NCBI RefSeq assembly: GCF_016767175.1
Contig: NZ_CP068564.1
Coordinates: forward strand, 1,860,001 to 1,924,000
DNA length: 64,000 nt
Origin: Keratinibaculum paraultunense
GTDB taxonomy: Bacteria; Bacillota; Clostridia; Tissierellales; Tepidimicrobiaceae
Direction: 5' to 3'
Positions 1 to 64,000 of the stretch are shown here, piece by piece (positions within the stretch are counted from its first letter, which is position 1; each line of letters begins with the position of its first letter). The notes beneath the pieces are model-generated. The model had not been told where the DNA came from and did not search any database. It saw only the letters and a list, made by a program, of their open reading frames with translations. The position numbers were made by a program, and so were the translations under genes.

Positions 1-612
1 TAATTGTTCCTCAAATCCTTCAATTAATCCACCTTCTCCTAAAACCAATTCTTGGTTTTCAGCTGTTCCACCTTCAAATTGTTCTCCATCAATATAACCT
101 TCAAAATCTATGTTAATTATATCTCCTTTTTTAGTTTCCCTATCACCAGCATCAATAATTCTAGCGTTCATCTCTTGTACTGCTTTTAGCTCCTTTTCCA
201 CGTCCTCGTCTGTAACATTATACTCTACTTTTTCAATTTCTATACTATTATAATCACCTAATACTACTTCTGGCTTCACAGTAACCTCTATCTTTATTAC
301 TACTGGTTTCCCCTTCTCCAATTGTTCTATATTCAATTCAGGAAGATCTACTGGTTCAAGCCCTAATTCCTCTACAGCTTCATCATAAGCTTCAGGCAAA
401 AGGCTATTTAATGCTTCTTCATAAAATATACTTTCACCATAGTTCATTTCAATTATCTTTCTAGGTGCTTTTCCTTTACGAAAACCTGGGATGCTAAATA
501 TATGTCTATTTTTTAAATAGGCTTTTTGTATAGCTTCTTCAAATTCATCTTCGTCAATTTCAATGGTAAAAATAGCCTTATTATTTTCTTTTTTTTCTAA
601 GACATAGTCCAT
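1..612 (-). CDS. tig: Trigger factor, N-terminal part (runs off window)
   Basis: Ribosome-associated chaperone and peptidyl-prolyl isomerase that binds nascent chains at the tunnel exit. The visible 204 codons start at the ATG at 610-612 (MDYVLEKKEN), carry the ribosome-binding N-domain with the signature-like GFRKGKAPRKIIE around residues 43-55, and enter the FKBP-type PPIase domain (GDIINIDFEGYIDG near residues 155-170). The C-terminal chaperone arm lies beyond base 1. It is transcribed leftward, away from the tRNA. In clostridia tig usually precedes clpP/clpX, which would lie outside the window. Confidence 0.95.
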   Translation of the reverse strand, partial: MDYVLEKKENNKAIFTIEIDEDEFEEAIQKAYLKNRHIFSIPGFRKGKAPRKIIEMNYGESIFYEEALNSLLPEAYDEAVEELGLEPVDLPELNIEQLEKGKPVVIKIEVTVKPEVVLGDYNSIEIEKVEYNVTDEDVEKELKAVQEMNARIIDAGDRETKKGDIINIDFEGYIDGEQFEGGTAENQELVLGEGGLIEGFEEQL

Positions 613-724
613 TATTTACTTCCTCCTTAATTTCATTATTTATTTCAGAATACATACTGAAATTTAATATACTATCCTTTAAAATTATATCATAAAACTA
701 ATAATTATCCAATTTTTATGTATA

Positions 725-752
725 ATAAAAAACCAATGGCACTCCATTGGTT
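725..752 (-). terminator. Rho-independent terminator of tRNA-Leu
   Basis: A 9-bp perfect stem (AACCAATGG / CCATTGGTT) with a 4-nt loop is followed, on the minus strand, by a run of T. It starts five bases after the tRNA 3' end, so it should end the tRNA transcript. Confidence 0.85.
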
Positions 753-756
753 CAAA

Positions 757-840
757 TGGTGCGGGAGAGAGGACTTGAACCCCCACGTCAATGACACTAG
801 ATCCTAAGTCTAGCGCGTCTGCCAATTCCGCCACTCCCGC
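757..840 (-). tRNA. tRNA-Leu (anticodon UAG)
   Basis: Read on the minus strand it begins GCGGGAGTGGCGG and ends CTCCCGC-A-CCA, giving a 7-bp acceptor stem and a genomically encoded CCA. The anticodon stem CTAGA/TCTAG encloses the loop CTTAGGA, so the anticodon is UAG, reading CUN leucine codons. The long variable arm between the anticodon and T arms is typical of class II tRNAs. The T-loop GTTCAAGTC is present. Confidence 0.96.
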
Positions 841-905
841 TTAAAATTCCTACCTATATTATTATAGCATGTAGTGTATGTATGTCAATATTTTTTAAAT
901 TTAAA

Positions 906-960
906 TAACTATCAAAAATGGTGCCTGGCACCATTTTTGTGGCACCATTTTTGATAGTTA
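906..960 (-). repeat. Inverted repeat / likely terminator of the opp region
   Basis: A 20-bp perfect inverted repeat (906-925 and 941-960) flanks 15 bases that contain a further copy of the core GGCACCATTTTTG. Two alternative hairpins can therefore form, 906-940 or the full 906-960. It starts four bases beyond the oppA1 stop codon and probably terminates opp transcription. The triple repetition of the GGTGCC/GGCACC core is odd for a simple terminator. Confidence 0.7.
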
Positions 961-964
961 TTAC

Positions 965-2677
965 TTACTTATTTCTACCCTGAGTATAAGCATATTTAAA
1001 TTCAATTCCAGGTCCATATAATGGTTTTATTATATTTTTCACATAATCATACTGGAATCTACTGGACTTTCTATATGAAATAGGAGAAACTACTGCATCT
1101 TCATATAATAATATTTCTTCTGCTTTAGCAATAAGCTCTAATCTTTCTTCATTATCTAAACTTATCTGAGCTTTTTTAATTAATTCATCATATTCCTCAT
1201 TAGACCATCCAGTAGGTATATTTTGAGCTTCTGTTAAGAAATCTGCCATAAACGTCATTGGGTCATCATAATCTGCTGAAGCACCCATGCCTGCCATTTC
1301 ATAATCATGATTATAAACTCTATCTAAGAATACTGGCCAATCCATATATTCTGCTTCAACATTTATACCTAAAACTTTTTCATATGTTTGCTGATAATAT
1401 TCAGCAAATCTTCTACTTTCAGCGTCTGTTCCTGATTGTAACATTGTAACTGTTATTTTACTTGGATCTGGGTCCATTCCTAACTCTTCTAAACCTTTTA
1501 TAAGCAGTTCTTTTGGATCTGGATTTTCTTCTTTTAGTTTCTTTAATGGTTCATCAACTATATCTCTATACAACTTGTCTCCTACTTTCATAACTGGTGG
1601 TATCCAGCCATAAGCAGGTTCTCCTATTCCATAATATAGTACATCTAATAGTTCTTCTCTATTTACTGCCAGCATAAATGCTTTTCTTACATTAGCATTA
1701 CTAAATAATTTTGTTTTTTGGTTAAAATATTGATATACAATAGTTGGTTGAAGTTCACTAACATATACTAAGTCATCTCTTTGTTTGAATTTTTCAAGCC
1801 ATTCTGGCTTACTAACTCCACATATATCTATTTGACCATTGGAAAGCATATTATATGCTGTGCTTGGGTCTTCAATAACTTTATATGTTATTTTTTCTAA
1901 TTTTACATTGTCTGCATCCCAATAGTTTTCATTCTTTTCTAAAACTAATTCACTCTTATGGGTCCATTCAGTTAATTTAAAGGGCCCACAGGATATAGTA
2001 TATTCTGCTTCACTTCCTACCTTATCTCCCCATTGTTCTACAAGATCTTTTCTTTGTGGATACATAATCCTATGTGGAAGAAATTTATCAAAATATGCAC
2101 AAGGTTTTTCTAAAGTAATCTCTAATGTTTTATCATCTAATGCTTTTACTCCTAATTCATCTAAATCTTTTTCTCCACTATTACATGCTTCTGCATTCTT
2201 TATAGGGTACAACAAGTATGCAAATACTGCAGCCGTTTCTGGATTAATATTTCTCTTTATACCATATTCAAAGTCATGGGCTGTAACTGGTTCTCCATCT
2301 TCCCATTCATAATCTCTTAAATGGAACGTCCATACTAATCCATCATCACTTACATCCCAATCTTCAGCACCAGCTGGCACTATTATATCTCCTCCATCTT
2401 CTCCTGTTTCCAATCTTCCCAATCCTTCTGTTATTTCATTTAAAATATCTCCAGAGTATATATCATTGCTGGTAGAAGGATCTATAGCTTGAGGTTCGGT
2501 TATAGTTAATGTTATATATTGTTCATCATCAATATCTCCATCTGAACCTTCTTTTGGTTCATCTGCTACTTTTTCCTCCTCTTTTTTTACATCTGTTGGT
2601 TCTTCTTTACCACAAGCTGCAGTAAACACAGATAATAAAAGTACTAATGCTAACAATAGTGCTAACTTTCTTTTCAT
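965..2677 (-). CDS. oppA: Oligopeptide-binding lipoprotein OppA, copy 1 (orphan)
   Basis: Extracellular solute-binding protein of the SBP family 5 (peptide/nickel type) that delivers peptides to an OppBCDF permease. Residues 1-22 are a lipoprotein signal with lipobox ending FTAAC, so Cys22 would be lipidated. An acidic linker follows, then the mature domain (EPQAIDPSTSNDIYSGDILN onward). Length 570 aa is normal. It has its own sigma-A promoter and sits downstream of oppF1, without a following permease, so it is an extra binding protein for the cassettes upstream. Over the N-terminal half and the C-terminus it resembles OppA3 more, whereas around residues 380-430 it is nearly identical to OppA2, so it is a mosaic. 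Peptide specificity cannot be told from sequence. Confidence 0.93.
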   Translation of the reverse strand: MKRKLALLLALVLLLSVFTAACGKEEPTDVKKEEEKVADEPKEGSDGDIDDEQYITLTITEPQAIDPSTSNDIYSGDILNEITEGLGRLETGEDGGDIIVPAGAEDWDVSDDGLVWTFHLRDYEWEDGEPVTAHDFEYGIKRNINPETAAVFAYLLYPIKNAEACNSGEKDLDELGVKALDDKTLEITLEKPCAYFDKFLPHRIMYPQRKDLVEQWGDKVGSEAEYTISCGPFKLTEWTHKSELVLEKNENYWDADNVKLEKITYKVIEDPSTAYNMLSNGQIDICGVSKPEWLEKFKQRDDLVYVSELQPTIVYQYFNQKTKLFSNANVRKAFMLAVNREELLDVLYYGIGEPAYGWIPPVMKVGDKLYRDIVDEPLKKLKEENPDPKELLIKGLEELGMDPDPSKITVTMLQSGTDAESRRFAEYYQQTYEKVLGINVEAEYMDWPVFLDRVYNHDYEMAGMGASADYDDPMTFMADFLTEAQNIPTGWSNEEYDELIKKAQISLDNEERLELIAKAEEILLYEDAVVSPISYRKSSRFQYDYVKNIIKPLYGPGIEFKYAYTQGRNK

Positions 2678-2726
2678 TAAAATATTCCCCCTTTTGTTTC
2701 GTTTTAGAACATTATCAATTTAATGT

Positions 2727-2756
2727 ATTATAACATTATTTCTTATATTCTGTCAA
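2727..2756 (-). promoter_or_regulatory. Sigma-A promoter of oppA1
   Basis: On the minus strand TTGACA (2751-2756) and TATAAT (2727-2732) are separated by 18 bp, both perfect consensus hexamers, about 50 bp upstream of the oppA1 start codon. No cre-like sequence is seen in the spacer, unlike the oppA3 promoter. Confidence 0.85.
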
Positions 2757-2810
2757 TAATGGATACAAACATAATACACTTTTAAACTAACTATAATTAT
2801 TCATTCTCTC

Positions 2811-2863
2811 TAAAAAAATAGACACTTAAAAATATTTTTTACTAAATATCTTTAAGTGTCTAT
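2811..2863 (-). terminator. Terminator downstream of oppF1
   Basis: A 13-bp stem (2818-2830 with 2851-2863) encloses an AT-rich loop and is followed on the minus strand by seven T. It separates oppF1 from the independently promoted oppA1. Confidence 0.8.
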
Positions 2864-2894
2864 ATAATATATATTTATCCTATATGCTATGCTT

Positions 2895-3857
2895 TTAATA
2901 TAAATGGCATGCTACATAATGATCTTCTTTTACTTCTTTTAATTCAGGGGTTTTTTCTCTACATATATCTTTTACATATCTGCATCTGTTTGCAAATTTA
3001 CACCCTGGCTTAGGATTTATTGGACTAGGAACTTCTCCTTCTAATTTAATTCTTTCCCTCTTTGCTTCAATATCTGGATCTGGTATATTTATAGCTGATA
3101 TCAATGCTTGAGTATATGGGTGTAAAGGATTCTCATATAAAGCAATGTTTTCAGATATTTCTACTATGGACCCTAGATACATAACTCCTACTCGGTCTGA
3201 AATATGTTTTACCATAGAAAGATCGTGGGATATGAACAAATATGTTAATCCTAGCTCTTGCTGTAACTTTATAAGCAAATTTACTATCTGAGCTTGTATG
3301 GATACATCTAGTGCAGAAATAGGTTCATCACATACAATAAATTCTGGTTCTACTGCAAGAGCTCGTGCTATCCCTACTCTCTGCCTTTGCCCTCCAGAAA
3401 GCTCGTGAGGATATCTAACTGCATGTTCTGGATTTAAACCAACAAGTTTTAATTGTTCATGAACTTTTTCGGTACGTTCTTTTTTAGTAGAGTACATTTG
3501 ATGAATGTCCATACCTTCTGCTATAATATCTCCTATTGTCATTCTAGGGTCTAAGGAAGCATAGGGGTCTTGAAATATATATTGAGCTTTCTTTTTAAAT
3601 TGTAATTTTTCATCTCCAAGGTTGTGAACATCTTTTCCATCATATAGTACTTTACCACCAGTAGCTTTATATAGCCCAATAATTGTCCTACCGCAAGTGG
3701 TCTTCCCACATCCTGATTCTCCTACTAGTCCTAAAGTTTCTCCCTTTTTAATTGAAAAACTAACATTATCAACTGCTTTTAATATAGAATCTTTGCCTAC
3801 TCTAAAATATTTTTTTAGGTTATTTACTTGGATTAATTCTTCATGTAAATTGACCAT
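2895..3857 (-). CDS. oppF: Oligopeptide ABC transporter ATPase OppF, copy 1
   Basis: Cytoplasmic ATPase subunit that powers peptide import together with OppD. Walker A GESGCGKT lies near residues 46-53, the signature is LSGGQRQRVGIARAL, Walker B is FIVCDEPISALD, and the H-loop follows in LFISHDLSM. The C-terminal oligopeptide/dipeptide domain carries the family's four-cysteine cluster (CKFANRC...C...C). Its ATG overlaps the oppD stop as TAATG, with an AAGGAGGG ribosome-binding site inside the end of oppD, so the two are translationally coupled. It differs from copy 2 by a single residue (Ile for Val in DxCREK near the C-terminus). Confidence 0.96.
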   Translation of the reverse strand: MVNLHEELIQVNNLKKYFRVGKDSILKAVDNVSFSIKKGETLGLVGESGCGKTTCGRTIIGLYKATGGKVLYDGKDVHNLGDEKLQFKKKAQYIFQDPYASLDPRMTIGDIIAEGMDIHQMYSTKKERTEKVHEQLKLVGLNPEHAVRYPHELSGGQRQRVGIARALAVEPEFIVCDEPISALDVSIQAQIVNLLIKLQQELGLTYLFISHDLSMVKHISDRVGVMYLGSIVEISENIALYENPLHPYTQALISAINIPDPDIEAKRERIKLEGEVPSPINPKPGCKFANRCRYVKDICREKTPELKEVKEDHYVACHLY

Positions 3858-4876
3858 TATGCATCCCTCCTTAAAATATCTGGTTTTTCAACCTTAGGTG
3901 CTGAAGGATGCTTTAACCAACACGCTAAGCTGTGAGTTTCACTTAATTCTGTTTTTGGAGGCATTTTTTCTCTACATATTTGCATGCAGTAGTTACATCT
4001 ACTTGCAAATGGGCAACCTTCTAGTGGCAGTAATAAGTCTGGAGGAGTGCCTGGTAATGAATATAATTCTTTTTTACTCTCTCCATGCAATCTTGGAACA
4101 GAACTTAAAAGAGCCCATGTATAAGGGTGTTCTCCCTTGTAAAAAATTTCTCTAGTAGTTCCTTGTTCAACTATTTGTCCTGCATACATGACATTTATTC
4201 TATCAGCAAAATTTGCAACAACTCCTAAGTCGTGAGTTACTAATATTATGGAAGTATTCATCTCTTTTTGTAACGTTTTTAATAAGTCTAAAACTTGTGC
4301 TTGTATAGTAACATCAAGAGCAGTAGTTGGTTCGTCTGCTATGAGTATTTTGGGATTGCAAGCAAGAGCTATAGCTATCATTACCCTTTGCCTCATTCCT
4401 CCTGAAAATTCATGAGGATAATCTTTTATCCTTTTTTCTGCTTCAGGTATTTCAACAGTTTTTAACATTTCAGTAGCTTTTTTTAGTGCATCTTCTTTAT
4501 TGAGTTTCATATGAGTTATTAAACTTTCTGCTATTTGATTTCCTATTTTCATTGTAGGATTTAGGGATGTCATAGGGTCTTGGAAAATCATACTAATCTC
4601 GGCACCCCTTAATTCCTTTAGCTCTTTTTTGGACATTTCTAATACTTCTCTGCCTTCGTATTTTATGGAAGAACCTTCTTTTATCTCTCCAGGTGGTTCT
4701 GGATTTAATCTCATTAATGATTTCGCAGTTACGGTTTTACCGCAACCAGATTCACCAACAAGTGCTAATGTTTCCCCTCTCTCTAAATGAAAACTAACTC
4801 CCCTAACAGCTTTAACTTCACCGGCATAAGTGTGAAATGAAACACCTAAATTTTTTACTTCTAATATATTATCCAT
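3857..4876 (-). CDS. oppD: Oligopeptide ABC transporter ATPase OppD, copy 1
   Basis: Second ATPase of the Opp complex, 339 aa, typical length. Walker A GESGCGKT near residues 40-47, signature FSGGMRQRVMIAIAL (Phe replaces the usual Leu, common in OppD), Walker B ILIADEPTTALD, and a C-terminal cysteine cluster (CPFASRCNYC...C...C) of the oligo_HPY domain. It is separated from oppC by 12 bases and overlaps oppF by one base. The protein is identical to the OppD of copy 2. Confidence 0.96.
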   Translation of the reverse strand: MDNILEVKNLGVSFHTYAGEVKAVRGVSFHLERGETLALVGESGCGKTVTAKSLMRLNPEPPGEIKEGSSIKYEGREVLEMSKKELKELRGAEISMIFQDPMTSLNPTMKIGNQIAESLITHMKLNKEDALKKATEMLKTVEIPEAEKRIKDYPHEFSGGMRQRVMIAIALACNPKILIADEPTTALDVTIQAQVLDLLKTLQKEMNTSIILVTHDLGVVANFADRINVMYAGQIVEQGTTREIFYKGEHPYTWALLSSVPRLHGESKKELYSLPGTPPDLLLPLEGCPFASRCNYCMQICREKMPPKTELSETHSLACWLKHPSAPKVEKPDILRRDA

Positions 4877-4888
4877 TGCACATTCTCC

Positions 4889-5809
4889 TTATTGTCGTAG
4901 TCTTGGATCAAGAGCATCTCTCAACCCATCTCCTAGTAATGTAAAAGATAACATGGTTAAAGCTATCATAAGAGCGGGGAAAAACAATTGATAGGGGTAA
5001 AACAATAAATTGTTTTGTGCTGCAGATGCCATCGCACCCCAGCTTGTGTCTGGAGATTGAACTCCTAATCCTATATAACTTAAAAATGCTTCTGAAAATA
5101 TAAATCCTGGAATATCAAACGTAATAGATACTATGATTACGCCTATGGTATTAGGAATTAAATGTTTTAATACTATTTTTCCAGGACTCATCCCTAAAGC
5201 TTCAGCTGCTAAAACAAAATCTTGTTCTTTTAATTGAAGTATTTGTCCTCTTACAAGTCTAGCTGTTCCGCACCATCCTGTAAGACAAAGAGCTAGAAGT
5301 ATCGAACCCATACCTTTACTTTCTGTTATTACTGAAATCAAAATAACAACTATTAAATAGGGAACACTTACCAGTATCTCTACTATTCTCATCATTATTG
5401 TGTCTACTTTCCCGCCAAAGTAAGCTGCTATACCACCATAAATACAACCTACAACTGATACTACAAAGGCTCCTACTACACCAATGAGCATTGAAACTCT
5501 TCCGCCTTTCCATACTCTGGTAAATATATCCCTTCCTAGTTCGTCAGTCCCAAACCAATGTTTAGCACTTGGTCCCATATTCCTTTCTTCTACAATCATT
5601 TCTTCATGGGAATATGGAGTTATGTGAGGCCCTATTATAGTCATAACTATTAATGCTATTAATATTCCAATAGAAATCATAGCTACATTATTTGATTTTA
5701 ACCTTCTCCATGCGTCTTGCCAATATGTCATGGCTGGTCTTGCTATTTTTTCACTATCTGAGTCTTGGCATCCAATAATCTTAAATTTTTCATCCATTAT
5801 TTCCGTCAT
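4889..5809 (-). CDS. oppC: Oligopeptide ABC transporter permease OppC, copy 1
   Basis: Inner-membrane permease of the peptide importer, 306 aa. It has an OppC_N-type N-terminal region (WRRLKSNNVAMISIGILIALI as first membrane segment), the characteristic HWFGTDELGRDIFTRV motif, and the BPD_transp_1 domain with the EAA loop (EAAEALGMSPGKIVLKHLIPN-like region around residues 200-220). About six membrane helices are expected. It is the third gene of oppABCDF and identical in protein sequence to copy 2. Confidence 0.95.
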   Translation of the reverse strand: MTEIMDEKFKIIGCQDSDSEKIARPAMTYWQDAWRRLKSNNVAMISIGILIALIVMTIIGPHITPYSHEEMIVEERNMGPSAKHWFGTDELGRDIFTRVWKGGRVSMLIGVVGAFVVSVVGCIYGGIAAYFGGKVDTIMMRIVEILVSVPYLIVVILISVITESKGMGSILLALCLTGWCGTARLVRGQILQLKEQDFVLAAEALGMSPGKIVLKHLIPNTIGVIIVSITFDIPGFIFSEAFLSYIGLGVQSPDTSWGAMASAAQNNLLFYPYQLFFPALMIALTMLSFTLLGDGLRDALDPRLRQ

Positions 5810-5859
5810 TAAATCTCCTCCAATCTTTATATGGTATGTTTTTTTAATTTTGATGATAT

Positions 5860-6795
5860 TTATTCTTGAACATCATCAGAAAACCTTATCCTTGGATCAA
5901 CAATACCATATAAAATATCTACTATTAATAGAGATATTATATATAATGCACAATAGAAAATGGTCAACCCCATTATCATACTAAAATCCCTGTTGTTTAT
6001 TGAGTCTACTAAATTTGAGCCCAATCCTGGAATAGCAAATATATTTTCTATAACAAATGAACCTGTAAATACATTTGCTATTTGAGGTGCTAAAATAGTT
6101 ATAGCAGGAATTATAGCATTTCTTATAACGTGTTTTACAATTAAATTAAATTCAGAAATCCCTTTTGCTTTTGCTGTCAAAATATAATCTTGATTGATTA
6201 CGTCAAGAACACTTGACCTCATATACCTAGCATAAGTTGCTATGGATCCAAAACATAGTGCTATGGTAGGTAGTACTGTATGTTTCCCAGTCCCCCACCC
6301 AGCAGTAGGAAATAATTCAAATTTTACAGAAAGTACATATTGTAATAAAGCTGCTAGTACAAAACTTGGTAAACAAACACCTAGTATTGCTATAAACATA
6401 ACTAAATGATCAGGCCATCTGTTCCTCTTAAATGCAGCAATTATCCCAAGTACTATACCTATAACAACTCCTATAGATATAGCTTGAATTCCTAATCTAC
6501 CAGATACTGGAGCATGTTTAGCTATTGTATCTGTAACGCTTCGACCAGGATACTTTAAAGATTCTCCAAGATCTCCACGGCAAAGATTTTTTAAAAACAA
6601 TACATATTGTTGTGGAACACTTTTATCCAATCCATATTTAGCATAATAGTTAGCTTTTACTTGAGGTGGTAATTCTCTAGCTAATGAAGCTAATGGATCT
6701 CCTGGCATTGCATGCATTAAAAAAAATGTAATAGTAATAACTACCCATAATGTTATTATCATATAAAGAAGCCTTTTTGAAACATATTTTAGCAT
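5860..6795 (-). CDS. oppB: Oligopeptide ABC transporter permease OppB, copy 1
   Basis: Partner permease of OppC, 311 aa. The N-terminus (MLKYVSKRLLYMIITLWVVI) is the standard first helix, followed by the DPLASLARELPPQ periplasmic-type loop and the GDLGES motif. The C-terminal BPD_transp_1 domain has an EAA-like loop (TAKAKGISEFNLIVKHVIRN). It follows oppA2 by 91 bases that hold a perfect 34-bp palindrome, suggesting that permease genes are expressed at a lower level than the binding protein. Protein identical to copy 2. Confidence 0.95.
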   Translation of the reverse strand: MLKYVSKRLLYMIITLWVVITITFFLMHAMPGDPLASLARELPPQVKANYYAKYGLDKSVPQQYVLFLKNLCRGDLGESLKYPGRSVTDTIAKHAPVSGRLGIQAISIGVVIGIVLGIIAAFKRNRWPDHLVMFIAILGVCLPSFVLAALLQYVLSVKFELFPTAGWGTGKHTVLPTIALCFGSIATYARYMRSSVLDVINQDYILTAKAKGISEFNLIVKHVIRNAIIPAITILAPQIANVFTGSFVIENIFAIPGLGSNLVDSINNRDFSMIMGLTIFYCALYIISLLIVDILYGIVDPRIRFSDDVQE

Positions 6796-6842
6796 ATTTT
6801 TACCTCCAATACATAAAAGTACGATCCTAAAAATATTTTTAT

Positions 6843-6876
6843 ACAGTTTATGCGACTATATAGTCGCATAAACTGT
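6843..6876 (-). terminator. 34-bp perfect palindrome between oppA2 and oppB1 (attenuator-like)
   Basis: A 17+17 perfect palindrome with no loop bases, placed just after the oppA2 stop and followed on the minus strand by ATAAAAATATTTTT. It probably works as a partial terminator or an mRNA-stabilising 3' hairpin that gives more OppA than permease, as known for other binding-protein operons. The same element recurs at 12765-12798. Confidence 0.7.
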
Positions 6877-6886
6877 TCCTATAAAT

Positions 6887-8599
6887 TTACTTATTTCTGC
6901 CTTGAATGTAAGCGTATTTAAATTCAATTCCAGAAGCACATAATGGTCTCATTATATTTTTCACATAATCATATTGGAATCTACTAGATTTTCTATATAT
7001 TATTGGAGAAATACATCCATCTTCATATAATAATATTTCTTCTGCACGTTTAAAACATTCCAATCTTTCTTCATCATCTAAGCTTGTCTGAGCTTTTTTA
7101 ATCAATTCATCATATTCCTTGTTAGACCATTGAATGTCTGACATTCCTGAACCTGTTATCCACATATCCATAAATGTCATTGGGTCATCATAATCTCCAT
7201 TCCAACCCATACCAGCTAACTCATAATTTGCACTTTGGACTCTGTCCAAAAATACTGGCCAATCCATATATTCTGCTTCAACATTTATACCTAAAACTGT
7301 CTCATATGCTTGTTGATAATATTCAGCAAATCTTCTACTTTCAGCGTCTGTTCCTGATTGTAACATTGTAACTGTTATTTTACTTGGATCTGGGTCCATT
7401 CCTAACTCTTCTAAACCTTTTATAAGCAGTTCTTTTGGATCTGGATTTTCTTCTTTTAATTTCTTCAATGGTTCATCAACTACATCTCTATAAGTTTTAT
7501 CTCCTACTTTCATAACTGGTGGTATCCAGCCATAAGCAGGTTCTCCTATTCCATAATATAGTACATCTAATAATTCTTCTCTATCTATTGCCAATATAAA
7601 TGCTTTTCTTACATTAGCATTACTAAATAATTTTACATCTTGATTAAAGAATTGATATGCAACAGATGGTTGATATTCACTAACGTATACTAAATCATCT
7701 CTTTGTTTAAATTTTTCAAGCCATTCTGGTTTACTAACTCCACATATATCTATTTGACCATTGGAAAGCATATTATATGCTGTGCTTGGGTCTTCAATAA
7801 CTTTATATGTTATTTTTTCTAATTTAACAGTATCTGCATCCCAATAGTTTTCATTCTTTTCTAAAACTAATTCACTCTTATGAGTCCATTCAGTTAATTT
7901 AAATGGTCCACAGGATATAGTATATTCTGCTTCACTTCCTACCTTATCTCCCCATTGTTCTACAAGATCTTTTCTTTGTGGATACATAGTTTTAAATGCA
8001 AGTAGCTTATCAAAATATGCACAAGGTCCTTCTAATGTAATTTCTAATGTTTTATCATCTATTGCTTTAACTCCTAATTCATCTAAATCTTTTTCTCCAC
8101 TATTACATGCTTCTGCATTCTTTATTGGATATAATAAAAATGCATATACTGAAGCAGTTTCTGGATTAATGGTTCTTTTCATACCATATTCAAAATCATG
8201 AGCTGTAACTGGTTCTCCATCTTCCCATTCATAATCTCTTAAATGGAATGTCCATACTAGCCCATCATCACTTACATCCCAATCTTCAGCACCAGCCGGT
8301 GCTATTACATCTCCTCCATCTTCTCCTACTTCTAACCTTACTAATCCTTCTGTTATTTCATTTAAAATATCTGCTGAATATATATCACTACTCTTAGAAG
8401 GATCTATTGCTTGAGGTTCAGTTATTGTTAATGTTACATATTGTTCATCATCAATATCTTCGTCTGATACATCCTCTCCTGGTCCTTCTTCTACTTTTTC
8501 TTTATCTCCTCCTTTTGCTGGTTCCTCTTTACCACAAGCTACGGTAAATACAGATAATAAAAGTACTAATGCTAACAATAGTGCTAACTTTCTTTTCAT
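6887..8599 (-). CDS. oppA: Oligopeptide-binding lipoprotein OppA, copy 2
   Basis: First gene of the second opp operon, 570 aa, SBP family 5. Lipoprotein signal with lipobox FTVAC (Cys22). It differs from OppA1 and OppA3 mainly in three places: the acidic linker after the signal, residues near 150-160 and 205-215, and most strongly a block near residues 468-490 (AGMGWNGDYDD...ITGSGMSDIQW instead of the ...LTEAQNIPTGW type). Residues that vary while the fold is kept suggest altered peptide selectivity, which is inference. It has its own consensus promoter at 8649-8678. Confidence 0.94.
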   Translation of the reverse strand: MKRKLALLLALVLLLSVFTVACGKEEPAKGGDKEKVEEGPGEDVSDEDIDDEQYVTLTITEPQAIDPSKSSDIYSADILNEITEGLVRLEVGEDGGDVIAPAGAEDWDVSDDGLVWTFHLRDYEWEDGEPVTAHDFEYGMKRTINPETASVYAFLLYPIKNAEACNSGEKDLDELGVKAIDDKTLEITLEGPCAYFDKLLAFKTMYPQRKDLVEQWGDKVGSEAEYTISCGPFKLTEWTHKSELVLEKNENYWDADTVKLEKITYKVIEDPSTAYNMLSNGQIDICGVSKPEWLEKFKQRDDLVYVSEYQPSVAYQFFNQDVKLFSNANVRKAFILAIDREELLDVLYYGIGEPAYGWIPPVMKVGDKTYRDVVDEPLKKLKEENPDPKELLIKGLEELGMDPDPSKITVTMLQSGTDAESRRFAEYYQQAYETVLGINVEAEYMDWPVFLDRVQSANYELAGMGWNGDYDDPMTFMDMWITGSGMSDIQWSNKEYDELIKKAQTSLDDEERLECFKRAEEILLYEDGCISPIIYRKSSRFQYDYVKNIMRPLCASGIEFKYAYIQGRNK

Positions 8600-8648
8600 C
8601 TAAATACTCCCCCTTTAATTCATTATTTAAATAATATTAATTTACTGT

Positions 8649-8678
8649 ATTATACCATTATTTCTTCTATTCTGTCAA
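8649..8678 (-). promoter_or_regulatory. Sigma-A promoter of the oppA2-oppBCDF operon
   Basis: Minus-strand TTGACA (8673-8678) and TATAAT (8649-8654) with an 18-bp spacer, at the position equivalent to the oppA1 promoter (offset 5922). The spacer has no cre match. Confidence 0.85.
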
Positions 8679-8732
8679 TAATGGATACAAACATAATACA
8701 CTTTTAAACTAACTATAATTATTCATTCTCTC

Positions 8733-8785
8733 TAAAAAAATAGACACTTAAAAATATTTTTTACTAAATATCTTTAAGTGTCTAT
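8733..8785 (-). terminator. Terminator downstream of oppF2
   Basis: Exact counterpart (offset 5922) of the hairpin at 2811-2863: 13-bp stem, AT-rich loop and a T-run on the minus strand. It separates operon 2 (oppA3-oppBCDF) from the promoter of oppA2. Confidence 0.8.
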
Positions 8786-8816
8786 ATAATATATATTTAT
8801 CCTATATGCTATGCTT

Positions 8817-9779
8817 TTAATATAAATGGCATGCTACATAATGATCTTCTTTTACTTCTTTTAATTCAGGGGTTTTTTCTCTACATACATCTTTTACATA
8901 TCTGCATCTGTTTGCAAATTTACACCCTGGCTTAGGATTTATTGGACTAGGAACTTCTCCTTCTAATTTAATTCTTTCCCTCTTTGCTTCAATATCTGGA
9001 TCTGGTATATTTATAGCTGATATCAATGCTTGAGTATATGGATGTAAAGGATTCTCATATAAAGCAATGTTTTCAGATATTTCTACTATGGACCCTAGAT
9101 ACATAACTCCTACTCGGTCTGAAATATGTTTTACCATAGAAAGATCGTGGGATATGAACAAATATGTTAATCCTAGCTCTTGCTGTAACTTTATAAGCAA
9201 ATTTACTATCTGAGCTTGTATGGATACATCTAGTGCAGAAATAGGTTCATCACATACAATAAATTCTGGTTCTACTGCAAGAGCTCGTGCTATCCCTACT
9301 CTCTGCCTTTGCCCTCCAGAAAGCTCGTGAGGATATCTAACTGCATGTTCTGGATTTAAACCAACAAGTTTTAATTGTTCATGAACTTTTTCGGTACGTT
9401 CTTTTTTAGTAGAGTACATTTGATGAATGTCCATACCTTCTGCTATAATATCTCCTATTGTCATTCTAGGGTCTAAGGAAGCATAGGGGTCTTGAAATAT
9501 ATATTGAGCTTTCTTTTTAAATTGTAATTTTTCATCTCCAAGGTTGTGAACATCTTTTCCATCATATAGTACTTTACCACCAGTAGCTTTATATAGCCCA
9601 ATAATTGTCCTACCGCAAGTGGTCTTCCCACATCCTGATTCTCCTACTAGTCCTAAAGTTTCTCCCTTTTTAATTGAAAAACTAACATTATCAACTGCTT
9701 TTAATATAGAATCTTTGCCTACTCTAAAATATTTTTTTAGGTTATTTACTTGGATTAATTCTTCATGTAAATTGACCAT
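8817..9779 (-). CDS. oppF: Oligopeptide ABC transporter ATPase OppF, copy 2
   Basis: Same 320-aa ATPase as copy 1 with Walker A GESGCGKT, signature LSGGQRQRVGIARAL, Walker B FIVCDEPISALD and the C-terminal cysteine cluster. The only protein difference is Val in DVCREKTPELK. It is the last gene of the upstream operon and is coupled to oppD2 through a TAATG overlap. Confidence 0.96.
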   Translation of the reverse strand: MVNLHEELIQVNNLKKYFRVGKDSILKAVDNVSFSIKKGETLGLVGESGCGKTTCGRTIIGLYKATGGKVLYDGKDVHNLGDEKLQFKKKAQYIFQDPYASLDPRMTIGDIIAEGMDIHQMYSTKKERTEKVHEQLKLVGLNPEHAVRYPHELSGGQRQRVGIARALAVEPEFIVCDEPISALDVSIQAQIVNLLIKLQQELGLTYLFISHDLSMVKHISDRVGVMYLGSIVEISENIALYENPLHPYTQALISAINIPDPDIEAKRERIKLEGEVPSPINPKPGCKFANRCRYVKDVCREKTPELKEVKEDHYVACHLY

Positions 9780-10798
9780 TATGCATCCCTCCTTAAAATA
9801 TCTGGTTTTTCAACCTTAGGTGCTGAAGGATGCTTTAACCAACACGCTAAGCTGTGAGTTTCACTTAATTCTGTTTTTGGAGGCATTTTTTCTCTACATA
9901 TTTGCATGCAGTAGTTACATCTACTTGCAAATGGGCAACCTTCTAGTGGCAGTAATAAGTCTGGAGGAGTGCCTGGTAATGAATATAATTCTTTTTTACT
10001 CTCTCCATGCAATCTTGGAACAGAACTTAAAAGAGCCCATGTATAAGGGTGTTCTCCCTTGTAAAAAATTTCTCTAGTAGTTCCTTGTTCAACTATTTGT
10101 CCTGCATACATGACATTTATTCTATCAGCAAAATTTGCAACAACTCCTAAGTCGTGAGTTACTAATATTATGGAAGTATTCATCTCTTTTTGTAACGTTT
10201 TTAATAAGTCTAAAACTTGTGCTTGTATAGTAACATCAAGAGCAGTAGTTGGTTCGTCTGCTATGAGTATTTTGGGATTGCAAGCAAGAGCTATAGCTAT
10301 CATTACCCTTTGCCTCATTCCTCCTGAAAATTCATGAGGATAATCTTTTATCCTTTTTTCTGCTTCAGGTATTTCAACAGTTTTTAACATTTCAGTAGCT
10401 TTTTTTAGTGCATCTTCTTTATTGAGTTTCATATGAGTTATTAAACTTTCTGCTATTTGATTTCCTATTTTCATTGTAGGATTTAGGGATGTCATAGGGT
10501 CTTGGAAAATCATACTAATCTCGGCACCCCTTAATTCCTTTAGCTCTTTTTTGGACATTTCTAATACTTCTCTGCCTTCGTATTTTATGGAAGAACCTTC
10601 TTTTATCTCTCCAGGTGGTTCTGGATTTAATCTCATTAATGATTTCGCAGTTACGGTTTTACCGCAACCAGATTCACCAACAAGTGCTAATGTTTCCCCT
10701 CTCTCTAAATGAAAACTAACTCCCCTAACAGCTTTAACTTCACCGGCATAAGTGTGAAATGAAACACCTAAATTTTTTACTTCTAATATATTATCCAT
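9779..10798 (-). CDS. oppD: Oligopeptide ABC transporter ATPase OppD, copy 2
   Basis: 339-aa ATPase identical in protein sequence to copy 1 (Walker A GESGCGKT, signature FSGGMRQRV, Walker B ILIADEPTTALD, cysteine cluster at the C-terminus). Twelve bases separate it from oppC2. Confidence 0.96.
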   Translation of the reverse strand: MDNILEVKNLGVSFHTYAGEVKAVRGVSFHLERGETLALVGESGCGKTVTAKSLMRLNPEPPGEIKEGSSIKYEGREVLEMSKKELKELRGAEISMIFQDPMTSLNPTMKIGNQIAESLITHMKLNKEDALKKATEMLKTVEIPEAEKRIKDYPHEFSGGMRQRVMIAIALACNPKILIADEPTTALDVTIQAQVLDLLKTLQKEMNTSIILVTHDLGVVANFADRINVMYAGQIVEQGTTREIFYKGEHPYTWALLSSVPRLHGESKKELYSLPGTPPDLLLPLEGCPFASRCNYCMQICREKMPPKTELSETHSLACWLKHPSAPKVEKPDILRRDA

Positions 10799-10810
10799 TG
10801 CACATTCTCC

Positions 10811-11731
10811 TTATTGTCGTAGTCTTGGATCAAGAGCATCTCTCAACCCATCTCCTAGTAATGTAAAAGATAACATGGTTAAAGCTATCATAAGAGCGGG
10901 GAAAAACAATTGATAGGGGTAAAACAATAAATTGTTTTGTGCTGCAGATGCCATCGCACCCCAGCTTGTGTCTGGAGATTGAACTCCTAATCCTATATAA
11001 CTTAAAAATGCTTCTGAAAATATAAATCCTGGAATATCAAACGTAATAGATACTATGATTACGCCTATGGTATTAGGAATTAAATGTTTTAATACTATTT
11101 TTCCAGGACTCATCCCTAAAGCTTCAGCTGCTAAAACAAAATCTTGTTCTTTTAATTGAAGTATTTGTCCTCTTACAAGTCTAGCTGTTCCGCACCATCC
11201 TGTAAGACAAAGAGCTAGAAGTATCGAACCCATACCTTTACTTTCTGTTATTACTGAAATCAAAATAACAACTATTAAATAGGGAACACTTACCAGTATC
11301 TCTACTATTCTCATCATTATTGTGTCTACTTTCCCGCCAAAGTAAGCTGCTATACCACCATAAATACAACCTACAACTGATACTACAAAGGCTCCTACTA
11401 CACCAATGAGCATTGAAACTCTTCCGCCTTTCCATACTCTGGTAAATATATCCCTTCCTAGTTCGTCAGTCCCAAACCAATGTTTAGCACTTGGTCCCAT
11501 ATTCCTTTCTTCTACAATCATTTCTTCATGGGAATATGGAGTTATGTGAGGCCCTATTATAGTCATAACTATTAATGCTATTAATATTCCAATAGAAATC
11601 ATAGCTACATTATTTGATTTTAACCTTCTCCATGCGTCTTGCCAATATGTCATGGCTGGTCTTGCTATTTTTTCACTATCTGAGTCTTGGCATCCAATAA
11701 TCTTAAATTTTTCATCCATTATTTCCGTCAT
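10811..11731 (-). CDS. oppC: Oligopeptide ABC transporter permease OppC, copy 2
   Basis: 306-aa permease identical to copy 1, with the HWFGTDELGRDIFTRV motif and EAA loop. It belongs to the operon led by oppA3. Confidence 0.95.
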   Translation of the reverse strand: MTEIMDEKFKIIGCQDSDSEKIARPAMTYWQDAWRRLKSNNVAMISIGILIALIVMTIIGPHITPYSHEEMIVEERNMGPSAKHWFGTDELGRDIFTRVWKGGRVSMLIGVVGAFVVSVVGCIYGGIAAYFGGKVDTIMMRIVEILVSVPYLIVVILISVITESKGMGSILLALCLTGWCGTARLVRGQILQLKEQDFVLAAEALGMSPGKIVLKHLIPNTIGVIIVSITFDIPGFIFSEAFLSYIGLGVQSPDTSWGAMASAAQNNLLFYPYQLFFPALMIALTMLSFTLLGDGLRDALDPRLRQ

Positions 11732-11781
11732 TAAATCTCCTCCAATCTTTATATGGTATGTTTTTTTAATTTTGATGATAT

Positions 11782-12717
11782 TTATTCTTGAACATCATCA
11801 GAAAACCTTATCCTTGGATCAACAATACCATATAAAATATCTACTATTAATAGAGATATTATATATAATGCACAATAGAAAATGGTCAACCCCATTATCA
11901 TACTAAAATCCCTGTTGTTTATTGAGTCTACTAAATTTGAGCCCAATCCTGGAATAGCAAATATATTTTCTATAACAAATGAACCTGTAAATACATTTGC
12001 TATTTGAGGTGCTAAAATAGTTATAGCAGGAATTATAGCATTTCTTATAACGTGTTTTACAATTAAATTAAATTCAGAAATCCCTTTTGCTTTTGCTGTC
12101 AAAATATAATCTTGATTGATTACGTCAAGAACACTTGACCTCATATACCTAGCATAAGTTGCTATGGATCCAAAACATAGTGCTATGGTAGGTAGTACTG
12201 TATGTTTCCCAGTCCCCCACCCAGCAGTAGGAAATAATTCAAATTTTACAGAAAGTACATATTGTAATAAAGCTGCTAGTACAAAACTTGGTAAACAAAC
12301 ACCTAGTATTGCTATAAACATAACTAAATGATCAGGCCATCTGTTCCTCTTAAATGCAGCAATTATCCCAAGTACTATACCTATAACAACTCCTATAGAT
12401 ATAGCTTGAATTCCTAATCTACCAGATACTGGAGCATGTTTAGCTATTGTATCTGTAACGCTTCGACCAGGATACTTTAAAGATTCTCCAAGATCTCCAC
12501 GGCAAAGATTTTTTAAAAACAATACATATTGTTGTGGAACACTTTTATCCAATCCATATTTAGCATAATAGTTAGCTTTTACTTGAGGTGGTAATTCTCT
12601 AGCTAATGAAGCTAATGGATCTCCTGGCATTGCATGCATTAAAAAAAATGTAATAGTAATAACTACCCATAATGTTATTATCATATAAAGAAGCCTTTTT
12701 GAAACATATTTTAGCAT
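11782..12717 (-). CDS. oppB: Oligopeptide ABC transporter permease OppB, copy 2
   Basis: 311-aa permease identical to copy 1. It lies 91 bases downstream of oppA3, past the second copy of the 34-bp palindrome. Confidence 0.95.
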   Translation of the reverse strand: MLKYVSKRLLYMIITLWVVITITFFLMHAMPGDPLASLARELPPQVKANYYAKYGLDKSVPQQYVLFLKNLCRGDLGESLKYPGRSVTDTIAKHAPVSGRLGIQAISIGVVIGIVLGIIAAFKRNRWPDHLVMFIAILGVCLPSFVLAALLQYVLSVKFELFPTAGWGTGKHTVLPTIALCFGSIATYARYMRSSVLDVINQDYILTAKAKGISEFNLIVKHVIRNAIIPAITILAPQIANVFTGSFVIENIFAIPGLGSNLVDSINNRDFSMIMGLTIFYCALYIISLLIVDILYGIVDPRIRFSDDVQE

Positions 12718-12764
12718 ATTTTTACCTCCAATACATAAAAGTACGATCCTAAAAATATTTTTAT

Positions 12765-12798
12765 ACAGTTTATGCGACTATATAGTCGCATAAACTGT
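12765..12798 (-). terminator. 34-bp perfect palindrome between oppA3 and oppB2
   Basis: Second copy of the 17+17 palindrome found at 6843-6876, again between the binding protein and the permease genes. Its exact conservation is expected from the duplication, so it is not independent evidence of selection. Confidence 0.7.
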
Positions 12799-12808
12799 TC
12801 CTATAAAT

Positions 12809-14521
12809 TTACTTATTTCTGCCTTGAATGTAAGCATATTTAAATTCAATTCCAGGTCCATATAATGGTTTTATTATATTTTTCACATAGTCATACTGGA
12901 ATCTACTGGACTTTCTATATAAAATAGGAGAAACTACTGCATCTTCATATAACAATATTTCTTCTGCTTTAGCAATAAGGTCCAATCTTTCTTCATTATC
13001 TAAGCTTGTCTGAGCTTTTCTAATTAATTCATCATATTCCTCGTTAGACCATCCAGTAGGTATGTTTTGAGCTTCTGTTAAGAAATCTGTCATAAATGTC
13101 ATTGGATCATCATAATCTGCTGTAGCACCCATACCTGCCATTTCATAATCATGATTGTAAACTCTATCTAAGAATACTGGCCAATCAACATATTCTGCTT
13201 CAACATTTATGCCTAAAACTTTTTTATATATCTGTTGATAATATTCAACAAATCTTCTGTTTTCGGCATCCGTTCCTCCTTCTAACATTTTTACTGTTAC
13301 TTTGCTTGGATCTGGATCCATTCCTAACTCTTCTAAACCTTTTATAAGCAGTTCTTTTGGATCTAGATTTTCTTCTTTTAATTTCTTTAATGGTTCATCA
13401 ACTATATCTCTATATAACTTGTCTCCTACTTTCATAACTGGTGGTATCCAGCCATAAGCAGGTTCTCCTATTCCATAATATAGTACATCTAATAATTCTT
13501 CTCTATCTAATGCCAATATAAATGCTTTTCTTACATTAGCATTACTAAATAATTTTGTCTTTTGATTAAAAAATTGATATACAATAGATGGTTGAGGTTC
13601 GCTAACGTATACTAAATCATCTCTTTGTTTAAATTTTTCAAGCCATTCTGGCTTACTAACTCCACATATATCTATTTGACCATTGGAAAGCATATTATAT
13701 GCTGTGCTTGGGTCTTCAATAACTTTATATGTTATTTTTTCTAATTTTACATTGTCTGCATCCCAATAGTTTTCGTTCTTTTCTAAAACTAATTCACTCT
13801 TATGAGTCCATTCAGTTAATTTAAATGGTCCACAGGATATAGTATATTCTGCTTCACTTCCTGTTCTATCTCCCCATTGTTCTACAAGATCTTTTCTTTG
13901 AGGATACATAATTCTATGTGAAAGAAGCTTATCAAAATATGCACAAGGTTTTTCTAAAGTAATCTCTAATGTTTTATCATCTAATGCCTTAACTCCTACC
14001 TCATCTAAATCTTTTTCTCCACTATTACATGCTTCTGCATTTTCTATAGGATACAATAAGTATGCAAATACTGCAGCCGTTTCTGGATTAATATTTCTCT
14101 TTATACCATATTCAAAGTCATGGGCTGTAACTGGTTCTCCATCTTCCCATTCATAATCTCTTAAATGGAATGTCCATACTAATCCATCATCACTTACATC
14201 CCAATCTTCAGCACCAGCTGGTACTACTACATCTCCTCCATCTTCCCCTGTTTCCAATCTTGCTAGTCCTTCTGTTATTTCATTTAAAATATCTCCAGAG
14301 TATATATCGTTACTGGTAGAAGGGTCTATAGCTTGAGGCTCAATTATAGTTAATGTTACATATTGTTCATCATCAATATCTTCGTCTGATCCTTCTTTTG
14401 GTTCATCTACTACTTTCCCATCTTCCTTCTTTACATCTGTTGATTCTTCTTTACCACAAGCTACGGTAAATACAGATAGTAAAAGTACTAATGCTAATAA
14501 TAGTGCTAATTTTCTCTTCAT
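12809..14521 (-). CDS. oppA: Oligopeptide-binding lipoprotein OppA, copy 3
   Basis: First gene of the most upstream opp operon, 570 aa, lipobox FTVAC (Cys22), SBP family 5. It shares the STDVKKE linker, the AAVFAYLLYPI segment and the LTEAQNIPTGW segment with OppA1. In the region near residues 395-430 it has its own version (VKMLEGGTDAENRRFVEYYQ) where copies 1 and 2 agree with each other. It is driven by a strong promoter that contains a perfect CcpA operator. Confidence 0.94.
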   Translation of the reverse strand: MKRKLALLLALVLLLSVFTVACGKEESTDVKKEDGKVVDEPKEGSDEDIDDEQYVTLTIIEPQAIDPSTSNDIYSGDILNEITEGLARLETGEDGGDVVVPAGAEDWDVSDDGLVWTFHLRDYEWEDGEPVTAHDFEYGIKRNINPETAAVFAYLLYPIENAEACNSGEKDLDEVGVKALDDKTLEITLEKPCAYFDKLLSHRIMYPQRKDLVEQWGDRTGSEAEYTISCGPFKLTEWTHKSELVLEKNENYWDADNVKLEKITYKVIEDPSTAYNMLSNGQIDICGVSKPEWLEKFKQRDDLVYVSEPQPSIVYQFFNQKTKLFSNANVRKAFILALDREELLDVLYYGIGEPAYGWIPPVMKVGDKLYRDIVDEPLKKLKEENLDPKELLIKGLEELGMDPDPSKVTVKMLEGGTDAENRRFVEYYQQIYKKVLGINVEAEYVDWPVFLDRVYNHDYEMAGMGATADYDDPMTFMTDFLTEAQNIPTGWSNEEYDELIRKAQTSLDNEERLDLIAKAEEILLYEDAVVSPILYRKSSRFQYDYVKNIIKPLYGPGIEFKYAYIQGRNK

Positions 14522-14567
14522 CTAAATATTCCTCCTTTAGTCAATTTTATTTTGTCAACTGTTTTTC

Positions 14568-14597
14568 ATTATAACATTGTTAACGCTTTCATGTCAA
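14568..14597 (-). promoter_or_regulatory. Sigma-A promoter of the oppA3-oppBCDF operon
   Basis: Minus-strand TTGACA (14592-14597) and TATAAT (14568-14573), both perfect, 18-bp spacer, about 47 bp upstream of the oppA3 start codon. The spacer is occupied by a cre site. This is likely the main entry point for transcription of the whole opp region. Confidence 0.88.
14578..14592 (-). promoter_or_regulatory. CcpA operator (cre) in the oppA3 promoter spacer
   Basis: The minus strand reads ATGAAAGCGTTAACA, which fits the consensus WTGNAANCGNWNNCA at every fixed position. It sits between -35 and -10, a location at which CcpA bound to HPr-Ser46-P represses. The ptsH gene in this window encodes an HPr with Ser46. 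Repression of peptide uptake by good sugars is the inference. Confidence 0.75.
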
Positions 14598-14963
14598 TGA
14601 CAGTTATAATTGAACAACTTTAAATAGAGTAAACTTTTTTAAAATTTCTATTGAACACAATATTTAATCTACATAATTCTACTGAATATTCTACAATACT
14701 GCTTCAACTTTTAATTTTATATTTATAATTAAACAGTAATATTATTACATTTATTCTATTAACTGCATTAATAGATAATGTTTCTATTGAATTATTATCA
14801 CTTTTATAACAAAAATAGATATCAAAATTCAATAAATATAATAAATATTAGTTTAAACAATATTTATAAAACAAATATTATTTTTTATAATAATTCATTC
14901 TTTTGAAGGACTTTTAAAACTTTTGTCTAATTAATTAATTATTAACTATATGGGGTGGTGTTT
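14598..14963. other. AT-rich intergenic region, no gene seen
   Basis: About 370 bases upstream of the opp promoter. Apart from a GGGGTGGT ribosome-binding site at its right end for the small ORF at 14964, I see neither a convincing ORF nor a structured RNA. Confidence 0.5.
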
Positions 14964-15125
14964 GTGGATAAGATTAATGAAGATATTTGTGAATTGTGTT
15001 ATCAATTTCTTAATTTATTGGAATCATTAAAAGAAAAAGGTATAATATCTGAACATGAATTTATACTACTTAGTAAATCAAAAAAACTTTTTATCCACCA
15101 AGGAAAAAACAAACTCTCTAAGTAG
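14964..15125 (+). CDS. Small hypothetical protein, 53 aa
   Basis: A GTG-started ORF (MDKINEDICELCYQFLNLLE...) preceded by GGGGTGGT six bases upstream. The product is predicted soluble, mostly helical and rich in Lys/Glu/Leu, with two cysteines (CELC) near residues 9-12. Its last codons form the left arm of the bidirectional terminator shared with degV, which fits a real short transcription unit. Two further in-frame GTG codons just upstream (14955, 14958) overlap the ribosome-binding site. No family was recognised and the coding status is moderately likely only. Confidence 0.5.
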   Translation: MDKINEDICELCYQFLNLLESLKEKGIISEHEFILLSKSKKLFIHQGKNKLSK

Positions 15126-15139
15126 AGAGTTTGTTTTTA
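15108..15139. terminator. Bidirectional terminator between the 53-aa ORF and degV
   Basis: Perfect 12-bp stem (AACAAACTCTCT / AGAGAGTTTGTT) with a short loop, A-run on the left and T-run on the right. It overlaps the stop codon of the plus-strand ORF and the end of degV, serving convergent genes. Confidence 0.85.
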
Positions 15140-15970
15140 AAAGACTACTATTATACCACCATCATTAGCATAGGCAGTGCTTAATCCTCTAGTTTCAACT
15201 ATTATTATATTTTTAAAATTATATCTTTCCTCTATTTGTGCCTTTAATTCTTCAGCTTTTTCTAAAGCATTACAATGAGCAATTCCTAATATTTTATCCT
15301 CAAAATTTTCTCCCTTTTCTCCAATAATATCTACTAACCTTCTAAAGACCTTTTTGCTCCCTCTAACTTTTTCTACTAGTTTAATAGTTCCATCATGGTC
15401 ACCGCCCATTATGGGTTTTATGGATATCATAGAAGCAATATGTCCCATAGCCTTGCTAATTCTACCAGCTTTCATCAAATTGTCTAAGGATTCTAATATA
15501 AAAAAGGTTTTCATCTCTTTGATATACTTTTCTACTTTTTCTACTATATCCTTAGGTTTGAAATTTTCCTCAATCAGCTCAAATATCTTTAAACTTACTA
15601 ATGTTTCCCCTATAGAAGCAGACAAGGAATCGAATACATGAATGAATTTGTTGCTACTTTCTAATGCTATATTTTTGGCTAAAACTGCATTACTATAGGT
15701 GCTACTCAATGCAGAAGATAAAGTCACAACGAATATATTTTCTCCTTTTTCATACTCCTTTAAAAAATCCCCCGGGGAAGGACTAGACGTTTTTACTGGT
15801 TTGTCACTATTTTTCATAGCAGATAGTAATTCTTTAGTGTCCAAGTTGGAATCATCCACAAAAGATTTATCTTCTATATCTATTTTTAATGGTACTATAC
15901 CTATATTCAACATTTTCTCTAGTTCTTCGTTAAGATCACAACTACTATCAGCTACTATTTTATAATTCAA
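15137..15970 (-). CDS. DegV family protein (fatty-acid-binding, FakB-like)
   Basis: DegV/FakB proteins bind a fatty acid and in many Firmicutes present it to the kinase FakA. The N-terminus NYKIVADSSCDLNEE and the TSSPSPGDFLKEYEKG segment match the family, as do the loop with SLSASIGET and the central domain (GRISKAMGHIASMISIKP). I chose the TTG at 15968-15970 as start because an AGAGGTGAT ribosome-binding site lies six to seven bases upstream. The GTG at 15979 would overlap that site. About 277 aa, normal length. No fakA is seen here. Confidence 0.88.
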   Translation of the reverse strand: MNYKIVADSSCDLNEELEKMLNIGIVPLKIDIEDKSFVDDSNLDTKELLSAMKNSDKPVKTSSPSPGDFLKEYEKGENIFVVTLSSALSSTYSNAVLAKNIALESSNKFIHVFDSLSASIGETLVSLKIFELIEENFKPKDIVEKVEKYIKEMKTFFILESLDNLMKAGRISKAMGHIASMISIKPIMGGDHDGTIKLVEKVRGSKKVFRRLVDIIGEKGENFEDKILGIAHCNALEKAEELKAQIEERYNFKNIIIVETRGLSTAYANDGGIIVVF

Positions 15971-16004
15971 TAATATCACCTCTAGTTTATTTGTACCTAA
16001 TATA

Positions 16005-17351
16005 TTATTTTCCTATTTGTTCCTCTATGAGTTTAGCTAACCCGTTAGCTATATTTTCTATTTTTTCTTTATCTTTTCCTTCTATCATAATCCTAATTAA
16101 AGGCTCAGTTCCTGAAGGTCTTATAACTACTCTTCCTTCACCTTGAAACATATCCTCTATTTTTTTAATTTCTTCCTTTATGAATTCATCTTCTAAAATA
16201 ATTTCTTTTTTGTCATTATCTACTTTTGCATTTATTAATACTTGAGGGAATTGAGTCATTATATTGTTTAATTGAGACATAGACTTTTTACTTTCTTTCA
16301 TTACTTGAATTAATTGCAATCCAGTCAATAATCCATCTCCTGTAGTATTATAATCTAAAAATATAATATGCCCTGACTGCTCTCCTCCTAAATTATATCC
16401 ATTTGATAGCATCTCTTCTATTACATATCTATCACCAACTGCAGTTTTTACTATATTCATGCCAGCTTCTTTTAAGTATACATCTAATCCCATATTGGTC
16501 ATAACTGTTCCTACTATTGTATTTTTATTAAGTTTATTTCTTTTATATAGATAAGTACCGCATATAGCCAATATATGATCTCCATCTATTATATTCCCTT
16601 TTTCATCTACAGCTATTACTCTATCCCCATCACCATCAAAGGATAATCCAATGTGGGCATCCACTTTTTGTACTAAAGATTGAATCATATCAGGATTTGT
16701 AGAACCACAATTTACATTAATATTTACTCCATTTGGTTCATCATTTATAACTACTATTTCTCCTCCCATCTCTTTCAACAACTGAGGTGCAATTTTGTAC
16801 AAAGCTCCATTACCGCAATCAATAGCTATTTTTATGCCTTTTAAATCTCCATCTACTGTACTTTTTAAATGCTCAATATAATATCTATACCCATCATGTT
16901 TGAATATTATTTTGCCTATATCCCCTTTTATGGGACGTAACGATATATCCTTGTTTTCTAGTATTATACTTTCTATTTCTTCTTCTATTTCATCATTGAG
17001 CTTATATCCTTTTTCATTAAAAAACTTTATTCCATTATATTCCACAGGATTGTGAGAAGCAGATATTACTACTCCTGCTAATCCATCATATTTTCTAGTT
17101 AAATACGCTACGGCTGGTGTGGGAACAATCCCAAGAGAGATTACATCTATACCTATAGAACATATACCAGCTGTTAGAGCTCCTTCTAGCATATCCCCTG
17201 ATTTTCGAGTATCTTTTCCTACTACTATTTGACCTTTTCTACCTTTAGATAATACATAAGCTCCAGCCCTTCCTACTTTAAAAGCTAATTCTGGCGTTAA
17301 ATCCTTATTCGCAATTCCTCTTATTCCATCGGTACCAAATAATTTGCCCAT
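16005..17351 (-). CDS. glmM: Phosphoglucosamine mutase GlmM
   Basis: Converts glucosamine-6-phosphate to glucosamine-1-phosphate for UDP-GlcNAc and peptidoglycan synthesis. 448 aa, full length. The phosphoserine loop ISASHNP places the catalytic serine near residue 99, the metal-binding loop is DGDGDR near residue 240, the sugar-binding loop is GGEQSGH, and the phosphate-binding motif RPSGTEPLIR is near the C-terminus. In other Firmicutes GlmM is known to bind and restrain the c-di-AMP synthase CdaA. Here cdaA-cdaR lie 9 kb away rather than adjacent. Confidence 0.97.
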   Translation of the reverse strand: MGKLFGTDGIRGIANKDLTPELAFKVGRAGAYVLSKGRKGQIVVGKDTRKSGDMLEGALTAGICSIGIDVISLGIVPTPAVAYLTRKYDGLAGVVISASHNPVEYNGIKFFNEKGYKLNDEIEEEIESIILENKDISLRPIKGDIGKIIFKHDGYRYYIEHLKSTVDGDLKGIKIAIDCGNGALYKIAPQLLKEMGGEIVVINDEPNGVNINVNCGSTNPDMIQSLVQKVDAHIGLSFDGDGDRVIAVDEKGNIIDGDHILAICGTYLYKRNKLNKNTIVGTVMTNMGLDVYLKEAGMNIVKTAVGDRYVIEEMLSNGYNLGGEQSGHIIFLDYNTTGDGLLTGLQLIQVMKESKKSMSQLNNIMTQFPQVLINAKVDNDKKEIILEDEFIKEEIKKIEDMFQGEGRVVIRPSGTEPLIRIMIEGKDKEKIENIANGLAKLIEEQIGK

Positions 17352-17453
17352 TCTTTATTTCAACCTCCTATTTTGGACTACAACAATTTAATAATAGCAC
17401 AAGATTTTATAATTCACAACGAGAAGTAAATAAAATAATATAAAATCTAAAAT

Positions 17454-18800
17454 TTAATTTTTAGATTTATTAGAAAATTTTTTTAAAGCCAATTTCTTTA
17501 AAGTTTCCTTGTCATTTAGGCTAGGTTCCTCCATTACTTTTTCCAATAAATATTCCAATATTTTTCCAATTATTTTTCCTTCTTTAAATCCTAACGAAAT
17601 TAAATCATCCCCATTTATTTCTAATTGTTTTAAATCATAGGTTTCTTTGTTTTCTATTATTTGCATAATCCTCTTTTCCCTATCTATTATATGATTTATA
17701 GTTGCATCCTTTTTGGAACATTTGATATCTGCTTTTTGTAATTTTATTAAATTAAATATTTCCTCTTCTCCTACTCTTCTAATTAGTTTTTTTAGTCCCT
17801 TTTCTGAAAAGTTTGCATGGTGATTCATGTGTTCTTTCACTAATATATACACTTTTTGAATTAAATCGTTGGAACATTTAAATCTGGTTAAAATCTCTTT
17901 ACTCATTTCAGCACTCAATTTATCATGGTCATAAAAATGCCCTATTCCCTCTTCATCTATTGTCATAGTATGGGGTTTACCTATGTCATGAAATAGAGCT
18001 GCTAATCTTAATTGAATAATAGGGAGAGTGTTATCCAATACACAAAGAGTATGCTCATAAACATCCATTTCATGATTAGGATTTTTTTGATCAAATCCTA
18101 TAGCAGGAACAAGCTCTGGAAGTATTATTTCTAGTATGCCTAATTCTTCTAATAACCTAATCCCTTTTGAGGGCTTTTCACATAATAGGATCTTGAAAAA
18201 TTCATCTGTTATCCTTTCCATGCTAATACTAGATACGTTTTTGCTATATTTTTTTGCAGCCTTGTATGTAGATTCTTCTATTATGAATCCTAGCTGAGTT
18301 GAAAATCTAACTGCTCTTAATATTCTTAAATAATCTTCACTAAATCTATCTTCAGGATTTCCTACAGTCCTTAAAATTCCTCTCTTTAAATCTTCTTTTC
18401 CTCTAAATGGATCTATTAATCCAGTTCTATGATTATACGCCATAGCATTAATAGTAAAATCTCTACGACTTAAATCTTCAACAATTTTAGAAGAAAACTT
18501 TACCCATGAAGGTCTTCTTCCGTCAATATAGGCACCTTCTAGCCTGAAAGTTGTAATCTCAACCTGTCCTTCCTTTAAAATGAGAATTATAGTCCCAAAC
18601 TCTTTGCCTACATTGATTTTTTTTAAATCATGAAATATGCTTTCAACTTCTTCTGGAGTAGCGTCTGTTGCAATATCATAATCTTTAGGTGCTTTGTTCA
18701 ATAACATATCCCTTACAGAACCTCCAACTACATATGCTTCATATCCATTTTTCTCTAATATATAAAGTATTTGTTCTATATATTTTGGCAAATAAAACAT
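17454..18800 (-). CDS. cca: CCA tRNA nucleotidyltransferase / poly(A) polymerase family
   Basis: Adds or repairs the 3' CCA end of tRNAs. Class II nucleotidyltransferase head with VVGGSVRDMLL and the catalytic DYD in KDYDIATDATPEEV (residues about 25-50), the RRDFTINAMAY motif, and a C-terminal HD domain (ALFHDIGKP near residue 270). The HD domain indicates the phosphohydrolase-bearing form. 448 aa is normal. At least one tRNA in the window already encodes CCA, so repair may be its main duty. A poly(A) polymerase role cannot be excluded from sequence. Confidence 0.9.
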   Translation of the reverse strand: MFYLPKYIEQILYILEKNGYEAYVVGGSVRDMLLNKAPKDYDIATDATPEEVESIFHDLKKINVGKEFGTIILILKEGQVEITTFRLEGAYIDGRRPSWVKFSSKIVEDLSRRDFTINAMAYNHRTGLIDPFRGKEDLKRGILRTVGNPEDRFSEDYLRILRAVRFSTQLGFIIEESTYKAAKKYSKNVSSISMERITDEFFKILLCEKPSKGIRLLEELGILEIILPELVPAIGFDQKNPNHEMDVYEHTLCVLDNTLPIIQLRLAALFHDIGKPHTMTIDEEGIGHFYDHDKLSAEMSKEILTRFKCSNDLIQKVYILVKEHMNHHANFSEKGLKKLIRRVGEEEIFNLIKLQKADIKCSKKDATINHIIDREKRIMQIIENKETYDLKQLEINGDDLISLGFKEGKIIGKILEYLLEKVMEEPSLNDKETLKKLALKKFSNKSKN

Positions 18801-18880
18801 ATCTCTAACCCCTCCATAAATAATCCAATATTCTTAGTATAACATAGTGTAGACCTTATGAATAAATAATATTATTTCTA

Positions 18881-18930
18881 ACATATATAGATGGATAGGT
18901 AAACCGGTTTACCTATCCATCTATATATGT
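18881..18930. repeat. 50-bp perfect palindrome
   Basis: A 25+25 perfect inverted repeat without spacer, centred on AACCGGTT, between the cca start and the 68-aa gene. In RNA it would form a very stable hairpin in both orientations. It lacks a long T-run immediately after the stem on the minus strand, so a terminator role is possible but not clear. A protein-binding site or a small mobile hairpin repeat is an alternative. Confidence 0.8.
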
Positions 18931-18995
18931 AATTCTTTATTCTTTATATTTTATTTCTCATTTAAATATTTTATCCCTAATAATACTCTTTTTCA

Positions 18996-19202
18996 TTATA
19001 TCTTGTCTTTAATACGTCGTTTTATTTTATTTTTAAAGTACAAGATAAACATACCTATCATTACTACCAAATAAATAAAGTATATAGCGTAAGTTAATTT
19101 CAAACTAATTTTAAAAAAAGCATCAGGATGTTTTAGTGCATATACTATAAAAGAAATCATGACAAATAACATTATTAATCCAGTATATAAATACCTTTTC
19201 AT
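18996..19202 (-). CDS. Small membrane protein, 68 aa
   Basis: Two predicted membrane helices (about residues 4-24 and 32-55) joined by a short loop with KHPDAFFK, and a strongly basic tail (KNKIKRRIKDKI) that should face the cytoplasm. An AGGAG-like site lies upstream of the ATG. No known family recognised. It lies between the opine-dehydrogenase terminator and the palindrome and may be a single-gene unit. Confidence 0.6.
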   Translation of the reverse strand: MKRYLYTGLIMLFVMISFIVYALKHPDAFFKISLKLTYAIYFIYLVVMIGMFILYFKNKIKRRIKDKI

Positions 19203-19270
19203 AAAATTTTAACTCCTCTAAATTATTTAATAGAACTTTGAATATGTTTTTGGTAATTTTAAAAAAAATT

Positions 19271-19296
19271 ATGGGGTTTGTGTACACAAACCCCAT
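19271..19296 (-). terminator. Terminator of the opine-dehydrogenase-like gene
   Basis: A perfect 26-bp palindrome (13+13, ATGGGGTTTGTGT and its complement) followed on the minus strand by AATTTTTTTT, 18 bases after the stop codon. Confidence 0.9.
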
Positions 19297-19314
19297 ATAT
19301 TAACAATTTATGCA

Positions 19315-20430
19315 TTATGAAGCTGCTACTTCTTCTAAAGCTACTATTCCTTTCTCTGCAAATTGATGTATTTGGGTTACTGAAAGTCCTTTTAGTCCTA
19401 ATCTGTCTACTGTTCTGCCTTCTTTATAGAAATCCACTCCAGTCATCAATTCAGCTAAACCTATTATAGAATCTATAGCAGGAGTCTCTATACCAAATTG
19501 CTTTGCTATAGAAGACATAGGTACTAAACTGCAAGGTACATCTTCATATATATATCTTATGTTTAATCCTTTAGGAGCTTTTAATCCCTTATAACCTGGA
19601 TTGTTTTGTATAGCTTCATATAAATTATCTCCTTTTGCACCATAACTATATTCTAACCAATCTTTAGCAGACATAGTGTTTACATTAAGAAAATTACCTA
19701 TTTTCATTCTCTCATTATCCATTCTTTCTAAGAATTTTCCAATAGATGGAGTTATGCCTTCTATATAATATTCAAAGGGTACTCCTCTTTCTATGTGTCC
19801 ACTATTTAATAAAGTTGGTGCTGGATGGAATATTGCACCATAGTTATTAATACTAGTTTCTATTACATTTCTAGCTGGTGCAAATTGAGGATATGCATCA
19901 TGAAGCATATCTATAACTTCTTGAGTTTTAGTTGCAGGTATAGCGGCTAAAGTAACCTCCTTCTTAGTTTTAAATATATTTGCACTAGTTTTTGAAGTAG
20001 CTCTACATGCATATATAAAGGTTTGAGCTTCAGCTACTACTATATCTTTATCGCATCCTTCTTTTTTAATTGTAGTATATACTTCTAAAGCTCCTCCTGT
20101 TCTACCTGGATTTAGTACAATTATCTGCCCATCTTCTAAATGAGGAGCCATTTGCTTTGCTAATTGATAATGCCCCATAGCTGGAATAGTTACCATAATT
20201 ATATCTACACCTTTTATTGCCTCATCTATATTACTAGTAACCATATTTAATTTTCCTTCGCCTTCAACTTCTCCACTTAATTTTATCACTGGTCTCTCTA
20301 TCAAAGGTAAAATTTTCTCTCTAGTCCTATTATATAAATTTACCTTATACCCAATCAAACTTAAATATCCTGCCATTGCTAACCCACCATTTCCTGCACC
20401 TATTACAGCATAGTTTAAATTCTTTTTCAT
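19315..20430 (-). CDS. NAD/NADP-dependent octopine/nopaline (opine) dehydrogenase family protein
   Basis: Enzymes of this family reductively condense an amino acid with a 2-oxoacid (or reverse it) using NAD(P)H. The N-terminal Rossmann domain starts AVIGAGNGGLAMAGYLSLIG (residues 7-26) and the C-terminal octopine-dehydrogenase domain includes the region with INNYGAIFHPAPTLLNSGHIE (around residues 185-205), where the conserved His is expected. 371 aa is a normal length. Ribosome-binding site GGAGGT precedes the ATG. It is a single-gene unit led by a c-di-AMP riboswitch and ended by a strong terminator. The substrates are unknown. An osmolyte role is an inference from the riboswitch. Confidence 0.85.
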   Translation of the reverse strand: MKKNLNYAVIGAGNGGLAMAGYLSLIGYKVNLYNRTREKILPLIERPVIKLSGEVEGEGKLNMVTSNIDEAIKGVDIIMVTIPAMGHYQLAKQMAPHLEDGQIIVLNPGRTGGALEVYTTIKKEGCDKDIVVAEAQTFIYACRATSKTSANIFKTKKEVTLAAIPATKTQEVIDMLHDAYPQFAPARNVIETSINNYGAIFHPAPTLLNSGHIERGVPFEYYIEGITPSIGKFLERMDNERMKIGNFLNVNTMSAKDWLEYSYGAKGDNLYEAIQNNPGYKGLKAPKGLNIRYIYEDVPCSLVPMSSIAKQFGIETPAIDSIIGLAELMTGVDFYKEGRTVDRLGLKGLSVTQIHQFAEKGIVALEEVAAS

Positions 20431-20471
20431 AGTATTACCTCCTTTTCTATATTTTTACTATCTGCTCCATG

Positions 20472-20502
20472 TAAAATAAAAGACTATGGGGGAGCCATAG
20501 TC
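20472..20502 (-). terminator. Riboswitch expression-platform terminator
   Basis: On the minus strand GACTATGG-CTCCC-CCATAGTC is followed by TTTTATTTT. It lies between the c-di-AMP aptamer and the start codon, so it is the element by which ligand binding would stop transcription. Confidence 0.88.
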
Positions 20503-20667
20503 AATAATTCCATAATTCATATATCCCCCTTTCACGCTTACGAGGTTAGCTGACGGGTTCGGGCTAAGGGTTATTGGCCCGTCCATATATGGATTCTTTC
20601 CACATATATGGATTCACCCCTATTGTTGGTTCCCCCGCTTCTTAATATAAATTAAGAATTCAGCGAT
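20503..20667 (-). ncRNA. c-di-AMP riboswitch (ydaO/yuaA type)
   Basis: The minus strand shows the hallmark conserved blocks of the ydaO aptamer in the right order: CGCT at the 5' end (20663-20666), AAGCGGGGGAACCAA, GGGGTGAATCC, a variable stem (about 20581-20612), then GAACCCGTCAGCTAACCTCG and TAAGCGT. A rho-independent terminator follows. The class senses cyclic di-AMP and normally turns genes off when the ligand is high. It controls the opine-dehydrogenase-like gene. Boundaries are approximate because I could not fold it. Confidence 0.93.
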
Positions 20668-20837
20668 ATAAATATTTTATTTTATTTAATAAACTAAAAC
20701 GTTGAAACAAGATTTGATAATTAACAAGATGAACTTTTTTATAAAATATCATGAATTAAGTGACTAAATCAAAGATTAGATTAAATTATACAAATACCTC
20801 TTTATAGAGTATAACATATATTTTTAAAAAAAGCAAT

Positions 20838-20892
20838 GTTTTTTTAAAAAATTATAAAAAAATAACTGGCTTCCAAAAATGGAAACCAGTTT
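20838..20892 (-). terminator. Terminator of the 2-oxoacid oxidoreductase operon
   Basis: An imperfect stem (AACTGG-TTCC with GGAA-CCAGTT, 20865-20892) is followed on the minus strand by TTATTTTTTTATAATTTTTT, right after the gamma-subunit stop codon. The 170 bases between here and the riboswitch (20668-20837) hold no gene. Confidence 0.8.
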
Positions 20893-20897
20893 AACAA

Positions 20898-21455
20898 TTA
20901 AACAGTCGCTTTCATTTGTTCTCTTGCTATTTCTGCACCTTTTTCTAAGGCTTTTTTGTTTATTGGTAATAGATTTGCTCGCTTTTCTCCAAATACTTTA
21001 GTAAATCCTTTTAATACTGATTCAACATCTACTACTTTACTAGCTTCTAAATATGCACCTAACATTACCATATTTGCTACTCTACTATTGCCAAGTTCAT
21101 CTGCTACTTCGTTTGCAGGAATGTAGTATACTTCTATATCATCTCTTTCCGATTTCCTATCTATTAAGGAGGAATTTATAAATAATCTTCCTCCTTTTAC
21201 AACAGAGTCTTCAAATTTATCTAGAGAAGGACCGTTCATTATTATAGCTGCAGTGGCATCCACCACTACTGGAGCACCTATAGGTTCATCAGATATAATT
21301 ACACTACAGTTTGCTGTTCCTCCTCGCATTTCTGGGCCGTAGGATGGTAGCCAAGAAACATATTTATCCTCTACCATGCCTCCATAGGTTAGTAGCTGAC
21401 CTATAGCCATTACTCCTTGTCCACCAAAGCCTGCCATTATTACTCTTTCTTCCAT
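20898..21455 (-). CDS. 2-oxoacid:ferredoxin oxidoreductase, gamma subunit
   Basis: Small subunit (185 aa) of the POR/VOR/KOR family, with the domain start [19 protein letters not shown] and the typical [22 protein letters not shown] motif. It forms the CoA-binding gamma domain of the enzyme that oxidises 2-oxoacids to acyl-CoA with reduction of ferredoxin. The gene directly abuts the beta-subunit gene and closes the operon. The substrate is inferred as a branched-chain 2-oxoacid from the ptb-buk context. 2-oxoglutarate is an alternative. Confidence 0.92.
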
Positions 21456-22202
21456 TTATTCCACCTCCTCTGGTCTCTTAAAGTTTCCTAGAGGATAATA
21501 AGGTATCATATTATCTTCAAGCCATTTTAATGCTTCTATTGGTGTTAATCCCCAGTTTGTTGGGCAAGTGGATAAAACTTCAACTATTCCAAAGCCTTTA
21601 CCTTCTAATTGAACTTGGAAGCATTCTTTAATTGCCTTCTTAGCTTTTCTAACATGTGCAGGACTTGTTACTGTTACCCTCTCTACAAATTTAGCTCCAT
21701 CAATTGTAGCAAGCATTTCTGCTATTCTTATAGGTTTACCACAATGTTTTTCATCTCTTCCATAGGGAGCTGTTGTAGCTTTTTGTCCTACTAAAGTTGT
21801 TGGTGCCATTTGTCCTCCAGTCATACCGTATATTGCATTGTTTATGAATATAGTGGAGATTTTTTCTCCTCTATGGGCAGCATGTACTATTTCTGCAGTA
21901 CCTATAGATGCTAAGTCTCCATCTCCTTGATAAGTAAATACAAAATTTTCTGGGCGAACTCTCTTTATACCTGTAGCAACAGCTGGTGCTCTACCATGTG
22001 CTGCTTCATGCATATCACAGTTAAAATAATTGTATGCAAGTACAGAACATCCTACTGGTGCTACACCTATAGTTTCATCTAATACACCTAATTCCTCTAG
22101 TGCCTCTGCTACTAGTCTATGAACTATACCATGGGTACATCCTGGGCAGTAGTGAGTTTGTACATCAGTTAGTCCCTTTGTCTTTTTAAATACTACTGTC
22201 AT
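21456..22202 (-). CDS. 2-oxoacid:ferredoxin oxidoreductase, beta subunit (TPP-binding)
   Basis: 248 aa. Binds thiamine diphosphate through GDGDLASIG followed about 25 residues later by FINNAIYGMTGGQ. The HYCPGCTHG near residue 17 and further cysteines (GCSV, NCDMH) fit the ligands of the subunit's [4Fe-4S] cluster. It overlaps the alpha-subunit gene by one base and abuts gamma. It carries the catalytic cofactor of the complex. Confidence 0.93.
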   Translation of the reverse strand: MTVVFKKTKGLTDVQTHYCPGCTHGIVHRLVAEALEELGVLDETIGVAPVGCSVLAYNYFNCDMHEAAHGRAPAVATGIKRVRPENFVFTYQGDGDLASIGTAEIVHAAHRGEKISTIFINNAIYGMTGGQMAPTTLVGQKATTAPYGRDEKHCGKPIRIAEMLATIDGAKFVERVTVTSPAHVRKAKKAIKECFQVQLEGKGFGIVEVLSTCPTNWGLTPIEALKWLEDNMIPYYPLGNFKRPEEVE

Positions 22203-23263
22203 TATATTTCACCTCCATATATTTCTTTGACTTTTTCTACTATTTCACCTGGTGTTGGTACCATGCCACCAGTTCTTCCATAAAAGTGCACTGGATATTT
22301 TCCTTTTACTGCAATTTTTACATCGTCTACCATCTGCCCTGTATTCATCTCTACTGTTAATATACCTTTACATTTATCATTTATTTTTTCAAATTCATCA
22401 TATGGATAAGGCCACAAAGTTATAGGTCTTATTAAACCTACTTTATATCCTTCTTTTTCTAGTTGAGATATGGCAGTTTTAGCTATTCTAGCAGTAGTTC
22501 CATAAGCTGCTATTACTACATCTGCATTTTCTATATTGTAGGATTCAACCTTCACTTCATTTTCCTTTATAGCTTGATATTTTGCTTGAAGCTTTTTATT
22601 GTGTTCTTCTAATTCTTCTGCTTCTAAATATAATGAATTGATTATATTTGGCTTTCTTTTACCTTTTGTACCTGTGGTAGCCCAATCTTTTTTAGGTAAA
22701 TCTCTTGGTTTTGGTTTCTTAAATTCTACAGGTTCCATCATTTGACCTATCATTCCATCTCCTAGTATCATAACTGGATTTCTATATTGATCCGCTATGT
22801 CAAAACCTTCTATTACTAAATCCACCAATTCTTGAATATTAGATGGTGCTAACACTACTACTCTATAATCTCCATTACCTCCACCTCTTGTAGCTTGAAA
22901 ATAGTCAGTTTGAGATGGTTGTATACTGCCTAATCCAGGTCCACCTCTCATTATATTTACAATTAAACAGGGAAGTTCTGCTCCTGCAATATATGATATA
23001 CCTTCTTGCTTTAAGGATATTCCTGGACTTGATGAAGAAGTCATGACTCTAGCACCTGCTCCTGAAGCACCATACACCATATTTATAGCAGCTATTTCAC
23101 TTTCCGCTTGTAAAAAAATTCCTCCTATTTTAGGCAATTCTCTAGCCATATATTCTGGCAATTCTGATTGGGGTGTTATAGGATAACCAAAAAAGTACTT
23201 ACAACCCGCTTCTATAGCTGCAGCACCTATAGCCTCATTTCCCCTCATGAGAACTTTTGTCAT
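22202..23263 (-). CDS. 2-oxoacid:ferredoxin oxidoreductase, alpha subunit
   Basis: 353 aa. The N-terminal pyrimidine-binding domain has LMRGNEAIGAAAIEAGCKYFFGYPITPQSE, characteristic of VOR/KOR alpha subunits, and the C-terminal transketolase-type domain II includes VIAAYGTTARIAKTA. Together with delta, beta and gamma it makes a four-subunit enzyme. The separate order delta-alpha-beta-gamma is the common clostridial VOR/KOR arrangement. Confidence 0.93.
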   Translation of the reverse strand: MTKVLMRGNEAIGAAAIEAGCKYFFGYPITPQSELPEYMARELPKIGGIFLQAESEIAAINMVYGASGAGARVMTSSSSPGISLKQEGISYIAGAELPCLIVNIMRGGPGLGSIQPSQTDYFQATRGGGNGDYRVVVLAPSNIQELVDLVIEGFDIADQYRNPVMILGDGMIGQMMEPVEFKKPKPRDLPKKDWATTGTKGKRKPNIINSLYLEAEELEEHNKKLQAKYQAIKENEVKVESYNIENADVVIAAYGTTARIAKTAISQLEKEGYKVGLIRPITLWPYPYDEFEKINDKCKGILTVEMNTGQMVDDVKIAVKGKYPVHFYGRTGGMVPTPGEIVEKVKEIYGGEI

Positions 23264-23286
23264 AAAATAAAACCTCCTTTTAAATT

Positions 23287-23514
23287 TTAATTATCAATTC
23301 TCTCAACAGTTATAACCACATCTGGGCACATAGTTGCACAATTAGCACAACCAATACACTTATCCATGTCAACTACTGTTGCTGGGTGGTATCCCTTTGC
23401 ATTTAATTTATTTTTGTCCAAAGTTATAATATTCATAGGACATACGGATACACATAAACCACACCCTTTACAAACATCCTCATTAAATGTTACTTTTCCT
23501 TTTGCCTTAGCCAT
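23287..23514 (-). CDS. 2-oxoacid:ferredoxin oxidoreductase, delta subunit (2[4Fe-4S] ferredoxin)
   Basis: 75-aa ferredoxin-like subunit with two CxxCxxCxxxC clusters: CKGCGLCVSVCP and CIGCANCATMCP. It relays electrons from the beta-subunit cluster to ferredoxin. A AGGGGGG ribosome-binding site precedes it and 23 bases separate it from the alpha gene. Confidence 0.94.
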   Translation of the reverse strand: MAKAKGKVTFNEDVCKGCGLCVSVCPMNIITLDKNKLNAKGYHPATVVDMDKCIGCANCATMCPDVVITVERIDN

Positions 23515-23539
23515 ATTAACCCCCCTTAATTTTCTATTA

Positions 23540-24217
23540 TTAAATCATCCAATCTTCCCTCATATATAAAGTTATTGGAAAAACTTCACCTTCTAGATTA
23601 TCTGGTAAATCTTTTGCTATTTTTTCTATTACAGATATATATTTTATTGGAATATTGGTCATTTTTGAAACTTCTAGTGCTACTTCTTGTCCCTTTAATA
23701 CATCTTCTACTGTTGTACTTTTTAGCATATGGGTATTATTTATTAAACCTGTTACCCTTGCTCTAGCAGTGTCTTCTATTTTTCTTAAATATTCTACAGC
23801 TTTTTCTGCTGTCTGGGTTTCAGGTCTATTAGCATTTAATACATAAAACATATCGTAATCGCCTTCTACTATATAATCCTTATATCTACCTAACGCTCTA
23901 GCCCCATCTGGATCTCCTCCTACATCTATAACTGCTTCATAAGAGGTGTCCTGCATAGGAGTAAATACTTCGGCTGATATTGCAGGTATATCTACTGCAG
24001 AAGCATTTACTGAGCTTGCTATGACTTTTATGCCTAATTTTTCTAAAAACTCTTTCTTTTCTCTACTTCTAAAATATAAATTTACCACATCTAAATCAAC
24101 TAAAGCTACTTTTTTGCCCATTTCAACCAGCTTTATAGCATAATTTATACTAAACTCTGTTTTCCCACTAGCATAATGTCCTACAATAAACCTTAATCTT
24201 TTATCATTTAACACCAT
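23540..24217 (-). CDS. P-loop NTPase of the ptb-buk-VOR operon, function unknown
   Basis: 225 aa. Residues 8-18 read RLRFIVGHYASGKTE, a Walker A of the GxxxxGKT kind, followed by VALVDLDVVNLYFRSREK, a deviant-Walker/SIMIBI-like aspartate region, and VIDVGGDPDGARALGRY as the probable Walker B loop. The build resembles MinD/CobB/CO-dehydrogenase-maturation type ATPases, but I cannot assign a family name. It is embedded between buk and the VOR delta gene with 14-26 base gaps, so it is co-transcribed with the enzyme. A role in assembly or activation of the iron-sulfur/TPP enzyme is inference from position only. Confidence 0.82.
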   Translation of the reverse strand: MVLNDKRLRFIVGHYASGKTEFSINYAIKLVEMGKKVALVDLDVVNLYFRSREKKEFLEKLGIKVIASSVNASAVDIPAISAEVFTPMQDTSYEAVIDVGGDPDGARALGRYKDYIVEGDYDMFYVLNANRPETQTAEKAVEYLRKIEDTARARVTGLINNTHMLKSTTVEDVLKGQEVALEVSKMTNIPIKYISVIEKIAKDLPDNLEGEVFPITLYMREDWMI

Positions 24218-24231
24218 ATATCACCTATGTT

Positions 24232-25305
24232 CTATTTATATTCTTTGGCTTTTTCTTCACCTGTCAATACTCTTAAGCCGCCTTCTGCCAATGCCACCAA
24301 TTCATCTTCTCCAGGATACACATATACTTCTGCTATAAACCCAACACTTTCTTTAATCCAATTGGTAAATTGTTTATCATGAGCAATGCCTCCAGTTATA
24401 AGGATTCCATCTACTTCACCTTTTAACACTACAGCACAACTACCAATTTCCTTTGCTACTTGATAAGCCATAGCATAATAAATTAACTTTGCGTATTCAT
24501 CGCCTTTTTTTATTCTTTCACCTACTTCTATAGCACTATTGGTATCTAGATAAGACACCATACCGCCACTGCCCTTTATAAGTTTTTTCATCTCTTCGTA
24601 AGTATATTTACCTGAATAACAAAGCTCAACTAAATCACCTACAGGCAATCCTCCAGAACGTTCAGGGGAAAACGGCCCATCTCCATCTAATGCATTATTA
24701 ACATCAATTACCTTTCCTTGTTTATGAGCTCCTACAGATACCCCTCCCCCTAAATGAGCAACTATTAAGTTCATATCTTCATATTTTTTCCCTTTTGATT
24801 TTGCATGACGTCGTGCTACTGCTTTTTGATTCAATGCATGAAATACGCTTCTTCTATCAATTCCTTTTAATCCTGAAATTCTTGCTACATCTGACAATTC
24901 ATCTACCACTACCGGATCTACAATATAAGCTTTAGCTCCTATTTCTTTAGCTATTTCATATGCAATAATTCCTCCTAAATTAGAAGCATGCTCCCCTTGA
25001 ACACCTACTTTTAAATCTTCTAGCATCTTTTGATTTACTTCGTATGTACCTCCTTCTATTGGATTTAATAATCCTCCTCGTCCAACAATAGCAGCTAAAG
25101 AATTTATATCCACTTCATTTTTAGATAAAGTATCAAGTATTATGCTTTTTCTAAACTCATATTGATCATATATCTTATCATATTTAGATAATTCCTCTAC
25201 TGAATGTCTTAAAGTTTCATCAAATATCATATCTTCTCCATCAAACACCGCAATCTTTGTAGATGTTGAACCTGGATTTATAACCAACATTCTGTAATTT
25301 TTCAT
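24232..25305 (-). CDS. buk: Butyrate kinase (acyl-phosphate to acid + ATP)
   Basis: 357 aa, acetokinase/ASKHA superfamily. The phosphate-1 motif [17 protein letters not shown] lies at residues 8-24, followed by [26 protein letters not shown], and [20 protein letters not shown] with [18 protein letters not shown]. Transfers phosphate from butyryl-, isobutyryl- or related acyl-phosphates to ADP. Placed 15 bases after ptb, in front of the NTPase and the 2-oxoacid oxidoreductase, it is the ATP-forming step of the pathway. With branched-chain substrates the product would be isobutyrate or isovalerate. Confidence 0.95.
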
Positions 25306-25320
25306 TATAATTAGCCTCCT

Positions 25321-26223
25321 TTATCTAGATGCAAGTAATACTCCTAATGCTATAGAATGCATTTTAGCTTCTTGGTCATCCGCCCTTGAAGTAAGCACTA
25401 TTGGAGCTTTAGCACCTAATATTATCCCTGCTGTTTTTGCCTTAGCTAAAATAGTTAACGATTTATACAATACATTTCCTGCCTCTATATTTGGAACTAA
25501 TAATATATCTGCATCTCCAGCTACTGTACTATCTATACCTTTGTGCAATGCCGCTTCCTTTGACATAGCATTGTCCAAAGCAAAAGGTCCTTCTACTATA
25601 CAACCAGTTATTTCCCCTCTTTTACACATATCAGTTAATTCCTTAGCATGAATAGTTGCTTCCATCTTAGGGGAAACCTTTTCTTTGGCACCAATAACTG
25701 CAACTTTAGGGTTTTCTATTCCCAATGAATGAGCCAACTCTACTGCATTCTCTATTATCTCTTTCTTTTGTTCTAAATTAGGGCTAATATTCATAGCAGC
25801 ATCAGTTACAAAGAATATCTTATGATAAGTTTCTACATCAAATACAGCTACATGACTTATAATCTTTCCAGTTCTAAGACCTATCTCTTTATCTAAAACC
25901 TGCTTCATAATAATTGATGTATCTATTAAACCTTTCATTAATATATCTGCTTTTTCTTCATTTACTAATTTAGTTGCTATTCGAGAAGCTTCAACTCCAT
26001 CTTTTTCATCTATTACTTTTACATCTGATAAATCAAAACCTATTTCTTCAGCTATCTTCTTAATCTTAGACTCATCACCAACTAATATAGGATCAACTAT
26101 GTTTAAATCCTTGCATGCCTTGACAGCTCCTAATACTTCCTTATCTTCTGCAACTGCTACAGCTATTTTTTTAGGTTCTTTACTTTTAGCCAAATCTATT
26201 AATTCCTCAAAAGATTTAAGCAT
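25321..26223 (-). CDS. ptb: Phosphate butyryltransferase
   Basis: 300 aa, phosphate acetyl/butyryl-transferase family. Converts acyl-CoA and phosphate into acyl-phosphate and CoA. The family features VAVAEDKEVLGAVK near the N-terminus, ADILMKGLIDTSIIMK, HVAVFDVETYHKIFFVTDAAMNISP and a C-terminal ADILLVPNIEAGNVLYKSL segment are visible. First gene of the operon ptb-buk-NTPase-VOR delta/alpha/beta/gamma, all closely spaced, so a single mRNA is likely. The 86 bases upstream (26224-26309) hold its promoter region, though I could not pick a clear -35. Confidence 0.95.
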   Translation of the reverse strand: MLKSFEELIDLAKSKEPKKIAVAVAEDKEVLGAVKACKDLNIVDPILVGDESKIKKIAEEIGFDLSDVKVIDEKDGVEASRIATKLVNEEKADILMKGLIDTSIIMKQVLDKEIGLRTGKIISHVAVFDVETYHKIFFVTDAAMNISPNLEQKKEIIENAVELAHSLGIENPKVAVIGAKEKVSPKMEATIHAKELTDMCKRGEITGCIVEGPFALDNAMSKEAALHKGIDSTVAGDADILLVPNIEAGNVLYKSLTILAKAKTAGIILGAKAPIVLTSRADDQEAKMHSIALGVLLASR

Positions 26224-26309
26224 TATATCATCACCTCATATTATATTTTTTATAGTTTATCTTCGATATATTTACTTCCTATTAATATGATAACATATAT
26301 TTTACTATT

Positions 26310-27524
26310 TTACTCTTCCTTTAATGTAATGCTTAGACTTTTTGGTTGTATATTTGCTACAATAAAATCTACTGCATTTTTAACTACAGGTTCAACATAA
26401 TAACTACCTGCTGTAAGATCTTTTAAATCTACCTCTATATCTAAATCTTCTTTGTTTATTGGATTTATTTTAGAACTAGTTCCTTTTATTGTAACTGTAA
26501 AAGGTTGATTTAAATCAGATTCATCTACCTTGAGATTAGACGCTAAATTAACCATATTTATTTCTCCTAGAGTATATCTAAAAACCTTAGTTATACTTTC
26601 TTCAATATTTAATGTCACAGTAATCTGTTGATTTGGATTTACTAAACTTATCTTTTCTGGTAAATCCAATTCTACTACTACATTTTGCTTATTTATTAAA
26701 TCATTTATATTCACTGGTTTGGTTTTTATAGAATTTATCTTTTCTAAATCTTCTTTTTTACCTTTTATATCAATTTCATTTGGCTCTATTTTTATATCTG
26801 TAATTTTATAATCATCTGGTAGCTGCCCTTCTATTTGTAATTCTATAGGTACTTTTTTAATCTTATATACTGGTATAAACACATCTACTAAATTTTGATT
26901 TAGTTCCACACCTCTTACATCATTCCCTTGTTCATCTATGAGCCTTATAGGAACAGTTACATTTATATCTTCCATCTTACTTGTTATATCTACTGTTGCA
27001 ACTACATTCATTACAGAATCAACCCATGATCTGGGTCCTTCTATATACACTGATTGAGGTTTTATAACGGGTTCACCTAATACATAACCTTGTGGAAGTT
27101 CTCCAACAGTTTCTACGTTTACTACCATATCTTTAGTTATAAGTTTTTCAAACTTAAACAATATCTCCTTAGGATAATAATCCACCACTTTTACCTCATC
27201 AGGCACTTCTATATATACAGGAACCTTTACTGCTCCTTCTCCGTATCCACTTAAATCCACTGAAGCTAAAATATCATCTGCTACAATCCGATCTAAATCA
27301 TTTCGCCTACCATAAAGCCTGACAGTAATCTTAGGATCTTTTGGTTCCATTATAACTAATTTTTGCCTTTCCACGCTATCAATATTAGATAAAGTAACTT
27401 CTATATTTCTAATCTCTTTTTCCATAAAAGGGTTTTCTTCACTCATGACATAGCTCCACAATATAATGGCTATTATTAAAGCAAAGATCTTTATAGTTAA
27501 ATCATTTTCCTTTTCTTTGCTCAT
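26310..27524 (-). CDS. cdaR: CdaR (YbbR-domain) regulator of diadenylate cyclase
   Basis: 404 aa. One N-terminal membrane helix (about residues 8-26, TIKIFALIIAIILWSYVMS) anchors an extracytoplasmic chain of YbbR repeats. I see four copies of the pattern, each around a V/I-x-G-x-x-x-x-(V/I/L) core, for example YIEGPRSWVDSVMNVVATVDI and EIDIKGKKEDLEKINSIKTKPV. CdaR is known to modulate CdaA activity. The start overlaps cdaA by 23 bases, so the two are translationally coupled. Confidence 0.93.
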   Translation of the reverse strand: MSKEKENDLTIKIFALIIAIILWSYVMSEENPFMEKEIRNIEVTLSNIDSVERQKLVIMEPKDPKITVRLYGRRNDLDRIVADDILASVDLSGYGEGAVKVPVYIEVPDEVKVVDYYPKEILFKFEKLITKDMVVNVETVGELPQGYVLGEPVIKPQSVYIEGPRSWVDSVMNVVATVDITSKMEDINVTVPIRLIDEQGNDVRGVELNQNLVDVFIPVYKIKKVPIELQIEGQLPDDYKITDIKIEPNEIDIKGKKEDLEKINSIKTKPVNINDLINKQNVVVELDLPEKISLVNPNQQITVTLNIEESITKVFRYTLGEINMVNLASNLKVDESDLNQPFTVTIKGTSSKINPINKEDLDIEVDLKDLTAGSYYVEPVVKNAVDFIVANIQPKSLSITLKEE

Positions 27525-28338
27525 CTTTTCGCCTCCACTTTGTAATAAATGTCTGTTTTGTCTCCTTAGGTTTATACGTATCCATTAGTATTTGTTTTAA
27601 AGTTTTAGCATCTAGATATCTAGCTAAACTGCCATTTTCCGCAATAGATATAGCACCAGTTTCTTCTGATACAACTATAGCTAGTCCATCAGACTTCTCA
27701 GAGATACCCAGTGCTGCCCTATGACGAGTCCCTAAATCTTTACTTAAAGACATATTATCTGTTAAAGGCAAAAAACATCCTGCTGCCTTTATTATATCTT
27801 CTCTTATTATTACAGCTCCATCATGAAGGGGGGTGTTAGGTATGAATATGTTGATTAACAAATCACTGGATACTTTCCCATCTATTATAGTTCCAGTTTC
27901 TATTATTTCATTTAAACCTGTTTTTCTCTCTATAACTATAAGTGCTCCTATTTTTTGTCTAGAAAGTGAAGCCACTGCTTCAACTATTTCATCTACTACT
28001 TGAGATATAGTTTCGTCCTTTATTTCTACAAATGATTTAGTAAAAAACCTACTTCTTCCTAAATACTCTAATGCTCTTCTAAGCTCTGGCTGAAATACTA
28101 TTAATATAGCTAAAGTACCCACTGTTACAATCTGTTTTAATAACCAATTAATAGTATATAATTTTAACCATTCACTAACTTTAGTAAATACAAATAATGC
28201 AAATATTCCTTTAGTAAGCTGCTCTGCTCTAGTTTCTCTAATTAACATAAATAATTTATAAAAAACTAAAGCCACTATTAGTATGTCTATAATATCCTGA
28301 ATTCTTATATTAATAAATATATTTCTTAAAGTCTGCAA
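27502..28338 (-). CDS. cdaA: Diadenylate cyclase CdaA (c-di-AMP synthase)
   Basis: 278 aa. Three N-terminal membrane helices (within residues 10-80) precede the DAC domain, which contains both catalytic signatures, the DGA motif in TPLHDGAVIIRED and the RHR motif in GTRHRAALGISE. Two ATP are condensed to cyclic di-AMP. It heads the cdaA-cdaR operon. In many Firmicutes glmM is the third gene of this operon, but here glmM lies elsewhere (16005-17351). A c-di-AMP riboswitch is also present in this window. Confidence 0.97.
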   Translation of the reverse strand: MQTLRNIFINIRIQDIIDILIVALVFYKLFMLIRETRAEQLTKGIFALFVFTKVSEWLKLYTINWLLKQIVTVGTLAILIVFQPELRRALEYLGRSRFFTKSFVEIKDETISQVVDEIVEAVASLSRQKIGALIVIERKTGLNEIIETGTIIDGKVSSDLLINIFIPNTPLHDGAVIIREDIIKAAGCFLPLTDNMSLSKDLGTRHRAALGISEKSDGLAIVVSEETGAISIAENGSLARYLDAKTLKQILMDTYKPKETKQTFITKWRRKDEQRKGK

Positions 28339-28450
28339 GGTATATCACACCTTTATTCTTTTTTATGTATCATTATTATTATATAACAAATAATAGATAA
28401 TTTGAACAGAATATCATATTCCCTATAAAGTTTTTCTATTCGCAATTTAT

Positions 28451-29647
28451 TTAATATTCTGTTACTTTTGTTAAGGTATTTTTTAAGGATTCTTCTATTT
28501 TTTCTATTTCCAACTTTTCAATATTAGACAATAAAGATTTATCTTTCAAAAATTCTTCTATGGGAAGTATCTGATATGACCATTTTCCATTTTGTTTACA
28601 TCTCCTAACCCAAGTGGGTATGTACTCTATATTTTGAATTGTAGTTTTATTTTTTAAATAATCCTTTTCTATAGTCAATCTTACCATTAAACCATCTTCT
28701 GCATATTTGTTGTCCATAGTTTCTCGTCTCTGGTTGGACAAAAAATTTCCCATAGAATATATTATAAAATTATCTCTGCCATTATAATTAATAACCTCTG
28801 CCTTTTGAACTACATGGGGATGAGAACCAAGTATTATATTTGCTCCCCACTCAATCATCTTTCTTCCTAATTCCACTTGCTCATTGGAGGGATCTCTTTG
28901 ATATTCATTTCCCCAGTGAATAAATACAACTATCATATCTACGCCTTCATCTTTTGCCTTCTTTATATCTTGTTCTATTTTAAATTCATCTATTTTACTC
29001 ACCATATAGGTTTTTTCTTCCTCTGTAAGGGTAAAATCCATCCCATTAAATCCATAAGTGTAGGATAGTAGTGCTAACTTTATATCATTTATATCCTTTA
29101 TCATGATCTCTTTTGGCTCCTTATATGTACCAATATTTACTAATCCTCTTTCTTCTATAGCATATATAGTATTTAATAATCCTTTTTTCCCTTGATCTAG
29201 ACAGTGATTATTACTGGTAGTAAGTATATCAAAACCTGCATATTTAATAGCATCTAATGTCTCTACAGGAGCATTAAAATTGGGAAAACCACAATAAGGA
29301 ATATCTTCTCCAGCAGTTACTGTTTCAAAGTTGGCTATTGCTAAATCAGCAGACTCTATATACTTTTTTACATACTTAAAATTATCCTTAAAATCATAAG
29401 TACCAATATTTTCATCATAAGCTGCTCTAATCTGAGGCATATGAAACATTATATCTCCTACAGCAAGAATGGTCATTTGAGTATTTTCTCGTACTTCTTC
29501 TGGTATATTCTCTACTACTGGCGGAATGTCTTCTTCAATTGAACTTGTCCTATCTTCTGGTTTTAACATATCTTTCCTACTACACCCTGCAAAAACTAAT
29601 GATAAACCTAAAATAACTAATAAAATATATATGTATTTTTTATTCAT
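28451..29647 (-). CDS. CapA/PGA_cap family metallophosphatase-like lipoprotein
   Basis: 398 aa with a lipoprotein signal (LSLVFAGC, Cys21). The metallophosphatase fold is marked by AVGDIMFHMP, ADLAIANFETV, TSNNHCLDQG, FIHWGNEYQ and GSHPHVVQ, which hold the metal ligands. The family is named for poly-gamma-glutamate capsule synthesis, but many members sit outside capsule operons and their substrate is unknown. No pgs/cap genes are nearby, so capsule synthesis should not be assumed. It stands alone. Confidence 0.9.
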   Translation of the reverse strand: MNKKYIYILLVILGLSLVFAGCSRKDMLKPEDRTSSIEEDIPPVVENIPEEVRENTQMTILAVGDIMFHMPQIRAAYDENIGTYDFKDNFKYVKKYIESADLAIANFETVTAGEDIPYCGFPNFNAPVETLDAIKYAGFDILTTSNNHCLDQGKKGLLNTIYAIEERGLVNIGTYKEPKEIMIKDINDIKLALLSYTYGFNGMDFTLTEEEKTYMVSKIDEFKIEQDIKKAKDEGVDMIVVFIHWGNEYQRDPSNEQVELGRKMIEWGANIILGSHPHVVQKAEVINYNGRDNFIIYSMGNFLSNQRRETMDNKYAEDGLMVRLTIEKDYLKNKTTIQNIEYIPTWVRRCKQNGKWSYQILPIEEFLKDKSLLSNIEKLEIEKIEESLKNTLTKVTEY

Positions 29648-29709
29648 TTATATGCTCTCCTTTAATTAAATCTAAAACTATTTTACACTTAATTAAAAGT
29701 TGATTCAAC

Positions 29710-30420
29710 CTAATTATCATCTTCTTTGTCTGTATCTATAAATCTACTTTTAGAGTCATACACAAATTTGCTTAGTTTCTTTTGATTTATCCGCCATATA
29801 TATATCACATAGGGAACAAATAATAAACTTAGTTGAGGAATACCAGCCATGAGTATAAAATTAAAGGTACCATGGAGAAATATTGGCATATAAAGAGATC
29901 TGTACCTGTTTTTTGCTGCCCGTTTTTTATCTGGGTCAAATTTTGCTAAAGATAAATAATAGCCCATAGTTATCCCAAATACTGCATGGGCTGGAACAGA
30001 AAATATTCCTCTATATAATCCCACGTGGGGATTGTTTGCATATCTATATACCACATATACTATATTCTCCACAGTAGCAAAACCCATAGCAGAAAATACC
30101 CCATATACTATTCCATCCAATTTTTCATCAAAATATTTTGTATTATAAGGAATTTTTAATACCACCAATCTTTTAAAAAATTCTTCTGTAAGTCCTGCTA
30201 CTATAAATGCAGTATACAATGCATCAAAAATTCCTGAAAATATATTCAGCTTTAACAATAATTCCTCCACTATTATTATAGGTATTGCAGATAATGCACC
30301 AAATATGTATGTAAGCATCAATAGCTTTAAAGGTTCTCTATCATATCTATCACTTAAATATATGCCAAATATTATGGCTATTGCTGGTGTTATAGCAATT
30401 GTAAATAATCTAGTATTCAA
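29710..30420 (-). CDS. PrsW-like intramembrane metalloprotease
   Basis: 236 aa with about seven or eight membrane helices. The CAAX-like PrsW catalytic signatures are present: EEFFKR (residues about 80-85), HAVFGITMGYY (about 145-155) and HGTFNF near residue 184. PrsW starts the degradation of the anti-sigma factor RsiW in Bacillus subtilis. No anti-sigma gene is nearby, so its target is unknown here. Confidence 0.88.
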   Translation of the reverse strand: MNTRLFTIAITPAIAIIFGIYLSDRYDREPLKLLMLTYIFGALSAIPIIIVEELLLKLNIFSGIFDALYTAFIVAGLTEEFFKRLVVLKIPYNTKYFDEKLDGIVYGVFSAMGFATVENIVYVVYRYANNPHVGLYRGIFSVPAHAVFGITMGYYLSLAKFDPDKKRAAKNRYRSLYMPIFLHGTFNFILMAGIPQLSLLFVPYVIYIWRINQKKLSKFVYDSKSRFIDTDKEDDN

Positions 30421-30520
30421 TTAAATCCCTCCAATAATATAGTTAACTATATTATTGGTAACCTTGCAAAATTTAATCCCAATTAAACAAAATAATTTTT
30501 AACTTAAATTTTATTATAAC

Positions 30521-30562
30521 AAAAATCATCCCACCTTTAAATTTAAAGGCGGGATGATTTTT
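30521..30562 (-). terminator. Terminator of ptsHI
   Basis: A 22-bp near-perfect inverted repeat (one mismatch, ATCATCCC-CCTTTAAAT type arms) immediately after the ptsI stop, with T-rich ends on both strands. Confidence 0.88.
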
Positions 30563-30563
30563 A

Positions 30564-32270
30564 TCATGCCAATATGTTTTCATCTATAAACTTTTCTACA
30601 TCTTTAGCTGTAGGAAGACTAAGGACTTCATCTAGCATAGACTCAATTTCTTCTTTTGATGTGTTATTTATAATCCACCTAGCCTTTAATATAGATGAAG
30701 AACTCATACTAAATTCATCTAGTCCCATACCTAATAATATAGGTATTAATTTTTCATCTCCTGCTGCTTCCCCACACATCCCTACCCATATACCTTCTTT
30801 ATGACCATTTTTTATAGTCATATCGATTAATTTCAATACTGCTGGGTGGTATTGATTATATAGATATGATATATCTTGATTTCCTCTATCTACTGCTAAG
30901 GTATATTGGATTAAATCATTGGTGCCTATACTAAAAAAATCTACTTCCTTTGCAAATATATCTGAATGGATTGCAGCTGCAGGAATTTCCACCATTATAC
31001 CTACTTCTATTTCTTCATTAAATGGAATATTTTTATTCCTTAGTTCCTCTTTTGCTTCTTCCAATATTTTTTTAGCTTTTCTAATCTCTTCTATACTGGA
31101 TATCATAGGAAACATTATCTTTACGTTTCCAAAAGCTGAAGCCCTTAATAATGCTCTTAATTGCGTTTTAAACATATCCTTTCTATCTAAACAAAGTCTA
31201 ATGGCTCTATAACCTAGAAAAGGATTCATCTCTTTTGGTAAATCTAAATAAGGTATATCCTTATCTCCGCCTACATCCAGTGTTCTTATTACAACTGGTT
31301 TTCCTTCCATTCTCTCTGCTACTATTTTATAAGCTTCAAATTGTTCTTCCTCAGTAGGTAACTTATCGCTATCCATATATAAAAATTCTGTTCTATATAA
31401 TCCTATACCTTCTGCATCATTTTCTATTACATTGTCTACATCTTTTGGAGTACCAATATTAGCTGCTATTTCTACTTTGACTCCATCCTTTGATATACTT
31501 TTTTTGCCTTTCATATCTTCTAATTTTAATTTAAATTGTTCATATCTTTCTTTCTTTTCTTTATATGTTTTTATTTCTTCTTGTGAAGGATTTAATAACA
31601 CTAATCCTTCTTTTCCATCTATTATTACAAAGTCTCCATTTTTAGTTTTATTAGTTATGCCTTTTACACCAGATATAGCTGGAATTTCTAATGTTCTAGC
31701 CATAATCGATGTGTGGGAAGTTTTACCTCCTATTTCAGTTATAAAACCTAATACCATTTCTTTATCCATTTGAGCTGTATCTGATGGTGTTAAATCTTCA
31801 GCTACTATAATATATTCATCGTTTAATGTGCTAAGATCAATAGATTCAATACCCAATAATATTTTTAATAATCTATTAGATACATCTTTTAAATCTACTG
31901 CCCTTTCTCTAAGATATTCATCTTCAATATTTTCAAACATCTTTATATACTTATCAGCAATTGTTTTTACTGCCCATTCTGCATTTACTCCTTGTGACTT
32001 TATAGTTTCTTTAACATCACCAATAAATTCTGGGTCTTCCATCATCATTTTATGAGCATTGAATATTTTTGCTTCCTTTAATCCTACAGTTTCTAAAGTT
32101 TTTTCATATAACTGTTCAATTTGTTCTATAGCTATTTCTATAGCTTTATCCAATCGCTCTATTTCTTCATCCACATCTGCAACTTGTTTCTTTTCAATTA
32201 CCATTTCAGGTTCTTTATATACTAGTACATTTCCCAGAGCAATACCAGGTGATGTTCCTATTCCCTTCAT
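30564..32270 (-). CDS. ptsI: PTS enzyme I (phosphoenolpyruvate-protein phosphotransferase)
   Basis: 568 aa, full length. Transfers phosphate from PEP to HPr. Active-site histidine lies in GGKTSHTSIMARTLEIPA (near residue 190), the PEP-binding domain has GIGLYRTEFLYMD and GTNDLIQYTLAVDRGN, and the C-terminal catalytic cysteine is in WVGMCGEAAGD. Eleven bases downstream of ptsH, forming the usual ptsHI operon without a sugar-specific EII. No hprK is in the window. Confidence 0.97.
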   Translation of the reverse strand: MKGIGTSPGIALGNVLVYKEPEMVIEKKQVADVDEEIERLDKAIEIAIEQIEQLYEKTLETVGLKEAKIFNAHKMMMEDPEFIGDVKETIKSQGVNAEWAVKTIADKYIKMFENIEDEYLRERAVDLKDVSNRLLKILLGIESIDLSTLNDEYIIVAEDLTPSDTAQMDKEMVLGFITEIGGKTSHTSIMARTLEIPAISGVKGITNKTKNGDFVIIDGKEGLVLLNPSQEEIKTYKEKKERYEQFKLKLEDMKGKKSISKDGVKVEIAANIGTPKDVDNVIENDAEGIGLYRTEFLYMDSDKLPTEEEQFEAYKIVAERMEGKPVVIRTLDVGGDKDIPYLDLPKEMNPFLGYRAIRLCLDRKDMFKTQLRALLRASAFGNVKIMFPMISSIEEIRKAKKILEEAKEELRNKNIPFNEEIEVGIMVEIPAAAIHSDIFAKEVDFFSIGTNDLIQYTLAVDRGNQDISYLYNQYHPAVLKLIDMTIKNGHKEGIWVGMCGEAAGDEKLIPILLGMGLDEFSMSSSSILKARWIINNTSKEEIESMLDEVLSLPTAKDVEKFIDENILA

Positions 32271-32281
32271 GAAAAATCCTC

Positions 32282-32545
32282 CTATTCATTAAAATTATTG
32301 TTTACAAGCTCAACTAAAGCTTTAACAGCTTCTTTGGCATCATCGCCTTCAGCTTGAATCAATATTGTGTCACCTTTACCTGCTCCCATACTAAGTATAC
32401 CCATTATACTCTTTGCATTATATTCTTTTCCATCTTTTATTACCTTAATATCAGCTGAAAATCTAGATGCCTCCTTTACAAATAAACTCGCTGGTCTAGC
32501 ATGAAGACCTGTTTCATTTTTTAAAATAACTTCTTGTTTATGCAT
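32282..32545 (-). CDS. ptsH: Phosphocarrier protein HPr
   Basis: 87 aa. The catalytic His15 is in GLHARPA and the regulatory Ser46 in YNAKSIMGIL, the latter being the site of HprK phosphorylation that makes HPr a CcpA co-repressor. This supports catabolite control in the organism and gives meaning to the cre site at 14578-14592. A short inverted repeat (TATGAAAA-CA-TTTTCATA at 32601-32618) lies in its upstream region. Confidence 0.97.
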   Translation of the reverse strand: MHKQEVILKNETGLHARPASLFVKEASRFSADIKVIKDGKEYNAKSIMGILSMGAGKGDTILIQAEGDDAKEAVKALVELVNNNFNE

Positions 32546-32625
32546 TTTTATAATACCTCCTTAATAATATTTTATTTCTTTTATTAGTCTTCCTATTTTT
32601 TATGAAAACATTTTCATAAAAAACT

Positions 32626-32645
32626 AAGGCACCAAACGGTGCCTT
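32626..32645 (-). terminator. Terminator of the rubrerythrin gene
   Basis: Eight-bp stem AAGGCACC/GGTGCCTT with loop, directly after the stop codon, followed on the minus strand by AGTTTTTTAT. Confidence 0.85.
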
Positions 32646-32646
32646 T

Positions 32647-33192
32647 TTAGTATTCTATAAATGTTTCCTTTTTTGTATTACATATTGGACAATTGTCTTC
32701 TTTACCTGTTATACTTATAAATCCACATACTGGACATAAGAATATTTTTTCCGTTTCTAGATCCTTGCCATTATCTACAGCTTCTTTTGCCTTTGTAAAT
32801 AACTCTGCATGGACCTTTTCTGCTTCTATGGCAAATCTCATAGCAGATAGTGCAGATTTTTCTTCTTGCAACTCAGCTACTGCTATATAAGCAGGATACA
32901 TTTCATTCACTTCAAATAGCTCTCCATCAATGGCTCCTTGAAGATTTTCTGATGTAGTGCCTAATCCAAATCCTGCTCCTGAGGTAACTTGGAAATCTCC
33001 TTTTTCATTTTTTAATGCTTTAAAATGTAGTGTAGCATGTATTTCCTCTGCATCAGAGGTTGCTCTAAATAGTCTAGCTACCATTGGGAATCCATCTTCA
33101 TCAGCTTTAGCACCCCAAATTCTATATCGCATATGGGCTTGACTTTCACCACCAAAAGCTGATCTTAAATTTTGAGCTGTCATGGCTTTCAT
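32647..33192 (-). CDS. rbr: Rubrerythrin
   Basis: 181 aa. An N-terminal four-helix diiron domain with ExxH-type ligands (SQAHMRYRIWGAKA, DAEEIHATLHFKAL, AEKVHAELFTKA) and a C-terminal rubredoxin-like site CPVCGF...CPICN. Rubrerythrins reduce hydrogen peroxide in anaerobes. The N-terminal order (MKAMTAQNLRSAFGGESQ) is typical of the short clostridial type. The gene is monocistronic, ended by its own terminator, and near the ferritin gene, fitting an oxidative/iron stress patch. Confidence 0.94.
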   Translation of the reverse strand: MKAMTAQNLRSAFGGESQAHMRYRIWGAKADEDGFPMVARLFRATSDAEEIHATLHFKALKNEKGDFQVTSGAGFGLGTTSENLQGAIDGELFEVNEMYPAYIAVAELQEEKSALSAMRFAIEAEKVHAELFTKAKEAVDNGKDLETEKIFLCPVCGFISITGKEDNCPICNTKKETFIEY

Positions 33193-33454
33193 AGATATTC
33201 CCCCTTTTCATCATACTACTTTTATATTTTACCTTTTTTTAATTGATATGTCTAGTCTATTATTATATCACACTTTCTGTATAGTTTTTTTAATTTTTAT
33301 ATTTTTTTGAAATTGTATTTTATGGATGCATTAGAAATTCACGTTATTAATACATAAAATTACATGGTTTATCTTAGCTTTTTCTACACATAATACTATT
33401 ACAAAATATTTTATAATATAATAAAAAATTACCTAAGAAAGGAGTTGAAAATTA

Positions 33455-33682
33455 ATGGCTACTAACAAAACTGGTTCAAAAAATATTTTAGTACCTGAAG
33501 CACGACAAGCATTAGACCAAATGAAATTAGAAATAGCTTCTGAATTGGGTATGACAGATTATAATTCAATTGATAAAGGTAATTTACCATCCAGACAAAA
33601 TGGATATGTTGGTGGATATATGACTAAAAGATTAGTTGAAATGGCACAAAGAAGTATGGGTGGAGGTACTACAACTAGATAA
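33455..33682 (+). CDS. Alpha/beta-type small acid-soluble spore protein
   Basis: 75 aa, DNA-protecting protein of the dormant spore. The two family signatures are present: KLEIASELGM, containing the germination protease cleavage site, and DKGNLPSRQNGYVGGYMTKRLVE. An AAAGGAG site precedes the ATG. CATAATA at 33389-33395 resembles the -10 of forespore sigma-G promoters, though I see no convincing -35. This is direct evidence that the organism forms spores. Confidence 0.97.
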   Translation: MATNKTGSKNILVPEARQALDQMKLEIASELGMTDYNSIDKGNLPSRQNGYVGGYMTKRLVEMAQRSMGGGTTTR

Positions 33683-33695
33683 TTTCTCCACACAA

Positions 33696-33721
33696 AAAGA
33701 CAGGTCCTAGGACCTGTCTTT
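33696..33721. terminator. Bidirectional terminator between SASP and ferritin
   Basis: A perfect 26-bp palindrome (AAAGACAGGTCCT and its complement) between two convergent genes, flanked by A-rich and T-rich ends. Confidence 0.9.
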
Positions 33722-33731
33722 AAAATTTATA

Positions 33732-34226
33732 TTATTCTAATGTTCTTTCTCCTAATTTTTTGTCCAACATATATATCCCTTGGAAGTTGTCTCCCATTCT
33801 ATCTAGTTTTATCAATATATCTTTCATACTATTTTCTTCTTCTAATTGTTCATCAACAAACCATTGTAAGAAGCTAATAGTTGTATAATCGTTTTCTTCT
33901 TTTGCTAAATCTACTAATTTATTTATTCTACTTGTAACTAACTTTTCATGGTTTAAAGCTGTTTCAAATACATGAACTAGTGATTCATATTCGTTTAATG
34001 GTTCTTTAATACCTTTCATAGTAACTCTTCCGTCTAAATCATTTATAAAGTCAAAAAATTTCATAGCATGAACATATTCTTCTTGAGCTTGTACTATAAA
34101 GAAATTAGCAAAACCATCTAAATTTTGTTCTGCACAATAAGAAGCCATAGCCATATAGATATATCCTGATTCTAGTTCAAAATTAAATTGATCATTTAAT
34201 TCTTTTAATAATTTTTCAGACGCCAT
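33732..34226 (-). CDS. Ferritin (non-heme, bacterial type)
   Basis: 164 aa. Four-helix iron-storage protein. The ferroxidase ligands are visible in QFNFELESGYIYMAMASYC, AQEEYVHAMKFFDFI and the QWFVDEQLEEENSM region. Length and C-terminal helix fit FtnA-type ferritins. Oxidises and stores iron in a shell of 24 subunits. It ends facing the SASP gene across a shared terminator. Confidence 0.94.
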   Translation of the reverse strand: MASEKLLKELNDQFNFELESGYIYMAMASYCAEQNLDGFANFFIVQAQEEYVHAMKFFDFINDLDGRVTMKGIKEPLNEYESLVHVFETALNHEKLVTSRINKLVDLAKEENDYTTISFLQWFVDEQLEEENSMKDILIKLDRMGDNFQGIYMLDKKLGERTLE

Positions 34227-34305
34227 ATTACAACCTCCTTAATTTTTAAATTATACTTAAATCCAATGTATGTTATACCCAATAAATAAAAAATTAACCA
34301 ACATT

Positions 34306-35028
34306 TTATTCCATAAGTACTATATTTAATTTTTTATATATATTAAAATCAATAACATCAGTTATTGGTATATTATTATCCTTTAGATATTGTATTAAAG
34401 ATTTTTTCATTCCTTCTCCATATATGCCATCAAGAGCTCCATGATAATAACCCTCTAATTTTAATCTCTTCTGTACTTCTAATACATCTGCTCCTCTATC
34501 TCCAGGAGTTAACTTCCTAAATCCATAACCAAAAGGACCATATTCCCCATTAATTATACTAACTAAAGTATTGTATTTAACCATATCATATACTTCTTCA
34601 ATATCCTTATTTCTCATCCTAATGCAACCTTGGGAAATATTAAATCCTACGGAATCTGGCTTATTAGTACCGTGAATACCATATCTACCCCAAGGTACAT
34701 TTAATCCTAACCATCTAGAACCAAATCCTTCACCCCATTTAGCCTTCTCTATTATTTTAAAAGTACCTAATGGTGTAGGTGTGTCTATCTTACCAGTAGC
34801 TACTACATAACTTTTTATTATTTCATTGGATCTGGTATTTACAATATGGAGTAATTTTCTATCAACTTCTATTAATATGGACATACTATCCTCATCAATC
34901 TTTAAATAAGTATCTTTATTTTCATAATCTATGCTCTTTTGTGTAAAAAAAAGATGTATATAGTTACCAATTACTATCACTATCAGCATTAATATAAATA
35001 AAATCAGGATAATATTATGCTTCTTCAC
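34306..35028 (-). CDS. L,D-transpeptidase (YkuD) with C-terminal peptidoglycan-binding domain
   Basis: 240 aa. An N-terminal membrane helix (residues 6-27) anchors the protein outside the cell. The YkuD domain follows (TPLGTFKIIEKAKWG) with the catalytic region HGTNKPDSVG...SQGCIRM, where the Cys is the nucleophile. A PG_binding_1 domain (TPGDRGADVLEVQKRLKLEG) ends the protein. It would make 3-3 crosslinks in peptidoglycan. The start is a GTG at 35026-35028. The order catalytic domain then binding domain is less common than the reverse. Confidence 0.92.
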   Translation of the reverse strand: MKKHNIILILFILMLIVIVIGNYIHLFFTQKSIDYENKDTYLKIDEDSMSILIEVDRKLLHIVNTRSNEIIKSYVVATGKIDTPTPLGTFKIIEKAKWGEGFGSRWLGLNVPWGRYGIHGTNKPDSVGFNISQGCIRMRNKDIEEVYDMVKYNTLVSIINGEYGPFGYGFRKLTPGDRGADVLEVQKRLKLEGYYHGALDGIYGEGMKKSLIQYLKDNNIPITDVIDFNIYKKLNIVLME

Positions 35029-35097
35029 CCACCATCCCCTCCCATATAATATTTATATGCTGATAGTGAACAATTAAAACCATTCTATAAAACCCAT

Positions 35098-35682
35098 TTA
35101 TCTAAAATTAACTTTAATTTCCTCAAATCCCATTCCTTCCAATAAAGAAACTATTAATTCCTTTGCATTTTTTTCTGCATCCTTAAGCAGTCCCTTTTCT
35201 ACTACTTCTTTTTCCATATTTTTCTTTTCTTCTACTAGTACTTCATATAGATCATCAAAAGTTAACTTATTAAAAACTGAATCCCTCTCATCATATACAT
35301 ATACATCCTCTTCTACTATTACATTGTCAAATATTTGAGGCTTGTCCAATGTAATTTTAACAGTTTTAGGATTTATTACATTGGTTTCTATTCCATTTAA
35401 ATCCACCCCTGCTTTTATATATCCACTGTATTTTATAATAAAGCTTTTGTTTGTAAAGGGGAGGTCGATATTGCTAATCTTTTTATTGTCTTTATAGGTT
35501 ACCACATTGGTATAATTGTACTTAACTGTAGCTACTTCCAATATTTTAGCCAACTTTTCATCTATTGTATCTGATAGGAGGGTTACTTCTTTTTTAGTAG
35601 AAAATTTAAAATATAATAAAAAGGTTGATATTACTACAATAGATACTAATAGTATTATAATATTTCTTTTGTATTTTCCCAT
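35098..35682 (-). CDS. DUF4230 family protein, membrane-anchored
   Basis: 194 aa with one N-terminal helix (residues 7-26) and an extracytoplasmic domain showing the DUF4230 pattern (VATVKYNYTNVVTYKDNKK...KSFIIKYSGYIKAGVDLNGI...). Function of the family is unknown. It lies 70 bases upstream of the L,D-transpeptidase gene on the same strand and could be co-transcribed, but the link is weak. Confidence 0.8.
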   Translation of the reverse strand: MGKYKRNIIILLVSIVVISTFLLYFKFSTKKEVTLLSDTIDEKLAKILEVATVKYNYTNVVTYKDNKKISNIDLPFTNKSFIIKYSGYIKAGVDLNGIETNVINPKTVKITLDKPQIFDNVIVEEDVYVYDERDSVFNKLTFDDLYEVLVEEKKNMEKEVVEKGLLKDAEKNAKELIVSLLEGMGFEEIKVNFR

Positions 35683-35777
35683 ATGATCACCTCAAAAATT
35701 CTTTTCAATTTATCATATCATCATAATTGTATTTTGTAAATAATATAACTCCCTATATGTACATAAAGGGAGTTATA

Positions 35778-36062
35778 TTATTTATCTGGATTATATAATG
35801 GATATATGCCATATATAGAAAAACATTCATCACATAATAGTTTTACAATGGTAGGTATCTGTTGTATGGTTATATTTAATTCTATGCCATTGTATTTTAA
35901 TACCATATCCTCTGGTTCAACTATATTAGAATCTTTAAGCACATCTATTAGTCTATTTTCTACTTCTGGTATGTTCATTCCACCAATCATAAAAAAAATT
36001 TTGTTTTTAGTACTTGAATAATCTTGAGGATTAATTCTGTTAACTAATAGTATCTTATTCAT
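35778..36062 (-). CDS. Hypothetical protein, 94 aa
   Basis: Predicted soluble, no membrane segment. Notable parts are INPQDYSSTKNKIFFMIGG near residues 10-28 and a C-terminal CDECFSIYGIYPLYNP with two cysteines. AGGAGAT precedes the ATG. I do not recognise the family. A hairpin (GGGAGTTATATTATTT at 35767-35782 overlapping its stop, with a partner at 35739-35756) looks like its terminator. Confidence 0.65.
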   Translation of the reverse strand: MNKILLVNRINPQDYSSTKNKIFFMIGGMNIPEVENRLIDVLKDSNIVEPEDMVLKYNGIELNITIQQIPTIVKLLCDECFSIYGIYPLYNPDK

Positions 36063-36393
36063 AATATAATCTCCTTTACTTTAATCCATAATGTTCAATT
36101 ATTTTAATATATTCAATAATTCCCTATTTTTATATTTACCCATTTAAAAGAAATAGTCACATTTTTTAATAATATTTATTATATTTTTATCTCTGTATAT
36201 TATACCATTATTGATTAGCACTTTAAGTATAGAATAAAAATTAATATGTTTATTATTTAAAAACCTTGTTTAAATAGTATAAATTAAATCAATACTTTTG
36301 TTTTTATTATAGATATTTATTATTTTTTAAACCTTCTTAAGTCTTATATAATCATATATGTAATGATAAAAAATAGACAAGGAGGTTTTAATA
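36063..36393. other. AT-rich intergenic region upstream of yedE
   Basis: 330 bases between divergent genes, with an AAGGAGG ribosome-binding site for yedE at its right end. It must hold promoters for both directions, but I see no clear hexamer pair, structured RNA or ORF. Confidence 0.5.
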
Positions 36394-37461
36394 ATGAATG
36401 ATAAACGTAAAATGTTTATCTATGGAGGCATTATAGGTCTTATTGGTGCTATACTTATGAAGTTTGGAAACCCTGGGAACATGGGCATTTGTGTAGCTTG
36501 TTTTTATAGAGATATAGCTGGTGCATTAGGGCTTCATAGAGCAGAAATAGTTCAATATATAAGACCTGAAATTATCGGATTTATATTAGGTGCTTTTATT
36601 ATCTCCATTGCAAAAGGAGATTTTAAATCTAGAGGAGGTTCCTCCCCTTTAATTAGATTCTTTTTAGGTTTCTTTTTAGTAATTGGTGCTTTGGTATTTT
36701 TAGGTTGCCCTTTAAGAATGATATTAAGACTTGCCAATGGGGACTTAAATGCTTTAATTGGACTTTTAGGTTATTTAGTAGGAATATTTATTGGTATTCA
36801 ATTCTTAAAGAAAGGTTATACTTTAGGAAAAAGTGTTAAACAACCTAAATTCTCTGGCTATATAATGCCAATTGTGGCTGTAACATTACTTATATTCTTA
36901 ATTGTAAAACCTGATTTTATATTCTTTAGTGAAGAAGGACCTGGCTCTATGAGAGCTCCTATAGTATTATCATTGGTGCTTGGAATGATAGTGGGAATAG
37001 TACTTCAAAGAAGCAGAATTTGTACTGCAGGGGCTTTTAGAGATATTATGTTGATAAAGGATTATCACTTCTTTTGGGGAATATTAGGAATATTTGTGGT
37101 AAATCTTATAGCAAATTTAATATTAAATTTTGATTCTTTCAATTTAGGTTTTGAAAATCAACCAGTAGCTCATCCTATCCATCTGTGGAACTTTATGGGT
37201 ATGGTTTTAACAGGGATATGCTCTATATTACTAGGCGGTTGTCCTGTAAGGCAAACCATACTTGCTAGCGAAGGAGATGCTGATGCCGGAATAACTGTAC
37301 TTGGAATTACTATAGGGGCAGCCTTTGCTCATAATTTTGGATTGGCTTCTAGCCCAAAAGGGGTAACAAGCAATGGAAAAGTTTCTGTAATTATAGGAAT
37401 TATAGTTGTATTAATGATAGCCTATAGTGTTGTTAAAGAATCCAATCAAGTAAATAGTTAA
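36394..37461 (+). CDS. yedE: YedE-family membrane transporter (selenium/sulfur type)
   Basis: 355 aa, about ten membrane helices, YeeE/YedE family. The conserved cysteine sites that pass thiol-bound sulfur or selenium are visible: NMGICVACFYRDIAG, FLGCPLRM, RSRICTAGAFRDIM and GGCPVRQTILASEGD. The combination with YedF and DUF3343 is the set annotated as selenium-metabolism related in clostridia. Transport of a selenium or sulfur species is inferred from that context. Confidence 0.88.
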   Translation: MNDKRKMFIYGGIIGLIGAILMKFGNPGNMGICVACFYRDIAGALGLHRAEIVQYIRPEIIGFILGAFIISIAKGDFKSRGGSSPLIRFFLGFFLVIGALVFLGCPLRMILRLANGDLNALIGLLGYLVGIFIGIQFLKKGYTLGKSVKQPKFSGYIMPIVAVTLLIFLIVKPDFIFFSEEGPGSMRAPIVLSLVLGMIVGIVLQRSRICTAGAFRDIMLIKDYHFFWGILGIFVVNLIANLILNFDSFNLGFENQPVAHPIHLWNFMGMVLTGICSILLGGCPVRQTILASEGDADAGITVLGITIGAAFAHNFGLASSPKGVTSNGKVSVIIGIIVVLMIAYSVVKESNQVNS

Positions 37462-37478
37462 AAAGGAGGAATTGAAAA

Positions 37479-37691
37479 ATGTCTAAAGTTGTAGATGCGA
37501 GAGGAAGATCTTGTCCAGAACCTGTAATAATGACTAAAGATGCTATTGAATCTAATCCTAATGAAACTATTCAAGTATTGGTTGACGCTCAAGTAGCTGT
37601 TGAAAATATTACAAGATTTGCTAAAGGAAAAGGATATAAAGTAGAAGTAGAAGAAAAGGGCGATGAATACACTCTTACTATTAGAAAATAG
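37479..37691 (+). CDS. yedF: YedF/TusA-like sulfur/selenium carrier protein
   Basis: 70 aa TusA/SirA fold. Starts KVVDARGRSCPEPVIMTKDAI with the conserved CPxP motif, Cys12 being the persulfide or selenide carrier. Here it is the single-domain form, without the C-terminal DsrE-like domain found in longer YedF proteins. Seventeen bases after yedE and eight bases before the DUF3343 gene, so one operon. Confidence 0.9.
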   Translation: MSKVVDARGRSCPEPVIMTKDAIESNPNETIQVLVDAQVAVENITRFAKGKGYKVEVEEKGDEYTLTIRK

Positions 37692-37699
37692 GTGAAAAA

Positions 37700-37951
37700 A
37701 TGGAAGATGTTTATTGTGTTGTTACCTTTCATGTTACTCAACATGCATTGTTGTTTGAAAAAGTTATGAAAGAGTTTAAATATCCTATAAAGCTAATGCC
37801 AGTGCCTAGACAAGTAAGTTCTAGTTGCGGCATTGCAGCTAAAATACCTTGTGATAAAAAAGAAGAAATACTTACTTTATGTAAGGAAAAAAATCTTTCC
37901 TTTGATGAATTTCATGAAATCAAACACAAAAATAAAAAATCTTGGTTCTAA
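37700..37951 (+). CDS. DUF3343 family protein, putative Se/S carrier
   Basis: 83 aa. DUF3343 proteins have a conserved SSSCGIAAKIPC region, seen at about residues 40-55. The SCG motif and the operon with YedE and YedF support a role in moving selenium or sulfur. The remainder (FHVTQHALLFEKVMK) is the usual fold. The true biochemical function is not established. Confidence 0.88.
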   Translation: MEDVYCVVTFHVTQHALLFEKVMKEFKYPIKLMPVPRQVSSSCGIAAKIPCDKKEEILTLCKEKNLSFDEFHEIKHKNKKSWF

Positions 37952-37958
37952 TATATTT

Positions 37959-38004
37959 AGCTTATGCTGGGAATTTCCATTTCCGTAGCATAAGCTTCTT
38001 TATT
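37959..38004 (+). terminator. Terminator of the yedE-yedF-DUF3343 operon
   Basis: Ten-bp stem AGCTTATGCT/AGCATAAGCT with an inner GGAAAT-like hairpin, followed by TCTTTATTTAT. Confidence 0.8.
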
Positions 38005-38119
38005 TATGACTAGCAATACTTATGAAATAATAGATAAATCCTTGCTAAAAGATTAAAGTGGTTTTTTCTAATAAAATGGTGTATTATATAGATTGGCACC
38101 AAATTAAGGAGGAGAGAAA

Positions 38120-39499
38120 ATGAGGTATGATATTATAATCGTCGGTGCTGGACCTTGTGGTATATTTACAGCACTTGAAGTAAAAAAACACAATCCCAAT
38201 AAAAAAATTTTAATGATAGAAAAAGGTAATCCTATTGAAAAAAGAATATGTCCTAAAAGAAGGAGAGGAATATGTACGCATTGTAAACCTTGTAATATAA
38301 CTACTGGTTTTGCAGGAGCTGGAGCTTATTCCGATGGTAAATTATCCCTTTCTCCTGATGTAGGAGGAAATTTACCAGAATATTTAGGATATGAAAAAAC
38401 TCAAGAGTTGATTAATTATGTAGATAATATATATTTAAAATTTGGTGCTGATAAGACTGTATACGGTATAGGCAAAGAAAAAGAAATAGAAGAAATAAGA
38501 AAAAAAGCAATTAGAAGTAATCTAAAATTGGTAGAATGTCCTATTAGGCATATGGGTACAGAAGAAGGTTATGCTATATATACGCGTATAGAAAAATATC
38601 TAAAGGAAATTGAAGTAAATTTAAGCTTTAAAAATCCAGTAAAGGACATAATATTAGATGAAAATAGAAATATAAAAGGTGTTATAGCTGATAAAGAATA
38701 CTATTCAGACCAAGTGGTAATAGCCGTTGGAAGAGATGGCTCTGATTGGTTAAAAGATTTATGTATTAAACATGATATAAATACAGAAACAGGTGATGTA
38801 GATATAGGCGTTAGAGTAGAAACTAGAAATGAAATAATGGAAGAATTGAATAATGCCATGTATGAAAGTAAATTAATATATTATACTCCTACATTTGATG
38901 ATAAAGTGCGAACCTTCTGCACCAATCCATCAGGTGAAGTATCTACTGAATATTATGATGGTAATTTGGCAGTTGTTAATGGTCATAGTTACAAATCTGA
39001 AAGTTTAAAATCTGAAAATACCAATTTTGCACTATTGGTTACCAAGCATTTTACAAAACCTTTTAATTCTCCTATAGAATATGGTATGCATATTGCAAAA
39101 CTTGGAAATATGCTCTCAGGTAACAAAGTATTAATTCAAAGATATGGGGATTTTAAAAGAGGCAGACGAACCACTGGTGAAAGACTATATCGAAACAATA
39201 TAATCCCCACTTTAAAAGATACTGTGCCAGGAGATTTAAGTTTAGTACTTCCCTATAGAATTATGAAAGATGTAGATGAGATGCTAATAGCCTTAGATAA
39301 CGTGGCTCCTGGACTTGCTAGTGATGAAACCCTTTTATATGGTGTGGAAGTTAAATTTTATTCTAACAAGGTAATCACCGACAATAATTTTGAAACTAAT
39401 ATAAAAGGTTTATATGTTGGAGGAGATGGAGCAGGAATTACAAGGGGACTTATGCAGGCTAGTGTAAATGGAGTAGTATTGGGAAGAAATTTAAGTTAG
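38120..39499 (+). CDS. FAD-dependent oxidoreductase of the COG2509 type
   Basis: 459 aa. Rossmann FAD-binding motif DIIIVGAGPCGIFTALEV at residues 4-21, a cysteine-rich loop CPKRRRGICTHCKPCN near residues 47-62, and the second FAD contact GLYVGGDGAGITRGLMQAS near the C-terminus. COG2509 proteins are uncharacterised FAD dehydrogenases common in clostridia. The four-cysteine loop could bind a metal. AAGGAGG precedes the ATG. It follows the selenium cluster on the same strand after a terminator and is probably its own unit. Confidence 0.88.
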   Translation: MRYDIIIVGAGPCGIFTALEVKKHNPNKKILMIEKGNPIEKRICPKRRRGICTHCKPCNITTGFAGAGAYSDGKLSLSPDVGGNLPEYLGYEKTQELINYVDNIYLKFGADKTVYGIGKEKEIEEIRKKAIRSNLKLVECPIRHMGTEEGYAIYTRIEKYLKEIEVNLSFKNPVKDIILDENRNIKGVIADKEYYSDQVVIAVGRDGSDWLKDLCIKHDINTETGDVDIGVRVETRNEIMEELNNAMYESKLIYYTPTFDDKVRTFCTNPSGEVSTEYYDGNLAVVNGHSYKSESLKSENTNFALLVTKHFTKPFNSPIEYGMHIAKLGNMLSGNKVLIQRYGDFKRGRRTTGERLYRNNIIPTLKDTVPGDLSLVLPYRIMKDVDEMLIALDNVAPGLASDETLLYGVEVKFYSNKVITDNNFETNIKGLYVGGDGAGITRGLMQASVNGVVLGRNLS

Positions 39500-39603
39500 A
39501 TAATTATTACAATTGTGTTACAAAAGTATGAATATTGTTGTATTTTTATAAATACCATATATAATATAATCATATTGATAGTTTAGTAAAGGAGGTCGTG
39601 AAG

Positions 39604-39681
39604 ATGATCATAATAACAAATCTATTACAAGCTAAAGAAAACTATATAAAAATAATGGCACGACCTATGAATACCTTATAA
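39604..39681 (+). CDS. 25-aa leader peptide of the ABC exporter operon
   Basis: ORF MIIITNLLQAKENYIKIMARPMNTL preceded by a perfect AAAGGAGGT ribosome-binding site eight bases upstream. It is followed at once by a terminator hairpin and lies in front of a multidrug-type ABC transporter. Its last codons can pair with the 5' arm of that terminator. This is the design of ribosome-mediated attenuation known for bmrB-bmrCD and several antibiotic-resistance genes. A promoter-like TTGTTG-N17-TATATAATAT lies at about 39534-39565. Confidence 0.75.
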   Translation: MIIITNLLQAKENYIKIMARPMNTL

Positions 39682-39728
39682 TATAATTGTGTCCAATAAC
39701 CATAGGCGTGCTTGCCTATGGTTTTTTT
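39658..39728 (+). promoter_or_regulatory. Transcription attenuator (terminator / antiterminator) of the ABC exporter
   Basis: Terminator: stem AACCATAGGC (39698-39707) with GCCTATGGTT (39714-39723), then seven T. Antiterminator: CACG-A-CCTATG (39659-39669, inside the leader peptide codons) pairs over ten bases with CATAGGCGTG (39701-39710), with one bulged A. The two structures exclude each other because both use 39701-39707. Ribosome position on the leader would therefore decide readthrough. Confidence 0.75.
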
Positions 39729-39793
39729 ATTCTAATAATTGCTTTATTTATATGCCAAAGTATAGCTATGTCTATAATGTTATCATGGTATAA

Positions 39794-39838
39794 AAACCGT
39801 AGGATTGTAGACTTTTTGTCACATCTTATGGTTTTTTT
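39794..39838 (+). terminator. Second terminator-like hairpin in the ABC leader
   Basis: Stem 39794-39808 with 39821-39834 (G-U pairs and one bulge) followed by a seven-T run. It may be a second attenuator, or it may be coding sequence for the lost N-terminus of the transporter (see the next entry). Confidence 0.45.
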
Positions 39839-39849
39839 ATATTTCTCAG

Positions 39850-41568
39850 ATGGTCACTATAGTATCACCTCTTATCATTAGAACTACTATAGACTCTATT
39901 ATTGGCAGTGAACCTATAGGTTCTAACTTTTTAGAAAGATTAATTCAATATATAGGAGGTAGAGCTTATCTAAGAAAAAATCTTTGGATTATTGGTGTAC
40001 TATTAGTATTTATTGCAGTTTTAAGAGGTATATTGCTTTATTTTAGAAATACCTTAGCAAGTAAAACAGCTGAAAATACTGCAAAAAACATTAGGGATTC
40101 CCTATATGATCAAATTCAAAGACTCCCTTATGAATACCATGTAAAAGCAGAGACGGGAGATTTAATTCAAAGGTGTACTTCAGATGTAAATACTATAAAA
40201 AGATTTTTGTCTATACAATTGGTAGAAGTAGCTGGTTCACTATTTATGTTGGGATTTGTATCTTATACTATGTTTAAACTTAATGTAAAAATGACTTTAG
40301 TTTCCATGGCTACTATGCCTATAATTTTCATATTTGCATTTATATTCTTTTCTAAAGTAAAAAAGGCCTTTGAGGCTTCTGATGAAGCAGAGGCAGAATT
40401 AACTACAGTGCTACAAGAAAATCTTACAGGTGTAAGAGTAGTAAAGGCCTGTGCTAATCAAAAATATGAAATAGAAAAGTTTGATGAAAAAAATAAAGAC
40501 TATAGGGATAAAACCTATAAATTAATTCAAGATTTAGCCCTATATTGGGGAGCTTCTGATTTTATTTGTTTTATACAAATTGGATTAACTATAGTCTTTG
40601 GAAGTATTTGGGCTGTAGCTGGAGAAATATCTCTAGGTACTGTAATGGCCTTTTCTACATATGTAAATATGTTATTGTGGCCTATTAGACAAATGGGAAG
40701 AACTTTAACAGATATGGGAAAAGCCATAGTATCCATAGGAAGAATTGAGGAAATTTTTAATGAGAATATAGAAATTTTAAATGGAAACAATGAAAAGCCA
40801 GAAATTAAAGGTAATATTGAATTTGAAAATGTTTATTTTGAATATGAAAAGAATACTCCAGTAATTGACAATATCTCCTTTTCAGTAAAGGCTGGTAGTA
40901 CAGTGGCCATAATTGGTCCAACAGGTTCTGGCAAATCCTCTTTAGTCTATTTATTAGCAAGACTTTATGATTATAATAGGGGTTCCATATTAATAGATGG
41001 AAAAGAATTAAAAGATATTGATAAGGCTTGGGTTAGAAAAAATATAGGAATTGTATTACAAGAGCCTTTCCTATATGCCAAAACCATTAGAGATAATATA
41101 AAATTAGCTAATCCTAATATTCAAGATAAAAAGGTTTATGAATCTGCTAAAATTGCCAGTATCCATCAGGATATTAAATCCTTTGATAAAGGATATGATA
41201 CCTATGTGGGAGAAAGAGGAGTTTCCCTATCTGGTGGACAAAAGCAAAGGGTTGCCATTGCTAGAACCATTATAAATGATTGCCCTATTGTGGTCTTTGA
41301 TGATTCTCTATCTGCTGTAGATACAGAAACTGATATATCCATTAGGAAAGCCCTAAATAATAGAAAAAATAAATCTACGACTATAATAATATCCCATAGA
41401 ATATCTACAGTATCTGAGGCCGATGAAATTATAGTTTTAGACAATGGAAGAATAATACAAAGAGGTAATCATGAAAAATTAATAAATGAAAAAGGATTGT
41501 ATCAAAGATTATATGAAATTCAAAATTCTATGAAGGATTTAGAAGAAGATATAAAATTACATGCCTAG
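39850..41568 (+). CDS. ABC exporter half-transporter A (membrane domain + ATPase), N-terminus uncertain
   Basis: 572 aa from the first ATG in frame. An ABC_membrane domain (residues 1-310) and an ATPase domain with Walker A GPTGSGKSS, Q-loop IGIVLQEPF, signature SLSGGQKQRVAIARTI, Walker B PIVVFDDSLSAVD and H-loop IISHRIS. Asp replaces the catalytic Glu after Walker B (VVFDDS), as in the degenerate site of heterodimeric exporters such as BmrC. Family members start about 35-40 residues earlier, before SPLIIRTTID. The missing first helix can be read in another frame from 39768 (MSIMLSWYKNRRIVDFLSHLM) that joins this frame if one T is removed from the T7 run at 39832-39838. No ribosome-binding site is visible at 39850. 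Confidence 0.75.
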   Translation: MVTIVSPLIIRTTIDSIIGSEPIGSNFLERLIQYIGGRAYLRKNLWIIGVLLVFIAVLRGILLYFRNTLASKTAENTAKNIRDSLYDQIQRLPYEYHVKAETGDLIQRCTSDVNTIKRFLSIQLVEVAGSLFMLGFVSYTMFKLNVKMTLVSMATMPIIFIFAFIFFSKVKKAFEASDEAEAELTTVLQENLTGVRVVKACANQKYEIEKFDEKNKDYRDKTYKLIQDLALYWGASDFICFIQIGLTIVFGSIWAVAGEISLGTVMAFSTYVNMLLWPIRQMGRTLTDMGKAIVSIGRIEEIFNENIEILNGNNEKPEIKGNIEFENVYFEYEKNTPVIDNISFSVKAGSTVAIIGPTGSGKSSLVYLLARLYDYNRGSILIDGKELKDIDKAWVRKNIGIVLQEPFLYAKTIRDNIKLANPNIQDKKVYESAKIASIHQDIKSFDKGYDTYVGERGVSLSGGQKQRVAIARTIINDCPIVVFDDSLSAVDTETDISIRKALNNRKNKSTTIIISHRISTVSEADEIIVLDNGRIIQRGNHEKLINEKGLYQRLYEIQNSMKDLEEDIKLHA

Positions 41569-42819
41569 TGAGGTGGTAGTATTGGAAAATGAGAAAATTG
41601 ATATTACGATATGGAGAAATTTCTTAGAATTAGTGAAAAATCACAAAAGAGATTTTATTCTACTAGCTATAATTATGGTATTTGTAGGCGCTTTGGACTC
41701 TGTATTTCCCCTATTTACTAAATATGCCATTGATAATTTTATAGTAGAAGAAAATTTAATAGGATTAAATAAATTTATAAAATTATTTTTTATAATTATA
41801 GCATTTCAGGGTATAAATGTATATTTATTTTTAGCTATGGGTGGAAAAGTGGAAACTAATGTATCTTATGATATTAGAAAAAAAGGATTTGAAAAATTAC
41901 AAATCCTCCCCTTATCCTATTATGATGAAAAAGCTGTAGGTTGGTTAATGGCTAGAATGACCTCTGATATAAATGGTATATCTGAAACCCTATCCTGGGG
42001 CATAGTGGACTTTGCCTGGGGTCTAGCCATGATGTTGGCAGTTGTAATTGCCATGTTTAGGCTTAATGCTAAATTAGCCTTAATAGCATTAACAGTAGTA
42101 CCCCCTTTGGCCATAGCCTCAGCATATTTTCAAAATAAAATATTAAAGGCTCAAAGGGAAGTTAGAAATGTTAATTCTAAAATAACTGCTGCTTATAATG
42201 AAGATATATCTGGTGCCATGACTACTAAAACTTTAGTTCGAGAAGAAATAAATTTAGAAGAATTTAAGGAAATCACCGAAGAAATGAAAAAGAAATCAGT
42301 AAGAGCCACTATTGTTTCTTCTCTATATTTCCCTATAATTTTAGTATTAGGTAGCATCGGCACTGCCTTAGTTTTAAATTCTGGTGGAAAAGATGTAATT
42401 CAAGGCACCATAAGCTATGGTACTATGGCAGCCTTTATAGCTTATACTGCACAATTTTTTGAACCTGTAAGACAATTAGCAGTAGTATTTGCAGAAATTC
42501 AAGGGGCACAGGCCTCAGCTGAAAGAGTGTTCTCCCTAAATAAATGAAGTGCCTAATATTATTGACAGTGAAGATGTAGTAAACGAATATGGTGATTTCT
42601 TTAATCCCAAAAAAGAAAATTGGCCAGAAATTAAGGGAGAAATTGAATTTAGAAATGTAGATTTCGCCTATAAAAAATGCCGATAGGATTTTAGTAATTA
42701 AAGATGGCAAGGTTATTGAGGAAGGTAATCATAGAGAGTTAATTAAAGAAAAGGGTTATTATTATAATTTGTATACCAATCAGTTTATAGAGGAGAAGAA
42801 TAAGGAAGTTTTGGGGTAA
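41561..42819 (+). pseudogene. ABC exporter half-transporter B, frameshifted and lacking most of its ATPase domain
   Basis: Partner of half-transporter A, overlapping it by eight bases. The membrane domain is intact (ITIWRNFLELVKNHKRDFIL to SAERVFSL). One extra A near 42538 shifts the frame at FSLN(K), and the original frame resumes as NEVPNIIDSEDVVNEY...EIEFRNVDFAYKK. After YKK a deletion removes Walker A, Q-loop, signature and Walker B. The text continues with NADRILVIKDGKVIEEGNHREL to the stop at 42817-42819. Since the lost site carried the catalytic Glu in such heterodimers, the exporter cannot be functional as a pair. Confidence 0.9.
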
Positions 42820-42822
42820 TTT

Positions 42823-42851
42823 CAAACGTTAGGGACAACCCCTAACGTTTG
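42823..42851. terminator. Terminator after the ABC exporter genes
   Basis: Perfect 12-bp stem CAAACGTTAGGG / CCCTAACGTTTG with a short loop, between the plus-strand pseudogene and the convergent minus-strand gene. Its right half reappears at 44227-44240. Confidence 0.85.
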
Positions 42852-42865
42852 ATTGTTATTTATAA
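42840..42865. repeat. 26-bp direct repeat, left copy
   Basis: The stretch from CCCTAACG to TTATAA recurs at 44227-44252 with two mismatches. The two copies flank a 1.4-kb segment with two minus-strand genes and an ABC fragment. Confidence 0.8.
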
Positions 42866-43248
42866 AAATCGTATTTCAAAAAATCCAAATTATCTTCTAG
42901 ATAAAAAATATCTGATGCCTTTATTTTTTTATGCTTTTTATCCTCGCCAAGCTCAATAATTAAGGTATTACCATTATCATATAATATTGCAGCAAAACCA
43001 AGGATTTTCACGCTATTGGAATGTCCACTTTGTATTATATGCAATTTATCTATCCAAAAACCATCCTCCCTATCCCATGCTACCTCTTTAAGTAGATCTA
43101 TATATTCTATTTTCCCCTTATTGGCTACTTTATTAACTGTTAAGGCTATTGTTTCAGGGGTTAATGTCTTTCGGGTAATAAAATATATGTTTGTACAAAC
43201 AGAAATTACTAAAATTAATAATATTTTAATTTGATTATCAGTGAGCAT
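42856..43248 (-). CDS. Hypothetical membrane-anchored protein, 130 aa
   Basis: One N-terminal membrane helix (residues 8-26, KILLILVISVCTNIYFIT) and a soluble C-terminal domain of mixed alpha/beta character (GFWIDKLHIIQSGHSNSVKILGFAAILYDNGNTLIIELG). GGATGGGGATG upstream provides a ribosome-binding site. Family unknown. With the next gene it forms a two-gene patch inside the rearranged ABC exporter region. Confidence 0.65.
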   Translation of the reverse strand: MLTDNQIKILLILVISVCTNIYFITRKTLTPETIALTVNKVANKGKIEYIDLLKEVAWDREDGFWIDKLHIIQSGHSNSVKILGFAAILYDNGNTLIIELGEDKKHKKIKASDIFYLEDNLDFLKYDFYK

Positions 43249-43320
43249 TGTGCATCCCCATCCTAATATTATTATTTATATTGTTTTGCCCACCTTTCAA
43301 ACTTATCTAATTGTCTTTCA

Positions 43321-43845
43321 TCAAAACTCTATACTCTTTAATACCCTTTCTATTTTCTTTTTATTTTTGTCATAAAATTCCTTTTCTGCATTAATCATAA
43401 CATATCTCCATGCATGGTTTTCATCATGTGTGTCATAGGTTATAATCTTGCTTACTACATTACTTTCTTCCAATAAGGATGTGTTTGAATAGATATATCC
43501 CTTTTTTTCACCATCTATCAAATATTCTTCCTTTGATAGACGATCATCATATATATATTGATTTGGAGAAACACCTTCAAAAATATCTATAAAATTTATA
43601 TCTCTTTTTCCATTATCCATGTATATCCTTAATCCGAAATCTGGAGACTTTTCGGGAAATTTGTCAAATTCTGAGGCATCATCCTCTACTATTTCCCAGC
43701 TTTCAGGATATTCAAACCTAAAAAAGTTTTCTTTTGAATAGTAATCATAATTAAATGTATGAGTCTTATATTCTTCAGTTTCACATCCAACTAAAATCAA
43801 TATAAATAATAGTAAGAAGAATACTAAAATATTTTTTCTTTTCAC
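43321..43845 (-). CDS. Hypothetical lipoprotein, about 174 aa
   Basis: Start chosen at the GTG at 43843-43845, which follows AAGGGGTGAT by four bases. The ORF upstream of it (to 43893) lacks a ribosome-binding site. The N-terminus VKRKNILVFFLLLFILILVGC is a lipoprotein signal with lipobox LVGC. The mature part has YESWEIVEDD-like features typical of PsbP/DUF-type surface lipoproteins (FRFEYPESWEIVED). Function unknown. Confidence 0.7.
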   Translation of the reverse strand: MKRKNILVFFLLLFILILVGCETEEYKTHTFNYDYYSKENFFRFEYPESWEIVEDDASEFDKFPEKSPDFGLRIYMDNGKRDINFIDIFEGVSPNQYIYDDRLSKEEYLIDGEKKGYIYSNTSLLEESNVVSKIITYDTHDENHAWRYVMINAEKEFYDKNKKKIERVLKSIEF

Positions 43846-43968
43846 TTTATCACCCCTTAATAGCTTAAATTTCATACATAAATTCGCAAACATTTTAAAA
43901 TTTTATTTTTGTAAATAGTAAATTTTATAGTAGTATAATTGTATTGTTATCTTTTGTTTTTAATTCAA

Positions 43969-44073
43969 CTATTTTAAATCCTCTATCCTCTCTATAATTA
44001 TATCCATGTATTTAGTAGTAAATGGCATGTATTTATTGTTTGCTAATTGATCATATGAATGCACCGTATATAC
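43969..44073 (-). pseudogene. Possible 3' fragment of an unrelated minus-strand gene
   Basis: The minus strand reads YTVHSYDQLANNKYMPFTTKY... to a stop at 43969, natural in composition. The open frame continues rightward only through antisense of the ABC fragment at 44075. It may be the tail of a gene truncated when that fragment arrived. No family recognised and the call is weak. Confidence 0.25.
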
Positions 44074-44074
44074 T

Positions 44075-44226
44075 GCCTTTTCTAGGGATATTGTAAAGGA
44101 CCCTAAAATATTTGTACTAGATGAGGCTACTTCTTCCATAGATACAGAAACAGAAATCATAATTCAAAAAACCATAGAAAATGTCTCAGAAGTCAAAACC
44201 AGTTTCGTAATATCATAGACTATTTA
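44075..44226 (+). pseudogene. ABC exporter ATPase fragment (Walker B to H-loop)
   Basis: Plus-strand translation AFSRDIVKDPKIFVLDEATS, then SIDTETEI...TSFVIS up to the TAG at 44216, is the Walker B/D-loop part of an ABC exporter with the catalytic Glu. With a two-base deletion the next bases still resemble the codons for SHRLST. This is exactly the part missing from the pseudogene at 41561-42819. It joins directly to half of that gene's terminator sequence at 44227. Confidence 0.85.
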
Positions 44227-44252
44227 CCCTAATGTTTGATTATTATTTATAA
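44227..44252. repeat. 26-bp direct repeat, right copy
   Basis: Second copy of 42840-42865 with two mismatches, fused to the ATPase fragment. Here the left arm of the terminator stem is absent. Confidence 0.8.
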
Positions 44253-44303
44253 TATATTATTAGCCATAGTAGTTATGTAATATCATATTATATAACAGAA
44301 AGG

Positions 44304-44333
44304 GAGATGATTGTCATTAGTCATCTCTTTTTT
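44304..44333 (+). terminator. Terminator-like hairpin
   Basis: GAGATGA/TCATCTC stem followed by six T. It lies beyond the ABC fragment and has no intact upstream gene on its strand, so it is probably a relic. Confidence 0.6.
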
Positions 44334-44337
44334 ATAT

Positions 44338-44372
44338 AAAACCAGTATGGATAAAACTACCATACTGGTTTT
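44338..44372. terminator. Bidirectional terminator-like hairpin
   Basis: Thirteen-bp perfect stem AAAACCAGTATGG with its complement and a nine-base loop. A third short hairpin (44413-44437) lies between it and the next gene. The region 44253-44450 has no gene. Confidence 0.6.
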
Positions 44373-44450
44373 ATTGGCTATCTCTTTCCCGATAACCCTA
44401 TTACTTAGACAATAAAGTAGAGGACAGATCCTCTTTACTAATGACTTTAA

Positions 44451-44812
44451 CTAAGATCTATATCCTTTATTTTTATTAAATGGATCAAAGTAATATATAA
44501 AAGCTATTGTATATACTATTAATGCAAGAAATAAAACTAAGATTTCAGTTTTTATAGAGTAATAGCCCTTTACATAGAATGTTCCGTATTGGAGTACAAG
44601 GAAGAGAATTATTAAGATTTGCAATCCTGTCATATCTGGACTTTCGTATACATCTTTAAAGTACTTTATTCTAATAATTTCTCTTATCCCTATTAATAAA
44701 ATTACCATTAAACCTATTGGATGATTATATATCATACCTAGTGTTGCTATAATAATCCCTGATATAGTAATAATATAGTGAAAAATAAAATATATTGCCT
44801 TTTTTTAACCAT
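44451..44812 (-). pseudogene. Small membrane protein with a frameshift in an A7 run
   Basis: From the ATG at 44733-44735 it would give 94 aa, but there is no ribosome-binding site there. A good one (AAGGAAGGA) precedes an ATG at 44810-44812 (MVKK...). One extra A in the seven-A run (44800-44806) would join that start to the long frame and add KKAIYFIFHYIITISGIIIA, a plausible extra membrane helix. The whole protein would have four helices, including IGLMVILLIGI, LQILIILFLVLQY and ILVLFLALIVYTIAFI. Either the gene is inactivated, it relies on slippage, or the run was miscounted. Family unknown. Confidence 0.7.
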
Positions 44813-44910
44813 TTTCTATCCTTCCTTAAAATATTTTCACTCACTAATTAATGTCAATACCCTATAACATAGGCCTCAACTGTTGCCCTGCCCCTTGAGC
44901 TTAACTGTCC

Positions 44911-45540
44911 CTAAACTTCAATTATTTCTTTCACTCTAGTAGGTTTATCCGTAAGAATTACTATCCTATCTCCCAATGTGAAAGCCTCTTCCATATCATG
45001 GGTAACCATTATACAGGTTCTATTTTTTGCTGCCATTAATTCTTTAAAAAAATCCATTACAATTTGTTTATTATTTATATCTAAGGATTTAAAGGGTTCA
45101 TCCATTATAAGCACATTGGAAGGATAAGCAAAAGCCCTCAATATACTTATTCTTTGTCTCATACCCCCACTTAGTTCTTTTGGATAATAATATTTATACT
45201 CCTCTAAATTAACTAATTTTAAATATCTATTTATAGTAGCTTCTATTTTACTTTCAGGCATTTTGCCTTTTAAAACAAAACCAATATTTTCCTTTACATT
45301 TTTCCATGGAATTAATCTATCCTCTTGAAAAACATAAGATATATGTTGATTTTCAAATCCAATTATTTCTCCTGAATCCATATCTGTTAATCCTGCTATT
45401 ATATTTAAAAAAGTGGTTTTTCCACACCCAGAAGGTCCTAAAATACAAGTAGTTTTATTTGGTTGAAAATCAATAGTAATGCCATCTAAAACCTTTAAAT
45501 CTCCATAGTATTTTACTATATCTATTGCTTTATATTTCAT
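44911..45540 (-). CDS. NitT/TauT-type ABC transporter ATPase
   Basis: 209 aa. Walker A GPSGCGKTT, Q-loop YVFQEDRLIPW, signature LSGGMRQRISILRAF, Walker B VLIMDEPFKSLD and H-loop MVTHDMEEA. The PFKSLD and HDMEEA signatures fit the nitrate/sulfonate/bicarbonate (SsuB/TauB/ThiZ) group. Somewhat shorter than usual (about 240-260 aa) at the C-terminus. It shares an operon with the permease (1-base gap) and binding protein upstream. Confidence 0.92.
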   Translation of the reverse strand: MKYKAIDIVKYYGDLKVLDGITIDFQPNKTTCILGPSGCGKTTFLNIIAGLTDMDSGEIIGFENQHISYVFQEDRLIPWKNVKENIGFVLKGKMPESKIEATINRYLKLVNLEEYKYYYPKELSGGMRQRISILRAFAYPSNVLIMDEPFKSLDINNKQIVMDFFKELMAAKNRTCIMVTHDMEEAFTLGDRIVILTDKPTRVKEIIEV

Positions 45541-45541
45541 A

Positions 45542-46303
45542 TTATCCCTTCCATTTATTTATACCAAGTATATGTTTCATTTTACTTAATAAACATTGTA
45601 TCACTTTAACAATTAAAAGTATTATTATAATCCAAGCAAAAACTCCTGATGTGTTTAAATACATTTTTTGTAATTGAAGACTGCTCCCTATACCATATTT
45701 AGGCTGAGCTAAAACTTCTCCTGCAATTACCATCTTTAAATTAAGACCTAGAGCAGATTCAAATACATGGCTTAAATTAATAAATATGCTAGGTAAATAT
45801 ATATCCTTTACGATAATAAGTCTATCTACATCATATACTTGTGCCATTTCTATTATTTTATTGTCTATGTTTAATATGCCTTTAAGAACTGTTTCATACA
45901 ATATAGGAAATACCATTATAAATCCCACAAACATAGGTACAATTTCATTATTTAACCATATAAGTGCTAATATAATTATAGCCATAGTAGGTACCGAACT
46001 TAAAAAATTTATGATAGGAGTCATAATATGATAAACTATTTTAAATATACTAGATAAAATTCCCATAATCACAGCTATAATTAATGATATAAAAAAGCCA
46101 ATTAAGCCTTTCATCAAAGAATAGCTTATTATGATAATAAATTTAGGATCCTTTACTATATCAATTAAACTATTTATGGTACTGTTAATAGTTGGAAATA
46201 TTACTTCGTTATCTATTAAATGGGATAGTACTATCCAAATTAGTATTAGTACTATCCTAGATATGATAGATAATCTTTTATCTTTCAAAGTATATTTCCT
46301 CAT
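45542..46303 (-). CDS. NitT/TauT-type ABC transporter permease
   Basis: 253 aa, about six membrane helices, BPD_transp_1 domain with an EAA-like loop (MAQVYDVDRLIIVKDIYLPSI). The N-terminus has IISRIVLILIWIVLSHLID, as in SsuC-like permeases. It overlaps the binding-protein gene by 26 bases. The substrate cannot be told from sequence. Confidence 0.9.
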   Translation of the reverse strand: MRKYTLKDKRLSIISRIVLILIWIVLSHLIDNEVIFPTINSTINSLIDIVKDPKFIIIISYSLMKGLIGFFISLIIAVIMGILSSIFKIVYHIMTPIINFLSSVPTMAIIILALIWLNNEIVPMFVGFIMVFPILYETVLKGILNIDNKIIEMAQVYDVDRLIIVKDIYLPSIFINLSHVFESALGLNLKMVIAGEVLAQPKYGIGSSLQLQKMYLNTSGVFAWIIIILLIVKVIQCLLSKMKHILGINKWKG

Positions 46304-47255
46304 TAGGGATTTTTCCTCCTATGAAATCTGGTGCAAAATCCATTATTGTCTCAAAATAAATTTTATATTCTTCTTTGCTTTCTCCAATGGAAAAAGGACC
46401 TATGTTAATCCTTTCTATCCCTTCCACTATGGAAGCTTTATTGACTCCTAATTCCAATTCTTCCGAATAATCCCCTAATTTTTCTGGATTTTCTTTAGCC
46501 CACTTTATGCTTTCCTCATATAATTTAATAAATTCCTCAACAAACTCTCTATTGTTTTCTATTAAATCTGTTTTTATTATTAGACTAGCTTGAGGGTATC
46601 CTCCACTAGTTCCTGTAATGTTTTTCCATTCTTCATTTAAATCAAGCACTACTTTAATATCTTCTTTTTTCATCATTATATTGGTTACCAATGGTTCTGG
46701 AAGAAGAGCTAATTTAGCTTTACCTCCCAATAAAGCAGGAGCTACTTCTGAAGCAGCATTTAAATAACTTATATTTATATCTTTATCTGGATCAATACCA
46801 TTTTCTGTAAGTACAAATCTAAGTACTAAATCTGGTGTAAGTCCTTTCCCAAAAGCATATATTTCCTTTCCCTTTAATTCATCAACGCTATTTATATCTT
46901 CTGTACCAACTAAATAAATAGTTCCCCAAGTAGCTGTTCCTACTAGCTTATAAGGAAGCCCCTTATTAAACGCTTGAGCTGCCAAATTAGAAGGAACTAT
47001 TGCTATATCTGCTTCTTCTTTTAGTACCTTGCTGACTAATAGATCTGGAGATTTTTGTATTTCATAGTTTATAGTTATATTTTCATCTATAGTAGGGTTC
47101 TCCTTTAATATTTTAGCTACCGTAAGAGCAGGTATACCATCTACAAAAGAAAAATTAACTGTTATCGGTTCTTCTACAGCTTTATTTGTTCCGCAGCTAG
47201 TGGTAAATAAAATTATTATAATTAAACATATCATAATTAAATATCTTTTGTTCAT
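46278..47255 (-). CDS. NitT/TauT-type substrate-binding lipoprotein
   Basis: 325 aa, NMT1/periplasmic-binding family. Signal peptide with lipobox FTTSC (Cys21), mature domain starting VNFSFVDGIPALTVAKILK, and the motif AIVPSNLAAQAFNKGLPY typical of SsuA/ThiY-like proteins. First gene of a three-gene transporter operon. Candidate substrates are sulfonates, thiamine or pyrimidine precursors, or other small organic anions. None is supported by neighbours. Confidence 0.9.
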   Translation of the reverse strand: MNKRYLIMICLIIIILFTTSCGTNKAVEEPITVNFSFVDGIPALTVAKILKENPTIDENITINYEIQKSPDLLVSKVLKEEADIAIVPSNLAAQAFNKGLPYKLVGTATWGTIYLVGTEDINSVDELKGKEIYAFGKGLTPDLVLRFVLTENGIDPDKDINISYLNAASEVAPALLGGKAKLALLPEPLVTNIMMKKEDIKVVLDLNEEWKNITGTSGGYPQASLIIKTDLIENNREFVEEFIKLYEESIKWAKENPEKLGDYSEELELGVNKASIVEGIERINIGPFSIGESKEEYKIYFETIMDFAPDFIGGKIPNEEIYFER

Positions 47256-47293
47256 ATTATCATCCCTCCCATCAATATTATATCACTAAATAA

Positions 47294-47327
47294 GGCCTCT
47301 AAAGAATATTATATCCTTAGAGGCCTA
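47294..47327 (-). terminator. Terminator of the hydrogenase operon
   Basis: Nine-bp stem AGGCCTCTA/TAGAGGCCT with a 16-base loop, six bases past the hydrogenase stop codon, followed by TATTTAGT on the minus strand. No long T-run, so moderate strength. Confidence 0.7.
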
Positions 47328-47332
47328 CAAGA

Positions 47333-49075
47333 TTATATTTTTTTAAAAAGTGTATCCAATTCCCACTTGCGTTGGTCTGTATGAAGAAGCTTATGAGAAC
47401 GATGGGATAAAGGCTTACCTAGATAATCTTCATAACATTTTATTATTGCTGGATTTTCATGCGAAAATCGAATATTATTTATCTTATCTAATCCATACAA
47501 TACTTCAGCTCTTTCTTCAGCTAATTCAACTCCATCCTTAATAGGTTGACCTCCTCCACCTGCACATCCACCAGGACAAGCCATTATTTCAACAAAATCA
47601 TATTCTACTTCACCATTTCTAATAGCTTCTATTAATCTTCTAGTATTACCTAAACCACTGGCAACAGCTACTCTAATTTTATTCCCATCTAAATCAAAAA
47701 TTGCTTCTTTCCAACCTTTTTTACCTCTTACTTCCTTAAATGCGTCTGGATCTGGATTTTCATTGGTTACCAAATAGTAAGCTGTTCTTAAAGCTGCTTC
47801 CATTACTCCTCCAGTTGCACCAAATATAACTGCAGCACCAGAGCTAATGCCCAATGGTGTGTCAAATTCCTCTTCTTCTAATGTTTCTGGTACAATATGC
47901 TCGGCTCTTATCATCCTTACCACTTCTCTAGTAGTTAACACTACATCTACATCCTGCCCAGCACCTGCATCATTTAAAACAGATACATCACATTCATATT
48001 TTTTAGCTGTACAAGGCATAATAGATACACAAAAAATCCTACTGGGATCTACATTTAATAATTCTGCATAATAGGATTTAGCTATGGCTCCAAACATTTG
48101 TTGTGGCGATTTAGCAGTGGATAGTTGATCTACCATATCAGGATATTGAGTTTTCATAAAACGTATCCATCCTGGACAGCAGGAAGTAAACATAGGAAAT
48201 TTCTCATTTTCTTTATTCTTCAATTTCTCTAAAAATTCACTTCCCTCTTCCATTATGGTTAAATCTGCTGTAAAGTTAGTGTCAAATATATAGTCAAATC
48301 CCATTCTTCTTAATGTTGATACCAATCTATTTACTGTTGCAAAATCCCTACTCAAACCTAGCTCTTCTCCCCAGGCTGCTCTTACCGCTGGTGCAATTTG
48401 CACTACTGTAATCTTATCTTCATCTGCTAATGCTTCAAATACTTTTTGAGTATCATCTCTTTCATGAAGAGCACCAACAGGGCAATGGGTAATACATTGA
48501 CCACAAAGGGAACAGTCAGATTCTTCTATTCTTCTATTTAAAGAAACATCTACATTGGTTCTAGAACCTGTATTAGATAGATCCCATATGTTTAAACCTT
48601 GAATTTTATCACACACTTGAATACAACGCATACATTTTATACATTTTTCATAATTCCGTACTAATGGAAAACCTTTAGTCCATTCTGCATGAGGTAAATC
48701 CTCTTCATAAGGAATGTCTAAAATTCCTAAATCATTGGCTATAGTTTGTAAACTACAATTTCCACTTCTAACACAGGCAGCACATCGAGCATCATGTTGT
48801 GAAAGAATTAATTCCACATTTATACGTCTGGTTTCCCTTACCTTTGGACTATTGGTATAGATGACCATACCTTCTTCTACTACATTATTACAGGCTGTAA
48901 CCAATCTATTGATTCCTTCTATTTCTACTACACAAACTCTACATGCTCCAATTTCATTTAATTCCTTAAGATAACAAAGATTGGGAATAGGTATGCTATT
49001 TGATTTAGCTGCATCTAATATAGTTGTTCCTTCTGAAACTTTTATCTTTTTATTATCAATTACTATATTTACCAT
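47333..49075 (-). CDS. [FeFe] hydrogenase, NADH-dependent type (HndD/HydA-like)
   Basis: 580 aa. Domains in order: 2Fe-2S ferredoxin domain (C34, CRVC, C62), the His-Cys3 cluster region (HDARCAACVRSGNC), two [4Fe-4S] clusters (CIKCMRCIQVC and CSLCGQCITHCP), then the H-cluster domain with all three signatures: TSCCPGW near residue 300, MPCTAKKYE and MACPGGCAGGGGQP. The C-terminal small-subunit-like domain is fused (YLGKPLSHRSHKLL). It makes or uses H2. Its start overlaps the upstream flavoprotein gene by seven bases, so they are coupled. No NuoE-like or complete NuoF-like partner is encoded here. Confidence 0.95.
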   Translation of the reverse strand: MVNIVIDNKKIKVSEGTTILDAAKSNSIPIPNLCYLKELNEIGACRVCVVEIEGINRLVTACNNVVEEGMVIYTNSPKVRETRRINVELILSQHDARCAACVRSGNCSLQTIANDLGILDIPYEEDLPHAEWTKGFPLVRNYEKCIKCMRCIQVCDKIQGLNIWDLSNTGSRTNVDVSLNRRIEESDCSLCGQCITHCPVGALHERDDTQKVFEALADEDKITVVQIAPAVRAAWGEELGLSRDFATVNRLVSTLRRMGFDYIFDTNFTADLTIMEEGSEFLEKLKNKENEKFPMFTSCCPGWIRFMKTQYPDMVDQLSTAKSPQQMFGAIAKSYYAELLNVDPSRIFCVSIMPCTAKKYECDVSVLNDAGAGQDVDVVLTTREVVRMIRAEHIVPETLEEEEFDTPLGISSGAAVIFGATGGVMEAALRTAYYLVTNENPDPDAFKEVRGKKGWKEAIFDLDGNKIRVAVASGLGNTRRLIEAIRNGEVEYDFVEIMACPGGCAGGGGQPIKDGVELAEERAEVLYGLDKINNIRFSHENPAIIKCYEDYLGKPLSHRSHKLLHTDQRKWELDTLFKKI

Positions 49076-50901
49076 CTTTCAATCCTACCCCCTTTAAATA
49101 CTCCAAATCCAAAGTGATCACATCTTAAGCATCTTCTAGACTCTTGATTAGCTTCTTCACAAGTCATACCACATTCTACTAAATCAAAATCCTTAACTCT
49201 CTCCGACGCATCTCTTTCCCTCATATTAACCCTTCCACAAGGTATTCTATCTGCCAATCTAGCTTCTGGTATCTTAACATCTGTTTCTATTATATGATGG
49301 TATCCTAAATAATTATCTATATTAGCAGCTGCCACCTTTCCAGCTGCTATAGCTCTAATTACCGTTGCTGGTCCTGATACACAATCCCCACCAGCATATA
49401 TTCCAGGAATATCCTCTATACCTAACCAATCAGGAGCATCTATTGCTCCTTTAGTTACTGGTATTCCTTCCTCTTCAAAAGCTTTTGATTCAATTCCTTG
49501 CCCTATAGCTATAATAACTGAATTGCATTCTATTCTATGGATATCATCTTTTAATTCAACTGGCATTGGTCTACCATCTCTTATTGGACCTACAATTTGT
49601 GGTTTCAGTAAAATAGCTTTTACATGCCCACTTTCATCAGTTTCAATTTTACTTGGTGCGTATAAATCATATATTTCACAACCTTCTGCTATTGCTCCTT
49701 CAACTTCCTCTTTCATAGCAGGCATATCCACCTTTCGCCTACGATAAACTATCTTAACATTTTTAGCACCTAAACGTACTGCTGATCGGGCTACATCTAT
49801 TGCCACATTACCTCCCCCAACAACTACAACAGACTTACCTGTAAAATCAGGATATTTTTCATCTCCTATTTGACGTAAAATTTCAACTGCAGAAACAACA
49901 CCTTCTGCTTCCTGACCTTCAATACCTAGTTTTTTATCTGTCTGAGCTCCAATAGCTATATAAATGGCATCAAATTTCTCTTTCAATTCTGATACTGTCA
50001 AATCCTTACCAATTTTTACACCTTTGTGCACTTTTATTCCTGTAGAAAGAATAGTATTAATCTCCTCATCTAATACTTCTCTTGGAAGTCTATAGCTTGG
50101 TATTCCATATCTTAACATTCCACCTAGTTTCTGATTTTGTTCAAATATTTCTACATCATGTCCCATAATGGATAGATAATAAGCTGCACTTAATCCACTA
50201 GGACCCCCTCCAACTATAGCTACTTTTTTACCAGTAGAAGGTGCCCTTTCCTCAACAGGTACCTTGCCTGCATTCTCTGCTGCAAATCGCTTTAAGCCTC
50301 TAATATTGATGGAGTCATCTATCATATTTCTTCTACATCTAGTTTCACAAGGATGTTCACAAACTAATGAACAAGTAGCAGGCATAGGATTATCCTTTCT
50401 TATTAATCTAATAGCATCTTTGTATCTACCTTCAGATATCAATGCAATATAACCTGGTACATCTACTCCAGCAGGGCATAAGGATACACATGGAACTGGC
50501 TGATATAGTTCAAAAGTACATCTACCTCGTAATATATGCTCTTCAAAATCATCTCTAAAACCTTCAACTCCTTGTAAAACCATATTAGCTGCTTCATATC
50601 CTATAGCGCAATCTGCTGAATAATATATAGCTTTTGCAGTCTTTTCAATTAAGTCAATAATTTCCATGTCTGCTTTCCCATCTAATACATTTTCTAACAA
50701 ATTTTCCAATTGTCCTAAACCTACTCTACAGGGAACACACTTTCCACAAGTTTGAGCATGACACATCTTTAGAAAAGAAGAAGCTAAATCGATGGGACAC
50801 AATCCTGGAGGACTTGCAATAATTCTACGTTCTAGGTCTTTATATAGGACTTCAACAGTGGCTTGTGCTTTATCTTTAGTAATAATGCTAAGTCTACTCA
50901 T
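49069..50901 (-). CDS. Fused NuoF-type Fe-S domain / GltD-like NAD(P)H flavoprotein, hydrogenase partner
   Basis: 610 aa. Residues about 40-115 hold the NADH_4Fe-4S domain of NuoF (MCHAQTCGKCVPCRVGLGQL) without the FMN/NADH-binding part that normally precedes it. A GltD/NfnB-like module follows: an N-terminal dihydroprymidine-dehydrogenase cysteine domain (CSLCPAGVDVPGY, CSLVCEHPCETRCRR), the FAD Rossmann site VAIVGGGPSGLSAAYYL, the NAD(P) site VVVVGGGNVAIDVARSA with YRRRKVDMPA, and the last FAD contact GIYAGGDCVSGPATVIRA. It ends with a CRRCLRCDH-like pair (RCLRC). It probably passes electrons between NAD(P)H and the hydrogenase or ferredoxin. Whether it bifurcates is unproven. Confidence 0.88.
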   Translation of the reverse strand: MSRLSIITKDKAQATVEVLYKDLERRIIASPPGLCPIDLASSFLKMCHAQTCGKCVPCRVGLGQLENLLENVLDGKADMEIIDLIEKTAKAIYYSADCAIGYEAANMVLQGVEGFRDDFEEHILRGRCTFELYQPVPCVSLCPAGVDVPGYIALISEGRYKDAIRLIRKDNPMPATCSLVCEHPCETRCRRNMIDDSINIRGLKRFAAENAGKVPVEERAPSTGKKVAIVGGGPSGLSAAYYLSIMGHDVEIFEQNQKLGGMLRYGIPSYRLPREVLDEEINTILSTGIKVHKGVKIGKDLTVSELKEKFDAIYIAIGAQTDKKLGIEGQEAEGVVSAVEILRQIGDEKYPDFTGKSVVVVGGGNVAIDVARSAVRLGAKNVKIVYRRRKVDMPAMKEEVEGAIAEGCEIYDLYAPSKIETDESGHVKAILLKPQIVGPIRDGRPMPVELKDDIHRIECNSVIIAIGQGIESKAFEEEGIPVTKGAIDAPDWLGIEDIPGIYAGGDCVSGPATVIRAIAAGKVAAANIDNYLGYHHIIETDVKIPEARLADRIPCGRVNMRERDASERVKDFDLVECGMTCEEANQESRRCLRCDHFGFGVFKGGRIERW

Positions 50902-51070
50902 GTTTTTTACTCCTCTCTAATAAAATTTATAAACTACTCACACTTACTACTTTCTTTGAATAGGAGATTTTTTACTTAAAAAACTATTTTATTTATATAT
51001 GGATTATTTAGACTATTGTTATAATTATATCATTTTTGAAAATTGAGATAAAGATTCCAGCTAAGTTTTT

Positions 51071-51676
51071 TTAAAAAATTATATAGATTATACATTTATA
51101 GTATATATATCCTAATAAATATCCCATGAGTACATCTGTAGGCCAATGAACTCCTAAATAAATTCTACTAAATCCTATTACTCCTATAATAAATGCATTA
51201 ACAATCCATACTAATCTTTTAAATTCATCTTTATTAACCTTTTTAAGCAATAGATAAGTCATTGTAGTGTAAAAGGTCATGGATACCATAGCATGTCCAC
51301 TGGGAAAACTATATCCCCCTTGTTTTATTAAAAAGTATTTTAAAGGTCTAGTTCTTATAAATATATTTTTCAGTATACAATTTAACCCATAGGAACCTAA
51401 GGTAGATAGTATTAATAAAAGAATTCCCTGGGTATTATTTTTCCTTAGCATATATATAAATATTACTATCCCAATGGGTAAGAAAAAATATACTGACCCA
51501 AAATAAGTAATTTTTTTCATAATATTTGTACCTAGAGGAGTTGTTCTGCTATGGACATAGTCCATTATTATTTCATCAAATAAAATCCCTTCTTGAGAAG
51601 TTCTAATATTGATTCCTAATATTATAAATATTGTTATGGATATAATACTTATAATAAGCAATCTTTTTCTATTCAT
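51071..51676 (-). CDS. PAP2-family membrane phosphatase
   Basis: 201 aa with five or six membrane helices. All three acid phosphatase signature motifs are visible: KNIFIRTRPLK (KxxxxxxRP), FPSGHAM (PSGH) and SRIYLGVHWPTDVLMGY (SRxxxxxHxxxD). Substrates may be phosphatidic acid or undecaprenyl pyrophosphate. An undecaprenyl-PP phosphatase role in cell-wall lipid recycling is plausible but not shown. Upstream 50902-51070 holds no gene. Confidence 0.93.
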   Translation of the reverse strand: MNRKRLLIISIISITIFIILGINIRTSQEGILFDEIIMDYVHSRTTPLGTNIMKKITYFGSVYFFLPIGIVIFIYMLRKNNTQGILLLILSTLGSYGLNCILKNIFIRTRPLKYFLIKQGGYSFPSGHAMVSMTFYTTMTYLLLKKVNKDEFKRLVWIVNAFIIGVIGFSRIYLGVHWPTDVLMGYLLGYIYYKCIIYIIF

Positions 51677-51746
51677 CTTTTCCTCCTATATGTGGTATTT
51701 ATCCATTATATAAAATGCTAACAATATTTTTGATTATATCTTATAT

Positions 51747-52181
51747 CTATTGTTTTTTATCTTTACATTTAGAACAATATCCATATAATTCTAGATTGTG
51801 CCCAATAATATGAAAATCTGTGTTTTCTTCTAAAAAATATTCATATCCGATAATAGGGCAAATATCTATACTTATTTTTTTGTTACAGGATATACATCTT
51901 ATATAATGCTGATGATCTATCATATTTAATTGAAACATGGATTTATTTTCCCTCTCTATATTCAACTTTATAGCTATACCTTTTGACACAAATATATTAA
52001 TTGTTCTATATATAGTTGAAAGATTGATATTTTTATCCTTCTTTCTGGCTTTCATAAAAATTTCTTCTGCAGTTAATGGCTTTTTTTCTCTCTTCAATAT
52101 ATCTAGTACTATATTTCTTTGTTCAGTATTTTTTATTTTATACTTTTTAAATATCATTTTATTGTCAATAAACTCATCCAT
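51747..52181 (-). CDS. zur: Fur-family metalloregulator, probably Zur
   Basis: 144 aa. N-terminal winged helix (NTEQRNIVLDILKREKKPLTAEEIF) with the recognition helix in NLSTIYRTINIFV, then the dimerisation domain with the structural zinc cysteines CISC and CSKC. It is the last gene of the znuACB operon, a common place for Zur. Fur and PerR are alternatives, since specificity cannot be read from sequence alone. An inverted repeat in front of znuA is a likely operator. Confidence 0.85.
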   Translation of the reverse strand: MDEFIDNKMIFKKYKIKNTEQRNIVLDILKREKKPLTAEEIFMKARKKDKNINLSTIYRTINIFVSKGIAIKLNIERENKSMFQLNMIDHQHYIRCISCNKKISIDICPIIGYEYFLEENTDFHIIGHNLELYGYCSKCKDKKQ

Positions 52182-52208
52182 TTTATCCTTCTCCTTAAAT
52201 TAAAAACT

Positions 52209-53027
52209 TTAATTATCATATTTAAATTTTCTTATTAAAAAGAACAATACAAAAAATATTCCATTTATAAACACAATTGTTGCCCCTGTTGGTAAATTGA
52301 ATATATAGGATATAAAGGTACCTAAAATCACACTAGTTACAGATATTATAGAAGAAATAAATATAGTACTTTTAAAACCATTGGATACTTGCAATGCTGT
52401 AACTGTTGGGAATATTATCATGCTGGATATAAGCATGGTCCCTACTACCCTAATTCCCAAAACCACTACAATTGATGTTAATATAGATATCATATAGTTA
52501 ATAAGTTTACAATTTACGCCAGATACCTTAGCAAAATCCTCATCATAGGTTATAGCAAATAAGCTATTATAAAAAATACATATTATCAATATAACTAGAA
52601 TAGAAAGTATTATGGATAAAAACAAATCCATTTTACTTATTACTAATATGCTACCAAATAAATAGGAAAACAAATCCACATTAAATCCCTTTGCTATGCT
52701 GGATATTAAAACTCCCACTGCTACAGCAAAAGATGAAATAAGTCCTATAGCTGCATCTCCATGGATATTAGCTTTTTCATTTAATTTAAGTATCAAAAAT
52801 GATGAAAGTATAACTAATGGTATAGACACAAGCAATGGAGATTTGTTTAATAATAAAGCTATAGCAACTGTTGCAAAGCTTACATGGGCAAGCCCATCAC
52901 CTATCATGGATTGTTTTTTAAATACTAAAAATATACCTAAAAAGGATGCAGAAATACCTATTAACGAACCTACTATTATACCTCTAACTATAAAATCTTG
53001 TTGTAAAGCTTCCATAATTAGTGCCAT
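52209..53027 (-). CDS. znuB: Zinc ABC transporter permease ZnuB
   Basis: 272 aa, ABC-3 family permease with about eight or nine membrane helices (IVGSLIGISASFLGIFLVF first). The conserved DGLAHVSFATVAIALLL motif near residues 38-54 and the VVGTMLISSMIIFPTVTA motif are typical of ZnuB/MntC-type permeases. Twenty-seven bases before zur and 19 after znuC. Confidence 0.92.
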   Translation of the reverse strand: MALIMEALQQDFIVRGIIVGSLIGISASFLGIFLVFKKQSMIGDGLAHVSFATVAIALLLNKSPLLVSIPLVILSSFLILKLNEKANIHGDAAIGLISSFAVAVGVLISSIAKGFNVDLFSYLFGSILVISKMDLFLSIILSILVILIICIFYNSLFAITYDEDFAKVSGVNCKLINYMISILTSIVVVLGIRVVGTMLISSMIIFPTVTALQVSNGFKSTIFISSIISVTSVILGTFISYIFNLPTGATIVFINGIFFVLFFLIRKFKYDN

Positions 53028-53046
53028 TTATATCACCACCATCTCA

Positions 53047-53754
53047 TTAATATAAACCAAAATACTTAGCCATTTCTTCTGAACTTTGAAATTCATCATA
53101 GGAACCATAAAATATTATCTCTCTATTTAAATATAGTACTTTATTTACGTATTTTCTTATAGAAAAAATATCATGGGATACAAATATTATAGTTATCCCT
53201 TCTCTATTAATTTCGTTTAAAATATTATAAAAATCTTCTCTTATTTTAGGATCTAAAGCACTAGTTGGTTCATCTAAAAATAATATTTTTGGGTTAGATA
53301 CTAAAGCTCTAGCCAATAATGTTCTCTGAAGCTGTCCACCAGATAAGCTCCCTATCTTTCGATCCTTTAAATCCTCTATTCTTAATTTTTTTAGTATATT
53401 ATCAACTTTTTTATAATCTTCATCGGAATAAAATTTAAATATTCCTTTTTGAGATAACAATCCTGTAGCTACTATCTCCTTTACCGTTGCAGGAAACAGT
53501 CTATCTCTTTCCATGATGTTTTGAGGAAGATATCCTATTAAATTTTTATCAACTATACCTTGTTTAAACTTAATTTCCCCTTCATAAGAGTCTATTAAAC
53601 CTAATAGTATCTTTATTAGCGTAGTTTTCCCTGAACCATTAGGACCAACTATTGCTACATAATCCCCTTCTTCAACTTGAAAATTTATGTCTTTCAATAT
53701 TTGAGTTTTACCAAAACTAAAATTTAAATTTTTTACAGTTATGATACTATTCAT
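53047..53754 (-). CDS. znuC: Zinc ABC transporter ATPase ZnuC
   Basis: 235 aa. Walker A GPNGSGKTT, Q-loop GYLPQNIMERDRLFP, signature SLSGGQLQRTLLARAL, Walker B ILFLDEPTSALD and H-loop FVSHDI. The Q-loop pattern is the one found in metal-type (ZnuC/MntB) ATPases. Overlaps znuA by eight bases. Confidence 0.94.
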   Translation of the reverse strand: MNSIITVKNLNFSFGKTQILKDINFQVEEGDYVAIVGPNGSGKTTLIKILLGLIDSYEGEIKFKQGIVDKNLIGYLPQNIMERDRLFPATVKEIVATGLLSQKGIFKFYSDEDYKKVDNILKKLRIEDLKDRKIGSLSGGQLQRTLLARALVSNPKILFLDEPTSALDPKIREDFYNILNEINREGITIIFVSHDIFSIRKYVNKVLYLNREIIFYGSYDEFQSSEEMAKYFGLY

Positions 53755-54685
53755 TGCAACCTAACCCCCGCTTTAAATTTTCTAAATTAGCTTCCATTAT
53801 GTCTATATAGGTTATACCTGCTTCTAATTCCTCTTTAGATACATTATGAGCACCATGTAATAACAACATCTCTGCCCCTGTTTCATTTGATATTATCTTA
53901 GCCACCTTAGGATCTATAAGTTCTTCATAGTAAATTACATCTATATCCAAAGACTTCATCTTTTCAATAAGTTCTGATATTTTTTTAGGAGTTGGCTCCG
54001 CATTGGGAGAAAATCCTTCATAAGGGGATATATATTTTAATCCATATCGTTTCGCAAAATACCCAAAAGCAAAATGCCCTCCATGTATTATAGTTTTATG
54101 TTTAGCTTTACTAAAGGCATCTACAAATTTCTGATCGAGTTCTTCTAATTTTTTCTTATAATTTTCCGCATTTTGTCTATAAAAATTTTCATTTGCTTTA
54201 TCTGCTTTTATAACTCCCTCTAATATATTGTCCACTATTTTTTGAGCATAAATTGGATCTAACCATATATGAGGATCCTTTCCATGGTGGACATCTCCAT
54301 GCCCTTCATCTACATCATCAATAAGCTCTATCCCTTCACTTATATCTACAATTATCACAGAATCATCTAAATCCTTTATCAATTTTTCTGCCCAAGGCTC
54401 CATATATTTTCCTGTATATATGAATACATCAGCTTTTTTTATATCCACTATATCCTTTGGGGTAGGTTCATAAGCATGAGCTTCTACTCCAGGAGGAAGA
54501 AGCAATTTTACTTCTCCTTTATCCTTTACTATCTCTCTAGCAAAATCATATTGGGGAAATAAAGTTGCAATTATTTTTATATTATCACTAGATATATCTT
54601 CTTCATACTTGTTATTACATCCTACAATGGATACTGTTATCATAACTAATATGATTACACTTATAAAAATTCTATTTGATTTCAT
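53747..54685 (-). CDS. znuA: Zinc-binding lipoprotein ZnuA
   Basis: 312 aa, cluster A-I metal-binding protein (ZnuA/TroA). Lipobox SIVGC (Cys23). The metal ligands are in GVEAHAYEPTPKD (His), KTIIHGGHFAFGYFA (His) and the C-terminal acidic site. A short His/Asp-rich loop (DEGHGDVHHGKDPH, residues about 125-138) is the hallmark that distinguishes zinc- from manganese-type proteins. First gene of znuA-znuC-znuB-zur. Confidence 0.93.
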   Translation of the reverse strand: MKSNRIFISVIILVMITVSIVGCNNKYEEDISSDNIKIIATLFPQYDFAREIVKDKGEVKLLLPPGVEAHAYEPTPKDIVDIKKADVFIYTGKYMEPWAEKLIKDLDDSVIIVDISEGIELIDDVDEGHGDVHHGKDPHIWLDPIYAQKIVDNILEGVIKADKANENFYRQNAENYKKKLEELDQKFVDAFSKAKHKTIIHGGHFAFGYFAKRYGLKYISPYEGFSPNAEPTPKKISELIEKMKSLDIDVIYYEELIDPKVAKIISNETGAEMLLLHGAHNVSKEELEAGITYIDIMEANLENLKRGLGCNE

Positions 54686-54776
54686 ATCTTATTACCTCCT
54701 ATCTTATGTTTTATATTTTAGCATTAACTTTTATTTCTTTATGCATTATACCCTATTATATATTTTTTAACTATAA

Positions 54777-54793
54777 TTGCAAATGATTTGCAA
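54777..54793 (-). promoter_or_regulatory. Fur-family (Zur) operator candidate upstream of znuA
   Basis: A perfect inverted repeat TTGCAAA-TGA-TTTGCAA, 92 bases before the znuA start. A TATAAT at 54745-54750 lies downstream as the likely -10, so the operator is just upstream of or overlapping the -35 region. Together with the fur-like gene in the same operon this suggests autoregulated zinc control. Confidence 0.65.
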
Positions 54794-54829
54794 CTAAAAA
54801 TAATTTCATTTTTCTTATAAAATAAAAAA

Positions 54830-56311
54830 GGTTCTATAATAAATGTTGGGGTGGAAAATAATTTACCCTAACATTTATTTTTTCTAAAAATAAAATGCAC
54901 TCGTGAAATAAACCTGCTAAAATGTTAATTGGCTAAAAAAAACATAGAAAGGAGGTTTATTCACAAGTGCAATCTAATTTTATCACACAATTATTAGATT
55001 TAAAAGGGGTTAAAGTAACTAAAATATCGCATGAGGATTCTTTCGTTAAAATCTACATTACAACTGATCCAAAAGAGCATACTTGCCCTGCTTGTGGTGC
55101 TAAAACTAAAAAAATTCATGACTACAGAGAACAGACAATTAAGGATTTACCTTTTCAATTTAAGCACACATATCTTGTACTTCGAAAAAGAAGGTATGCT
55201 TGCTCTTGTGGAAAGAGGTTTTATGAGTCTTATGACTTTCTACCTCGTTATCATCGCATGACTAACCGTTTAGCATTTTTTATTTGCCAAGAGCTTACCA
55301 AGCTAACTAGTCTAACTTCTGTAGCTAAAGTGGCCAACGTCTCTGTTTCTACTGTTATTCGTATCTTTAATCATGTTAATTATGGTACTCCTACACTACC
55401 TAAGGTTCTATGTATTGATGAGTTTAAGGGGAATGCAGAGACTGGAAAGTATCAGTGTATTCTTGTTGATGGGGAAAACAATAAGGTTTTAGATATTATT
55501 CCTGACAGGTGTCAAAGTGATCTTGTAAGCTACTTTAGGCAATTTTCTCGTAAGGAAAGGAATAAGGTGAAGTTCTTTGTATGCGACATGTGGCAGCCTT
55601 ACGTTGATTTAGCTAAAGTATTTTTCCCTAATGCTATAATTGTTATCGATAAATACCACTTTATTAGGCATGTAACTTGGGCTATTGAAAATGTCAGGAA
55701 ACGCATACAAAAATCTATGACTGCTACTCTTAGAAAATACTATAAACGGAGTAGAAAACTGATTTTAACGCGATATCATAAGCTTAAGGATGAGAATAAA
55801 GAAGCCGTTGATTTAATGCTTTTATATAATGATGACCTACGTATTGCCCATAAACTTAAAGAATGGTTTTATGAAATCTGTCAAAGCGATAAATATTCCT
55901 ACCAATGTAGAGAATTAGCTAAGTGGATTCAAAATGCAGAAAGCTCTGGAATACCAGAGTTTGAGAAATGTGCAGCTACATATAGAAGATGGCATAAGGA
56001 AATTAAAAATGCCTTTAAATATGGTTATACTAATGGCCCAACCGAAGGTTTCAACAATAAAATCAAAGTATTAAAACGAATATCCTTTGGACTTAAAAAC
56101 TTTCATAGATTTCGTAATAGAATACTTCACTGTACAAGCTAAACTTCTAAAAGTGAATACCTGTAAGAAGCCTACATTTTAGCTAGGTTTATTTAAGTGT
56201 GCCCAAAATACATGTAATTCTATCCATCTCAATCATAACACAAAAATAAGGGTAAAAATAGTAATGGAGCGGGATTTAAGAAAATCCCACCCCAACTATT
56301 GACAAAGAGCC
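54830..56311 (+). mobile_element. Complete ISL3-family insertion sequence, 1482 bp
   Basis: Imperfect 25-bp terminal inverted repeats, GGTTCTATAATA...GTTGGGGTGG at 54830-54854 and its counterpart ending AAAGAGCC at 56287-56311, with an identical inner 10 bases. An 8-bp target duplication ATAAAAAA flanks both ends (54822-54829 and 56312-56319), the length typical of ISL3. Subterminal inverted repeats (54906-54925 with 56174-56194) lie inside. The intact duplication implies a simple, fairly recent insertion between znuA and the lpd terminator. Confidence 0.93.
54967..56142 (+). CDS. ISL3-family transposase
   Basis: 391 aa. An N-terminal zinc finger (CPACGAKTKKIHDYREQ with YACSCGKRFYE), a helix-turn-helix (TSVAKVANVSVSTVIRIF) and the DDE_Tnp_ISL3 domain with LCIDEFKGN, VCDMWQPYVDLAKVFFPNA and the C-terminal GPTEGFNNKIKVLKR, where catalytic Asp, Asp and Glu are expected. 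Start GTG with an AAAGGAGG site ten bases upstream. It appears full length and intact. Confidence 0.95.
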   Translation: MQSNFITQLLDLKGVKVTKISHEDSFVKIYITTDPKEHTCPACGAKTKKIHDYREQTIKDLPFQFKHTYLVLRKRRYACSCGKRFYESYDFLPRYHRMTNRLAFFICQELTKLTSLTSVAKVANVSVSTVIRIFNHVNYGTPTLPKVLCIDEFKGNAETGKYQCILVDGENNKVLDIIPDRCQSDLVSYFRQFSRKERNKVKFFVCDMWQPYVDLAKVFFPNAIIVIDKYHFIRHVTWAIENVRKRIQKSMTATLRKYYKRSRKLILTRYHKLKDENKEAVDLMLLYNDDLRIAHKLKEWFYEICQSDKYSYQCRELAKWIQNAESSGIPEFEKCAATYRRWHKEIKNAFKYGYTNGPTEGFNNKIKVLKRISFGLKNFHRFRNRILHCTS

Positions 56312-56315
56312 ATAA

Positions 56316-56349
56316 AAAAGAGTAAAATGTTAAATCATTTTACTCTTTT
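56316..56349 (-). terminator. Terminator of the gcv-lpd operon
   Basis: Fourteen-bp stem (56316-56329 with 56336-56349), with a minus-strand T-run at its end, 15 bases after the lpd stop. The insertion sequence landed immediately beyond it, so the terminator still works as a barrier. Confidence 0.85.
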
Positions 56350-56364
56350 TTATTTATTATTTAT

Positions 56365-57783
56365 TTATTTTCTTTTCTTTCTTGGAGGTGCCATATGGAT
56401 TGCCTTATCCTCCAAACCATGAACTGCTTCCATGAAAGCTTCACTTAAAGTTGGATGAGCATGGATAGTTCTAGTTATTGCATCTAACTTTAGATCATTA
56501 GCTATAACTAAGGCTCCTTCATGAATCAAATCATTAGCATGAGGACCCACTATGGTAATACCTAAAATCTTTTTATCCTCCTTAGATGCAAATACCTTTA
56601 TAAATCCTTCTCCTTCCCCTAAGGATAATGCTTTCCCATTAGCAGCAAACATAAACTTACTGCTAATATAATCTATATTCTTTTCTTTTAATTGTTCTTC
56701 AGTCAATCCCACAAAGGCTACTTCTGGTAAAGTAAATACACAATTAGGATATACATCTAAATTTATATCTGGTGTTAATCCCATTAATCTTTCCATCACA
56801 TATATACCTTGACTAGATGCTACATGAGCTAATTGAATCCCTAAATCATTTACATCTCCTATAGCATATATTCCTTCCACTGTAGTTTCAAAGTGTTCAT
56901 TAACTTTTATGCCTTTGTGATTGTCATATTCAATTCCTACCTTATCAAGATTTAAGCCCTCTACTACAGGACCACGGCCTGATGCTATAAGTACCTTATC
57001 TCCAACTACTTCTATTTCTTTATCTTTGTTTTTATATCTAGCAATTACCTTTAGTTTGTCCCCTTCTTTTATAATTTCCTTTGCTCTTATATCTACATAG
57101 GTTTCCATACCTTGTTTCTTAAAGAATATAGGCAATCTCCTTGTTAACTCCATGTCTACATTTTTTAATATTCTAGATGCAAGGAGTATAACTTGGGAAC
57201 CTAATTCCTGATATATACTTGCAAACTCTAACCCTATTACTCCACCACCTACTACTATAAGGGTTTCTGGTATCTCTTCCATTTCTAAAAGATCATCACT
57301 TGTAATTACTCCTTCTAAATCTACCCCTTTAGTTTCAGTCATAGTAGGCTTGGAACCTGTAGCTATAATTATATTATCTACAGATATTTCACGAGTTTCT
57401 CCATCTTTTAAATTTACAACTATAGTATTTTTATCTTTAATAGAAGCTCTTCCAGGTATAAATTCAATATTCTTATATGAGGATATCAACTTTTCGATGC
57501 CACCTACTAGCTGACCAACTACAGCTTTCTTTCTCTCTTGTAGTGCTTTGCCATCTAGCTTAAAGTTATCTACTGTAATTCCAAATTCTTTAGAACGCCT
57601 TAGAGTACGCATTATTTCAGCGTTTCTAAAGTAAGTTTTGGTAGGGATACAGCCTCTATTAAGGCATGTACCCCCTACTTCTCTTTCCTCTATCAAATAG
57701 ATATTGGCACCTAGTTGAGCTCCTCTTATAGCTGCTACATATCCTCCTGGACCTGCTCCTATAACTGCTATATTTTTAGTCAA
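56365..57783 (-). CDS. lpdA: Dihydrolipoamide dehydrogenase (glycine cleavage L-protein)
   Basis: 472 aa. Reoxidises dihydrolipoyl-H protein with FAD and NAD+. FAD site AVIGAGPGGYVAAIRGAQLGA, redox disulfide GGTCLNRGCIPTK, NAD site VVGGGVIGLEFASIYQELG, and the C-terminal dimer domain with the HAHPTLSEAFMEA active-site His. No N-terminal lipoyl domain, unlike some clostridial L-proteins. The start lies 12 bases after gcvPB, so it is the last gene of the operon and probably dedicated to glycine cleavage. Confidence 0.95.
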   Translation of the reverse strand: MTKNIAVIGAGPGGYVAAIRGAQLGANIYLIEEREVGGTCLNRGCIPTKTYFRNAEIMRTLRRSKEFGITVDNFKLDGKALQERKKAVVGQLVGGIEKLISSYKNIEFIPGRASIKDKNTIVVNLKDGETREISVDNIIIATGSKPTMTETKGVDLEGVITSDDLLEMEEIPETLIVVGGGVIGLEFASIYQELGSQVILLASRILKNVDMELTRRLPIFFKKQGMETYVDIRAKEIIKEGDKLKVIARYKNKDKEIEVVGDKVLIASGRGPVVEGLNLDKVGIEYDNHKGIKVNEHFETTVEGIYAIGDVNDLGIQLAHVASSQGIYVMERLMGLTPDINLDVYPNCVFTLPEVAFVGLTEEQLKEKNIDYISSKFMFAANGKALSLGEGEGFIKVFASKEDKKILGITIVGPHANDLIHEGALVIANDLKLDAITRTIHAHPTLSEAFMEAVHGLEDKAIHMAPPRKKRK

Positions 57784-57795
57784 CTAATATTACAC

Positions 57796-59250
57796 CTACC
57801 CTTCATATTTAAGTATAGGATTTCTTGCCGCTCTTGTTTCGTCTACCCTTCTTACAGGAGTATCATGGGGTGCTTCTTTTAATATTTCTGGATTTTCTTT
57901 CGCTTCTTCTGCTATCTTAATAAGTGCTTCTGCAAACTCATCTAAAGTTTCCTTTGTTTCAGTTTCTGTTGGTTCTGTCATTAAAGCTTCTTCTACTATA
58001 AGTGGAAAATAAATTGTTGGTGGATGATATCCATAATCCAATAATCTTTTAGCCACATCTAATGTAGTTACTCCTTCTGGAGCATCTTTTAATCCAGCTA
58101 ATACAAATTCATGTTTAAATATGGTATCTTTCTGTAAATTATAATGTTCTTTTAATTTATGTGCTAAATAATTGGCATTTAATACTGCCATCTCGCTAGC
58201 TTTCTTCAATCCATCTTTTCCCATAGCCAATATATAAGCATAACCTTTAACTAAAACATTGAAATGTCCATAAAAATCCCTAATCTTACCTACAGATTTA
58301 GGAATATCATAGTTTAAGTAGTATCTATCTCCATCTTTTTCAACAGTTGGAACTGGTAAAAATTCCAATAAAGCTTTCTTCACTCCAACAGGACCTGAAC
58401 CTGGTCCTCCTCCGCCGTGAGGTGTAGAAAAGGTCTTGTGAATATTAAAGTGTACTACATCAAATCCCATATCTCCTGGTCGTGCTTTGCCTAGTATAGC
58501 ATTGGCATTAGCACCATCATAATAAACCAATCCTCCTGCTTCATGCACTAAATCTGCTATTTCTTTAATATGTCTTTCAAATAATCCTAATGTGTTTGGA
58601 TTTGTAAGCATTAAACCAGCAATTTCATCATTTAATACAGCCTTTAAACTTTCTATATCCACTATACCTTCTTCTGTAGATTTAATCTCCACTGTATCAA
58701 ATCCTGCCATTACTGATGATGCTGGATTTGTCCCATGGGCTGAATCTGGAACTATTATCTTAGTTCTTTTAGTATCTCCTCTATTCTCATGATAAGCTTT
58801 TATCAAAGTTAAACCTGTAAGTTCACCATGAGCTCCAGCTGCTGGATGTAAAGTCATCTTATCCATTCCAGATATTTCACATAGTGCTTGATCAATTTCA
58901 TACATCAATCTAAGAGCACCTTGTACAGTCTCTTCTGGTTGTAGCGGATGTATGTTTACAAATCCATCTAATTTTGCTATATCTTCATTAATTTTTGGAT
59001 TATATTTCATAGTACAAGAACCTAATGGATAAAATCCTGTATCTACACCAAAATTTTTATTGGAAAGATTGGTATAATGTCTTACTATATCTACTTCACT
59101 TACTTCTGGAAGGTTTAACTCATCTTTATTTAAAAATTCTTCAGGAATTAACTCCTCAAGGGCTACTTCTTCGACATCATTTTCTGGTAGCCTATAGGCA
59201 GTTCTTCCTGGTTTTGATAATTCAAATATTAATTTATTATATTTTTTCAT
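57796..59250 (-). CDS. gcvPB: Glycine dehydrogenase (decarboxylating) subunit 2, GcvPB
   Basis: 484 aa, the PLP-bearing C-terminal half of the split P-protein. The PLP lysine is in [20 protein letters not shown] (around residue 270). Decarboxylates glycine and transfers aminomethyl to lipoyl-H protein together with GcvPA. The ATG of gcvPB overlaps the gcvPA stop by four bases, ensuring equal synthesis. Confidence 0.96.
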
Positions 59251-60593
59251 ATTATCCCCTCCAATATAGAACTTAAAGTATCAATTTCCTCTTTCGTCCT
59301 CTTTTCAGTAACTGCATAGAGGATTCCATTTTTATATTGGGGATATTCTTTTTCTAATGAGTAACCTCCAAGTATTTTTTCTTCTAATAATTTATTATTT
59401 ATCTTATCTGCATCTATGGAACTTGTTACTGCAAATTCCTTAAAGAAAGGTTTGTCAAATAATGGTTTGTATTTGCCAGATTTAGTTATTTGTTTAAATG
59501 CATAATGAGCTTTTTGAGTTGCTTGAGTTGCTACTTCTCTAAGCCCTTTTTTGCCTAATGTAACCAAATATACTGCTGCAGCTAATGTATTTATTCCTTG
59601 ATTAGAACATATATTAGAAGTTGCTTTTTCTCTTCTAATATGCTGTTCCCTTGCTTGTAATGTAAGTACAAAAGCTCTATTTCCATCTACATCTATAGTT
59701 TCTCCCACTATTCTGCCAGGTAACTTTCTCATATGAGCTTTTTTAGTTGCCATAAATCCAAGATATGGTCCTCCAAAGGAAAGTGGTATCCCTAAAGGTT
59801 GCCCTTCACCTACCACTATATCTGCACCTAGAGAACCTGGTGATTTTAAAATCCCTAAGGATATTGGATCTACAGAGGTTACAAACATAGTTCTCTTTTG
59901 ACTATGAGCTATCTCTCCAATGGCTTCTAAATCTTCAATTATACCGAAAAAGTTTGGACTTTGAACTATTACTGCTGCAGTTTTAGCATCTACATGTTTT
60001 TTTAGTTCTTCTAAGTCAGTTACTCCTTCTTTGTCCTCTATTTCAACTACTTCTATGCTTTGAAGATGAGCATAAGTATTTAGAACCTTTCTGTATTCAG
60101 GGTTAACAGTTTTAGATATAATTATTTTATTTCTTCTAGTTATATTAGATGCCATAAAAGCTGCTTCAGCTATAGCTGTTCCCCCATCATACAAGGAAGC
60201 ATTAGATACATCCATACCTGTTAAATTACATATAAGAGTTTGGTATTCAAATATATATTGTAATGTACCTTGACTTATTTCAGCTTGATATGGGGTATAA
60301 GAAGTATAAAATTCACTTCTTGAGGTAATATGTCCTACTATTGAAGGTATATAATGATCATATGCACCAGCACCCAAAAAACAAGTTAAATCATCTATAG
60401 TGGTGTTGGATTCTGCTAATTTTTTCATATATTTAGCTACTTCTAGTTCTGACATGGAGGAATTAAGATTTAAATCTCTTTTTAATTTAACATCCTCAGG
60501 TATATCGCTAAATAAATCTTCAACTGAATTAACTCCTATAACCTCCAACATCCTCTGTTCATCTTCTTTAGTATTTGGGATGTAAGGATACAT
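59247..60593 (-). CDS. gcvPA: Glycine dehydrogenase (decarboxylating) subunit 1, GcvPA
   Basis: 448 aa, N-terminal half of the split P-protein. Recognisable starts [33 protein letters not shown], and the [16 protein letters not shown] motif. It forms the alpha2beta2 P-protein with GcvPB. It follows gcvH by three bases. Confidence 0.96.
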
Positions 60594-60596
60594 AAT

Positions 60597-60980
60597 TTAA
60601 GCCTCCTCGTCTAAGAACTTTTCATATTCCTCACTCGTCATCAAATCATCCAATTGAGATTTATCTGCTATCTCAATTTTTACTAGCCAATTTTCATAAG
60701 GATCTTCATTTAACAGGGCTGGATCATCTAATAATTCTTCATTTATTTCTATTATCTTTCCATCTATTGGCATATAAACATCTGCTGCTGCTTTTACTGA
60801 TTCTACTGCGGAAAAAGCTTCTCCTTGTTCAAATTCATCGTCAATTTCTGGAAGTTCTACATATACAATGTCACCTAATTGATCTTGTGCATAATCTGCA
60901 ATACCTATATATGCCTCCCCTCCTTCAACCTTAACCCATTCATGATCTTCTGTATAATATAAATCTTTTACAACTTTCAT
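60597..60980 (-). CDS. gcvH: Glycine cleavage system H protein
   Basis: 127 aa lipoyl carrier. The lipoylated Lys is in [15 protein letters not shown] (ESVKA motif, near residue 63). [33 protein letters not shown] is the typical N-terminal half. It shuttles the aminomethyl group among P, T and L proteins. A AGGAGGG site precedes the ATG. Confidence 0.96.
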
Positions 60981-61009
60981 ATTTTAGCCCTCCTTTATAT
61001 TTTTTTTAT

Positions 61010-62104
61010 TTATTTATTTAAAAACTTTCTACTTATTATCTTAGCCTTTACAGGCTTATTCCTAATCATTATATCTATTTCATTCCCTATTTTTGCTTCA
61101 TTAATATCTATTAATGCATTTCCTATGCTTTTCTTTAAAGTTGGAGACATATAACCTGTAGTTACATGACCAATCTTTTTACCATCTTTATATACTTCAT
61201 AGCCTTCTCTTGGGATACCTCTTTCTAACAATTCAAATCCAACTACTTTTCTAGTTAAACCTTCTTCCCATTGTTTCTTAAGAGCATCTTTACCTATAAA
61301 ATCTTCTTCCTTATCCAATTTTACTGCAAACTTCAATCCACCTTCTAATGGAGTAATATCCTCTGAAATTTCATTCCCATATAAAGGCATACCAGCTTCA
61401 AATCTAAGGGTATCTCTACATCCTAAACCTGCAGGTTTAAGCCCTTCATCTTTACCTGCTTCTAGTATGGCATTCCAAACTTTAACTATATCATCCTTAG
61501 ATGTGTATATTTCAAATCCATCTTCGCCAGTATAGCCGGTACGAGATACCATACATTCTACACCTGCAATGTTTACTTCTTTATCAAAATGGAATGGCTT
61601 TATCTTTGATAAATCTTTTTCTGTTAACTTTTGTAATATCTTTTCAGATTTAGGCCCTTGAATAGCTACTTCTCCAATTTGATTTGAAATGTTTTCAATA
61701 ATAATATTAAAATCATCTTTGTTGTCTATCATCCATTTGAAATCCTTTTCGGTGTTAGCTGCATTGACAACAAGTAAATATTTATCATCAGCATACTTGT
61801 ACACTAAAAAGTCATCTACTACTCCTCCATCAGGATAGCACATAAGAGTATATATTACTTGATTTGTGTCTATAGATGCTATATCGTTTGTTGTTAAGTA
61901 TTGTAAATAATCTAAAGCATCTTTACCTTTTACTACTATTTCTCCCATATGAGACACATCAAATAGTCCTGCTGCATTTCTTACTGCTTCATGTTCTGGA
62001 ATTAACCCTTCATATTGTACTGGAAGGAACCACCCTGCATAATCAACCATTTTCCCCCCAAGCTTTACATGCTCCTCATAAAGGGGAGTTTTCTTCGCTA
62101 CCAT
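61010..62104 (-). CDS. gcvT: Aminomethyltransferase GcvT (T protein)
   Basis: 364 aa. Releases ammonia and forms 5,10-methylene-tetrahydrofolate. Family motifs VDYAGWFLPVQYEG, LFDVSHMGEI, VSRTGYTGEDGFEI and GCRDTLRFEAGMPLYGNE are present. I chose the ATG at 62102-62104 because the AAGGAG site at about 62118-62123 would be only one base from the alternative GTG at 62116. First gene of gcvT-H-PA-PB-lpd. The upstream 280 bases show no glycine riboswitch. Confidence 0.96.
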   Translation of the reverse strand: MVAKKTPLYEEHVKLGGKMVDYAGWFLPVQYEGLIPEHEAVRNAAGLFDVSHMGEIVVKGKDALDYLQYLTTNDIASIDTNQVIYTLMCYPDGGVVDDFLVYKYADDKYLLVVNAANTEKDFKWMIDNKDDFNIIIENISNQIGEVAIQGPKSEKILQKLTEKDLSKIKPFHFDKEVNIAGVECMVSRTGYTGEDGFEIYTSKDDIVKVWNAILEAGKDEGLKPAGLGCRDTLRFEAGMPLYGNEISEDITPLEGGLKFAVKLDKEEDFIGKDALKKQWEEGLTRKVVGFELLERGIPREGYEVYKDGKKIGHVTTGYMSPTLKKSIGNALIDINEAKIGNEIDIMIRNKPVKAKIISRKFLNK

Positions 62105-62270
62105 TTTACTTACCACTCCTTCCTAAATTATCTATTATATGATACCCTAAAATTCATTATTTAAACCCTGGTACTTTTTATATAGTGATGGAATTTAAAA
62201 GTATCATTGTCTTTATTATACAAGAGAAAAAACAATATTTCAATACTAGCAATTTCATAAGTTCACAAAA

Positions 62271-62420
62271 ATATCCACTTTATCCACTTTATCCACAGCC
62301 AAGAGTGGATAACTTATGTCAACTGTTCTTTTCGGATAAAAATCTCATCTAGATAATTTATTGTTTACATAATATTTGCATATCCACATTTGAAATTTTT
62401 ATCCACAAAACTTATCCACA
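62271..62420. promoter_or_regulatory. DnaA-box cluster
   Basis: Within 150 bases there are three perfect TTATCCACA boxes (62289-62297, 62399-62407, 62412-62420) and four with one or two mismatches (62271-62279, 62280-62288, 62304-62312 in reverse, 62380-62388). The last two perfect boxes lie in the final codons of cwlD. Six of the seven share the same orientation. There is no dnaA, dnaN or rpmH nearby, so this is not the usual origin context. Confidence 0.8.
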
Positions 62421-63130
62421 TTTAATCTATCTTTTTCATTCATTTCCTCCAAAAATTTTATTATTCCATTATATATACCTTGAGCAATTTTTTTCTGATA
62501 ATTTTCTAACTGCAATAATTTTTCCTCTTCTTCATTAGATAAAAAACCACATTCTATTAAAACAGATGGTATGTTCAATCCATTCAATAAATATACATCA
62601 TCTCTTTTTTGGGGAACTCGAGTATTATTTATATCTAATATTAAGCGTAATTCCTCTTGAATGCATTCAGCTAATAACTTATTTTCTTGAAAGTCTTCAT
62701 TATAAAAAACTTGAGCACCATAATATCTAGAATCTTTAAAGCTATTTAAATGGATTGATAAAAATATGTCACAATTTCCTTTTTCTATTATTTCCCTTCG
62801 CATATCTAAATCTTCTCTTTTTTTATCTGCTAAGGAGTTTTTATTTTCTCTTGTTATGATTACTTTACCTCCATTTTTTTCAATTATATCCTTTAATTTT
62901 AATGCTATTTTTAAATTTATATCAGCTTCCAAGATTCCATTTTTGCTCACAGTACCGGGATCCATACCTCCATGACCAGGATCTATACCTATTATCTTAT
63001 CTATAATAAGTGGATTGATCGTGGGAATGGATTTATTTTTAATAAGTACTATTGATAAGATTATCAGTATACAAATTATGATTAGTAAAGAATATATATG
63101 TCTTTTTTTTACATATATTACTTTCAACAT
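62399..63130 (-). CDS. cwlD: N-acetylmuramoyl-L-alanine amidase CwlD
   Basis: 243 aa. N-terminal membrane helix (residues 8-27), then Amidase_3 with zinc ligands in IGIDPGHGGMDPGT, ILEADINLKIALKL and FLSIHLNSFKDS, and the catalytic Glu in VLIECGFLSNEEE. CwlD removes peptides from muramic acid so that muramic delta-lactam of the spore cortex can be made. This fits the SASP gene as evidence for sporulation. The last residues NVDKFCG are encoded by DnaA-box sequence, an unusual overlap. Other amidases of the family are possible, but length and context next to rpsI are as in known cwlD loci. Confidence 0.9.
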   Translation of the reverse strand: MLKVIYVKKRHIYSLLIIICILIILSIVLIKNKSIPTINPLIIDKIIGIDPGHGGMDPGTVSKNGILEADINLKIALKLKDIIEKNGGKVIITRENKNSLADKKREDLDMRREIIEKGNCDIFLSIHLNSFKDSRYYGAQVFYNEDFQENKLLAECIQEELRLILDINNTRVPQKRDDVYLLNGLNIPSVLIECGFLSNEEEEKLLQLENYQKKIAQGIYNGIIKFLEEMNEKDRLNVDKFCG

Positions 63131-63187
63131 ATCGCCCCCTCTAATGAAATATATGGTTAGAGAGGATTTTGTATTACAAAAAACAAA

Positions 63188-63215
63188 AAAACTGCCAAAT
63201 TTCTATTGGCAGTTT
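63188..63215 (-). terminator. Terminator of rplM-rpsI
   Basis: Eleven-bp stem AAACTGCCAA/TTGGCAGTTT with a short loop, ten bases past the rpsI stop, then TTTTTGTTTTTTG on the minus strand. Confidence 0.9.
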
Positions 63216-63225
63216 CCATAAATAT

Positions 63226-63618
63226 TTATCTCTTTGAAAATTGTGGTGCTTTTCTCGCTTTCTTTAAACCATATTTCTTTCTTTCTTTCATTCGTGGGTC
63301 CCTCGTTAATAAGCCTGCTTTTTTAAGTACAGGTCTTAATTCTTCATCAGCTTCTAATAAAGCTCTTGCTATTCCATGTCTAATGGCACCAGCTTGACCT
63401 GTAAATCCTCCACCATATACATTTACAAATACATCATATTTATCCAAAGTATCTGTTATTTCCAAAGGTTCTCTAACAAGAACTTTTAATGTATCAAAAT
63501 CAAAATAATCATCTATATCTCTTTTATTTATGGTAATCTTTCCAGAACCAGGAAGTAATCTAACTCTTGCTACTGATGTCTTTCTTCTTCCTGTTCCTAT
63601 ATATTGTACATTAGCCAC
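63226..63618 (-). CDS. rpsI: 30S ribosomal protein S9
   Basis: 130 aa, full length. [19 protein letters not shown] at the N-terminus, the [20 protein letters not shown] signature in the middle, and the basic C-terminal tail [14 protein letters not shown] that reaches the P site tRNA. It follows rplM by 27 bases in the usual L13-S9 operon. Confidence 0.98.
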
Positions 63619-63645
63619 TTATAAAGCCCTCCTTTCTAATAACAA

Positions 63646-64000
63646 TTAGAATTCATATAATTCTGGTTGTTGTGCTTCATGATTATGTTCCGGTCCACTA
63701 TATACTCTCAACTTTTTAATCATTTTTCTTCCTAATCTATTCTTAGGCAACATCCCTTTTACTGCTAAATATATAGCTTTTTCTGGATTTTCCTTCATCA
63801 TTCTACTATAAGGTATGGTTCTTAATCCTCCTGGATACCCTGTATGATATCTATATTTTTTCTGTTCCAATTTTTTCCCTGTCAATTTTACTTTATCAGC
63901 ATTTATAATTATTACATAATCCCCAGTATCTACATGAGGAGTATATATAGGTTTATGTTTTCCTCTCAATATAGTAGCTACTTCTGAAGCTAATCTACCT
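63646..64000 (-). CDS. rplM: 50S ribosomal protein L13, partial
   Basis: Coding continues past the window edge. The frame at 63970-64000 reads [11 protein letters not shown] directly in front of [20 protein letters not shown], as in all L13 proteins, so the TTG at 63967-63969 is an internal leucine and not the start. The signature GHxx-like region [12 protein letters not shown] and the [21 protein letters not shown] motif are present. The first 20 or so residues lie outside. Confidence 0.97.

Follow-up and report, generated by a model that had tools for sequence, protein, structure and literature searches.

A conserved c-di-AMP riboswitch precedes an opine dehydrogenase gene and may govern an opine-type osmolyte pathway with a B12-mutase-like partner

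Why should a riboswitch for c-di-AMP stand ahead of a gene for an opine dehydrogenase? The question is raised by a stretch of 64,000 nucleotides from Keratinibaculum paraultunense (hereafter designated the window), in which an earlier note, made from the letters alone, had placed a c-di-AMP riboswitch with a terminator at 20472–20667 and had proposed that it controls an opine-dehydrogenase-like gene serving osmolyte synthesis. The covariance-model search called for in that note gave a significant match to RF00379 over the full model (positions 1–134; gathering score, 38 bits), and an intrinsic terminator with a T-rich tail lies between the aptamer and the gene (Table 1). The leader is thus a genuine c-di-AMP riboswitch and an ordinary member of the known class; the span given in the note covers both switch and terminator, with the aptamer starting 8 nt earlier. 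A ribosome-binding site is found closely upstream of the start codon (20430) of the gene, designated ODH1. Terminator-like sites flank the unit on both sides, the upstream one closing an operon of 2-oxoacid:ferredoxin oxidoreductase-type genes, so that ODH1 is the sole gene that the switch likely controls, as had been claimed. The genes for the c-di-AMP cyclase, its regulator and GlmM all lie within 10 kb of the riboswitch, again in agreement with the note. The window also contains a perfect 20-bp inverted repeat (18882–18929), downstream of the ODH1 unit toward a nucleotidyltransferase gene, and two near-alike genes for 570-residue OppA-like oligopeptide-binding lipoproteins (6887–8599 and 12809–14521) that flank one opp-type transporter gene set.

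Table 1. Features of the ODH1 locus and of the second riboswitch in the same genome (window positions unless marked as contig positions).
Feature	Position	Strand	Basis
c-di-AMP riboswitch aptamer (ydaO/yuaA, RF00379)	20520–20675	−	cmscan, 98.9 bits, E 3.1e-22
Intrinsic terminator, likely expression platform (GACTATGG-ctccc-CCATAGTC, then TTTTATTTTA)	20482–20502	−	terminator scan
ODH1 ribosome-binding site (AAAGGAGGT)	20437–20445	−	read from sequence
ODH1, CENDH-type opine dehydrogenase, 371 aa	19315–20430	−	PF02317, 158 bits
Terminator-like site 3' of ODH1, ends monocistronic unit	19270–19297	−	terminator scan
Terminator-like site, end of upstream operon	20864–20891	−	terminator scan
cdaR (YbbR), c-di-AMP cyclase regulator	26310–27524	−	PF07949, 120 bits
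cdaA, c-di-AMP cyclase, ligand source	27502–28338	−	PF02457 (DAC), 158 bits, and PF19293 (CdaA_N)
glmM	16005–17351		named from its sequence
Second c-di-AMP riboswitch, leading B12L_2–ODH2–ATP-grasp (unit L036, contig 1414201–1418764)	contig 1418764–1418632		

By analogy with rpfA (PMC10117811) and with KimA and KtrAB (PMC7288161), the leader is most likely an OFF switch: c-di-AMP would stabilise the aptamer, the terminator would halt transcription ahead of ODH1, and ODH1 would be made when c-di-AMP drops. This direction is taken from precedent and not from RNA folding (energy-only, without ligand or pseudoknot), in which the pair probability of the terminator was 0.69 in the free leader and 0.39 with the nested pairs of the aptamer forced; the calculation gave no sign that the aptamer favours the terminator and does not establish the direction.

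The assignment of ODH1 to PF02317 (Octopine_DH; cut-off, 30 bits) was accompanied by N-terminal NAD-binding matches at residues 7–106. Its nearest solved relative is CENDH (1bg6; E 1.2e-84, residues 4–355 aligned), octopine dehydrogenase (3c7a) being a weaker match (E 7.8e-19). H202, R292 and D297, which we take to be active-site residues from knowledge of the family, are invariant in 16 orthologues and occupy the same positions in 1bg6. Judging from these similarities, ODH1 would reductively condense an amino acid with a 2-oxo acid.

The earlier note had suggested a survey of whether such riboswitches precede opine dehydrogenases in other genomes. Across 199 genomes from the order to which the organism of the window belongs, RF00379 gave 97 matches above the cut-off, distributed over 67 genomes, and a profile of ODH1 gave 35 orthologues (631–720 bits), separated by a clean gap from 53 other opine-dehydrogenase matches (161–393 bits); still weaker matches were left out of the count. 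The riboswitch was found 73–257 nt upstream on the same strand in all 35 orthologues and in none of the 53 others (Fisher p ~2e-25, a value that overstates independence because the genomes are related, with several families of the order represented). Moreover, in 33 of the 35 orthologous leaders the aptamer is followed by a terminator whose stem is similar, and the arrangement also occurs elsewhere in the phylum, beyond the order. The regulatory link from the c-di-AMP riboswitch to the opine dehydrogenase gene is therefore nearly certain.

Most ODH1 genes of the order overlap, by 1 or 4 nt, the next gene, which encodes a protein of ~545 residues (hereafter designated B12L). Carriers of the riboswitch–ODH1–B12L unit include [Clostridium] ultunense, Schnuerera, Tissierella, Anaerosalibacter, Tepidanaerobacter, Thermosediminibacter and Thermoanaerobacterium; three genomes (G068, G109 and G089; loci L062, L065 and L069) have ODH1 with no B12L behind it. 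At a relaxed threshold, the N-terminus of B12L matched the B12-binding domain PF02310 in 14 of 14 members, and in its DxHxxG cobalt-binding motif the His and the last Gly are invariant, the Asp being present in B12L_2 and replaced by Cys in most B12L_1. The C-terminal part matched MutE (PF06368) weakly (cut-off, 26.6 bits), the first member scoring 19.9 bits and two other B12L loci 27–31 bits, and the hhalign alignment with a genuine GlmE was colinear over 360 columns (E 2.7e-4) at a probability of only 42%. Among solved structures, the AlphaFold model of B12L (pLDDT 87) was closest to glutamate mutase E (1cb7_B; E 1.2e-15, TMt 0.66), and next came aminomutases and methylmalonyl-CoA mutase; no NCBIfam equivalog names the family. 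Most likely, B12L acts as a mutase that depends on adenosylcobalamin and carries a B12 domain of its own. It may work like glutamate mutase, but we do not count it as a member of that family.

Across the phylum, the B12L profile matched 182 of 398 genomes, many of them in the B12 domain only, with near-full-length B12L in ~80. Of 39 B12L loci sampled, 35 had an opine dehydrogenase gene (ODH) on the same strand no more than 3 kb away and a 36th (L140) had one at a greater distance, and ODH–B12L pairs were also found on contigs binned as Thermoplasmata and Methanofastidiosum. These results give strong support to a linkage of ODH and B12L in one pathway. Further neighbours in the sampled loci were an ATP-grasp ligase (9 loci), an AsnB-like protein (8) and the mutase reactivase GlmL (4), of which one AsnB scored 650 bits (cut-off, 499) and one GlmL 607 bits (cut-off, 475) in the curated models. 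The ATP-grasp ligase and the AsnB-like protein never occurred together in any of the 39 loci, which suggests that they are alternatives for one amide-forming step. Riboswitches were confirmed by cmscan in 10 of the loci (L129, L130, L132, L133 (twice), L140, L148, L153, L154, L165 and L166); one regular-expression match, at L159, was not confirmed and was left out of the count. No riboswitch was detected in about 28 of the 39, so that c-di-AMP does not control the pathway everywhere. At L148 the riboswitch is followed by the ATP-grasp gene, then by ODH and B12L, and at L197 an AsnB-like gene with a c-di-AMP riboswitch of its own is followed by a second riboswitch with ODH1–B12L. A tandem pair of c-di-AMP riboswitches precedes a single ODH1–B12L pair at L133 (7549–7938). 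At L143, L202–L208 and L217, genes for V-type ATPase subunits come after ODH–B12L pairs for which no riboswitch was detected, another possible link to ion homeostasis.

The genome of the window has only two c-di-AMP riboswitches, and both lead genes of the PF02317 opine-dehydrogenase family. The second one leads B12L_2 (629 aa; motif NDPHTEG), ODH2 (427 aa; PF02317, 84 bits) and an ATP-grasp protein (330 aa; PF07478, 109 bits), whose orthologues (~70% identity) lie directly upstream of riboswitch–ODH1–B12L at L179 and L181 (both Anaerosalibacter) and at L182. In another genome (G001), riboswitch–B12L_2–ODH2 occupies the very position where the window has riboswitch–ODH1, after genes for proteins of 358, 248 and 185 aa and before the nucleotidyltransferase and GlmM genes; from this position, the two cassettes look functionally equivalent. 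B12L_1 is missing beside ODH1 in seven genomes of the family, this one included. No remnant of it was found behind ODH1 in the window, and G057 (L040) retains decayed B12L_1 fragments directly after its riboswitch-controlled ODH1 (G057:C1:613122–613375). A third type of B12/MutE-like protein, designated MUT3 (L128:6479–8383), is present in 7 of 7 family genomes without B12L_1 beside ODH1 as against 1 of 9 with B12L_1 (Fisher p 0.0014), and an ODH gene lies directly upstream of a MUT3 relative in G205. It looks as if one mutase has been replaced by another. Since no mutase gene adjoins ODH1 here, the link of ODH1 to B12L_2 or MUT3 in this genome is indirect. In this genus, MUT3 is located near 2-hydroxyacyl-CoA-dehydratase-like and activator-ATPase-like genes.

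According to reviews, c-di-AMP riboswitches control transporters of K+ and of amino acids together with wall enzymes (PMC10117811), and also osmoprotectant synthesis and transport (PMC7288161). The other targets in the order, which we named by eye from their sequences, are mostly betaine-type and amino-acid-type ABC transporters, Trk-type K+ uptake and wall-type (peptidoglycan-binding, wall-hydrolase) genes, with a few signalling genes; the same riboswitch class thus stands over ODH1 and over osmolyte and K+ uptake. The genome of the window (single contig, listed as 100% complete) gave no match to OpuAC or BCCT, the two betaine-uptake families tested. In its family, OpuAC was found in all three g6 genomes without ODH1, whereas a full OpuAC was found in only 4 of the 16 genomes with ODH1 and a fragment in a fifth; a fourth genome without ODH1 (G102, 78% complete) had no OpuAC. 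From this distribution, the opine-type pathway may stand in for betaine uptake. The osmolyte role proposed in the earlier note is supported indirectly by these largely osmotic co-targets, by the lack of OpuAC and BCCT matches and by the amide-forming enzymes clustered with the genes; an amide on the opine would lower its negative charge, fitting a compatible solute.

Collectively, it seems on the whole probable that a c-di-AMP OFF switch governs a pathway of opine dehydrogenase, B12 mutase and amide-forming enzyme that makes an opine-type compatible solute. In the order of steps that we infer, a glutamate-mutase-like B12 mutase (B12L_1 in most relatives, B12L_2 and/or MUT3 here) would act on an amino acid or opine and rearrange it, the reductive joining of an amino acid with a 2-oxo acid would fall to the opine dehydrogenase, and the ATP-grasp ligase, or in other lineages the AsnB-type amidotransferase, would form an amide. 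The product, a compatible solute derived from an opine, would be formed in response to low turgor or low K+ as signalled by c-di-AMP; a product of this kind is likely but unproven. Of the interpretation in the earlier note, the c-di-AMP riboswitch and its control of the opine dehydrogenase gene are well supported. The product is probably not a simple one-step opine, because a wider system is indicated by three elements that the note had missed: the mutase-like partner, the second operon under c-di-AMP, and the amide-forming ligase or amidotransferase.

Other explanations were weighed against the same evidence. Opine formation might serve fermentative redox or amino-acid metabolism as a sink for NADH, with c-di-AMP only coupling it to the metabolic state. 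Animal opine dehydrogenases are such sinks, as in anaerobic invertebrates; the carriers here are mostly anaerobes, and in the family of the window the unit follows the 2-oxoacid:ferredoxin oxidoreductase-type genes. However, the genes upstream are not the same beyond this family, and in the window a terminator separates them from the unit; a redox sink is ill suited to c-di-AMP control and to regulons shared with osmolyte and K+ uptake and needs neither a B12 mutase nor an amide-forming enzyme, which makes this account unlikely. Modification of the cell envelope by the products is quite unlikely: although c-di-AMP riboswitches often control wall genes, those of the wall-hydrolase type are among the other targets in the order, and the ATP-grasp protein resembles D-Ala-D-Ala ligase (its PF07478 match), it scores far under every D-Ala-D-Ala ligase cut-off (136 versus 243 bits at best), AsnB takes its place in many loci, and ODH–B12L pairs stand on contigs that were binned as Thermoplasmata and Methanofastidiosum, archaea that lack murein. 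The low ligase scores and the archaeal-binned contigs also make peptidoglycan synthesis unlikely.

Since opine dehydrogenases are reversible, the pathway could break down or recycle opines instead of making them, and an M20-peptidase-type gene does lie behind ODH1 in two (G109 and G089) or three (with G068) genomes of one genus. Yet no opine uptake system recurs among the neighbours, and the ATP-grasp and AsnB amide-forming enzymes adjoining the pair point to synthesis, so that breakdown appears distinctly improbable. An opine-type metallophore resembling staphylopine is suggested by ODH2 belonging to the same broad superfamily (PF02317), but for neither ODH1 nor ODH2 did the Pfam search report the staphylopine-type dehydrogenase family, the neighbours include no recurrent genes for metallophore export or for a nicotianamine-synthase-like protein, and control is by an osmotic signal; with no matching families or neighbours, this very improbable reading was rejected. 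The chance that the riboswitch stands beside ODH1 by accident, or as a local arrangement devoid of function, is negligible; nothing was found in favour of it, and it was rejected on the contrast of 35/35 with 0/53 over several families of the order and on the recurrence of the arrangement elsewhere in the phylum.

Extending the compatible-solute reading, we put forward tentatively, at slightly less than even likelihood, that c-di-AMP directly controls through its riboswitches an undescribed class of compatible solutes, amidated or ligated opines, whose synthesis involves single-chain B12-dependent mutases of a new family, common in Firmicutes and present also on contigs binned as archaea and Planctomycetes. 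In the open-access papers searched we found no report joining a c-di-AMP riboswitch with an opine, though the primary target survey may carry an earlier mention. Nor did these papers link octopine dehydrogenase to glutamate mutase, or compatible solutes to an opine dehydrogenase; a single paper names both octopine dehydrogenase and a riboswitch, one time each. If the proposal is true, synthesis of an opine-type compound would be added to c-di-AMP control beside the uptake of K+ and known osmolytes, and a role would be found for the widespread B12-mutase-like family and for bacterial CENDH-type opine dehydrogenases. Thermoanaerobacterium saccharolyticum (L199) is a culturable anaerobe with the riboswitch–ODH1–B12L unit, which opens the product to direct search.

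Several known systems resemble parts of this one. ODH1 shares the alignment and the positions of H202, R292 and D297 with CENDH, N-(1-D-carboxylethyl)-L-norvaline dehydrogenase, but sits in a riboswitch-controlled unit with a mutase-like partner. Synthesis of the osmolyte N-acetylglutaminylglutamine amide (NAGGN) likewise uses an asparagine-synthase-like amidotransferase, and the AsnB-like neighbour at L132 scored 295 bits to TIGR03104; this is below the cut-off (570), AsnB being the better match (650 bits; cut-off, 499), and no other NAGGN gene was seen. Glutamate mutase (GlmE/GlmS with GlmL) is approached by B12L in predicted fold, which is closest to GlmE, and in the GlmL-type accessory genes adjoining some loci. 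Unlike glutamate mutase, B12L carries the B12 domain and the barrel on a single chain, B12 domain first, resembles GlmE in sequence only at the limit of detection, and is linked to an opine dehydrogenase. The leader in the window, finally, is of the ydaO/yuaA class in its full-length model match and terminator-type expression platform. The class itself is known; what is new is the target, a conserved opine dehydrogenase with a B12-mutase-like partner, which differs from the targets listed for ydaO/yuaA (PMC10117811, PMC7288161).
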